A DNA stretch of 41,005 nucleotides, from the NCBI GenBank assembly GCA_938023075.1, contig CALHDG010000062.1, positions 1 to 41,005 on the forward strand, given 5' to 3'. This stretch comes from an uncultured Chitinophagales bacterium. GTDB lineage: Bacteria > Bacteroidota > Bacteroidia > Chitinophagales > JAHDHT01. The stretch's first letter is position 1. Each line of letters begins with the position of its first letter. The notes beneath the pieces were generated by a model that ran no database searches, was not told the DNA's origin, and saw nothing but the letters and a program-made list of their open reading frames with translations. The translations under genes and the position numbers were made by a program. Positions 1-41,005 of the stretch are shown here, in pieces.

Positions 1-1797
1 AACTGTGCAGCTGTGGGTTGTCCTTCAGCTACACCCGATGATGCTACTGCCGGCATTTGTACCGGTACTTTTGGAACCGAAATTTCAGATTGGCAAGCTC
101 TCGTAAATGCCAACGCAGCTATTGCCGATGCCAATACAGATGCTGCGGTCATTTACTCAACCGATTTACCGGCAGATGTATCGCAAGCTGCGCCTCCAAC
201 TCCGGGCGTCATTGAAGGCATTCATACAGGAGCAGATAATTGTGTTGCGGAATCCCAATTACTCCATGCTTATTTGCTTTGCTTTGGCGAAGATGCTGTG
301 AGTGGCACTGCTGATGATTCCTATTTATTTTTAGGTATGATTACTTTGACCGTTTATCCCGAAGTTCAACCAACTAATGAAGTTAGTGATCCGGTTGCTT
401 GTACAACTACCATTAGCCCAACATGTGCAGGCGATACTTTTGATATGGGTACAAATCCAACTGGTGGTGCAAATACAGCAAATTGGGATGCAGTTGCTGG
501 TGTTTACACCGCTCAGCCAGGTGATTTAGCCGGTACTTTAGATATAATGGTTAGTTCTGGTATTGCAGGTAACACTTGCCCTCCAATTACGGTAACTATA
601 ACTACACCAGCTTGTGCAGATGCCCCCGTACCTTCCATTACAATTGATAAAGACGATGCCGACAATGGTGATGACACACAAATATCTACTAATGGTGAGG
701 CAACCTTTACGATAACAATTACCAACGATGGTACAGAAGATTTGTGTAACATTATGTTAACGGATATTCCTTCGGATAGTAGCGTTGATGTTACCATGTG
801 CGAACCCACATTCGCTTCTATTGATACAGATAATGGTACAGTTGCTGCTGGTTCAGGTGACGGACAGTTAAACGTTGGTGAATCGGAAACCTATACTTGT
901 ACCGTTACTGGAATAACAACCGGCTTTTCTAACTCAATGGAAGTAGTTGCGGAAGGCTGCGACACCGGTGCTGGCGTAACTTTAATGGATGATGACCCGA
1001 CAGAGGTTACCGTTCCAATGACCACACCTTCTATTGAAATTGTAAAAGATGATGCCGACAATAGCGATGACACACAAGAAGTAATGACAGGTTCGGATGC
1101 TACCTTTACGATAACGGTAACCAACAATGGCTCTGCAGATTTAGAAAATGTAGTCGTTTCAGATCCTTTATCTCCTGCTTGTGATATTACCTTAACTGCA
1201 ACTGAATTGGCAACCGTTGGAAATGGAGATGGTGTATTTAACCCGGGTGAATCGTACACCTACACTTGTACCACAACCGGTGGTGTAACTATGGATTTCA
1301 CTAATACCGCAAGCGTTAATGCCAATGAAGTAGGCGATCCAATGTCGGAAGTTACCGATGATGATGATACAGAGGTCACTACTCCGGTAGTTCTTCCATG
1401 CGACATTCAAATTGTTATCATAGATCAGCAATGCGATAATAACAACACGCCTGAAGATGAGACAGATGATATTACCACCTACTCTTATGCAGTACTTGAT
1501 AATGGTGGAGGTGGAACAACCTGGACGGATGGCACCATTACAAACGGAACCTACGGGCAAAATGGAACAGTAGGAATGATAACTGTTAATCCACTAACAA
1601 CCGCTACTGTAAATATAACCGATGAAACGGATTCAACTTGTGTTGCAACGGTAGACTTGATGAATACCGGTTGTGCGACTCCACAAATTCCAACCCTTTC
1701 ACAATGGGGTTTAATTTGCTTAGCTTTGTTGTTAATGATTTTTGGTGCCTTAAAATTAAGTGCACCAATTTTAACCTATAATCAACGTAAAATCTAA
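1..1797 (+). CDS. Secreted DUF11-like repeat protein with IPTL-CTERM sorting signal (5' partial)
   Basis: The frame is open from base 1, so the true start lies upstream; the GTG at 13 is only the first internal start-like codon. The visible part is acidic, Thr/Asp-rich and cysteine-containing, typical of an extracellular protein. Two homologous beta-sandwich repeats of the DUF11/conserved-repeat type are seen, at about residues 207-330 and 340-455; each opens with a D-D-A-D-N motif and an FTIT-TN strand. The last 30 residues carry IPTLSQWGL, a hydrophobic helix and a short basic end, which is the IPTL-CTERM signal. In known systems this signal is read by the exosortase XrtH, and the protein would be cut and anchored at the cell surface. 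Function is unknown; adhesion or surface structure is an inference. A strong terminator follows at 1820-1851. Confidence 0.85.
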   Translation, partial: NCAAVGCPSATPDDATAGICTGTFGTEISDWQALVNANAAIADANTDAAVIYSTDLPADVSQAAPPTPGVIEGIHTGADNCVAESQLLHAYLLCFGEDAVSGTADDSYLFLGMITLTVYPEVQPTNEVSDPVACTTTISPTCAGDTFDMGTNPTGGANTANWDAVAGVYTAQPGDLAGTLDIMVSSGIAGNTCPPITVTITTPACADAPVPSITIDKDDADNGDDTQISTNGEATFTITITNDGTEDLCNIMLTDIPSDSSVDVTMCEPTFASIDTDNGTVAAGSGDGQLNVGESETYTCTVTGITTGFSNSMEVVAEGCDTGAGVTLMDDDPTEVTVPMTTPSIEIVKDDADNSDDTQEVMTGSDATFTITVTNNGSADLENVVVSDPLSPACDITLTATELATVGNGDGVFNPGESYTYTCTTTGGVTMDFTNTASVNANEVGDPMSEVTDDDDTEVTTPVVLPCDIQIVIIDQQCDNNNTPEDETDDITTYSYAVLDNGGGGTTWTDGTITNGTYGQNGTVGMITVNPLTTATVNITDETDSTCVATVDLMNTGCATPQIPTLSQWGLICLALLLMIFGALKLSAPILTYNQRKI

Positions 1798-1819
1798 TAG
1801 TTTTTCATATAAACTTATT

Positions 1820-1851
1820 AAAACCCATCTTCATTTGAGGATGGGTTTTTT
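1820..1851 (+). terminator. Rho-independent terminator after the IPTL-CTERM protein
   Basis: An AAAACCCATC arm pairs with GATGGGTTTT and is followed by a T-rich run. The stem can extend inward through T-G and TCA/TGA pairs. It lies 22 bases after the stop codon and ends the transcript before the next gene at 1925. Confidence 0.85.
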
Positions 1852-1924
1852 TATCCATTTGTTTAAAGCCGATTTTTTCTACCCATTTTATCAACTATCT
1901 TTATAGCCTAAATAATTTTTCTTT

Positions 1925-2794
1925 ATGAGATTTTATCATTATTTATTTATAGTATTTGCGATACTTATTTGTTGTACTTCAATGGCACAAAATGAGAAAC
2001 GGTCAACCCCAATCAATGAATCATCTTACCAAAAACATGTAAACCCAAATTGGGCAAAACAAGCCATTTGGGATGATGGTTTGGCAGAAGTGGCGACTTA
2101 CGAAGCCAGCCAAAAAATTTATGGAAAACAAAGAAGCTACGAGTGTGTTTACGTAACCGTAAAAGAAGTTTTTAATGAAGCTTTTAAGGTAAAAACAGAT
2201 GATTATAGTAGAACGGATTTGTATGATGTGCTGAAAGTAAACCGTTTCGAGCGTATTGAAACGGAACAATATCCTTACCATTATTCAACTAACATGTTTT
2301 TTAAAAGAAGCGAACCTTTAAAGTTGCATAAGATGATAATTAGCAGTCAGGAGTGGTGTGGTAGTACTTTTAAAGTATATACACCCGAAGAAAATGGATA
2401 TAAAATTAACTACCATTCGTATTGGGATGGAGAAGGAACAGGCGAAAAAATTCAAGAAGGCGATTTTTTATTTGAAGATCAATTACCCTTTACTTTGCGA
2501 ATGATGGAGTTAAGTAAAGGCTTAAAATTTAATGCACGGTTAATGCCTTCGCAAGTTAGTGCCAAAGTTGGTCCTATTTATGCCGATTTAGCCATATTTA
2601 GAGTGGGCAGCACCACTTTTATGTTTAATGAAACGGAAATAGAAGCGTGGAGAATTAGCGTAAAATTAGATTTAGAAAGAGCTAATATATATACCATTGA
2701 AAAAGCCTATCCGAATCGGGTATTAGAAATTAAAACTTGGGATCAACGTAATTTAAAGCTAAAAAGCATTGACCGTTATGCTTACTGGGAGTAA
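1925..2794 (+). CDS. Secreted conserved Bacteroidota protein of unknown function
   Basis: 289 residues with a clear N-terminal signal peptide: Arg/His start, hydrophobic stretch to about residue 19, and a likely cut after SMA-Q. The mature part has a conserved-looking W-D-D-G-L-A-E-V-x-x-Y-E segment near residue 50, then a long beta-rich region. From memory it resembles a Bacteroidota family of about 290 residues that databases often mislabel as 'septum formation inhibitor Maf'; it does not look like the Maf nucleotide pyrophosphatase. There are no catalytic motifs I recognise. A box TATCTTTA at 1896-1903 is one base off the Bacteroidota -7 consensus and may be its promoter. It converges on paaB with about 150 bases between. 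Confidence 0.75.
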   Translation: MRFYHYLFIVFAILICCTSMAQNEKRSTPINESSYQKHVNPNWAKQAIWDDGLAEVATYEASQKIYGKQRSYECVYVTVKEVFNEAFKVKTDDYSRTDLYDVLKVNRFERIETEQYPYHYSTNMFFKRSEPLKLHKMIISSQEWCGSTFKVYTPEENGYKINYHSYWDGEGTGEKIQEGDFLFEDQLPFTLRMMELSKGLKFNARLMPSQVSAKVGPIYADLAIFRVGSTTFMFNETEIEAWRISVKLDLERANIYTIEKAYPNRVLEIKTWDQRNLKLKSIDRYAYWE

Positions 2795-2944
2795 ATTTTG
2801 GATTGATGAAGCTATTATTACATTCAGCAATTTTTGTTTTAGCATATTGAAGCGATTTCAAATGAACTTCAGTTGAAAACTAATGGAGATACCGGATATT
2901 TTGTTCCGTTACTCTCCACAAAATTCCGGCATGACGATTTATAT

Positions 2945-3247
2945 TTAAATATGTTTCAATTCAATAGGTAATTCATAAAAAGTAGGATGCCTGTATACTT
3001 TATCTTCCGCCGGATCAAATAGTGCCTCACTACTTTCAGGATTACTGGCAGCAATATGTTTAGATTCAACCACCCAAATGCTAACACCTTCTTGCCGCCG
3101 GGTATAAACATCTCTTGCATTTTCAATTGCCATGGAGGCATCGGCTGCGTGTAAACTACCTGCGTGCCGGTGTTCTAATCCATTTTTTGACCGGATAAAA
3201 ACCTCAAAAAGGGGCCATTCGTTGTTTGCTTTTGTTTTATTACTCAT
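2945..3247 (-). CDS. paaB: 1,2-phenylacetyl-CoA epoxidase subunit PaaB
   Basis: 100 residues, the usual PaaB length. It has the PaaB signature order: a W-P-L-F-E-V-F-I-R-S start, G-L-E-H-R-H-A-G-S-L-H-A-A-D, a Y-T-R-R-Q-E-G-V-S-I-W-V segment, and a hydrophilic C-terminus with DPAEDK-V-YRHP. In known systems PaaB is a non-catalytic subunit needed by the PaaABCE multicomponent epoxidase that converts phenylacetyl-CoA to its ring-1,2-epoxide in the cytoplasm. It is the last gene of the minus-strand set, 36 bases after the kinase-like gene. No paaC, paaD or paaE follows; the next gene is unrelated and convergent. Confidence 0.95.
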   Translation of the reverse strand: MSNKTKANNEWPLFEVFIRSKNGLEHRHAGSLHAADASMAIENARDVYTRRQEGVSIWVVESKHIAASNPESSEALFDPAEDKVYRHPTFYELPIELKHI

Positions 3248-3283
3248 TATTTTTTTATGCGAATTTATAAATCATAAAAATGA

Positions 3284-3808
3284 TTATCGATTTAAAAAAT
3301 AGGATCGGAACGTTTCTACTTCTTTGAGTTCTTGCTCAACAAAACGGCTAAACAATCGATCACCTACTTGCGTTTTTAAAGCAGAAATTCCAACATCAAT
3401 TAACCGGATTCCTTTTTGTGTTAAAAAGATATTGTCATAAGATAAACCCGGCATGTCCGAAGGTCTAATTAGGTCGCGATGCACAAAGCCACCTTGATGA
3501 AGTTGACTTAGCTCACCTTCAAAAACATCAAACCATAAAACCCGTCGTTCGTATTCATAGGCTCTGTAATCAAGCGGATACAATCTTTCCATCACCAACA
3601 TATCTGCATCTAAAACTGTATTCACATCTAACCGAATAAATTTAGTAATTAAATCATTAATGGAATTCGCAAATTTCATTTTCTCAGCTTCAGAACCTAT
3701 ATCAGACCGGGTATCACCGGTAAATAACTTACCCACTTCCGTTTCACTAAGCACAATTACGGTATTGTTTGCGCCTGAGGATAAAGTGCGTGGGTAACGT
3801 TTTGACAT
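3284..3808 (-). CDS. Small protein-kinase-like protein inside the paa operon
   Basis: 174 residues from the ATG at 3808. A longer frame runs into paaA, but this start is one base after the paaA stop (TAG-T-ATG), which argues for translational coupling. Kinase-fold hallmarks can be read in order: a VGKLF segment with candidate ATP-binding Lys27, candidate helix-C Glu40, a hinge-like MERL at 73-76, FVHRD (HRD at 110-112), a D-N pair with candidate Mg-binding Asn126, and I-D-V-G with Asp138 standing for DFG. Between HRD and Asn126 there are about ten extra residues, unlike typical Hanks kinases. At 174 residues it is a minimal kinase and may lack most of the C-lobe. Its substrate is unknown. A role in regulating the epoxidase, or in modifying a small molecule, is inference from position only. 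Confidence 0.8.
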   Translation of the reverse strand: MSKRYPRTLSSGANNTVIVLSETEVGKLFTGDTRSDIGSEAEKMKFANSINDLITKFIRLDVNTVLDADMLVMERLYPLDYRAYEYERRVLWFDVFEGELSQLHQGGFVHRDLIRPSDMPGLSYDNIFLTQKGIRLIDVGISALKTQVGDRLFSRFVEQELKEVETFRSYFLNR

Positions 3809-3809
3809 A

Positions 3810-4763
3810 CTAAACTGCCTGTTTAACTTCAACAGCTTGAGCTTGCTTTGCTGCATAAGCCAATGCCGCTTCGCGCACCCATTTACCTTCTTCCCAAGCA
3901 TCTGTTCGAGCGGCAATCCGCTCTTTATTGCAAGGTCCGTTACCTTTTACTACCTGCCAAAATTCTTCCCAATCAATTTTACCAAAATCGTAATGTCCAC
4001 GTTCTTCATTCCATTTTAAATCGGGGTCGGGTATGGTAATGCCCAAATAATCGGCTTGCGGTGCGGTAATATCAACAAACCGTTGGCGTAACTCATCGTT
4101 GGTTTGTCGCTTAATTTTCCATTTAACCGATTGAGCGGTGTTGGGCGAATCTTCATCTCGCGGACCAAACATCATTAAAGAGGGCCACCAAAAGCGGTTG
4201 AGGGCATCTTGTGCCATGGCTTTTTGTGCTTCGCTACCTTTGCAAAGGGTCAACATAATTTCATAGCCTTGTCGCTGATGGAAACTTTCTTCTTTACAAA
4301 TGCGCACCATTGCCCGTGCATAAGGTCCATAAGAAGTACGGGTTAACATTACTTGATTGATAATGGCTGCACCATCAACCAACCAACCAATTGCGCCAAT
4401 ATCTGCCCAACTTAAGGTAGGATAATTAAAAATGCTCGAATATTTAGCTTTGCCCGTTAACAATTGCATCGTCATTTCATCGCGGCTGATTCCGAGGGTT
4501 TCGGCAGCACTGTATAAATATAAACCGTGTCCGGCTTCATCTTGCACTTTCGCTAACAAGCCTACTTTTCTCCTTAAAGAAGGGGCTCGGGTTATCCAAT
4601 TGCCTTCTGGCAACATCCCAACAATTTCAGAATGAGCGTGCTGTGAAATTTGCCGGATATGGGTTTTCCGGTATTTTTCTGGCATCCAATCGCGCGGCTC
4701 TATTCGTTCTCCCTTATCAATGCGTGCTTGAAACTGTTCTTCTAAATAATGTATATTTTCCAT
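3810..4763 (-). CDS. paaA: 1,2-phenylacetyl-CoA epoxidase catalytic subunit PaaA
   Basis: 317 residues, the normal size. It is the diiron oxygenase subunit that inserts oxygen into the phenylacetyl-CoA ring, the first committed ring-attack step of aerobic hybrid phenylacetate catabolism. Ferritin-like diiron motifs are visible: Glu46 in HAHSEIVG, the E-x-x-H of DEAGH (Glu76, His79), an acidic candidate at Asp130 in WLVDGAA, and E-x-x-H in EESFH (Glu159, His162). The stretch [13 protein letters not shown] is highly conserved in PaaA. It is the first gene of the paaA - kinase-like - paaB unit and is divergent from the gene at 5001. PaaA normally works as a heterodimer with PaaC, which is not in the window. 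Confidence 0.96.
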
Positions 4764-4794
4764 GACTTTCTTTTTTTAGGCTGTTATCAGATTA

Positions 4795-4826
4795 CGAAAT
4801 TACGAATTTTCCGTTTAAGAATCCAA
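4795..4826 (-). promoter_or_regulatory. Candidate Bacteroidota-type promoter for the paaA unit
   Basis: On the minus strand a TTG (4824-4826) precedes TAATTTCG (4795-4802) by about 21 bases. This fits the Bacteroidota -33 TTG / -7 TAnnTTTG pattern with one mismatch in the -7 box and slightly wide spacing. It would give a leader of roughly 25 bases. Predicted from pattern only. Confidence 0.35.
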
Positions 4827-4943
4827 TAAAAAAGTAGTCGTAAGTATAATCGTTCTTTCAAATTTCGTTACCCTTCGCATTTGTTAAGGCTTGGCTTAAA
4901 CTTTATTAACTAAACTTTTAGTTTTATAAGATATTTTTTATCC

Positions 4944-4951
4944 TACCTTTG
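4944..4951 (+). promoter_or_regulatory. TAnnTTTG -7 box for the DoxX-like gene
   Basis: TACCTTTG matches the Bacteroidota -7 consensus exactly and lies 49 bases before the ATG at 5001. No good -33 TTG is visible at the usual distance. Confidence 0.5.
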
Positions 4952-5000
4952 CTTTTGTACATTTGAACTTTTAAAATAATTAAATCAAAAAAACAATTAC

Positions 5001-6248
5001 ATGACTTTTACAGGATTGCTTTTATTAATTGGCGGAATTGCCTTAGCAGTTACTTTAATTATCAGTTTATTCATACAAAAACCCCAAGGCGGACAAGGTT
5101 GGTTTTATGCTTACTTGCGTTATTTTATGGCTGTTTTCTTTTTGTTTTCCGGTATTGTAAAAGCCATTGACCCGAAAGGAACGGCTTTTAAAATGCAAGA
5201 CTATTTTAGCATTTTTGGTGAATATGTTCCTGCTTTAAACGGATTTTGGGATTTTTGCTATGGTCTCGCTTTACCCATTTCTGCCTTTATGATCATTCTT
5301 GAAATTGTGCTGGGTGTTACCTTATTATTGGGTATTTTTAGAAAAGGCACCTTATTATTATACACCGGCTTATTGGCATTTTTTACTTTTTTAACCGGTT
5401 TTACCGCAGTTACCAACAAAGTAACCGATTGTGGTTGTTTCGGCGACTTTTTGAAACTAGCTCCAAGTCAATCATTTCAAAAAGATATATTTTTAATGGT
5501 GATTTTGGTAGGATTAATTTTTTTAGCTCGTAAACATTTAAAGCCGCTGTTCAATGCCAAAATAGGATGGGGCTTGCTTGGAGTTTTAACCCTGCTTACG
5601 GTTTGGTTTAACATAAGAAACATTAATCACTTGCCGGTTAAAGATTTTAGAGCCTATGCCGCAGGAACCGATTTACGAAAGTGTACTAGTCAAGAAGGGT
5701 TAAATCCGGGGAAGAAAGAAATCTATTATAACATGGTGAATTCTGCTACAGGCGAGCAAAAAGAAATGGAAAGCAAACTATATATGAGCACTAAAATTTG
5801 GGAAGACAAAAGTTGGAAAATTGAAGGTGATCCACGTGAAGTAGTAATTGAAGAACCAGAATTACCTAAGTGTAAAGATTTTAATATAGAAAATGCCGAT
5901 GGGGAAGAAATTCAAGATGAAGTTTTAGGTAACAGTGGCTACAGCTTTTTAGTAGGGGCTTATTATTTAGATAAATCTAGTAAACAAGGTTTTAAAAATG
6001 CGAATGTATTGCTGAAAGAAGCTAAAAACAAAGGCGTAAAAATTTATGGCTTAACCGCATCTTCTATTGAAGAAGGCAACCAACTGGCAGAAGGCATTTA
6101 TACCTTTAATAATATTGATGCGATACCGATTAAAACCATGGTGCGCTCTAACCCAGGTTTGGTATTGCTGAAAGATGGTAAAGTATTGGGCAAATGGCAT
6201 TATAATGATGTACCAGACATTAGTGATTTGGGAGAGTTTGGGATATAG
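5001..6248 (+). CDS. DoxX/MauE-like membrane protein with thioredoxin-like tail (BT_3928-type)
   Basis: 415 residues. The N-terminal half has about five or six membrane segments: 1-25, a region near 35-55, 85-115, 115-135, 160-178 and 185-205. It shows the DoxX/MauE-like patterns R-Y-F-M-A-V-F-F-L-F-S-G-I-V-K-A and T-D-C-G-C-F-G-D. The C-terminal half, from about 215, is soluble and looks like a thioredoxin fold without a CxxC, ending in N-P-G-L-V-L-L-K-D-G-K-V-L-G-K-W. This architecture matches what I know as the BT_3928 family of Bacteroidota. The conserved CGC motif suggests redox or quinone-linked disulfide chemistry, but this is inference. It stands alone under its own promoter, divergent from paaA. 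Confidence 0.85.
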   Translation: MTFTGLLLLIGGIALAVTLIISLFIQKPQGGQGWFYAYLRYFMAVFFLFSGIVKAIDPKGTAFKMQDYFSIFGEYVPALNGFWDFCYGLALPISAFMIILEIVLGVTLLLGIFRKGTLLLYTGLLAFFTFLTGFTAVTNKVTDCGCFGDFLKLAPSQSFQKDIFLMVILVGLIFLARKHLKPLFNAKIGWGLLGVLTLLTVWFNIRNINHLPVKDFRAYAAGTDLRKCTSQEGLNPGKKEIYYNMVNSATGEQKEMESKLYMSTKIWEDKSWKIEGDPREVVIEEPELPKCKDFNIENADGEEIQDEVLGNSGYSFLVGAYYLDKSSKQGFKNANVLLKEAKNKGVKIYGLTASSIEEGNQLAEGIYTFNNIDAIPIKTMVRSNPGLVLLKDGKVLGKWHYNDVPDISDLGEFGI

Positions 6249-6304
6249 ATCTTTTTAAACTATTCAACACAGTTTATGCTTAAGCTAAAGTTGTAACTAC
6301 ATTG

Positions 6305-7276
6305 CTAATTGTTTTTGGGTAATTCAACTGGCAACGGACCCTTATCTTTAAATAATGGAGCAGGTATGGGGGCTTCGTCTTGCGTTTGATCAAATACCTT
6401 TTCAACGTATTGCCATATTCCATTTTCAAACTTTAGAGCTTCATATGTACCATCCGGTATATAGGTTGGATACATGCCAATGCTTTTCCCATCTTCTGGT
6501 ACAAGATGATCAAAAACGATCATTTGCAAATCCTCATCATAATTTAAATTAACTGTTGCGTCCTTATTATATTCCAAAAAAATACGATTGAAAGTACCTT
6601 GTTGCATGTCGCTTTCATATTCAATAATAGGCGCGCCTAAAACGGGTTTTCCTTCTTTAAAATGAAGCACATCCAATACTTTCTTCTGGCTTAATAAATT
6701 ATTGCCATCCCATCCAAATAACATGTAATAATCTTTTTGCGCATAACTTACTTTGGTTATGTTATAGTACATAGCCCCATACCATTTTTTTAAAGGTAAA
6801 GTTTCTTTCACTAAATTAACAATTGGTTCTCGAACATGAAATAATGGAAACAGATCATTATCCTCATTATTCATTTGTAAAGTACCAAAGTACCGGTAAC
6901 CTACTTCATCTAAGCGAACCAACCAAGTCAGTATTCTAAAAGTACTGTCAGGTGCATAGGTCTTCGAAATAAACTCTAAATTATCAAACGGATACGAATA
7001 AGAATTTTCTTGTTTCAACGCTTGAACCAATACTGGTATCATTGCATAACAAGTTTCTATGCGCTCATTTTCGGTAATTTTTTTTTGTAAATCGCTCGAA
7101 AAAGTCGCAACCGAGTCTTCCCAAAATTCTAACTGACTAACTGGTTTTTCATCAAGCTCAGTTTTGTCACTAATTTCTGTTGGTGGTTGAGCCTTTAACA
7201 CAGCCACAAATGCAAAACACAATGAAATCAACATCAGTTGACGATATATTAAATACATACAATTCATTTTAACCAA
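6305..7276 (-). CDS. Secreted conserved protein of unknown function
   Basis: 323 residues. The signal peptide is best read from one of the internal Met codons (MNCMYL or MYLIYR, starts at 7267 or 7258) and ends near A-V-L-K-A-Q; the upstream ATG at 7276 may be too early. The mature protein contains a Y-Y-M-L-F-G-W-D-G-N-N-L-L-S segment and an I-V-F-D-H-L segment. I associate these with a widespread uncharacterised Bacteroidota periplasmic family. No catalytic motif is recognised. It is convergent with the DoxX-like gene (56 bases between) and is followed by no clear terminator. Confidence 0.75.
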   Translation of the reverse strand: MVKMNCMYLIYRQLMLISLCFAFVAVLKAQPPTEISDKTELDEKPVSQLEFWEDSVATFSSDLQKKITENERIETCYAMIPVLVQALKQENSYSYPFDNLEFISKTYAPDSTFRILTWLVRLDEVGYRYFGTLQMNNEDNDLFPLFHVREPIVNLVKETLPLKKWYGAMYYNITKVSYAQKDYYMLFGWDGNNLLSQKKVLDVLHFKEGKPVLGAPIIEYESDMQQGTFNRIFLEYNKDATVNLNYDEDLQMIVFDHLVPEDGKSIGMYPTYIPDGTYEALKFENGIWQYVEKVFDQTQDEAPIPAPLFKDKGPLPVELPKNN

Positions 7277-7443
7277 AACGATGCAATTAATTAACTTAGT
7301 ATATTAAGCAATAAGCATCTTTTTATTATAATAATTAATTTTTCTTTATGCGAAAATGATCAACTCAGCCAAACATGCGCTTCAATCTCATTTCGTTATA
7401 GTACATTTTATTAACCTGGCATTTAAACAATTCTATTTTTTTA

Positions 7444-7556
7444 GAAGCGAAACCAAAAATAATTTAAAAACGGGCTCCCCGCTATCCGTTCAAATGCTAC
7501 GCAAACGCTTCATAATCAATGCTTCAAGTAGCATAACCACTGCTATCGGGGCTAAA
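7444..7556 (-). repeat. Structured intergenic repeat, copy E
   Basis: One of five copies of the same element, in minus orientation here, inside the 640-base gap 7277-7913 between divergent genes. Helix P1 is CCCCG (7477-7481) with CGGGG (7547-7551). Helix P2 is ATGCTAC (7494-7500) with GTAGCAT (7528-7534). The shared GTTTCGCTTC tail on the minus strand is 7444-7453. This copy has the most diverged internal loop (AGTGG and GAACGG in place of AGCGG and GAGCGG). An 80-codon frame at 7356-7598 runs across it and is an artefact of the repeat. Confidence 0.85.
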
Positions 7557-7738
7557 CTTCCAACCTCATCACTTTTTAAATACCTTCCAAATATATAGCC
7601 ACTAACTTAATTAGAACTAACCTAATTTTGATGTCCGTAAAAATAAATCGTTTAATCTTAAGTCTGACTACTTATTAAGCCTGGAAAATTAATCTACTTT
7701 TATCTCAATACAATCTTTTAAACGCAGCGAAAAAAGTA

Positions 7739-7758
7739 GCCATAGTCAAAGCTATGGC
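7739..7758. repeat. Short hairpin in the 7277-7913 gap
   Basis: GCCATAG (7739-7745) and CTATGGC (7752-7758) form a 7-bp perfect inverted repeat with a 6-base loop. The rest of the gap is AT-rich, with only repeat copy E and the promoter at 7823-7854. No gene is seen in the gap. Confidence 0.5.
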
Positions 7759-7822
7759 GGATTCTCCAACAAAGTAATCCGTTCTAATTTTACCTACAGT
7801 ATAAATTTGACAGACCACTAAG

Positions 7823-7854
7823 TTTGGATGCAATTTTAAAATGATCTATTTTTG
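7823..7854 (+). promoter_or_regulatory. Bacteroidota-type promoter for the cysteine-rich lipoprotein
   Basis: TTTG (7823-7826), 20 bases, then TATTTTTG (7847-7854). Both boxes match the -33 and -7 consensus of the Bacteroidota housekeeping sigma factor with normal spacing. The ATG is at 7914, giving a leader of about 50 bases. Confidence 0.6.
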
Positions 7855-7913
7855 ACCATTACTAGGCTTCTGTAATTATAAAATAATCTATCAACCATAA
7901 TCGAATCACTATC

Positions 7914-8720
7914 ATGCAAGTAAAATCATTTGTCGTAGTTACTTTTTTGCTATCTATCTTTTTCTTTTCTTGTAAAGAAGACCCAACTGAACCCTTACCT
8001 TCTTGTGAAGATGCCATGTTTGGACAACCCGTTGCTTCCACAGGTTTAGATAATAGCTTTTGTAAACCTAGTTGTGCTTGTTCAAACTTTACCTCAAAAA
8101 ACTTCACACCTGATCAACTCGAAAGTTTACAAAACTGGACCATGTCTACACCTTTCTCCTCATTACTCAAAAACCCTTACGAAGAAGAAGCTGAGCAAAA
8201 AAGTGAAGCGGTTTGCGCAGTCATTATCGAAGATATGGCTAAAAAATTATATACCCTTTCTAATTTTTCAGATGCTGCTGCTGCTAAAGCGGCTGGTGCA
8301 ATTTTAACCCACCACAATGCTTGTGGACTTTGCTCAACACTTACTGATTTTACAGTATACGCTAACGATCGTAATATTGGAACAGCCGTGAGAAATTGTG
8401 GGTTAGTAAATGCTCTTCAACCGTTTGACAGTTTATTGGTTTGTTTAGAGGGTTTAGGATTTACAAAGCCTTGTGCCCAAATTTGGGCATTCAATACCCG
8501 AAATACTCAAATGAATTGTTTTCAAGAATGTATCAATTTAGAAACCTACCATAACAGCGATGGAACTTTGGGCGAATGTTTAGCCTGTGATGAAAAAATT
8601 AGTGGACCTGTTTTTAAAGCGGTAGCTGGCAGAACGCGTCGAAATACGGGTTTAGCCTCAAGTATTTGTAGGTTTTGCGATGAAGTTAAAGCTGTTGAAC
8701 ACGACTATCCGTTTGAATAA
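7914..8720 (+). CDS. Cysteine-rich lipoprotein of unknown function
   Basis: 268 residues. The N-terminus is a lipoprotein signal with lipid-modified Cys20 (I-F-F-F-S-C) followed by K-E-D, the acidic context common for outer-membrane-sorted lipoproteins in this phylum. The mature protein has roughly seventeen cysteines, several in CxC or CxxC arrangement (PSCAC, ACGLC, CLAC), so several disulfides or a metal site are likely. The segment H-H-N-A-C-G-L-C-S-T-L-T-D-F-x-V-Y looks like a conserved core, but I cannot name the family. It has a good promoter of its own and ends just before the complex inverted repeat at 8735-8827. Confidence 0.75.
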   Translation: MQVKSFVVVTFLLSIFFFSCKEDPTEPLPSCEDAMFGQPVASTGLDNSFCKPSCACSNFTSKNFTPDQLESLQNWTMSTPFSSLLKNPYEEEAEQKSEAVCAVIIEDMAKKLYTLSNFSDAAAAKAAGAILTHHNACGLCSTLTDFTVYANDRNIGTAVRNCGLVNALQPFDSLLVCLEGLGFTKPCAQIWAFNTRNTQMNCFQECINLETYHNSDGTLGECLACDEKISGPVFKAVAGRTRRNTGLASSICRFCDEVKAVEHDYPFE

Positions 8721-8734
8721 TTTACTTAAGTTTC

Positions 8735-8827
8735 TGTAGTAAAATAACTGCTGTTCCAATGGAACCTGTTCCATTGTGTCAGCAAAAGCGTGGCTACTTT
8801 ACTACAACAAGTGAACAGGTTCACTTG
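8735..8827. repeat. Three-tier inverted repeat plus second hairpin between convergent genes
   Basis: The outer arm TGTAGTAAA (8735-8743) pairs with TTTACTACA (8798-8806). The middle arm TGCTG (8749-8753) pairs with CAGCA (8780-8784). The inner arm CAATGGAAC (8757-8765) pairs with GTTCCATTG (8768-8776). A separate perfect hairpin follows: CAAGTGAAC (8808-8816) with GTTCACTTG (8819-8827). GAACCTGTTC in the first hairpin is the exact reverse complement of GAACAGGTTC in the second, so the two could also pair with each other. No long T-run follows, so this is not a simple terminator. The rest of the gap to 8950 shows nothing. Confidence 0.7.
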
Positions 8828-8949
8828 GATGATTTTATACTTTATATGTTGAATTAAGTTAACTTAGCCTTATTGAGCACTTCAATTTCCGTAAATAATT
8901 TATATTCAAGTTATTATGAAATAAATACTACTACCGAAATTCAAGTAAT

Positions 8950-10311
8950 TTATAATGTATACTCGTCAACAAAATAGCTAATATATTCCCTAAGTTTTGT
9001 ACCTAAATAATAGGGCAAATTCATTAATAAATAAGGCTTTTTGGCTTGTGGAGTATAGTGTTTTTCTATTTTGAAAATACCGGCATATAAACGAACGGCA
9101 TAAGGATGTTCGCCACGTTCAACAAATTGGTGTAAAGATCGTAATGTACCTTCTTTTCCGGCTTTCACCTCTATAGGAATTAGCATACTTTTATGAGTTA
9201 ATATCAAATCTACTTCTGAAGAGGCTTGCGCGCTATTTCTAACCCAAAAATTGGGCTTTTTGTAAGATGTTGTTTGTAAAGAAATGATTTCTTGTATAAT
9301 TAAATGAGGAATAATAGCCCCTCTAAAAGCGGCGTTCAAATCAGTTAATGAAAGCATTTCAGCTTGTAATTTCAAGTCGTAATTGACTAAGCCGGTATCT
9401 AAAAATTGCAATTTAGGGGCTTTTTTTAAATTAGGTTTTATAGGTGGCGATAAATCGGTAGTAGGATATATTAGTTGTATAATTTTGGCATCATCTAAGT
9501 TGCGCAAGGCTTCGCCTACTTCTCTTGAGCGGTAGTTAGACTTTCCGAAATTTTCAAACTTTATCCGCTGATCTAAATATAAATGAGCGGTGGCTAAAAT
9601 ATGTTTTATAACACGCCTTTCGGTCGCATTATTGGCATATTTTTCTACATCATCTTTATAGGTAAGCCATATACTTTCGTAAACCGAAGACAAATCAGCA
9701 AGGTTGCTGGTTTTTAAATATAGACCTAAAACCTCTGGCATTCCACCAATAATTGCATATTCGTGGAACAATTTCATTAATGGTGTATGTGCAAATTGCG
9801 GCACCGGTATGGTTTGTAATTGATCTAAAGCTGCAATTTGTTTTTTGGCTTGCAAATACTCGGCAAAATTAAGCGGATGTAAATGTAAATATTCAATACG
9901 ACCAACCGGAAAACTTTTTACCCGGTCCATTACATGCTCTAACAATGAACCTGCGGCTATTACGTGTAATTTTGGTACATCTTCATAAAAATAACGCAGT
10001 AGTGCTATGGCTTCTGGCGATTCTTGAATTTCATCGATAAACAACAGCGTGTTTTGTTTTTTATTAGTTTTTAAATTGTTAGCTACAAACAAGGCATCTA
10101 TAATGGTTTTGGCATTATCATAAATTTTAAAGTATTTTATATCTTCTGGGCGTTCTAAATTTAAGCTTATGAATTGCGTATATTCTTTAGCAAACTCTTT
10201 AACAACGGTAGTTTTACCTACCTGACGAGCACCTCTTAAAACCAACGGTTTTCTGTTCGATTTTACCTTCCATTGCTTTAAATTATAAATAATTTGCCTG
10301 TTGAAATACAT
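8950..10311 (-). CDS. AAA-family ATPase with DUF4143 C-terminal domain
   Basis: 453 residues. The N-terminal AAA_14-type ATPase has Walker A GARQVGKT (27-34), a Walker B region LLFIDEIQ (89-96) and a sensor-like HVIAAGSLL. The C-terminal DUF4143 part contains S-S-E-V-D-L-I-L and I-P-I-E-V-K-A-G-K, the D...E-x-K pattern of a PD-(D/E)xK nuclease-like fold. The family is widespread, mobile and functionally unclear; defence or toxin-like roles have been suggested, but nothing here proves one. It is a single gene. Its upstream region holds the 33-bp repeat array, starting 15 bases before the ATG, which suggests specific or self-regulation. Confidence 0.9.
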   Translation of the reverse strand: MYFNRQIIYNLKQWKVKSNRKPLVLRGARQVGKTTVVKEFAKEYTQFISLNLERPEDIKYFKIYDNAKTIIDALFVANNLKTNKKQNTLLFIDEIQESPEAIALLRYFYEDVPKLHVIAAGSLLEHVMDRVKSFPVGRIEYLHLHPLNFAEYLQAKKQIAALDQLQTIPVPQFAHTPLMKLFHEYAIIGGMPEVLGLYLKTSNLADLSSVYESIWLTYKDDVEKYANNATERRVIKHILATAHLYLDQRIKFENFGKSNYRSREVGEALRNLDDAKIIQLIYPTTDLSPPIKPNLKKAPKLQFLDTGLVNYDLKLQAEMLSLTDLNAAFRGAIIPHLIIQEIISLQTTSYKKPNFWVRNSAQASSEVDLILTHKSMLIPIEVKAGKEGTLRSLHQFVERGEHPYAVRLYAGIFKIEKHYTPQAKKPYLLMNLPYYLGTKLREYISYFVDEYTL

Positions 10312-10325
10312 GGTACATTAGTTTT

Positions 10326-10449
10326 TTTGTAACAGAATAAAGGCAAATTTAGTAAATATTTGTAACAAAATAAAGGTAATTAGTATAAATATTTGTAACA
10401 AAATAAAGGCAATTAGTGTAAATATTTGTAACAAAATAAAGGCAAATTA
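10326..10449. repeat. Four-unit 33-bp tandem array with TTTGTAACAAA palindromes
   Basis: Units start at 10326, 10359, 10392 and 10425, an exact 33-base period; the last unit is partial. Each carries TTTGTAACAAA, an 11-bp palindrome (the first has AACAGA), followed by AATAAAGG. The 33-base step is about three helical turns, so bound proteins would sit on one face of the DNA. It lies directly upstream of the minus-strand ATPase. The rest of the gap (10450-10831) is AT-rich with no gene or clear signal. Confidence 0.85.
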
Positions 10450-10831
10450 TGCAATTTTGATCATAAAAGGCGACATAAAAATTTCAGATTTGATAATCTG
10501 ATGAGTACTTGTAATAAATTAATTGCAGAGTACAATTTTGTAATGTGTCGAACAGTAATGAATACCGAAAAGAGCGATAAAACAACCTAAAACTTACCAA
10601 ATACTCATTTTTACCTACCACTTACTCATTCTTTCATCATATCTAACTAAAAAAAATTATTTTGTAAACTAATACTAATTGAATTGGTAGGTTGAAAACA
10701 ATGCAACTAATTGTAAATTATAAATGTCTTATAACAGAGTTATTGCATGCAAAAGTCCGTTTAATACCAATTTTTAAAGCAATTGTTTGTAAAACAGTAG
10801 GTAATTTTTTAACCCTAAAATTGGTTTATTC

Positions 10832-12925
10832 ATGAAAAACTTATTTTTATTTCTAACAGCATTTACTATTTATATGAGTGCTAATGCTCAATGCATTGAT
10901 CCAAATTTAATAGATATTAATGGTATTTGTACTTTACAGTATCAACCCGTTTGTGGTTGTGATGGCAAAACGTATTCTAACCCATGTTTTGCTCAAATAC
11001 AAGGCGGAGTAACCTCCTATACCAATGGAACTTGCCCCATTACAGAAACCTATACCATTTGTGCAGGCGAAAGTGTGCAGATAGGCTTACCAGGTTTTAT
11101 TGGCAATACCGCTATGTCTTGGTCTCCAACAATGGGTTTAAGCTGCACAAATTGCCCTAATCCTATTGCATCTCCCGGTTCAACAACTATTTATGAATTA
11201 ACTATTTTTACTACGTTAAATTTAAGTACGACCCATTTATACTACGAAGTGATCGTTGTACCTGATTGTCCTTGTATTTGTCCTGCCATATATGCACCGG
11301 TTTGTGGATCGGATGGTGTAACCTACGGAAACGAATGTGAAGCACAGTGCGCAGGCATAACCGAATTTTATGATGGGGTTTGTACAGATTTATGTGCCAA
11401 CGGTTCCGCATTTTCATCAGCATATAAAGGAACTATTGGTACCGCTGATATTCCACAAAGCACAGCATCGGATATATATTGTTTTACCACGCCAACTACC
11501 GATAACACCTGTCGTTGGTTTTGGGACTTTGGTAATGGCACTACTTTTACGGAACAAAATCCGATGGATATTTCTTTTCCAGTAATTTTAAATGGGCAGC
11601 CGGTTACTACACCTTATAAAGTTTGTTTAACTGTATTTGATTGCAATAATAATCCTTTAGGCACTTGCTGTGAAACCTTGTATCCACAGAGTTTTTCATT
11701 TTGCTATTTGCCACCTGAAGTAGGTCCTTGTGATGCAGTTATACCACGATGGTATTATGATGCAACTCAACAAGATTGCTTACCTTTTGATTACGGAGGT
11801 TGTGGAGGCAATGCGAATAATTTTGAAAGTTATGCGGCTTGTATAACGGCGTGTGATTGTATTGATCCAGATTTGATTGATCCAAATGTTCTTTGTACAT
11901 CAGATTATGCACCGGTTTGTGGATGTGACGGAAATACCTATAGCAATGCTTGTGTTGCCACAAATTGGCATGGAATTTCAAGTTACACAACGGGTGAATG
12001 TGGTTGCGATTATTCCAATTGGTACACTGCACCTGATTGCAGTAGTTGCATAGAATCTGTTCAAGTTATTCAATTTAATGGTCAACAATACATAGCTTTT
12101 TGGGGAGACAACACTCAATGTGCCGATGCGATAAGTACTGTTTATAATTGTGATGGTACCTTATTTTGCTATGAAGAAGGTTTAGCCGGCTTTACCCAAT
12201 GTAGTGATGTTGGTTTGATTGACAATTATACTGTTCTAAATACACTTTGGCATGTAGATAACAATTGCAACACTTGTGATTACAAAAATTGGCTTAACAA
12301 ACCAACTTGTGATGATTGCGTTGCTTCTGTTGAAGAAATTCAATTTAATGGTAATCAATATATAGCTGTTTGGCAATCAGGTTATACCGGAAACGGAGCA
12401 GTTTGTTCTGATCAAATTAGCACGGTCTATAACTGCGATGGTAGTGTGTTTTGTTATGAAGGAGGTTTTGCGGGTTTTACTCAATGTAGCGATGCCGGCT
12501 TAATTAATAATTATACAATAACTAACACGTTATGGAGTCAATATATTGAGTGCGGTATCTGTGCTTTACCTGCTGATCCGGGTATTTGCTTAGCATATAT
12601 TCCAAGATGGTATTACAATGCAGCAGAACAAGAATGCCAACAATTTATTTATGGAGGATGTGGCGGCAATGCAAACAACTTTGCCACCTTCGAGGCTTGT
12701 TTAAATGCTTGCAGCTCATTTCCAGCTTGCCCAGCTGTTTTAAACTTAGGTGCTAATCCACTTAGTACAGGCACCTATCAAGCTGATATAACTACCATTA
12801 CCTACGGCAATATATTGTCTGGTCATGATGTAGTTTTAAAAGCGGGTGTTAATTTAGAACTTAAAAATGGGTTTACTATACCCAAAAATTGTAACGTTAA
12901 ATTGGATATTAGTCCATGTGATTAA
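10832..12925 (+). CDS. Secreted multi-domain proteinase inhibitor: three Kazal and two Kunitz/BPTI domains
   Basis: 697 residues with signal peptide 1-19 (cut A-N-A-Q). Domain order: Kazal 1 (about 20-68, with [14 protein letters not shown]), a beta-rich linker, Kazal 2 (about 147-187, [14 protein letters not shown]), a PKD-like domain with W-D-F-G-N-G (about 200-285), Kunitz 1 (about 291-340), Kazal 3 (about 342-390), two homologous 90-residue repeats each starting D-Y-x-N-W (about 391-575), Kunitz 2 (about 576-627), and a C-terminal surface domain (about 630-697). Both Kunitz domains have the exact BPTI cysteine spacing C-x8-C-x15-C-x7-C-x12-C-x3-C and the [11 protein letters not shown] core. 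The predicted P1 residues are Asp in the first and Leu in the second, so they should not target trypsin. Kunitz domains are rare in bacteria. The C-terminal domain resembles the frameshifted tail at 37403-37591. Confidence 0.92.
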
Positions 12926-12990
12926 TTTGTGCGCAACCTGTTTTGGTTATTCTATTGAAGTATCATAATATTGTGTTTTAATAAACTATA

Positions 12991-13590
12991 TTGAAACGGT
13001 ATTATCATAAAACCTGGTTAGAAGCCGGATGTGATGAAGCAGGCAGAGGTTGCTTGGCAGGTCCTGTATTTGCTGCTGCGGTAATTTTACCTAAAAGTTT
13101 TAAGCATCAAAAATTAAACGACTCAAAAAAAATGACAGGAGAAGATAGAGCGGAATTACGCTTAATTATTGAAGAGAAAGCGATAGCCTTTGCGGTTGCC
13201 AAAGTAAGTAATATACAAATTGACCGGATTAATATTTTAAAAGCATCTTTTCTTGCCATGCATAAGGCAATTGATCAATTAAAGCCTGTACCTCAATTTT
13301 TATTAATTGACGGTAACCGTTTTGCACCTTATCCAAATATAAAACATGCTTGTATTGTAAAAGGTGATGGGAAATATAATGCGATAGCCGCAGCCAGTAT
13401 TTTAGCAAAAACCTATAGGGATGCTTATATGATGAAGAAGCATAAAAAACATCCAGAATATAATTGGTTGCAAAATAAAGGTTACCCAACGGTAGAACAC
13501 CGGACGGCTATTCATCAGTTTGGGTATACTAAACTACATCGAAAATCTTTCAGGGTTTTGCCTCCTACTCAATTAACTTTATTTAAATAG
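12991..13590 (+). CDS. rnhB: Ribonuclease HII
   Basis: 199 residues. It removes RNA from RNA-DNA hybrids and single ribonucleotides from DNA. The N-terminal G-C-D-E-A-G-R-G motif carries the catalytic Asp-Glu pair. D-G-N-R (LLIDGNR) and G-D-G-K-Y-N-A-I-A-A-A-S-I-L-A-K supply the other acidic and substrate-binding positions, and the H-R-x-S-F end is typical. The start is taken as TTG at 12991, since no ATG or GTG lies between the upstream region and the first conserved residues; length and alignment fit. It shares a terminator region with the convergent gene at 13695. Confidence 0.95.
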   Translation: MKRYYHKTWLEAGCDEAGRGCLAGPVFAAAVILPKSFKHQKLNDSKKMTGEDRAELRLIIEEKAIAFAVAKVSNIQIDRINILKASFLAMHKAIDQLKPVPQFLLIDGNRFAPYPNIKHACIVKGDGKYNAIAAASILAKTYRDAYMMKKHKKHPEYNWLQNKGYPTVEHRTAIHQFGYTKLHRKSFRVLPPTQLTLFK

Positions 13591-13645
13591 AAGTATACTC
13601 GCGAAATAAAACTTTTTGAAAAAAACTATCTAATATAAATTAAAA

Positions 13646-13669
13646 AGCACTGGTTAAAAAACCAGTGCT
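13646..13669 (-). terminator. Terminator between rnhB and the L-domain-like gene
   Basis: AGCACTGGTT (13646-13655) and AACCAGTGCT (13660-13669) pair over 10 bp with an AAAA loop. On the minus strand the stem is followed by TTTTTA, so it mainly serves the gene ending at 13695; it may also stop rnhB transcripts. Confidence 0.75.
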
Positions 13670-13694
13670 AAATTATTTCTTTAAAGGAGCTTGT

Positions 13695-15209
13695 TTAGTC
13701 CTGCTTTAAGAATTTTTCCACAAAGAAAAATCCTAAATCATCTTGTATGAACAGATAATACAAATCATTTTCTTTATTAGCTAGGTTAATAGATACTTCG
13801 TTTTGAATTTGACCTTGTTCAGATACTACTCCGTTCTGGTGAACTAAATGATAGTTAAGTGGATTAGTACTATCTGGTCTTTTTAAACGTACAACTTCCA
13901 CCTTTAACCAATCGTTATAATTTTGGATACCAATTTGGTAATCTGCCTGATTAATTTGCGCAATATCTAATTGATTTGGCGGTGTTAAGGGATTTCGTGC
14001 ACAGTTTGATAGAACTAAACCGCTAGTATTGCAGTCATATGCATTTCTTGAAATATCAAAATTAGAGCGGTTACTAATATAATTACAAATACTGTTTACC
14101 TGACAAGCATTCAAATTATAACAAGAAGTAATTTCTAATCTGTCAATACCGGTGTAATTTATATTGTCAATACCAGAAAGCGATTTTAAAGCAGCATTAT
14201 CACTTATGATTAAATCACCATCAATTGATGTTAATTTGGTTAAGGCAGAAATATTATTTAATAAACCATTAGAATAAATATTAAGTTCGCCACTAATAAC
14301 TTCTAAACTAGATAAGCCTCTTAAGTTTCTTAATTCATTATTTGAATTTATGCTTAAATTTTTACGAATGCTTTGTAATTGATCTAATCCATGAAAGCTT
14401 TTTAATCGATTGTTGTTTTTTACTTGAAAAGAGCTTTTAATTTGTTTTAGGCTACCTAAGCCTTCAAAATTTAATAAGTTATTATTGTTATCAACATAAA
14501 ACCAACCATTAATACGCTCTAAGTTGTTTAAGCCATTAAAGTTTTTAAGGAATTTGTTCTTTTCAATACTAATAGAATTAGCCGACTTTACATTTTGTAA
14601 TCCATTAAAATCACGCAGTAAAAAATTTCTTTCTACTTCCATAAAATTTACGGATGTCACATTCTCTAAACCACTAAAATCAACCAAGGCATAATTATCG
14701 TGTACTTTTAAATCATCAATATTTGTTATACCGTTTAAGCCTCTTAAGCTAACTAAATTGTTGTTTGCATAAATGTACAAGTCTTGTTCATTGCTTCTAA
14801 ATTGAAGTTGTTCTAAGCCTTTTAAATCAGTCAGATTATTGTTGTTTTCTATAATTAAAGCTTCTCCAATATTTTTTAAGTTATATAAATAACTTAGTGA
14901 GGTTAACTTTTGGTTAGATCGAATAATAAGACTACCGGTTACATAACTTAGGTTTTCCAAGCCCCATAAGTTTTGAATATCATTATCAGATATTATTAAA
15001 TCACCGGTAATACTGGTTACCGTACTTAAACTTTTTAGGCTTGAAACGGAGCCGGTAATTTCAACATTTCCTTGAATATAGTTGCAGCCCCGCAAGGCAT
15101 CCATTTGAGTTTGTGTAGATATTTTAATTTCATTTTGTAAACAAGGTTGTGCAAATAGAAGGCTACTTAGCATTAATAAAATGCCAAGCATTAAGTAAAC
15201 TTTTTTCAT
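13695..15209 (-). CDS. Secreted receptor-L-domain-like repeat protein
   Basis: 504 residues with a signal peptide (to about residue 20, L-L-F-A-Q). Residues 30-385 are some fifteen irregular leucine-rich units of 22-27 residues (for example I-T-G-D-L-I-I-S-D-N, L-x-G-L-x-x-L-x-x-I). These resemble the receptor-L-domain solenoids common in Bacteroidota surface proteins. A short cysteine cluster (C-Y-N-L-N-A-C-Q-V-N-S-I-C) caps the solenoid. The last 80 residues look like a diverged T9SS type A tail, with a final L-Y-Y-L-F-I-Q-D and V-E-K-F-L-K strand, but the usual N-P motif is missing. Probably surface-exposed; ligand unknown. Confidence 0.8.
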   Translation of the reverse strand: MKKVYLMLGILLMLSSLLFAQPCLQNEIKISTQTQMDALRGCNYIQGNVEITGSVSSLKSLSTVTSITGDLIISDNDIQNLWGLENLSYVTGSLIIRSNQKLTSLSYLYNLKNIGEALIIENNNNLTDLKGLEQLQFRSNEQDLYIYANNNLVSLRGLNGITNIDDLKVHDNYALVDFSGLENVTSVNFMEVERNFLLRDFNGLQNVKSANSISIEKNKFLKNFNGLNNLERINGWFYVDNNNNLLNFEGLGSLKQIKSSFQVKNNNRLKSFHGLDQLQSIRKNLSINSNNELRNLRGLSSLEVISGELNIYSNGLLNNISALTKLTSIDGDLIISDNAALKSLSGIDNINYTGIDRLEITSCYNLNACQVNSICNYISNRSNFDISRNAYDCNTSGLVLSNCARNPLTPPNQLDIAQINQADYQIGIQNYNDWLKVEVVRLKRPDSTNPLNYHLVHQNGVVSEQGQIQNEVSINLANKENDLYYLFIQDDLGFFFVEKFLKQD

Positions 15210-16092
15210 CTTTCTTAATGATTAAAAATGGTTAAAAAAACAGTTAAAATATATGGTGGTGCCTTGTAGGTCAGGTATTTTTTAAATATAGGTTTATCAC
15301 ATCTGATAATGTAAACTTTATAAAATTTAGTATAAAGCAAAACATTCCGGTTTTATTTGAAAGGCACGGAAATTTAAAGCCATGTTAACCGTTCAAAAAA
15401 AATTAAAATCGAAGCTAAAAAGATTGGATGACCTGATAGTATTGCTTTAAAAAATGTAGTGCCTGACAATATTATTATATTAAGTTTTAAAACTTCGACT
15501 TGTTCAATTGCTCTTATGCCGCACAAAGTACAAATAATATGCCATAATAATATAACAATTTTATTAAGTATCGTTAATTAACATTTATGTACGCATTTTT
15601 TTATTGAGGTTGTACAAATATTACCATTTAGGAGTTATAATTTTACAGTCAATATAAATTAATTATTTAGCTAATGTATATAAAGGGCAATTGAGTTTAG
15701 TGCTTAGGCGATTCAAAAAATCGCTTCATAGTGGTACTATGGAGCTATTTTTTGAAGAAGTATAAGTGCAAAAGCCTTAGTCAAAAAGTTTAAAATTCAG
15801 CCTAATTAAGTATATAAACAGGCTTATCAGAAATCATATCTATTCCAACATTAAAGAAACTTATAAATTTGAGGATTAATCTGATAAAATTTTTACTTTT
15901 TAAGAAAAAAAAGAAAAAAAGTAATGACTATTTTGTTTTTTGTCGTCTAAGTTTAGTTAAAAGATGTCCTTGTAATCGAAAAATTTAATTTTTGGAAAAA
16001 ATTATTTTTTTATTTTTTCCGTGTGAATATTCAGTCACTTTAAGCAAGTCTGTTATTTTTAAATTAACTTAACCGCTCTAAGGAGTTTATGC
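15210..16092. other. 880-base gene-free region
   Basis: AT-rich, with many stops in all frames and no ORF worth calling. It holds the 45-base palindrome at 15712-15756 and the leader of the DUF4175 gene. A clear AAGGAG (16079-16084) sits just before the start at 16093; strong Shine-Dalgarno sequences are uncommon in this phylum. Nothing else is recognised. Confidence 0.7.
15712..15756. repeat. 45-bp near-perfect palindrome
   Basis: The 21-base arms 15712-15732 and 15736-15756 pair at 19 of 21 positions around a GGT loop. Each arm reads inward as an A/T run (TTCAAAAAAT), a GCT, then CATAGT. It could act as a cruciform, a hairpin or the remnant of a small miniature element. The ends carry only short further matches (AGGC and GCCT). 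Confidence 0.75.
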
Positions 16093-19000
16093 ATGGCAAT
16101 ACAAGCGAATAATTATAATTTATTACTTCAAAAATTAGACGGTTTTACCCGTAAATACTATTTTAACAAATTGATTAGAGGATTACTGTACAGCATTGGT
16201 ATCGTAATCTTGGCATTTATTTTAATTGCCGTATTAGAGTATTTTTTCTATTTCTCTTCAACAGTTAGAAAAGTTTTATTATACGGTTTTCTTGGTTTAA
16301 GCGGATTGGTGTTTATCGGAGGCGTATTATATCCCTTGCTTCAAATTTTAAAGCTCGGTAAAATTATATCTCATCAAAAGGCTGCTCAAATAATAGGCAC
16401 ACATTTTACTGATGTGAAAGATCGTTTGTTAAATGTATTGCAATTAAAAGAACAATCGAACGATTCAACGAGTAAAGCATTAATTGAAGCGAGCATTAAT
16501 CAAAAAGCGGCAACCTTAAAACCGGTTCCGTTTACGCAAGCGGTTAATTTAAAAAGAAACACCAAGTATATTAAATATGCTTTACTGCCGTTGTCTTTTT
16601 TAGTGATCTTATTATTTGCAGCCCCCAATTTGATAAAAGATGGTACAGACAGATTGTTGAGAAATGATGAAGAATTTGTGAAGCCGGCTCCTTTCTATTT
16701 TAATTTACTTACGGATGATTTGGAAGCGATTCAAAATGAAAATTTGATGGTTGATGTGGGCGTTACAGGAACAGTTTTGCCAAAAGAAGCCTTCATACAT
16801 TTTAATGATTTTTCGTATAAGCTTAATCAAAAAGACCAAAATGAATTTTCTTATCAATTTGCCAATTTGCAGAAAGATTTGAACTTCTATTTTGAAGCAG
16901 ATGGTTTTACCTCAGAAAATTACGAAATTAAAGTAATTCCTAAACCCTCTATCGTAGGTTTTGATGTTGATTTAGATTATCCATCTTACACAGGTAAAAA
17001 AGATGAAACTTTAAGTAATACAGGAGATATTGTGGTGCCAACCGGTTCAAAAATATTATGGCAATTCAAAGCAAAAAATACCGATGATATTAAAATGGGC
17101 TTCAACAAAGAAAATGTGGAAGCTCAGCGAATTAGTGAGTTGGATTTTAATTATTCCAAACAATTTTTTAAAGATGATACCTATACAGTATATGTATCAA
17201 GTGAAAAAGTGAAAAACGCAGATTCTATAACTTATACTATTAGTACTATTCCAGATTTGTATCCAAACATATCGGCTGAAGAAGTGAAAGATTCGACCGA
17301 TAAAAATTTAATTTATTTTTTAGGTGATGCTTCTGATGATTATGGTTTGACTGACCTGTTTTTTAAATGGCGTTTAAAAGATGAAGCGGAATATGAAAAA
17401 GTACCGGTTGAATATAAAGGATCTAAAAAGACGGCAAAGTACACTTATTTTTGGGATTTAACCGGTATGGGTTTAAAAGCAGGTGATGAAGTATATTATC
17501 ATTTTGAAGTATGGGATAATGATGGTATTAAGGGCAGTAAGTTTAGCCGTACACCCGAAATGACTTTTAAGTTGCCTTCTATTAGAGAAATGGAGGAACA
17601 AACCGATGAGCAAAACGAAGATTTAAAAGAAGACCTAAAAGAAACTTTAGATGAGGTGAAAGAAATGAAGGAAGAAGTGAAAGATATGAAAGAGCGCATC
17701 TTACAGAAAAAAGATTTGGATTGGGAAGACAAAAAAGCCATTGAAGATGTAATTAAAAAGCATAAGAAAGTTCAAAATCAAGTTGAACAAATTCAACAAG
17801 ATTTTCAACAGAATTTAAAACAAGAGCAAGAGTATCGTCAGCCTACAGAAAGCATTAAAGAAAAGAAAGAAAAACTACAAGAATTGTTTGAGCAGGTGAT
17901 GAGTGACGAGATGAAAGAGATGATGAAGAAGTTGGAAGAAATGTTAGATAAGTTGGAACAAGAAGATGCCTTTGAAGAGTTAGAAGATTTTGAATTAAAT
18001 GATGAGGAATTAGAAGAAGAATTAGATAGGATGTTGGAGTTATTTAAACAATTAGAGTTTGAAGAAAAAATGACCGAAACTATTGATAAGTTAAATGAAT
18101 TAGCAGAAGAAGAAGAAGATTTATCAGAAGAAACGAAAGAAAATGAAAGCGGCAATTTAGACGAAGAAGAGAAAAAACAGGAAGAGCTGAATGAGAAGTT
18201 TGAAGATATAAAAGAAGATTTGGAGAAGTTAGATGAAATGGGTAAAGAATTGAGTGAACCTCAAAGTATGGAGGAACATAAAGAAGATTCGGAAGAGATA
18301 CAAGAAGATATGGAAAATGCTCAGGAAAATTTAGAGCAAAATCAAAAATCGGGTGCCTCTAAAAAACAAAAAAGTGCAGCACAAAAAATGCAGCAAATGG
18401 CTAATGCTATGCAGCAGCAAATGAACCAGCAACAAGAAGAACAAATGGAAGAAGATATGAAAGCCATTAGACAGTTGTTGGAAAACTTAGTAAAACTCTC
18501 CATTGACCAGGAAGATGTGATGGATGCCATATTAATTACCGACATTAATAATCCGAAATATAAAAAATTAGTTCAAGATCAATATAAGATACAAGAAGAT
18601 GCCCAAATGGTTAAAGACAGTATAATCGCTTTAAGCAAGCGCATTTTTCAAATTGAAAGCTTTGTAACCAAAGAAATTACCAAAATCAACAAAAATATGG
18701 ATGATGGTTTAGATTATTTGGAAGAGCGAAAGGTAAATGACGGAACGGTTAACCAGCAATATATTATGACAGGTTTTAACAACCTCGCCTTAATGTTTAA
18801 TGAAACCTTGCAACAAATGCAACAGCAAATGAGTGGAGGTATGCCAGGCAACCAAAATTGCAATAAACCAGGTGGTAGTGGAAAACCGGGTAGTATGGGA
18901 GGCTTAAAAAGTGCCCAAGAAAAAATGAATGCACAGTTAGAAAAAATGCTCGAAAAAATGGGTAAAGGTGAACAACCGGGTGGAAAACCAGGTGAAAAAG

Positions 19001-19431
19001 GACCCATGAGCAAAGAAATTGCAAAAATGGCGCAACGCCAGGCTGCTATTAGAGATGCCATCCAAAAAATAGACAAAGAACAGAATAAAGACGGTAAAAA
19101 TTCATTGGGTGATTTGCAAAAATTAGCCGAAGAAATGGAAAAAACCGAAGAAGACTTATTAAATAAAAAATTAACTACCCAAATGATTACCAGGCAACAA
19201 GATATATTAACCCGCTTACTAAAAGCCGAAGAAGCGGAACGGCAACGTGAAATAGATGAGCAACGAGAAGCAGAAACCGCACGCGAGAAACCCAAAGCCA
19301 TTCCCCCCGAAATTCAAGAATATTTACGCCAACGCGAAGCAGAAGTAGAGCTGTATAAAACAGTTCCACCTGCATTAAAACCATTTTATAAGACTTTAGT
19401 GGAACGATATTTTAATGAAATTAGTTTTTAA
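16093..19431 (+). CDS. DUF4175 family membrane-anchored coiled-coil protein
   Basis: 1112 residues. Three N-terminal membrane segments lie at about 28-52, 58-82 and 155-175. A beta-rich extracytoplasmic region follows (about 190-490). Then comes a very long acidic Glu/Lys/Gln coiled coil (about 490-850) with Q/M-rich patches and a Gly/Pro-rich spacer near 915-940, then a further helical region. This is the standard build of the Bacteroidota DUF4175 family, whose function is unknown; a role in the envelope is inferred. The start has a strong AAGGAG 9 bases upstream; a second ATG at 16089 is out of frame. The stop overlaps the next gene by 17 bases, so the two are translationally linked. Confidence 0.9.
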   Translation: MAIQANNYNLLLQKLDGFTRKYYFNKLIRGLLYSIGIVILAFILIAVLEYFFYFSSTVRKVLLYGFLGLSGLVFIGGVLYPLLQILKLGKIISHQKAAQIIGTHFTDVKDRLLNVLQLKEQSNDSTSKALIEASINQKAATLKPVPFTQAVNLKRNTKYIKYALLPLSFLVILLFAAPNLIKDGTDRLLRNDEEFVKPAPFYFNLLTDDLEAIQNENLMVDVGVTGTVLPKEAFIHFNDFSYKLNQKDQNEFSYQFANLQKDLNFYFEADGFTSENYEIKVIPKPSIVGFDVDLDYPSYTGKKDETLSNTGDIVVPTGSKILWQFKAKNTDDIKMGFNKENVEAQRISELDFNYSKQFFKDDTYTVYVSSEKVKNADSITYTISTIPDLYPNISAEEVKDSTDKNLIYFLGDASDDYGLTDLFFKWRLKDEAEYEKVPVEYKGSKKTAKYTYFWDLTGMGLKAGDEVYYHFEVWDNDGIKGSKFSRTPEMTFKLPSIREMEEQTDEQNEDLKEDLKETLDEVKEMKEEVKDMKERILQKKDLDWEDKKAIEDVIKKHKKVQNQVEQIQQDFQQNLKQEQEYRQPTESIKEKKEKLQELFEQVMSDEMKEMMKKLEEMLDKLEQEDAFEELEDFELNDEELEEELDRMLELFKQLEFEEKMTETIDKLNELAEEEEDLSEETKENESGNLDEEEKKQEELNEKFEDIKEDLEKLDEMGKELSEPQSMEEHKEDSEEIQEDMENAQENLEQNQKSGASKKQKSAAQKMQQMANAMQQQMNQQQEEQMEEDMKAIRQLLENLVKLSIDQEDVMDAILITDINNPKYKKLVQDQYKIQEDAQMVKDSIIALSKRIFQIESFVTKEITKINKNMDDGLDYLEERKVNDGTVNQQYIMTGFNNLALMFNETLQQMQQQMSGGMPGNQNCNKPGGSGKPGSMGGLKSAQEKMNAQLEKMLEKMGKGEQPGGKPGEKGPMSKEIAKMAQRQAAIRDAIQKIDKEQNKDGKNSLGDLQKLAEEMEKTEEDLLNKKLTTQMITRQQDILTRLLKAEEAERQREIDEQREAETAREKPKAIPPEIQEYLRQREAEVELYKTVPPALKPFYKTLVERYFNEISF

Positions 19432-19867
19432 TAACGTGAGTAGTATTACGCCGCCGCCATCCGAGCTTTTTTTAAAGCTACCTTCTAAGCCGCAAAACAT
19501 TAATTTGTTAGAACCCTTTATTAAAAGAGTTTGCGATCAATTTAGAGTAAATACCGATCAGTATAATGATATTATGCTGGTTTTAACTGAAGCTGTTAAT
19601 AATTCCATTCATCATGGCAATGCTTGTTGCCCAGATAAAATGGTCTTAATTTCAACCAGACAATCAGAAGATTTGCTCACCTTTGTCATACAAGACGAAG
19701 GACAGGGTTTCGACCCATCTAAATTGCCCGACCCTACTGCACCCGAAAATGTTGCAGAACCTAATGGAAGAGGGGTTTACTTAATGCGACAATTCTCGCA
19801 CGATGTTATTGTACGCCAGCGTACAAAAGACTTGGGTTGCCAAGTAGTGGTGCATTTCCAGATATAG
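19415..19867 (+). CDS. RsbW-like ATP-binding (HATPase) protein
   Basis: 150 residues, a stand-alone GHKL ATPase of the anti-sigma-factor kinase type. It shows the N-box E-A-V-N-N-S-I-H-H-G-N, the G1 box D-E-G-Q-G-F-D and the G2 box N-G-R-G-V-Y-L-M. Family members phosphorylate anti-anti-sigma proteins and bind partner regulators. No STAS-domain or sigma gene is adjacent, so the partner is elsewhere or the role differs. It overlaps the end of the DUF4175 gene, a pairing I know from other Bacteroidota, and is followed 104 bases later by thyA. Confidence 0.92.
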   Translation: MKLVFNNVSSITPPPSELFLKLPSKPQNINLLEPFIKRVCDQFRVNTDQYNDIMLVLTEAVNNSIHHGNACCPDKMVLISTRQSEDLLTFVIQDEGQGFDPSKLPDPTAPENVAEPNGRGVYLMRQFSHDVIVRQRTKDLGCQVVVHFQI

Positions 19868-19971
19868 CCTGCAGTAAATTTTCGGCATCAAACACTGCCT
19901 TCATTTTTTTTTGAACATACTTGTTAATAAAAATTACTTTTAATTTATAGATATAGTAGTTTATTTGCACA

Positions 19972-20766
19972 ATGAATGCTTACTTAAAATTGCTGGATAC
20001 CATACTAAATGAAGGAATCAAAAGGAGTGATAGAACCAATACGGGTACATTAAGCATTTTTGGCTATCAAATGCGTTTTAACCTACAAGATGGTTTTCCC
20101 TTGTTAACAACTAAAAAAGTACATCTTCGCTCAATAATCTACGAATTACTTTGGTTTTTAAATGGTGACACGAACATTAAATATCTTAATGAAAACAAAG
20201 TCAACATTTGGAATGAATGGGCAGATGAAAACGGTGAGCTTGGTCCGGTTTATGGACATCAATGGCGTAGTTGGTCTGCCCCCAACCTGCAAAGTATTGA
20301 TCAAATCACCCAACTTGTTGAAGGGCTAAAAAATAATCCACATTCACGCCGGCATATTGTAAGTGCTTGGAATGTGGCAGACATCCAACACATGGCTTTA
20401 CCGCCTTGTCACTGTTTATTTCAATTTTATGTTGCTAACAATAAACTAAGTTGCCAATTATACCAACGCAGTGCCGATGTATTTTTGGGTGTTCCTTTTA
20501 ATATTGCCTCTTACAGTTTACTAACGTTAATGCTTGCTCAAGTTTGTGGTTTGCATGCTGGTGATTTTATCCATACTTTTGGAGATACGCATATATATTT
20601 AAATCATTTAGATCAAGTAAAACTGCAACTTAGCCGTTCACCACGTAGTTTACCGATAATGCAAATAAACGCCAACGTGCAAAACATCTTTAATTTTAAA
20701 TTTAATGATTTTACGCTGTTGGATTATGATCCGCATCCAGCAATTAAAGCTCCAATTGCCATATGA
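19972..20766 (+). CDS. thyA: Thymidylate synthase
   Basis: 264 residues, the short bacterial form. It methylates dUMP to dTMP using methylene-tetrahydrofolate. Catalytic Cys is in L-P-P-C-H-C. The [19 protein letters not shown] substrate loop, the H-x-Y-x-N-H motif and the A-P-I-A-I end are intact. The TGA overlaps the folA start (ATGA), so the two are one operon. The dihydrofolate made here is recycled by the next product. Confidence 0.98.
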
Positions 20767-21260
20767 CTATTTCAATTATCGTAGCCTTATCAGAAAACAA
20801 TGCCATTGGTAAAAATGGCAAAATACCCTGGCATTTGCCCAATGATTTAAAACACTTTAAAAAAGTAACCTTAGGGCACCATATTATTATGGGCAGGAAA
20901 ACCTTCGACTCAATTGGTAAGCCTTTACCCGGTAGAACCAATGTAGTAGTAACCAATCAAAAAGATTTAAAAATTGAAGGTTGTGAAGTGGTTAACTCGC
21001 TTGGTGCAGCCTTAGCCATTGCGCGTTTAGATAATCAAGATGAAGTGTTTATTATAGGAGGTGCCAGTATTTACGAAAAGATGCTGGCAGATGCTGAAAA
21101 AATATACCTTACCAGGGTGCAAACCAAAGTAATTGGAGCCGATACCTATTTCCCAGACATTGACGAAAAAATGTGGATTGAAACCAAAAGTTATCCCTAC
21201 TTACCAGATGAAGAGCACAACCATGCCTACACCATTAAACTTTTAGAACGCAGAATGTAG
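20763..21260 (+). CDS. folA: Dihydrofolate reductase
   Basis: 165 residues. It reduces dihydrofolate to tetrahydrofolate with NADPH. Visible motifs are the N-terminal [11 protein letters not shown], the active-site loop [12 protein letters not shown] (catalytic Asp), the NADPH-binding [17 protein letters not shown], and the G-G-A-S-I-Y motif. It starts inside the thyA stop codon, a classic thyA-folA pair. A repeat (copy D) lies downstream in opposite orientation. Confidence 0.98.
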
Positions 21261-21313
21261 CTAACTTTAACTTAATGGTAAAAACGTTTTTAAAATTTTC
21301 GTATAATTTTTTT

Positions 21314-21429
21314 GAAGCGAAACATCTAGACTTAAAATAAGGGTACTCTTGCTTTCCGCTCAAATACCGTTTGCCAACCCACCAAAGCCATGCTGCATAA
21401 ACGGTATAACCGCTGCAATCAAGGCTATA
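21314..21429 (-). repeat. Structured intergenic repeat, copy D
   Basis: Minus orientation, between folA and the BASS gene, which both run on the plus strand. P1 is CTTG (21348-21351) with CAAG (21420-21423). P2 is ATACCGTTT (21364-21372) with AAACGGTAT (21399-21407), 9 perfect pairs. The tail GTTTCGCTTC on the minus strand is 21314-21323. The loop arms GCAGCGGTT and TTGAGCGGAAAG match copies A and C. Confidence 0.87.
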
Positions 21430-21521
21430 CTTCAAACAACATGCTTCGTTGCTAAATAAGTAAATTGACAATTAAATAGAAAAGTGCGCTTTGTTTATTG
21501 TAATAAAAGTATATTTAAGCA

Positions 21522-22430
21522 ATGTTTTTACTAATCCAACAATCAATAGATCAATTACAATTACCTGATGTTGAAAGTGCTTTACTTCCCCTAAACATTA
21601 GCCTTTTTGTTATTATGTTTGGTGTAGCGCTAGGCATTCGTGTGGTTGATTTTAAGCGAATTATTCAAATACCTAAACCTGCCTTGCTCGGTATAGTAAG
21701 TCAATTTATTTTGCTGCCTTTATGCACCTTTTTATTAGTGTGTGTTTGGCAACCCATTGCCAGCGTTGGTTTGGGTATGATTTTAGTGGCGGCTTGCCCC
21801 GGTGGTAATATCTCTAACTTTATGACTTCGCTTGCCAAAGGCAATGCAGCTTTGTCAGTTACCTTAACTGCTTTTGCTACCTTAAGTGCCGTAGTATTAA
21901 CCCCATTTAACTTTCAATTGTATGGCAATTTATTTGCTCCAGCATTAATGCAAAGTATTAATGTTAATCCGGTCGAGATGTTTAAAACCGTTGCATTAAT
22001 ATTGGCTATACCGTTGGTGTTGGGTATGCTGTTTAATTATTACTTCCCAAAAATTACGGCTGCAATAGTTAAACCGATTCAATATTTATCTATCCTTATT
22101 TTTTTGGCTATTGTACTGTTAGCATTTTCCAAAAATTGGGAAAATTTTACTAAATACATTCATGTTATATTTGTTTTAGTGTTATTGCATAATATGTTGG
22201 CATTAGCATGTGGCTTTAGCTTGGCTAAATTATTTAAGCTCAACTTGCCCAACACCAAAACCTTAACTATTGAAACGGGCATCCAAAACTCTGGCTTAGC
22301 TTTAATTTTATACTTTAATTTTTTTAACGAGCTGTCTATTGGTGGCATGGGCGTAATAGCCGCATGGTGGGGCATTTGGCATATTGTTGCCGGTTTAACT
22401 GTGGCTACTTTGTGGGCTAGAAAAGTTTAG
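21522..22430 (+). CDS. Bile acid:sodium symporter (BASS) family transporter
   Basis: 302 residues, about nine or ten membrane segments. BASS signatures are present: A-C-P-G-G-N-I-S-N-F-M-T-S-L-A-K-G-N in the first half and I-E-T-G-I-Q-N-S-G-L-A-L in the second, the two regions that form the crossing helices and Na+ sites. Substrates in this family include bile acids, pyruvate, pantoate and other organic anions; the sequence alone does not decide. TTTG (21491) and TATATTTA (21511-21518) just before the ATG may be a weak promoter. Structured repeats lie on both sides (copies D and A). Confidence 0.92.
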   Translation: MFLLIQQSIDQLQLPDVESALLPLNISLFVIMFGVALGIRVVDFKRIIQIPKPALLGIVSQFILLPLCTFLLVCVWQPIASVGLGMILVAACPGGNISNFMTSLAKGNAALSVTLTAFATLSAVVLTPFNFQLYGNLFAPALMQSINVNPVEMFKTVALILAIPLVLGMLFNYYFPKITAAIVKPIQYLSILIFLAIVLLAFSKNWENFTKYIHVIFVLVLLHNMLALACGFSLAKLFKLNLPNTKTLTIETGIQNSGLALILYFNFFNELSIGGMGVIAAWWGIWHIVAGLTVATLWARKV

Positions 22431-22458
22431 CAACTACAACGGAGCACCCTTAGAAAAC

Positions 22459-22573
22459 TAGCCCTGATTGCAGCGGTTATGCTATTTGCAGCGCTTGGTT
22501 TTGTGGCGTTGGCAAAATGGCATTTGAGCGGAAAGCAGGACTGCCCTTCGTATGAGTACATCTGGTTCGCTTC
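22459..22573 (+). repeat. Structured intergenic repeat, copy A
   Basis: Plus orientation, 28 bases after the BASS stop. P1 is CCTG (22463-22466) with CAGG (22536-22539). P2 is ATGCTATTT (22479-22487) with AAATGGCAT (22515-22523), including one G-U pair. An inner AGCGC/GCGTT helix is possible. The tail ends with GGTTCGCTTC and an A run. Confidence 0.87.
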
Positions 22574-22592
22574 AAAAAAAATGATTGTGCTA

Positions 22593-22623
22593 TTAAAAAA
22601 AAGAGGCTAATAGTTAACCTCTT
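22593..22623 (-). terminator. Terminator for the EF-G paralogue
   Basis: On the minus strand AAGAGG, an 11-base centre (itself partly paired TTA/TAA) and CCTCTT are followed by a run of eight T. It lies about 95 bases after the stop at 22719. Confidence 0.8.
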
Positions 22624-22677
22624 ATAATATTCGATATAAAAAAGTGTTGTTTTGCAGAATTTTGAAAATACGTAAGT

Positions 22678-22710
22678 AAAGGTGACACCTTTATTAAAGA
22701 TGTCACCTTT
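22678..22710 (-). terminator. Hairpin directly after the EF-G paralogue
   Basis: AAAGGTGACA pairs with TGTCACCTTT over 10 bp around a TTTA-containing loop. The T-run is short on either strand, so it may be an RNA-stabilising 3' hairpin placed before the true terminator at 22593-22623. Confidence 0.55.
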
Positions 22711-22718
22711 AAAGCAAA

Positions 22719-24845
22719 TTAATTAACGCTTTCTTCCTGATATTCTTTGATGAGTTGCGCCTGAATATCGGGTGTTAATGGGGCGTACTCTGCATATGCC
22801 CGGTTGTGTTTTGCTCTACCCTGCGACAACGAACGTAAAGTAGATGAATACTTATACAATTCGCTTAAGGGTACTTTGGCTTTAATTTTTTGGTAATGCC
22901 CATCGGCATCCATACCCATTATAGTGGCACGGCGAGTTTGCAAATCACCCATTACATCGCCCATAATTTCTTCAGGCACTAACACTTCAACATCATAAAT
23001 GGGTTCTAACAGTTGCGGATTGGCTTCAACAAACGCTTGTTTAAAAGCATTGGTAGCAGCCAATTTAAAAGCCATATCGTTGCTGTCTACTGCGTGCATT
23101 TTGCCATCGTAAACAGCCACCCGTACATCGCGTACATACGAACCAGTTAACGGACCGACTTCCAATTTTTCCATCACTCCTTTCATAATGGCGTTTGAAT
23201 ATTTTACATCAATAGCACCACCAACAATGCACCACAAAAAGTTGAGTTTACCGCCCCATGGCAAATCTATGGTTTCTTCTTTACGCACATTTAAATCCGC
23301 AGGATGCGGAGCACCTTCAGTAAAAGGTTCTACCAACATATGAACCTCCCCAAATTGACCGGAACCACCACTTTGTTTTTTATGGCGATAATCTTTACGC
23401 ACACTTTTTCTAATGGTTTCCCTATAAGGTATTTTGGGTTTAAGGTATTCTATATCAACTTTATAATTGTTTTCAATTTTGTGTTTAATAATTTGTAGTT
23501 GTAACTCACCTTGTCCGCTTAAAATAGTTTGTTTCAACTCTTTTGATTGCTCAATAATAATGCTTGGGTCTTCTTCGTGCAGTTTGTTTAAGGCTACTGC
23601 CATTTTTTCTTCTTCGCCACTGGTTTTAGTGGTAATAGCTGTTCGAATACGCGGTGTTGGAAACTTAATCGGTTCTAATTCAATGTCGCTACCCTTTACA
23701 GTAAGCGTATTATTGGTATGCGTATTTTTCAATTTAACGGTTGCCCCAATATCACCGGCATGCAACTCTTCAACGTTGGTTCTTTTTTTACCATCCATTA
23801 AGTAAAGCTGCGTAATTCTCTCACTGCCCTGATTTGCCATATTGATCAAATCACTACCTAAAGTCAATTTGCCCGAAGTCACTTTAAAAAATGACATATC
23901 GCCCAAATGTGGTTCACTAATTGTTTTGAAAACAAACAGGCTGGTAGTGGCGTCTGGGTCAACCGGATGGTTGGCTTCTTTATCTTTTACTTTAAAGGGT
24001 TGATCTACCGGACCAGGCACAATATCGTGAATGAAGCCCATAATACGACCACTACCCATATTGTTGTTAGCCGAAAGGCAGAACAAGGGAAAGAGGTCTC
24101 TGTTTGCCATAGCTCCGTGCAAACCTTTGGTCATCTCTTCCTCATCTAACGAGCCTTTTTCAAAATACATTTCCATTAAGCTTTCGTCGTGTTCGGCAAT
24201 TGATTCAACCAAATCGTTGTGTAACTTATTGGCTTTGTCAATTTCACTATCGGGTATCGGTTTTTTATCTGGTTTGCCACCTTCTGCAGGAAATTCGTAC
24301 ATGGTCATTTTAAGTACATCAACAATTGCATTAAACCCTTCGCCTTGGTTTAAAGGATATTGCACCACAGTAATGCCGCTTCCAAACCGGTTTTTTGCTT
24401 GATCTACAGTTGTATCAAAGTCTGCTTTTTCCTGATCTAAATGATTGACCGCAAACAGCATCGGTTTTTTAAATTGCTTAGAATAATCCCAAATGAGCTC
24501 TGTACCTACTTCAACTCCATTTTGGCCGTTTAGCAACATAATACCGGTATCGGCTACTTTTAAACTACTGGCAACTTCCGAAACGAAATCATCAAAACCA
24601 GGTGTATCAATCACATTTATTTTTGTGCTTTTCCAGGGTAAATGCATTAGTGAACTAAAAATAGTATTGCCTCTTTCTTGCTCAATTTCATGATAATCCG
24701 CAACGGTATTTTTATCGTTCACGCTGCCACGCCGATTAATTTTACCCGCTTCAAAAAGCATGCATTCGGCTAAGGTGGTCTTCCCGCTGCCGGAATGACC
24801 CAGCAGCACAACATTTTTAATTTTGTCCGTAGTGTAAACTTTCAT
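22719..24845 (-). CDS. Elongation factor G paralogue (EF-G2 type) with altered GTPase centre
   Basis: 708 residues covering all EF-G domains. G1 is GHSGSGKT (16-23). Switch I keeps E-R-G-N-T-I near 57-62. G3 is DTPGFDDF (80-87) where canonical EF-G has DTPGHVDF; the catalytic His is Phe. G4 is NHLD (134-137), not NKMD. The end of the protein, with Q-T-R-R-A-T-I-M-G-M and S-L-S-Q-G-R-A, is EF-G-like. It matches the Bacteroidota EF-G2 group; the Bacteroides member has been reported to promote translocation without GTP hydrolysis, useful in nutrient limitation. It is probably not the housekeeping fusA, which normally sits near str-operon genes absent here. It stands alone with its own terminator. 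Confidence 0.93.
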   Translation of the reverse strand: MKVYTTDKIKNVVLLGHSGSGKTTLAECMLFEAGKINRRGSVNDKNTVADYHEIEQERGNTIFSSLMHLPWKSTKINVIDTPGFDDFVSEVASSLKVADTGIMLLNGQNGVEVGTELIWDYSKQFKKPMLFAVNHLDQEKADFDTTVDQAKNRFGSGITVVQYPLNQGEGFNAIVDVLKMTMYEFPAEGGKPDKKPIPDSEIDKANKLHNDLVESIAEHDESLMEMYFEKGSLDEEEMTKGLHGAMANRDLFPLFCLSANNNMGSGRIMGFIHDIVPGPVDQPFKVKDKEANHPVDPDATTSLFVFKTISEPHLGDMSFFKVTSGKLTLGSDLINMANQGSERITQLYLMDGKKRTNVEELHAGDIGATVKLKNTHTNNTLTVKGSDIELEPIKFPTPRIRTAITTKTSGEEEKMAVALNKLHEEDPSIIIEQSKELKQTILSGQGELQLQIIKHKIENNYKVDIEYLKPKIPYRETIRKSVRKDYRHKKQSGGSGQFGEVHMLVEPFTEGAPHPADLNVRKEETIDLPWGGKLNFLWCIVGGAIDVKYSNAIMKGVMEKLEVGPLTGSYVRDVRVAVYDGKMHAVDSNDMAFKLAATNAFKQAFVEANPQLLEPIYDVEVLVPEEIMGDVMGDLQTRRATIMGMDADGHYQKIKAKVPLSELYKYSSTLRSLSQGRAKHNRAYAEYAPLTPDIQAQLIKEYQEESVN

Positions 24846-25325
24846 ACAAATACTTAATTTTAATTTAAATTAAAGAACAAAAGACTCTATGATTTTAAAT
24901 TTTACATAATGCTAATGTGTAAAAAATCAACCCGTCTTACTTTTAGCATAGTAAGGTAAGGAAATTATATAGAATAATTATAATGTTGACTGAATAAAGT
25001 AAGATGGTCGTTTAAAAAATGATATTCTGTAAAGGGGATAACCCGATAAAAATGGCTGTGTTTTCTATACATCAAATAAATTAACGGCTGATATTTTGGG
25101 TTTGTAGAGCAGTGCATTTTATACAAATTGGCAAATCAATTTCTGATAATTTTTTATGCTTTCAGGCTGTTATTCTTGCAGGATTACTTTTTATGCATTG
25201 TCTTAAACAAACACCATTCAAGACTTGCAGAATTCTATTATCTTCGTATAAATTAAACATTTGCGAATTTGAAAGAAGGAGTTTTACAATCTAAATATCT
25301 ACGTTTGAACAATCTGTTGTTCTTG
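24846..25325. other. 480-base gene-free region
   Basis: AT-rich spacer between the starts of two divergent genes. It should contain both promoters, but no clear TAnnTTTG box with partner was found. A 60-codon frame at 25112-25294 has no support from composition or a ribosome site. Confidence 0.5.
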
Positions 25326-25970
25326 ATGGGTAGATTTTATTGGTTGATGTTATGTGCTATAATCATAAGTGTTTTTTTATCGGGTTGTGTACAAGTTAGT
25401 AGTTTGCAAACCGCTAAAACTTTACCTGTTGATGAACACACACTTGGTTTTTCAACATCAGCATATGGAGCGAACCAAACCGAATTTTTTGGTGGCGACT
25501 TAGGCTTAGCCGTTTTCCCTCACGTAGAGGTTTTTGGCAGACGTGGTTTCGCCCACAGGTTTGATGCCGGATTAAAAATTTCCTCAAGTGCTAATATTGC
25601 TATTGATGGAAAATATCAATTTCTTGGAGATAACGAAACTAAATTTGCAATGGCTACCGGTTTAGCATTGGAATATCAATTTGTACCTAATTTTGAGACT
25701 TTTGTTAGTCGTCAAACTTTTCCAGTATACTTATCTTTTCATCCAAACGACGATTTTGCGGTTTATACAGTTCCTAAATTTATTCACGAATGGATACGTA
25801 ATGATGATAATCATATTTTTTTGGGCAATAACTTAGGTTTGAAAAAACGCATCAACAACCGGTTTTCTATAATTGCAGAAGGCAGCCTATTTTGGGTTTT
25901 CGATCAACAATACAGCAATTCGGGCGATTTTATTTACCAAGGTGGTTTAGGCTTTGTTTTTGATCTTTGA
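25326..25970 (+). CDS. Lipoprotein, probable outer-membrane beta-rich protein
   Basis: The start is set at the ATG at 25326, which gives a compact lipoprotein signal ending V-F-L-S-G-C (Cys21); an upstream TTG at 25269 would add 19 residues before the signal and is less likely. 214 residues. After the Cys the chain is built of alternating short strands with Gly and aromatic residues (G-F-S-T-S-A-Y-G, F-F-G-G-D-L-G-L-A-V-F), ending G-L-G-F-V-F-D-L, like small beta-barrel proteins with a terminal aromatic-hydrophobic strand. Function unknown. Confidence 0.75.
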   Translation: MGRFYWLMLCAIIISVFLSGCVQVSSLQTAKTLPVDEHTLGFSTSAYGANQTEFFGGDLGLAVFPHVEVFGRRGFAHRFDAGLKISSSANIAIDGKYQFLGDNETKFAMATGLALEYQFVPNFETFVSRQTFPVYLSFHPNDDFAVYTVPKFIHEWIRNDDNHIFLGNNLGLKKRINNRFSIIAEGSLFWVFDQQYSNSGDFIYQGGLGFVFDL

Positions 25971-26041
25971 CATGGATTGTTGATTTTAAATCAAAAACAG
26001 GACTAAAGCATTGCTCCCTGCGAACCACTACCCTTAGCAAC

Positions 26042-26155
26042 CTAGCCCCGACAGCAGCGGTTATACCATTTGCAGGGCAGGCAATGTAGATGGGCAGAAT
26101 GGTATTTGAGCGGATGGCGGGACTGCCGTTTGGACGAGCAAACCAGTTTCGCTTC
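26042..26155 (+). repeat. Structured intergenic repeat, copy B
   Basis: Plus orientation, after the lipoprotein gene and before tldD. P1 is CCCG (26047-26050) with CGGG (26118-26121). P2 is ATACCATT (26063-26070) with AATGGTAT (26098-26105), 8 perfect pairs. The tail GTTTCGCTTC is 26146-26155. The apical part is G-rich and unlike the other copies. Confidence 0.86.
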
Positions 26156-26245
26156 CACTAATTTTTAATTAATTAATAATTGTAAAGTTGCTTTTTTGTA
26201 AGTATTCCTCATTTTTTGGTAATTTGTGCTGAACAATTTTTTTTT

Positions 26246-27895
26246 ATGAAAAAGATAAACCGAAGAAATTTTAACAAACTGGCAGCTTTAGGTGTTGGAG
26301 GGCTGGTGGCTCCGTTGCCTTATGGCTCTAAAGCGGTTCCGGTTGAAGCGATGTTGGCTTCGCCTTTAGAAGTAGCAGCCAAAAAAGCTTTAGCGGATGC
26401 TGGCTTAAACGCCGCCACCAAAGTTGGGGCAACTTATGCCGATGTGCGCATTGGCAGATATTTAAATCAATTTTTATTTAGCCGGGAAGATAAAGTGCAA
26501 AATGTAGAAAACACCGAATCGTTTGGTTGTGGTATACGCGTAATTGCCAATGGAACTTGGGGTTTTGCCGCAACTAATGATGTTAGTGAAGACGGTATTG
26601 CCAAAGCTGCTCAACAAGCTGTTGCCATTGCCAAAGCCAACAGTCGCATTCAAAAAGAAGCCGTACAAATGGTGCCGGTAAAAGCGCACGGCGAAGTGAG
26701 TTGGAAAACCCCCATAGAAATTAACGCTTTTGAAGTGCCCATTGAAGAAAAGATTGATTTGATGTTGACAGCAAATGCTAAAGCTATGGATGCCGGGGCG
26801 AGTTTCATTAATACCAATTTGTTTTTTGTAAATGAACAGAAGTATTTTGCTTCTACAGAAGGTTCGTATATTGATCAGGATATTCATAGAACTTGGCCCA
26901 CCTTTAGTGTTTCTGGTACGGATAAAGAAACGGGTATGTTTAAATCGCGACAGGCATTGAGTGCGCCGGTGGGTATGGGTTACGAATATCTGAAACCGAA
27001 AGACAGTGAAAAAATTGCCGGACCAGATGATGTGGTTTTATACCGGCACGCTTATGATATTGTTGAAGATGCAGAATTAGCCGCTAAACAGGTACAGCGT
27101 ATGTTGTCTTGCGAATCGGTAGAAGCGGGTAAATATGATTTAGTGTTAGAGCCGAATCACTTAGGCTTAACCATTCACGAATCGGTTGGTCATCCTTTAG
27201 AGTTAGATCGCGTATTGGGTTATGAAGCCAATTATGCGGGTACCAGTTTTGCCACTATCGATAAATGGAAAAGCGGTAATTTTGAATATGGTAACGACAA
27301 AGTAAATCTATATGCCGACAAAACCTTAAAACACAGTTTAGGCGCGGTGGGTTATGATGATGAAGGCGTAAAAACCAAGCGTTGGGATTTAGTAAAAGAT
27401 GGTATTTTGGTGAACTATCAGGCAATTAGAGATCAAGCCAGTATGATTAATGAAACAGAATCGCACGGTTGCTGTTATGGCGATAGCTGGAGTTCAGTTC
27501 AGTTTCAACGCATGCCTAACGTAAATTTGGAGCCGGGTAAAGAAAAGTATTCTGTTCAAGACATGATTCGTGATGTGGATAAAGGTATTTATATAGTTGG
27601 CAGAGGTTCTTACTCTATTGATCAACAGCGTTATAACTTTCAGTTTGGTGGTACTTTATTTTATAAGATAGAAAATGGGAAGATAGCCGGTATGTTAAAA
27701 GATGTTGCCTACCAAAGCAATACACAAGAATTCTGGAATAGTTGTGAAGCGATTTGCGATGCAAGTGATCAGCGTACTTGGGGTTCATTTTTTGATGGTA
27801 AGGGTCAGCCGGGGCAGGTAAGTGCGGTTTCGCATGCCAGTTCAACTACCCGATTTAATAATGTGAATGTAATTAATACAGCAAGAAAAATTTAA
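26246..27895 (+). CDS. tldD: TldD-family metalloprotease with Tat signal
   Basis: 549 residues from the ATG at 26246; the longer frame from 26216 would put ten residues ahead of the signal. The N-terminus K-K-I-N-R-R-N-F-N-K-L-A-A-L-G is a twin-arginine signal, so the folded protein should leave the cytoplasm. The zinc motif H-E-S-V-G-H of TldD is present at about residue 315, with the L-D-R and downstream conserved G-C-C-Y-G-D region. TldD with TldE forms a heterodimeric protease for unfolded or small peptides (in E. coli, microcin B17 maturation and CcdA degradation). The partner gene follows after 8 bases. Confidence 0.93.
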   Translation: MKKINRRNFNKLAALGVGGLVAPLPYGSKAVPVEAMLASPLEVAAKKALADAGLNAATKVGATYADVRIGRYLNQFLFSREDKVQNVENTESFGCGIRVIANGTWGFAATNDVSEDGIAKAAQQAVAIAKANSRIQKEAVQMVPVKAHGEVSWKTPIEINAFEVPIEEKIDLMLTANAKAMDAGASFINTNLFFVNEQKYFASTEGSYIDQDIHRTWPTFSVSGTDKETGMFKSRQALSAPVGMGYEYLKPKDSEKIAGPDDVVLYRHAYDIVEDAELAAKQVQRMLSCESVEAGKYDLVLEPNHLGLTIHESVGHPLELDRVLGYEANYAGTSFATIDKWKSGNFEYGNDKVNLYADKTLKHSLGAVGYDDEGVKTKRWDLVKDGILVNYQAIRDQASMINETESHGCCYGDSWSSVQFQRMPNVNLEPGKEKYSVQDMIRDVDKGIYIVGRGSYSIDQQRYNFQFGGTLFYKIENGKIAGMLKDVAYQSNTQEFWNSCEAICDASDQRTWGSFFDGKGQPGQVSAVSHASSTTRFNNVNVINTARKI

Positions 27896-27903
27896 GAGAA
27901 ACC

Positions 27904-29220
27904 ATGGCAATATTAAATAAAGAAGAGGCAAAAGCCATCTTACAAAAAATAATTGATTTATCGAAAGCCGAAACGGTGGAAGCTAATTTAGGAGGCTACC
28001 AAGGCGGCAATATTCGTTATGCACGCAACACGGTAACTACCGCCGGTGTAGAAACGAATACCTCTTTATCCGTTACTTCAAATTTTGGTAAAAAATCGGG
28101 TAGCGCCAGTATTAATGAATTAGATGACGCGGCTTTAGAACGGGTGGTTCGCCGATCAGAAGAGTTGGCACAATTTAGCCCGGAGAACCCGGAATTTATG
28201 CCACCCTTAGAAGCGCAGGAGCTTAAAGACAGCATCACTTTTAAACAAAGCACGGCTGATATTACCCCAGAAGACCGGACCAAAATAGCAGAAACCAGTA
28301 TTGGACCGGCTAAAGCGGCCGGAGTGGTTGCTGCAGGTTTTGAAGAAGATTATAATGGTTTTGGTTCGATGATGAACAGCAATGGTTTGTTTGCTTACAA
28401 CCGTGGAACCTCAACGGATTTTACGGTGACGATGCGTACCAAAGATGGAACGGGTTCTGGTTATGCTATTCACGATTATAATGATATTAGTAAATTAGAT
28501 ACAGCAGCAGCTTCGGAGCGGGCAATTAAAAAAGCGGTAGATTCAAAAAATGCGAAAGCCGTTGAGCCTGGAAAATATACGGTGATTTTAGAACCGGCTG
28601 CCTCTGTTGGTTTGATTAGCAATATGATGTGGAATTTGGGTGCGCGCCGTGCCGATGAAGGCAGAAGTTTTATGTCGAAGAAAGGTGGCGGTACGAAATT
28701 AAAAGAACAAATTGTTGATGAACGTGTGAACATTTATCAAGATCCGTTTAATGAAGCTAATCCTTCCAGAACATGGACGGGCAGTGGTTTGCCGGTTGAA
28801 AAAATGGATTGGATTAAAGGCGGCGTTGTCGAAAATTTACGCTATGGTCGTTTTTGGGCAAAAGAGAAAGGGGTGGAACCAGTTCCGTTTAGTGGCAGAT
28901 ATATTATGGATGGTGGCAGTGCCAGTACCGAAGACATGATTAAAGATACCAAGCGTGGTATTTTAGTTACGCGCTTGTGGTATATCCGTTCGGTTGATCC
29001 GCAGACTTTACTGTATACCGGCTTAACGCGTGATGGTACGTTTTATATTGAGAACGGACAAATTCAATACCCGGTTAAAAATTTCCGTTTTAATGAAAGT
29101 CCGATTATTATGTTGAACAACTTAGAGACGCTTGGCAAACAGTATCGCATTGATGGTAATATGATTCCGGTGATGAAGATTCGGGATTTTACGTTTACAA
29201 GTTTGAGTGATGCGGTTTAG
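27904..29220 (+). CDS. TldE/PmbA-family partner protein
   Basis: 438 residues, homologous to TldD but without H-E-x-x-x-H: the matching region reads V-I-L-E-P-A-A-S-V-G-L-I-S. This is the usual non-catalytic partner that completes the TldD/TldE protease. The N-terminus (M-A-I-L-N-K-E-E-A-K) has no Tat or Sec signal, although the partner has one. It starts 8 bases after tldD and is certainly co-transcribed. A terminator follows at 29277. Confidence 0.92.
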   Translation: MAILNKEEAKAILQKIIDLSKAETVEANLGGYQGGNIRYARNTVTTAGVETNTSLSVTSNFGKKSGSASINELDDAALERVVRRSEELAQFSPENPEFMPPLEAQELKDSITFKQSTADITPEDRTKIAETSIGPAKAAGVVAAGFEEDYNGFGSMMNSNGLFAYNRGTSTDFTVTMRTKDGTGSGYAIHDYNDISKLDTAAASERAIKKAVDSKNAKAVEPGKYTVILEPAASVGLISNMMWNLGARRADEGRSFMSKKGGGTKLKEQIVDERVNIYQDPFNEANPSRTWTGSGLPVEKMDWIKGGVVENLRYGRFWAKEKGVEPVPFSGRYIMDGGSASTEDMIKDTKRGILVTRLWYIRSVDPQTLLYTGLTRDGTFYIENGQIQYPVKNFRFNESPIIMLNNLETLGKQYRIDGNMIPVMKIRDFTFTSLSDAV

Positions 29221-29276
29221 GAATTATAAATTGTTCATGATCAATTATCAATGAGTGATCGGTTAAAAAATATTTG

Positions 29277-29309
29277 AAAGGAATTGCTACGGTGGTTCCT
29301 TTTTTTATT
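29277..29309 (+). terminator. Terminator after the TldD/TldE operon
   Basis: AAAGGAA (29277-29283) pairs with TTCCTTT (29296-29302), followed by more T (TTTTA). It lies 57 bases after the TldE stop. Confidence 0.65.
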
Positions 29310-29332
29310 GACTTACATTCATACAAAAATAA

Positions 29333-29479
29333 ATGTATAATATAAGTAAGGTCAAAATTATAACTGGTAAAAGAAAAACCTCAGTATCTCGTGCTGTAAT
29401 AAGAAAAGCGGTAAAATTAGCAAATGAGGACGATAACAGAGTTAATCAGAAAAACTCAAATAACAAATCGAAAGATTAG
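29333..29479 (+). CDS. Possible small basic protein, 48 residues
   Basis: ATG at 29333, TAG at 29477-29479. The peptide is Lys/Arg-rich in its first 30 residues (G-K-R-K-T-S-V-S-R-A-V-I-R-K-A-V) with a hydrophilic Asn/Lys tail. No family is recognised; a few residues recall ribosomal protein S9 but the likeness is too short to mean homology. It has no good ribosome site and sits just after a terminator, so it may be chance. Confidence 0.3.
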   Translation: MYNISKVKIITGKRKTSVSRAVIRKAVKLANEDDNRVNQKNSNNKSKD

Positions 29480-29570
29480 ATTTACTATCAAATGGAAATT
29501 GCTTCTACCTACTTTAGAAACGTTTTTATTAATTGCTCTTTCAACAAAGAATATAAGCCTTAAATCAGTT

Positions 29571-29630
29571 TCGGAATTTGGAATTTGAAACTCGGAATTT
29601 GAAACTCGGAATTTGAAATTTGGAATTTTC
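29571..29630. repeat. Short tandem repeat of GGAATTTGAAACTC-like units
   Basis: About four units of 14-16 bases built on GGAATTTG and GAAACTC lie between the small ORF and the CAP-protein gene. It looks like slippage-prone simple sequence. Confidence 0.7.
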
Positions 29631-29648
29631 CTTTTAGGATTTACCCAA

Positions 29649-30467
29649 CTATCGAGCACCAAAAACCTGTGTCCAATATTTGCCTTGTTTAAATACACCC
29701 ACTTCCGTAATATTAGCATTCATTAGATTAATACAATGCGTCGGGCTTTCAATCCAAGCTTTGAAAACGGCTTCGACCGTAGGATATCCTTGCGCAATAT
29801 TTTCTGACCAAGCTTTATAAGGATACTGAATACTTCTCAACCGGTCATCTGTTCGTTCTCCGGTTACTGGATTTTCGTGGCCAAAAAAACTGTGGCTTTC
29901 CATAGCTATACTATGAATTTCTGAGGCATCTTCCAACAAATCATTCCAAACAACCGGCGGTGCAGCAGCATACGTTGTTCCGCCACAAATTTGTTCAACC
30001 GAACGGGCATCATTTATGCTTTTGAGCATCTCAATCCGGTCAAAATACGTATCCAAATTTTCGGAAGCTAAAACAGGTTCAGTAGCTGATCCGAAATCGC
30101 TTTGTTTTGCTTTACCTTTATTGTTTTCATATTCCAATTGTACTTGAAAAGTGTATACATTACCTTCTGGTAAAGTGGAAATTCGAATGGGTTGTTCTGA
30201 TAAGCCTAAAAACTCGAAGGTATTGCCATGTTGATCGGTGGCAATAATATTTACCTTTTCATTATTTTGAAGATTGTCTAATTTTATTTCAACAGTTGAC
30301 GGATTGATAAAAACCATATTGTTGATTGATGGAGCTACTTTTTCTTCTTTATTGCAATTAGAAAATGTGAGCAAAACCATAAAACATAAACCAAGCTTAA
30401 GCAAAGTTGATTTTAGCAATATTGACTTATCTAATAGCAGGCATTTAATAAACGGGTAAGTGTCCAT
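29649..30467 (-). CDS. CAP/SCP-domain lipoprotein
   Basis: 272 residues. The N-terminal hydrophobic segment ends L-T-F-S-N-C-N-K-E-E, a Bacteroidota-style lipoprotein signal (Cys about 38). A fibronectin-like beta domain (about 50-125) is followed by a C-terminal CAP domain of the bacterial YkwD type (about 140-272). CAP features seen: H-S-F-F-G-H-E-N-P-x-T-G-E-R (His of the central cavity), S-E-N-I-A-Q-G, W-I-E-S-P-T-H-C-I-N-L-M-N and a final Y-W-T-Q-V-F-G. The role of bacterial CAP proteins is not settled; cell-wall or lipid binding and defence against other cells have been proposed. The first 15 residues before the hydrophobic part suggest that the real start may be downstream. Confidence 0.85.
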   Translation of the reverse strand: MDTYPFIKCLLLDKSILLKSTLLKLGLCFMVLLTFSNCNKEEKVAPSINNMVFINPSTVEIKLDNLQNNEKVNIIATDQHGNTFEFLGLSEQPIRISTLPEGNVYTFQVQLEYENNKGKAKQSDFGSATEPVLASENLDTYFDRIEMLKSINDARSVEQICGGTTYAAAPPVVWNDLLEDASEIHSIAMESHSFFGHENPVTGERTDDRLRSIQYPYKAWSENIAQGYPTVEAVFKAWIESPTHCINLMNANITEVGVFKQGKYWTQVFGAR

Positions 30468-30489
30468 AATTATATATACATTTTAAATT

Positions 30490-31914
30490 TTAATTAAGTT
30501 CAGATAATTTAAGGATAATTGGTTTCATTAACTTTTTCATTTCACTAGCTGAGCAAGTATAATCATTTACTGCAAAGGTAAAGGCTAAAAGTCTATTTTG
30601 CGCATCTTTTACAAATCCGGCATAACTTCTAACACCATCCATATAACCACTTTTGGCTTGTACATTATTAGCTATTGCCGATAATGATTTCATCCAAGCC
30701 TCACTGTTTGCACTTCGATGCAATTCTATCAAGTTTCGGGTAAAAAAATTAGCTGTCAATTTGTTTATTGGCGACAAACCGCTTCCGTCATATATTTGGT
30801 AATCATCTTTTGAAAAACCTTTTGTATCAAAATAATTTTCTAAATTAAGAATTCCACTATTGACATTACCCGTAGTATTGCAACCGGCTGCTAACATTTT
30901 TAACAAACACTCTGCATATAGGTTAATGCTTTTAACATTGGTTAAATGGGCAATATCTTTTAACAGTGGCGATTTGTGCGTATACAATTGATCGCCTATT
31001 CTTTCGCAAGATGCTGCGGCATAATAGGCTTTTGTCTCTCCATAGCATATAATACCATTGGTTTTGAGTTGTTCTTTTAAGGTTTGCGCAAAAAACAAAG
31101 CTGGGTTGGGTATAGCAGCTTTAATGGTAAAACTTTTTTGGTTGGGTGGTAGCGTACCTCTAATATATTGGCGAGTAGTAAAAGGGGCACCAAAAACATA
31201 AGCTTGGTCTCCACTACCTGTTTCGCCAACACGCACTTCATTAATTAGTTCTACTCCTTTTATTGTAGGATAGGTATTCAATATTTGCGTTTTTTCTCCA
31301 GTAGTTGTTGTATGAAATTCAATAGCGTACTTGTTCTCCAACACATTAAAACCGGCAGCACCTGCCCCATAATAATTACCAATATCTTCCCATAGCCATT
31401 TTGGAGAGTTAACTGCTGTATCAAAACTACTGGCATCTACTAAAATATTTCCATCAATCGATGTAATGCCGGCATTCATCAATGCCATAGAAAATTGCTG
31501 TATAATATGGGTTAGGGTATATTCTTCGCCAAAACGATCGCTACCAAAAGTAGGGTCGCCAAAACCCTTAACAATTAAATTGCCTTTTAAAACGCCATCT
31601 TGAATAGAACCACTATAACCTAAAATGGTTTTTATTTGATGCATAGCACCCAATTGCTCTAAAGCCACACCCGTAGTTATCAATTTTAAAATGGAGGCAG
31701 GCTTAACAAATTGGTGTTCATTAAATTGGTAAACCTGTTTTTTACTATTTACCTCATAAACAGATAAAACAACTTTACCTCGTTTTACGGCTGCATGCTG
31801 GCTTAATTCATAAACTAATGCATTAAGTGATTCTGTTTGTGCAAAGGCTAAATTATTTTCTAAACATAATCCGATTAAAAGGATTAAAATCAACCAAATT
31901 CTTGTTTTTTTCAT
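30490..31914 (-). CDS. dacB: D-alanyl-D-alanine carboxypeptidase/endopeptidase (PBP4 family)
   Basis: 474 residues from the ATG at 31914, which starts directly at the signal peptide M-K-K-T-R-I-W; the ATG at 31947 would add eleven hydrophilic residues. It cuts D-Ala-D-Ala ends or cross-links of peptidoglycan in the periplasm. Active-site motifs are all present: S-I-L-K (Ser74, Lys77), S-I-N in K-S-I-N-L-Y-A-E, and A-K-S-G in place of KTG, a variant usual in this phylum. D-G-S-G-L-S precedes the third motif. It lies 22 bases upstream of the CAP lipoprotein on the same strand, so the two may be co-transcribed as a cell-wall unit. Confidence 0.93.
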   Translation of the reverse strand: MKKTRIWLILILLIGLCLENNLAFAQTESLNALVYELSQHAAVKRGKVVLSVYEVNSKKQVYQFNEHQFVKPASILKLITTGVALEQLGAMHQIKTILGYSGSIQDGVLKGNLIVKGFGDPTFGSDRFGEEYTLTHIIQQFSMALMNAGITSIDGNILVDASSFDTAVNSPKWLWEDIGNYYGAGAAGFNVLENKYAIEFHTTTTGEKTQILNTYPTIKGVELINEVRVGETGSGDQAYVFGAPFTTRQYIRGTLPPNQKSFTIKAAIPNPALFFAQTLKEQLKTNGIICYGETKAYYAAASCERIGDQLYTHKSPLLKDIAHLTNVKSINLYAECLLKMLAAGCNTTGNVNSGILNLENYFDTKGFSKDDYQIYDGSGLSPINKLTANFFTRNLIELHRSANSEAWMKSLSAIANNVQAKSGYMDGVRSYAGFVKDAQNRLLAFTFAVNDYTCSASEMKKLMKPIILKLSELN

Positions 31915-32113
31915 AAATATTTTTTCCATACGACACTTATCATTCAAAATTCATCATTGTTTAAACACTATTTCATCCTTAATTTTCGTTTTGCACTATG
32001 TTATTGAGTAAATCCATCCCAATCTAAAAAGAACAAATATAAACAGTATTGTTATTATTTGCTCATTACTCAAATAGAATCATCAATTAAGCGAAATTAC
32101 AAGGCATTTATTT

Positions 32114-32121
32114 TACCTTTG
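32114..32121 (+). promoter_or_regulatory. TAnnTTTG -7 box for the SprB-repeat protein
   Basis: TACCTTTG matches the -7 consensus exactly, 20 bases before the ATG at 32142, so the leader is very short. No TTG is seen at -33. Confidence 0.45.
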
Positions 32122-32141
32122 ACCTACGAAAACCATAAATT

Positions 32142-34646
32142 ATGAGTACATATAGTCGTATTGTTATTATTATTGGCATATTTCTTTTTTTGTCAGAAGT
32201 TGCCAATGCACAATCTAAACGATATATTTTATTAGAACATTTTACCAACACCGAATGTACCGAGTGTAAAACCAAAAATGAACAATTTTACAACAGTATC
32301 TTAGCCAATAACTTAGCAGATGCTATTCACATTGCTTACTACGCACCGTATCCTTCTAGCAGCAGTTTTTTTCATAGCCAAAATGCAAGTGAATACACCG
32401 CCGCTAGCAACTATTATGGTATTAGCAGCACGCCACAAATGGTGATGAACGGAAAATTATTACCAGAAGGAGAAAACTTAATTGAGCAATCTGCTATTGA
32501 TGAATTTACTGCTACAGAGCCGGAAAGCCCTGTTATTTTCGACACCTTTAATTTAACCGATGATGGAAATGGCAACTATCAACTTGGTATTATTATAGCG
32601 ACCGAAGTAGCACAACCTCTCGGCAATTATATTATTAGAACAGCTGTGGTTGAAAGTGAAGTTGAATACAATGCGCCGAATGGAGAAACGGTACATCAAA
32701 ATGTAGTGCGCAAAATGTTAAACAATTTTAGTGGTCAAGAATTTTTTGCCCCAACTGTTGGGAACAGCTTTTTATATTCTTATACTTTTACGGCAAATGC
32801 TGATTGGAATAAAGACAACCTATACATTGTAAGTTGGATACAGAATGTGGAAAACCAAGAGATCATTAATGCTGCTTCTTCTAAAGATTTTATGTCGCCT
32901 TTAAAAAGTAAAATTACCGAATTTATACCAGTCTCTTGTTTTGAGGGTAACGATGGAGGCATCTCTGTTGAAGTAACCGACGGCGTTCCGCCATATACCT
33001 TTTTGTGGAGTAATGGAACTACCGATCAAAATTTAACTAATGTTCCGGCAGGGGTGTATTTTTTGGTTGTTCAAGATTCAGCGGGCGATATTTCTGAAGA
33101 ACGGGCATCTGTAACAGAACCTTCAGAACTGTACATTACTGTTGAAAAAGAAGATGAAGAAAATGAACTCGCCAATGGAAAAGCCAGCATTAAAATTATG
33201 GGTGGAACACCACGCTTGATTAGCAATACACCAGTTTATGAAATAGTATGGACTTACCCTGATGGCAGTACAGTAGAGAATGTATTAAATATTCAAGATT
33301 TAAGTTCAGGGCTCTATTTTGTAAAAGTTACCGACAACAGCGGTTGTTCAGTTTCAGAATCTATTAGTATTTTTAGAAACATTGGAGATTTAAATTGTGA
33401 AATAGTATTAAGTGAACCGCTTTGTTTTGGTGATAACAATGGCAGCATAGTGGTCACTTGTTTTAATGCTACACCTCCGTTAATTTACAATTGGTCTGAT
33501 GGACCGCAAACCCCTGAGCGTTTAAACATGGCAGCGGGTACCTACACCGTTATTGTTTCAGATGCTATTGGGGCATCGTTTACCAAACAAATGACTTTAG
33601 ATGATCCAGCACCACTTCAAAATTTAATGGATATAGAAAATGAAACCAACGATTTAAACAATGGATCTGCCTGCCATAATGTTACGGGCGGTTCACCACC
33701 TTACAACATTACCTGGACACCAGTAGGCAGTACAGATTTGTGTATTACTAATTTAAGTGCAGATAATGAAGCCGGTGGCATCATCAACTATTCGTTAATT
33801 GTAGAAGATAGTAATGGATGCGATTTTGAAGATAGCTTTAGTTTATTACCTATTTCAACAGAGCTACGAATAAGTGTTTTAGGGGTAGAAGGAATTTCTT
33901 GCGCTGGTGAAAATGACGGTTTAATCGAAATTTTTGTTTCTGGCGGTGAAACATTATTGGAGTATGATATTGATTGGGCAAATACTACTACTGGTAATCC
34001 GGTTGATATTCCAACTTCGCCATCTAATACCACCATTTTAAGTGGGTTAAGTGAAGGTACTTATGAGGTTACCGTTACCGACGACAATGATGAGGTGGTA
34101 ACAGAAACTTTTGTAATAAACGAGCCATCAGGTTTTAGTATTGAAATAATAAAGCAAGATGTTTGCGAAAATGGCGACGGAACTGCAGTAAATGGTTTTG
34201 CTTCGGTTGTTGCCAATGGAGGCGTGCCGCCTTACACTTATCAGTGGAATAATGGTACGGCAGATTCTATAACCAATGTCTCTTTTTCTACTAACTTAAC
34301 CGTTACGGTTTTAGATGCCAACTCCTGCGAATTGCAAGAATCTATTTTTGTAGAAAATGTTGGTTTGTGCGTTGGTATTATCGATGCTACTTTAAATCAG
34401 CAATTCAGTTTATATCCAAATATAGCTAATAATCAAATAAATCTTAGCTTAAACGATTATCATATTGGTCAATTTACTTTTGCTATAGTAGATATTACAG
34501 GAAGAACTCAAGTTGAAAAAGCCATAAAAAATTATCATGCTAATCAAGTTCAAACAATCAATATTCAACAGTTAAGCAAAGGCATTTATTTTGGAGTGAT
34601 AGAAAGTGAAGGCAAAATAGCACGAAAGCGATTTGTGAAAATGTAA
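32142..34646 (+). CDS. T9SS-exported surface protein: thioredoxin-like domain, SprB repeats, sorting tail
   Basis: 834 residues. Signal peptide to about residue 23 (A-N-A-Q-S). A thioredoxin-like domain follows (about 25-245), with a C-x-x-C (CTEC in T-E-C-T-E-C) and a candidate cis-Pro in S-T-P-Q-M-V-M-N-G, in the manner of Omp28-like proteins. Then come SprB-type repeats, each with a C-F-G/E-x-N-D-G-x-I start and a P-P-Y-T/N-x-x-W-S-N-G or similar core (about 260-740). The last 75 residues are a type A T9SS sorting domain (L-Y-P-N, I-D-I-T-G-R-like, G-I-Y-F, R-K-R-F-V-K-M). It should be secreted through the outer membrane and attached to the surface. Confidence 0.93.
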   Translation: MSTYSRIVIIIGIFLFLSEVANAQSKRYILLEHFTNTECTECKTKNEQFYNSILANNLADAIHIAYYAPYPSSSSFFHSQNASEYTAASNYYGISSTPQMVMNGKLLPEGENLIEQSAIDEFTATEPESPVIFDTFNLTDDGNGNYQLGIIIATEVAQPLGNYIIRTAVVESEVEYNAPNGETVHQNVVRKMLNNFSGQEFFAPTVGNSFLYSYTFTANADWNKDNLYIVSWIQNVENQEIINAASSKDFMSPLKSKITEFIPVSCFEGNDGGISVEVTDGVPPYTFLWSNGTTDQNLTNVPAGVYFLVVQDSAGDISEERASVTEPSELYITVEKEDEENELANGKASIKIMGGTPRLISNTPVYEIVWTYPDGSTVENVLNIQDLSSGLYFVKVTDNSGCSVSESISIFRNIGDLNCEIVLSEPLCFGDNNGSIVVTCFNATPPLIYNWSDGPQTPERLNMAAGTYTVIVSDAIGASFTKQMTLDDPAPLQNLMDIENETNDLNNGSACHNVTGGSPPYNITWTPVGSTDLCITNLSADNEAGGIINYSLIVEDSNGCDFEDSFSLLPISTELRISVLGVEGISCAGENDGLIEIFVSGGETLLEYDIDWANTTTGNPVDIPTSPSNTTILSGLSEGTYEVTVTDDNDEVVTETFVINEPSGFSIEIIKQDVCENGDGTAVNGFASVVANGGVPPYTYQWNNGTADSITNVSFSTNLTVTVLDANSCELQESIFVENVGLCVGIIDATLNQQFSLYPNIANNQINLSLNDYHIGQFTFAIVDITGRTQVEKAIKNYHANQVQTINIQQLSKGIYFGVIESEGKIARKRFVKM

Positions 34647-34738
34647 AATTCTTATAAATTAAGTGATTATACATTATTAGATGATTGATTATTATTCAAT
34701 TGAAAGTTATATGTAATAGGAGATGAACAACAAAAAAA

Positions 34739-34780
34739 TCAATGAATGAATCAATGAATGAATCAATTGATCAATCAATA
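34739..34780. repeat. 12-bp tandem repeat TCAATGAATGAA
   Basis: Two exact units (34739-34750 and 34751-34762) and degenerate TCAATT/TCAATCAATAA continuations, in the gap before the membrane protein at 34813. Simple sequence with no other signal. Confidence 0.7.
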
Positions 34781-34812
34781 ATTAATCTATTAACAATTCA
34801 TCGTTTTAAAAA

Positions 34813-35928
34813 ATGCACTTTATTATACAAACCATTATTAGCCTAATTGTTATTTACATTGTAAGTAGCATTATCAACTCTTTAATTGTTGAGTTTTTTG
34901 CTCAATGGTTCAACATGCGGGGTAATTTTCTGCGTTATCACTTAATCAATTTTTTTAGGGTTGAGAAACCGCCAAAACTAAGTGCCTTTGGTCGGTTGGT
35001 TTTGTGGTTCAAAAAAAAGTTTGATCGAAAAGGAATCTACGATGAAATTACTAATTTCGGAGAGTTGTTTTACGATCATTTTATAATCAAAAATTTTTCT
35101 AAAAAAAGAAAAGAATATCCTGGCTACATTGATAAAAAACTATTCTCCAATACGCTGTATGATTTGTTATTAAAAGATATTGATCCTGAAAAATATAAAG
35201 TTACCGAACCGGATGACATTGAAATTGATGATAATATTGATTTGGAATTTCAGGTGAAATTATCTAAGCCGGTAAAGCAAATTATTAGTAATATCTTAAA
35301 AAAATCGGCACATTACGAAAAAAAATTAGATCAGGTAGCCGATGAAATTGAAGATTTGTATGAAACTTATATGGATCGAATTTCGGAGTGGTATAAACGC
35401 CGTATGAAGCGCATTTTATTTGTAAGTGGTCTGTTAATAGCCATGGTTTCTAATTTAGATAGTTTTAATTTATTTACCGCTTTTAAAAACGACAGTCAAT
35501 TGCGGAATGAATATTATGCTATTGCCCAACAAGTTGGTCAACTGGAAAGTATTGAATTGCAAGACAGTGTAAAACAACAACTGACACAAAAATTGCTTAA
35601 AAAAGTGATCAAAAAAGAAGATACGCTTTTAGTAATCGACCCCGCTTTAGTTGATTCGGTAACCATAGGAACAGTGTTAGAAATAGTGCTACCGGCAGGC
35701 TTACAAAAAATATCACACACCAATGAATTGCCACTTGGTTGGCGAAAAGATGTTGCTGACTTAAAACCAAGCCGTTTTTACAATGCCGATCATTTTATGA
35801 ATGGCTATTTTGAAATGTTGAGAGCTTGGTTAGTGAAATTGATTGGCTTATGTATTACCGGTGTTGCCCTATCTTTCGGAGCAACATTTTGGTTTGATCT
35901 ACTCAAAAAATTATTACACTTTGGCTAA
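34813..35928 (+). CDS. Membrane protein of unknown function
   Basis: 371 residues. One N-terminal membrane segment (about 4-28), a long charged cytoplasmic or periplasmic region with F-Y-D-H-x-I-I-K near residue 94, a second segment at about 200-217 and a third at about 339-362 followed by F-G-A-T-F-W-F-D-L-L. This layout and the final G-A-x-F-W-F-D-L-L motif match a family of uncharacterised large bacterial membrane proteins. No enzyme motif is seen. It is a single gene, 166 bases after the T9SS protein. Confidence 0.75.
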   Translation: MHFIIQTIISLIVIYIVSSIINSLIVEFFAQWFNMRGNFLRYHLINFFRVEKPPKLSAFGRLVLWFKKKFDRKGIYDEITNFGELFYDHFIIKNFSKKRKEYPGYIDKKLFSNTLYDLLLKDIDPEKYKVTEPDDIEIDDNIDLEFQVKLSKPVKQIISNILKKSAHYEKKLDQVADEIEDLYETYMDRISEWYKRRMKRILFVSGLLIAMVSNLDSFNLFTAFKNDSQLRNEYYAIAQQVGQLESIELQDSVKQQLTQKLLKKVIKKEDTLLVIDPALVDSVTIGTVLEIVLPAGLQKISHTNELPLGWRKDVADLKPSRFYNADHFMNGYFEMLRAWLVKLIGLCITGVALSFGATFWFDLLKKLLHFG

Positions 35929-36116
35929 TGACCTTTTGGTTATGTATATTATTCAATTATTTCAACCCCATTAAAAACATTAATGATGATGGCTTGTTGT
36001 TCAGTTGTTATACCTATACTGTAGTCACAAGCAAAAACAAGAAAACGTGCAACCTTTTGGCAATATTACACGTCATTAATTCATATAAATCTATTTTCTA
36101 AACCATAAAAACATAA

Positions 36117-37403
36117 ATGATGACGGTAATTAAACATATTATACTAATTTTTAGTCTATTAATTTCATTAAACCTTACAGCCCAAACTGAATTAATAGTA
36201 CCTGTGGCGGCAGAACCAGGCTCAAACGCCGCAGCAGATGCGTATTTATTTGCCCAACCCACAACTATTTGGGTTAATTATGTGGCTTTTCAGCTTAGTG
36301 AAATAAATGTTTCCGATACCTTCAATGTAAGGTTTCATGCCGAAGATTACAATATTGTCTTCGATAGGAAGGAAGAAAGAGGCTTTAACAATTACATTTG
36401 GTTTGGTACTAATATTGATGGCGATGGCAGCATAATAATTAGTGTATTAGGTAATGATGAACAAGGTATTCTTACAAAAGGCAACGAAATTTACCGCATT
36501 TTAACTACGGCAGATAAAATAACAGCCGTTGTTCATATAGATCAAAGTAAATATCCGGCAGAAGCTTGTTTTACATCAGGTGCATTAATACCCGGCAATC
36601 AAAAAAGCACCACCAACCAAAGCCAGCAAAAAGAAGCGAACCATATTAAACAAGCCTTAGAAAGCGGTTGCACAGTTAAAGGTCTAATACTCTATACCCC
36701 GGCAGCCGAAGCAGCCATGAAAGGCAGCGGTATCCCTATGCTGACCAATGTTAAAAATGCAATTCAACAGGCAGTTGAAGTTACTAATCAAGCATTTGTA
36801 CGGAGTGAAATAACTACTTATAATCCTATAGAATTGGTGCAGATAAGCCAACTGGATTTCGTAGAAGAAACAGATTCCATTATTCCTGATTTGTATAGAC
36901 TTCAAGATTCTACCTTCGTTCAAAACCTCAGAAACCAATACAATGCTGATTTTTGTATGTTAATTACCGATGAGGTATATGAAGGTTGCGGGGTCGCCTT
37001 TTTGGGCGGTAGTAAAGATTGGGCTTATGGTATAGTGCAATATAATTGTATGATAAACAATTTGAGTTTTGCCCATGAGTTTGGCCATATGTTTGGAGCA
37101 GATCATGATGCAAACGCCGTAAGTAAGCCCCAAAACCTCACCGGCTACAATCATGGATATATTTACTATACCAACAAGTGGCGCACCATAATGAGTTACA
37201 ATGCGCCCTGCGATGCTATGGGATTTAATTGCACCAGAGTTCCATTCTTTTCTAATCCCGATGTTAATTATCCTATTGATAGCATACCAATGGGTACTTT
37301 AGCAAAAGAAAATAATGCTAAAACATGTCGTGATAATTTTGACAAAATGGCACGTTTTAATCAGCCTGATGATAATTTCTCATTAAGCAATACTACCTAT
37401 TAA
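36117..37403 (+). CDS. Secreted metzincin (reprolysin-like) metalloprotease, C-terminus cut by a frameshift
   Basis: 428 residues with a signal peptide (to about residue 22, L-T-A-Q). The catalytic domain has H-E-F-G-H-M-F-G-A-D-H (the metzincin HExxHxxGxxH zinc site, about residue 320) and a Met-turn in T-I-M-S-Y-N about 40 residues later. It is similar to reprolysin-like or peptidyl-Asp metallopeptidases of Bacteroidota. A pro-region of about 175 residues with a single Cys may act as a cysteine switch, but this is inference. The frame stops at 37403, and a homologous C-terminal domain continues in the -1 frame (see 37403-37591), so the gene is probably disrupted at its end, or the sequence lost one T. 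Confidence 0.88.
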   Translation: MMTVIKHIILIFSLLISLNLTAQTELIVPVAAEPGSNAAADAYLFAQPTTIWVNYVAFQLSEINVSDTFNVRFHAEDYNIVFDRKEERGFNNYIWFGTNIDGDGSIIISVLGNDEQGILTKGNEIYRILTTADKITAVVHIDQSKYPAEACFTSGALIPGNQKSTTNQSQQKEANHIKQALESGCTVKGLILYTPAAEAAMKGSGIPMLTNVKNAIQQAVEVTNQAFVRSEITTYNPIELVQISQLDFVEETDSIIPDLYRLQDSTFVQNLRNQYNADFCMLITDEVYEGCGVAFLGGSKDWAYGIVQYNCMINNLSFAHEFGHMFGADHDANAVSKPQNLTGYNHGYIYYTNKWRTIMSYNAPCDAMGFNCTRVPFFSNPDVNYPIDSIPMGTLAKENNAKTCRDNFDKMARFNQPDDNFSLSNTTY

Positions 37404-37591
37404 GCAACAACGGTTTGTATGCCAATATTTTAGCCAAGCAAAACATCACCTCATCTGGTTCGGTAATTGTGCAAGATAGTGCCACTTTAATTTTAAAAGC
37501 CGGGCAAAGGATAAAATTAAATGAAGGCTTTTCTACAAAAAGCAAAGTAGATGTTGATATTAAAATTGAAACCATAGAAGACTGTCCTTAA
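37403..37591 (+). pseudogene. Out-of-frame C-terminal surface domain of the metalloprotease
   Basis: Read in the -1 frame relative to the metalloprotease, codons from 37403 to a TAA at 37589-37591 give about 62 residues containing L-I-L-K-A-G-Q-R-I-K-L-N-E-G-F. This is the same domain type as the end of the Kazal/Kunitz protein ([15 protein letters not shown]). One extra T in the T pair at 37400-37401 would restore a single frame through Y-L-S-N-N-G. It could be a true mutation or an assembly error. Confidence 0.75.
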
Positions 37592-37617
37592 TTTCTTTTA
37601 ACTGAAGTACAATTGTT

Positions 37618-39153
37618 ATGAATTATAAAATTTTAGTAATAGCTATAGGCATACTTTATTATTATGAAAATATTGTAGCCCAATGCCACATTGACGACTG
37701 GACAGCACTGAAAGCACTTTACGAAAGTACCAATGGTGATAACTGGGAAGAAAAGGAGGGTTGGGAACAAATAAAAGGTGAAAGTCCGCCACCAGATTGC
37801 GATTTAAGTATAATGAAAGGAATTATTTTAGACAAAGATTATAATACAAGAGTTGAAGAATTATTATTACCAGGAAATAATTTGACAGGCTTTATACATA
37901 ATGAAATATCTAAATTGAAAAAATTAAAAACATTGATTCTTTTCAATAATAAGATAAGTGGTAGTATCCCGAATTCCATTGGTGAGTTAAACAACCTTGT
38001 AACTTTGGATATTGCGATTAATTTATTGGATGGCAGCATACCACCTGAAATTGGAAACTTAAGTAATTTAGTCTGGATTTATTTATTTAGTAATCAACTT
38101 AGTGGTGAAATACCACCAGAGCTTGGTAATATAGAAAGTTTATGGTTTATCTATTTAAATGACAATAAACTAACTGGTGAAATTCCAGAAGAATTAGGTA
38201 ATTTAAGCATTGGTATTCATCTTTTTTTAAGTAATAATCAATTAACCGGTACTATCCCACCTGTATTTGCTGATTTTTTCTTTGAAAGCTTAACCTTTAC
38301 TTTATTCAACAATAACATGAGCGGTTGTTTTGATGCCAGCTTAACTAAGCTGTGTGATAAGTTTAAAGATGGCATTTACGGTTTTGGCGATTCTATAAGT
38401 GAAGGCAATGATTTTGATGCTACTTGGATGGAGTTTTGTTTTGAAGGTAAAGGTGTTTGCGATACCGTTAACCGTTGTCATCCAGCAGATTGGCAAGCCT
38501 TACAAACTATTTATCAAAACTATGGTGGTGATAATTGGTTAGAAACTGCTGGTTGGGATAGTGTAATTATAAACCAAGATACCATACCCGAAACTTGCAA
38601 TTTAGACGATTTACATGGCGTTGCAACTAATACCAATGGAAGAGTTGACTCTGTTAATTTATCCGCCAATCAACTTACAGGCAACTTTACAGCTGATTGG
38701 CTAAATTTAGATTCTTTGACTTACCTTAATATAGCTAACAATAACCTAAGTGGTTGTTTCGATAGCTTGGCAGTTGAACTTTGCCAAGAACTCAACTCAT
38801 CCTATTTTGTTGCTGACAGTTTAATTGACAAAGGCAATAACTTTGAATCTTCGTGGTCGTTCTTTTGTACTTACCAAACTTGCGATACCACAAGTACGAG
38901 TATTTTCAGCTTGGTTAATCACCATCCTTTAAATTTATTTCCTAATCCAGCAGATGAATTTATTTATATAAATGGTGAATTTCCGTTAAGTGGTAATCTT
39001 GAATATGCGTTATTCTCTATTCATGGGAAATGCTTAGCTAAAGCAATTCTTAAAGAAGACAAAGTAAATATCTCATCTTTAAAATCAGGTACTTATTTTT
39101 TGATAATCAGAAACAGCAAAAAAGTATATTCAAGCAGATTTGTTAAAATATAA
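37618..39153 (+). CDS. T9SS-exported leucine-rich-repeat protein
   Basis: 511 residues with a signal peptide (to about residue 21, I-V-A-Q). Two modules each begin with a D-W-x-A-L-x-x-x-Y-x-x-x-x-G-D-N-W motif (about 26 and 288). The first carries five plant-type LRRs with the G-x-I-P-x-x-I/L-G-x-L core (about 90-240). The second holds a shorter LRR stretch (about 340-385). The end is a type A sorting domain (L-F-P-N-P-A-D-E, G-T-Y-F-L-I-I, S-R-F-V-K-I). Such proteins are commonly surface adhesins or binding proteins; the ligand is unknown. It is 27 bases after the metalloprotease fragment and may be co-transcribed. Confidence 0.92.
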   Translation: MNYKILVIAIGILYYYENIVAQCHIDDWTALKALYESTNGDNWEEKEGWEQIKGESPPPDCDLSIMKGIILDKDYNTRVEELLLPGNNLTGFIHNEISKLKKLKTLILFNNKISGSIPNSIGELNNLVTLDIAINLLDGSIPPEIGNLSNLVWIYLFSNQLSGEIPPELGNIESLWFIYLNDNKLTGEIPEELGNLSIGIHLFLSNNQLTGTIPPVFADFFFESLTFTLFNNNMSGCFDASLTKLCDKFKDGIYGFGDSISEGNDFDATWMEFCFEGKGVCDTVNRCHPADWQALQTIYQNYGGDNWLETAGWDSVIINQDTIPETCNLDDLHGVATNTNGRVDSVNLSANQLTGNFTADWLNLDSLTYLNIANNNLSGCFDSLAVELCQELNSSYFVADSLIDKGNNFESSWSFFCTYQTCDTTSTSIFSLVNHHPLNLFPNPADEFIYINGEFPLSGNLEYALFSIHGKCLAKAILKEDKVNISSLKSGTYFLIIRNSKKVYSSRFVKI

Positions 39154-39230
39154 ACAAATCCACCAAAGCTACCGTGTATTTAAAAAACATCATCATCAGG
39201 CTTTTTATCAAAATTAATTATCTTTCGAAA

Positions 39231-40382
39231 ATGAAACGAAAAATAAAAATGGGTATGGTAGGTGGTGGCACAGGTGCTTTTATCGGCGAAGTTCATCGAA
39301 TGGCTGCTCGCTTAGATGGTTATATCGATTTGGTTTGTGGAGCCTTTAGTAGCAATCCTAAAAAGTCAAAGGCATCTGGTAAAGCCTTGTTTTTACCGGC
39401 TGATCGCGTATACAAATCTTATTATGAAATGTTTCAACAAGAGGCACTGTTGCCCGAAGGGGAGCGGATGGATTTCGTATCTATTGTAACGCCCAACCAT
39501 TTACATTTTGAACCGGCTAAGCTAGCTTTACAAAGTGGATTTCATGTAGTTTGCGATAAACCGGTTACCTTTAATTTGGAAGAAGCCAAAGAACTGAAAA
39601 AAATTATTAACAAAGAGCAGAGGTTGTTTGCCTTAACCCATAATTACACGGGTTATCCTATGGTAAAAGAAGCCAAAGCGATGGTTGTTGCCGACAGATT
39701 AGGCAAGCTACGGCGCTGTATTGTCGAATATCCGCAAGGGTGGCTTTCGACCCGTTTAGAAGCAACCGGACAGAAGCAAGCGGATTGGCGTACCGACCCC
39801 AAAAAGAGCGGTAAAGCCGGAGCTATAGGAGATATTGGAACACACGCTGAAAATTTATTAGCATACATAACCGGATTAGAAATTACCCATGTTTGCGCCG
39901 ACCTAAACACTTTTGTAAAAGGCAGAAAGTTAGATGACGATGGAGCCATCTTACTAAAATTAGAAGATGGTGCCAAAGCCATTTTGTTAGCAAGCCAAAT
40001 TGCTGCCGGCGAAGAAAATAATTTACGCATCCGAATTTATGGGGAAAAAGGAGGCTTAGATTGGAGCCAGCAAAACCCCAATACCTTATATTATAGAACT
40101 TTAAATAAATCTATGCAAGTATTGCGAACCGGTGTTGGTCAACAGGCAAAAACTACACAGGCGGCAATCCGCATTCCCGCCGGTCATCCAGAAGGATTTT
40201 TGGAAGCCTTCGCCAATATCTATAAAAATTTTGCCTTAACCATATCTCAACATCTGGAAGGAAAAAAACTAAAAGCTATCAATACAGATTTTCCAACTAT
40301 TGACGATGGTATTAGAGGCATGCGTTTTATTGACCGGGTAGTGGCGTCTGCCCAATCAGATCAAAAATGGATAAAATTTTAA
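39231..40382 (+). CDS. Gfo/Idh/MocA family oxidoreductase
   Basis: 383 residues from the ATG at 39231; a GTG at 39174 would add 19 residues ahead of the Rossmann fold. The N-terminal NAD(P)-binding domain shows M-G-M-V-G-G-G-T-G-A-F-I-G. The catalytic-type D-K-P motif is in V-V-C-D-K-P-V-T-F, and G-D-I-G-T-H supplies the C-terminal domain Asp/His. It belongs to a subgroup seen in many Bacteroidota that oxidise sugars or inositol-like polyols; the substrate is not decided by sequence. It is a single gene, with the next gene on the other strand. Confidence 0.9.
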   Translation: MKRKIKMGMVGGGTGAFIGEVHRMAARLDGYIDLVCGAFSSNPKKSKASGKALFLPADRVYKSYYEMFQQEALLPEGERMDFVSIVTPNHLHFEPAKLALQSGFHVVCDKPVTFNLEEAKELKKIINKEQRLFALTHNYTGYPMVKEAKAMVVADRLGKLRRCIVEYPQGWLSTRLEATGQKQADWRTDPKKSGKAGAIGDIGTHAENLLAYITGLEITHVCADLNTFVKGRKLDDDGAILLKLEDGAKAILLASQIAAGEENNLRIRIYGEKGGLDWSQQNPNTLYYRTLNKSMQVLRTGVGQQAKTTQAAIRIPAGHPEGFLEAFANIYKNFALTISQHLEGKKLKAINTDFPTIDDGIRGMRFIDRVVASAQSDQKWIKF

Positions 40383-40396
40383 GTTTTTATGTTCAG

Positions 40397-40654
40397 TTAA
40401 TTTTCAAAAGGATTATTCGGTAATTTATTCAACAGTTCAGAATAACGATTCGTGTCAAACACCTTTTCATCCCTAAACATTTCTTGCATTTGAATTTGTA
40501 TACAATCAGCAATCATTAGTTTAGCTCTTTTCTTATTGATGCCCAAACCAAGTAGCCGCGTTAAGGTTGCTTTGGTTTCAGGTGGGTCATCCATGTTTAA
40601 TTGATTTTCTACAACTTGAAGCAATTGTTCTTTTACTATTTCATGAGAATCCAT
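40397..40654 (-). CDS. Small conserved helical protein of unknown function
   Basis: 85 residues from the ATG at 40654 (M-D-S-H-E-I-V); an ATG seven codons earlier is less likely. It is all-helical by composition. The motif N-M-D-D-P-P-E-T-K-A-T-L-x-R-L-L-G-L-G, followed by a second helix with A-D-C-I, resembles a broad family of small bacterial proteins with a D-P-P-E-T/V core. It is convergent with the oxidoreductase, 14 bases apart. Confidence 0.65.
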   Translation of the reverse strand: MDSHEIVKEQLLQVVENQLNMDDPPETKATLTRLLGLGINKKRAKLMIADCIQIQMQEMFRDEKVFDTNRYSELLNKLPNNPFEN

Positions 40655-40763
40655 ATACACACTATTTGTTGGCAAAAAGTATTTATTTTTTACATGATTT
40701 CCTAAATTTTTAACGGTTTATCTAAAAAAATAAAGTAGTGAGCACCGTTGTATTTATTTTCTT

Positions 40764-40874
40764 GAAGCGAAACTTTTGAGCATTACAATAAGGTTGGTCC
40801 CGCTTTCCGCTCAAATGCTGCGGCTGCACACAAATGCCAACGCTTCAGGCAGCATAACCGCTGCAACCTTATAT
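40764..40874 (-). repeat. Structured intergenic repeat, copy C
   Basis: Minus orientation. The outer helix differs from the other copies: ATAAGGTT (40788-40795) pairs with AACCTTAT (40865-40872) over 8 perfect pairs. P2 is ATGCTGC (40815-40821) with GCAGCAT (40849-40855). The tail GTTTCGCTTC (minus strand) is 40764-40773. It lies just downstream of the terminator of the minus-strand gene at the right edge. Confidence 0.85.
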
Positions 40875-40890
40875 CCGCATGTCTATGTTG

Positions 40891-40928
40891 AAAAAAACCG
40901 CAAAGCTTTATGGTTAAAAGCTTTGCGG
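40891..40928 (-). terminator. Strong terminator of the right-edge minus-strand gene
   Basis: CCGCAAAGCTTT (40898-40909) and AAAGCTTTGCGG (40917-40928) pair over 12 bp with a 7-base loop. On the minus strand the stem is followed by seven T. Confidence 0.9.
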
Positions 40929-40929
40929 A

Positions 40930-41005
40930 CTAAATGATTTCACCTATTTTGGTGATGTTACAATCATTAGGTACGAAAATAGTAAAAAGTAAGCAGACCA
41001 TTAAC
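40930..41005 (-). CDS. C-terminal end of a minus-strand gene (partial)
   Basis: Of the three minus-strand frames only one is open from the window edge to a TAG at 40932-40930, giving about 24 residues with L-M-V-C-L-L-F-T-I-F-V. The strong terminator two bases beyond the stop supports a real gene end. The product cannot be named. Confidence 0.45.
   Translation of the reverse strand, partial: LMVCLLFTIFVPNDCNITKIGEII

Follow-up and report, generated by a model that had tools for sequence, protein, structure and literature searches.

The five copies of an intergenic element found in the window, by which we mean the whole 41,005-nt stretch of DNA analysed (contig C62 of a 6.12-Mb genome in 288 contigs), are a divergent, longer and very abundant branch of Flavo-1 (RF01705). 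On balance, we favour the view that the element acts as DNA: a REP-like, non-coding hairpin repeat in high copy number. Its arms change together with little wobble, which points more to a DNA-level repeat than to an RNA switch. Also weighed for a DNA repeat were its copy number (about 480), the scarcity of wobble pairs in helices P1 and P2, arms that are complementary in 100 of 108 copies, a folding energy near that of shuffled sequence, the bias toward intergenic positions, the frequency of antisense neighbours, patchy occurrence (43 of 296 genomes) and the target duplications of copies carried in miniature transposons (MITEs). The kind of element is already known: the Flavo-1 motif was first described in 2010 by Weinberg, whose Table 1 grades it as probably RNA and probably not cis-regulatory (PMC2864571, accessible portion). 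As far as the accessible open-licence literature shows, what is new is the long subtype, its copy number, the depletion of wobble, the MITE-borne group and a shared break point.

Membership in Flavo-1 emerged only at permissive thresholds. A scan of the window against Rfam at gathering scores gave no match, and a permissive scan matched copies A, B, C and D to RF01705 with 33.0-38.1 bits (E 9.7e-5 to 2.5e-3), all below the gathering score of 42; copy E had no match to this family at E<=10. The original prediction had called for a covariance model of the five copies, and the resulting model, R1, matches its own genome and 25 others among 296 Bacteroidota genomes. RF01705 matches 43 of the 296, the source genome counted in, and 36 of these over the cut-off; all 25 other R1-positive genomes lie within the 42 other RF01705-positive genomes. 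Because the two models recognise the same genomes and in some cases the same coordinates (for example, G077:C21:507844 and G273:C18:82679), membership in the family is firm. Among 14 named control genomes, none reached the RF01705 gathering score and 10 gave a match at E<=10. The element, for which the original prediction knew no assigned function, is thus in Rfam, but the match brings no assigned role: we found none for Flavo-1 in the accessible open-licence literature, Rfam gives its type as sRNA, and the accessible text of PMC9029176 lists it with the most abundant sRNA families of bacteria and gives no function.

The window copies share with canonical Flavo-1 a foot of TAGCCC-GAT, loop strands of the AGCGG type on either side, a P2 helix starting with AT and a GC-GGG closing strand. 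They differ in scoring under the gathering cut-off, in their loop strands GCAGCGGTT and TTGAGCGGA, in a longer tip and in an added tail, GTTTCGCTTC followed by an A-run. The tail is also found in G001, a relative from the same family, where two of the matches listed end in TTTCGCT(A/C)CAAAAA, and the long subtype with this tail is a lineage variant of Flavo-1. The source genome holds both types: RF01705 has at least 147 matches there (among the best 150 of 1,826 candidates), 72 of them at or over the gathering score. The matches comprise 31 short canonical copies above 55 bits and, in greater number, copies of the long type that score close to the cut-off or below it. In eight other positive genomes, at least 2 to at least 61 matches were found at E 1e-4 among the best 150 candidates of each, and a pattern search of a 400-kb stretch of G137 found one canonical copy. 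We note by eye that the canonical copies L001-L030 show a non-Watson-Crick linkage at the foot of P2, GGTATCC occurring mostly with GATTT and GGCATCC with GATAT. At one canonical locus (L031, G000:C102:40000-52000), four copies lie within 4.3 kb amid small open reading frames (ORFs), some of which resemble, by eye, toxin-antitoxin genes.

Each of the five copies was relocated in the window (Table 1), and the positions and order of parts originally proposed hold for all of them. Pairing in P1 and P2 is also as described, the sole wobble being in copy A (ATGCTAT with ATGGCAT). The conserved unit extends beyond the proposed copies, starting about 30 nt upstream of TAGCC and continuing through the A-run after GCTTC; in profiles built from 77 left ends and 68 right ends, with the MITE and insert classes left out, information begins about 30 nt ahead of TAGCC and lasts up to the A-run after GTTTCGCTTC. 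The copy at 40764-40874 had been taken as intact, with an alternative helix in place of P1. This proved mistaken, as a foreign end, ACATGCGGATATAAGG, stands where its 5' P1 strand should be. We read the reported helix of AACCTTAT with ATAAGGTT as a coincidence because a second copy broken in the same way (L133) has no AACCTTAT partner for ATAAGGTT. The right end of copy D faces the 3' end of a DHFR gene (20763-21260, identified by Pfam); synteny of the thyA-DHFR-transporter-EF-G region was not found in G001.

Table 1. Positions of the Flavo-1 copies and their parts in the window
Feature	Position	Strand	Evidence
Copy A, core and tail	22447..22590	+	R1 142.7 bits, training sequence; RF01705 38.1 bits at 22456-22546
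Copy A, P1 5' strand CCTGATT	22463..22469	+	Located in window; pairs counted
Copy A, conserved 5' loop strand GCAGCGGTT, holding 5' side of two-pair helix P1b	22470..22478	+	Loop identity; P1b pairs
Copy A, P2 5' arm	22479..22489	+	Located in window; pairing counts
Copy A, P2 3' arm	22512..22523	+	Located in window; pairing counts
Copy A, conserved 3' loop strand TTGAGCGGA	22524..22532	+	Loop identity
Copy A, P1 3' strand AAGCAGG	22533..22539	+	Pairing counts
Copy A, tail GGTTCGCTTC and A-run, right boundary of unit	22564..22581	+	Boundary profile
Copy B	26031..26172	+	R1 134.3 bits, training sequence; RF01705 33.5 bits
Copy C	7427..7566	-	R1 136.6 bits, training sequence; RF01705 33.0 bits
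Copy D	21297..21439	-	R1 142.2 bits, training sequence; RF01705 36.8 bits
Copy E, broken: P2, loop strands, P1 3' strand and tail, without P1 5' strand	40747..40866	-	R1 113.6 bits, training sequence
Foreign element end ACATGCGGATATAAGG at foot of copy E	40867..40882	-	Same end in L133 and L176
Possible MITE-class right arm, diverged, at copy E	40712..40749	-	By-eye likeness to class 1 right arms

Compensatory change was the central claim of the original prediction, and it is borne out for a dispersed Bacteroidota element. Our alignment held 66 copies, the five in the window and 61 from a sample of the genome, and covered 15 pairs (990 cells); of the 69 R1 matches in this sample, three below 46 bits, two cut by the end of a stretch, L123 (canonical type), L121 and L138:14441 were left out. 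Three helices hold across these copies: P1, P2 and a two-pair helix, P1b, inside the loop strands, where AGCGG/AGCGG covaries with AGTGG/AACGG. Pairing was kept in 95.9% of cells (shuffle mean, 83.1%), double changes occurred in 12 of the 15 pairs (shuffle mean, 7.9) and 159 cells were doubly changed (shuffle mean, 46.5). None of 500 shuffles reached the observed pairing, number of doubly changed pairs, number of doubly changed cells or covariation score, and a fifth measure, further pair types, was reached by 8 of 500. When the 3' partners were shifted by 1-3 columns, pairing fell to 29.5-44.6%. The loop strands are frozen as proposed, with a mean pairwise identity of 1.00 in 53 copies, compared to 0.62 for P2 and 0.45 for the 3' spacer; values for P1, P1b, the tip and the tail were 0.81, 0.74, 0.57 and 0.84. 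The contrast between the spacer identity and the kept pairing indicates that pairing is maintained in copies whose spacers have drifted far. In a set of 108 copies that overlaps the 66-copy alignment, the P2 heptamer has an exactly complementary partner in 100, and there are 21 distinct 5' heptamers.

Wobble pairs are scarce in this alignment. The 912 cells counted comprise 895 Watson-Crick pairs, 11 G-T, 3 A-C and 3 other combinations. By helix, G-T is absent from P1 (318 cells, from the 53 copies whose 5' strand is intact) and makes up 3 of 462 cells in P2 and 8 of 132 in P1b. For P1, the wobble counts omit the 13 of 66 rows in which the 5' junction is foreign; the covariation test includes them, and pair 17-100 then gains 8 U-G cells. 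As a small yardstick, the stems of five tRNAs of the source genome hold 15 G-T in 117 pairs. The first seven P2 pairs of 25 canonical copies of the same genome contain four G-T and no A-C. The lean of the non-Watson-Crick pairs toward G-T fits a folded RNA as well as a folded single-stranded DNA.

Folding energies do not clearly set the core apart from shuffled sequence. Compared with dinucleotide shuffles, RNA stability of 87 cores has a mean z of -0.68 on the given strand and -0.97 on the other, and the window copies range from 0.02 to -1.84 as RNA and from 0.25 to -1.94 as DNA. By reading of the printed structures, the consensus fold is found in all four intact window copies with DNA parameters and in three of four with RNA parameters. 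In 53 copies, RNA parameters give the consensus pairs a mean probability of 0.70 for the given strand against 0.81 for its complement, and DNA parameters favour the plus strand (0.76 vs 0.66 minus). Unnormalised energy favours plus in 80 of 87 cores, while against shuffles plus is the more negative in 24 of 87. The folding strand is left undecided by energy because RNA and DNA parameters prefer opposite strands. Selection on a fold, as originally proposed, must be read with caution: RNA stability is near that of shuffles, and wobble is almost absent from P1 and P2.

The element is dispersed at high copy number. In 835,484 nt, the first <=20 kb of each of 60 contigs between C1 and C66, R1 gave 69 matches at E<=0.01, 66 of them at >=46 bits, which extrapolates to about 480 copies of the long subtype in 6.12 Mb. 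A search of the whole genome gave at least 150 matches, the best 150 of 1,472 candidates all matching. Copies lie on both strands and mostly between genes: 87 of 95 placed copies are intergenic, though crude ORF calls assign 82.5% of the stretches to coding sequence, and most of the eight "intragenic" copies look like over-extended ORFs. Relative to the element's strand (ORFs of >=90 codons in copy-bearing stretches, with seven copies at stretch edges left out), both neighbouring genes are opposite for 34 of the 87 intergenic copies and both are on the same strand for 18 (p 0.036). For 22, the upstream gene is on the same strand and the downstream gene opposite, and for 13 the reverse; the downstream gene is thus opposite in 56 of 87 (p 0.0097). 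These orientations argue against a fixed transcribed strand, without being decisive. The median distance to a gene is 72 nt from the right end and 187 nt from the left. Replication-strand bias was absent, with 43 of 93 copies on the G-rich strand by GC skew.

Two comparisons bear on the persistence of copies. One orthologous position common to three related genomes (L178, L179 and L183) carries a persisting copy. In one gap of genus g55, probably Flavobacterium, the element is found in 1 of 15 aligned loci, six loci with gaps of 600-743 nt having been left out. The search for insertion footprints that had been proposed thus revealed presence and absence at this gap but did not fix the junction, the 15 loci being too divergent. 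One canonical copy used as a query had no match in 72,556 plasmid and 50,697 phage records, and one exact canonical pattern had none in viral contigs. The absence from plasmid and phage records, based on one canonical query, is odd for a freely mobile element.

A subset of copies is carried by a MITE. Class 1, recognised by a left-arm pattern, comprises 24 of 92 deduplicated copies, at least one of which (L148) is apparently misassigned; class shares are approximate because the copy sets mix the genome sample with top-scoring R1 loci. In the 12 copies for which both ends were found, the MITE form is about 245-250 bp long and ends in ACAAGTTTATC or a close variant. At the best offset, a flanking 5-mer is common to both sides in 8 of 12 (0.58 expected) and an 8-mer with <=1 mismatch in 7 of 12 (0.48 expected). 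These flanks are consistent with 8-bp target duplications. No target duplication was found at any offset tried in the 68 of 92 copies that consist of the core only, and the mobility of these is accordingly no more than presumed. Ends of the ACAAGTTTATC type also enclose other cargo (L177:5335-5608, L152:5451-5738 and L127:6696-6987), the unit in L127 having an evident flanking repeat (aattgaggg).

Foreign sequence joins the core at a single point, GAT^TGC, in three or more ways. An insert of about 200 nt lies there in 10 to 13 copies and may be one old insertion that later spread. The ACATGCGGATATAAGG end breaks two copies at this point, window copy E and L133, and a different end does so in L160; ACATGCGGATATAAGG abuts Flavo-1 in L133 and other sequence in L176. 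The L133 copy adjoins a fragment of a transposase gene (DDE_Tnp_1_4, 34.3 bits against a cut-off of 34.7; DDE_Tnp_1, 27.4 bits, over its cut-off of 23), which is likely to belong to the IS1380 family. Copy E also appears, by eye, to have kept the right arm of the MITE in diverged form. A version of the element with a gene in its tip had no candidate in the stretches of the source genome scanned.

Known systems offer partial parallels. Like REP/BIME sequences, the element occurs as intergenic hairpins by the hundred, in both orientations and close to the ends of genes, and is unequally spread between species; unlike them, it has a three-helix stem of about 160 nt with a conserved internal loop, and Y1 transposase genes mostly do not adjoin it. 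MITEs of DNA transposons resemble its form of about 245-250 bp with ACAAGTTTATC ends and 8-bp target duplications (12 measured), but 68 of 92 deduplicated copies have neither the arm pattern nor a duplication. The attC sites of integrons may be similar in having arms that are complementary but not conserved, conserved extrahelical bases and a variable tip; in contrast to attC, a cassette-like array was not seen in the four loci inspected. The original prediction had left the choice among a REP/MITE-like unit, a protein-binding RNA and a 3' regulatory element. The REP/MITE-like option is the best supported, given MITE arms and target duplications in a subset, and the RNA option draws on covariation, the G-T lean and, from published work on another species, some overlaps with transcribed regions. 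Direct support for a 3' regulatory element was not found.

A transcribed, protein-binding Flavo-1, serving as a small RNA or 3'-UTR element and selected as RNA copy by copy, is in our estimation unlikely. The very strong covariation with frozen loop strands, the excess of G-T over A-C (11 to 3), the wobble in P1b and the pair probabilities with RNA parameters on both strands all speak for it, as do the Rfam type and the 2010 grading (PMC2864571, accessible portion). In the published transcriptome of Flavobacterium psychrophilum, several 5' transcribed regions coincide with Flavo-1. However, the published hits are sense or antisense, with no clear link found, and the strand that RNA energies prefer is not the one favoured by the G-T counts. 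Further evidence against an RNA is that P1 and P2 together hold three G-T in 780 cells, unlike usual RNA helices, that stability is close to that of shuffles, and that a consistent transcribed strand is absent, neighbours lying antisense to the Rfam strand more often than not. Complementary arms could be maintained at the DNA level, and covariation by itself may therefore be no proof of RNA. We regard as quite unlikely a chromosome landmark, a structural or protein-binding DNA site kept at gene ends by host selection with little present mobility; BIMEs, for instance, bind gyrase or IHF. The copy that persists at one position in three related genomes, the kept pairing amid drifted spacers, the lack of plasmid and phage matches to the one canonical query and the closeness of the right end to genes would suit such a site. 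The patchy occurrence among genomes and the lack of replication-strand bias would not, nor would the copies that are MITE cargo or are broken by foreign ends in the source genome. Even so, pairing that is kept in nearly all aligned copies despite great divergence could reflect host selection on each copy.

Mobilisation by TnpA-REP (RAYT), a Y1 transposase, of the Bacteroidetes subclass 2.6 appears highly improbable, even though this enzyme is the best candidate among known mobilisers because subclass 2.6 genes are reported, in the accessible part of the source, to be flanked by atypical secondary structures (PMC6006769). That account suits both the phylum and the element's appearance. In addition, one Flavo-1 match in G199 (C8:37179-37258, 37.4 bits, under the cut-off) lies 233 nt from a Y1 gene (C8:36587-36946, in a 181-aa frame), in a genome with only four Flavo-1 matches among its best 150 candidates. 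Linkage is rare elsewhere. In Flavo-1-bearing genomes, a match over the cut-off lies in the 1.5-kb flanks of 1 of 30 Y1 loci, which were taken from 75 listed matches and encode mostly short proteins, a RAYT-like frame of >=180 aa being present in 2 of 30. When coordinates were compared in eight genomes, with the best 150 candidates per genome, Flavo-1 lay within 2 kb of 1 of 26 Y1 genes, namely the G199 case; among the 12 genes whose frames measure about 180-222 aa, this is likewise the single case. A PF01797 match is absent from 6 of 26 Flavo-1-bearing genomes. In the source genome, a copy lies within 2 kb of 1 of 9 PF01797 matches (for two of the nine, at the ends of contigs, flanks were partly seen), and three Y1 matches with 209-225-aa frames have none. 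The single neighbour is explained by an IS200-like transposase unit with its own end hairpins (L058:1500-2080), directly beside a Flavo-1 copy. Because TnpA-REP is, the G199 case apart, mostly not linked to the repeat in the genes tested, we do not consider it supported as the mobiliser and commit to a hairpin repeat at the DNA level with another, putative mobiliser. Our analysis found no mobilising enzyme, and inspection by eye of the clusters of canonical copies at C102, C166, C63 and C190 recognised no common transposase.

One way in which a DNA-level hairpin repeat could spread would be through recognition of a folded single strand, or a cruciform, by a putative protein that reads the AGCGG/AGCGG internal loop. 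Such a protein would copy the core without target duplication, a mode of copying also proposed for REP sequences and TnpA-REP. Each round of copying may restore the complementarity of the arms, or one arm may be corrected against the other; either would yield double changes without wobble intermediates. One group would also spread as the cargo of an ordinary MITE. A stronger version, which we find possible though doubtful, is that Flavo-1 as a whole has been mis-filed as RNA and is the substrate of a putative ssDNA-processing enzyme of Bacteroidota, which would make it a new hairpin repeat system, its arms being re-templated and so changing together without wobble. A genome with so many copies and clear subfamilies makes the RNA-or-DNA question testable.

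An intrinsic terminator was considered and rejected, as a T-run after the hairpin is absent in both directions. Of 27 terminator-like hits between 7200 and 27100, a range that lies outside copy E, one falls in copies A-D (7469-7483, minus strand), and it is made of the P1 3' strand, not the hairpin. Read on the other strand, the element follows a T-run, and the 32 nt ahead of this run fold weakly, with a mean of -1.94 kcal/mol where the copy faces an opposite gene (54 copies) vs -0.98 where it faces a co-directional one (28 copies) (p 0.065 for energy, 0.031 for z; five copies missed). Elsewhere in the window, at 13646-13669, there is a strong 10-pair terminator-like hairpin, AGCACTGGTT/AACCAGTGCT. 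Lastly, three tandem matches to another family, Acido-Lenti-1 (RF01687), lie near a Y1 transposase at L219:2190-2367 in G107, a genome outside the taxa named for Acido-Lenti-1 in the accessible portion of PMC2864571.
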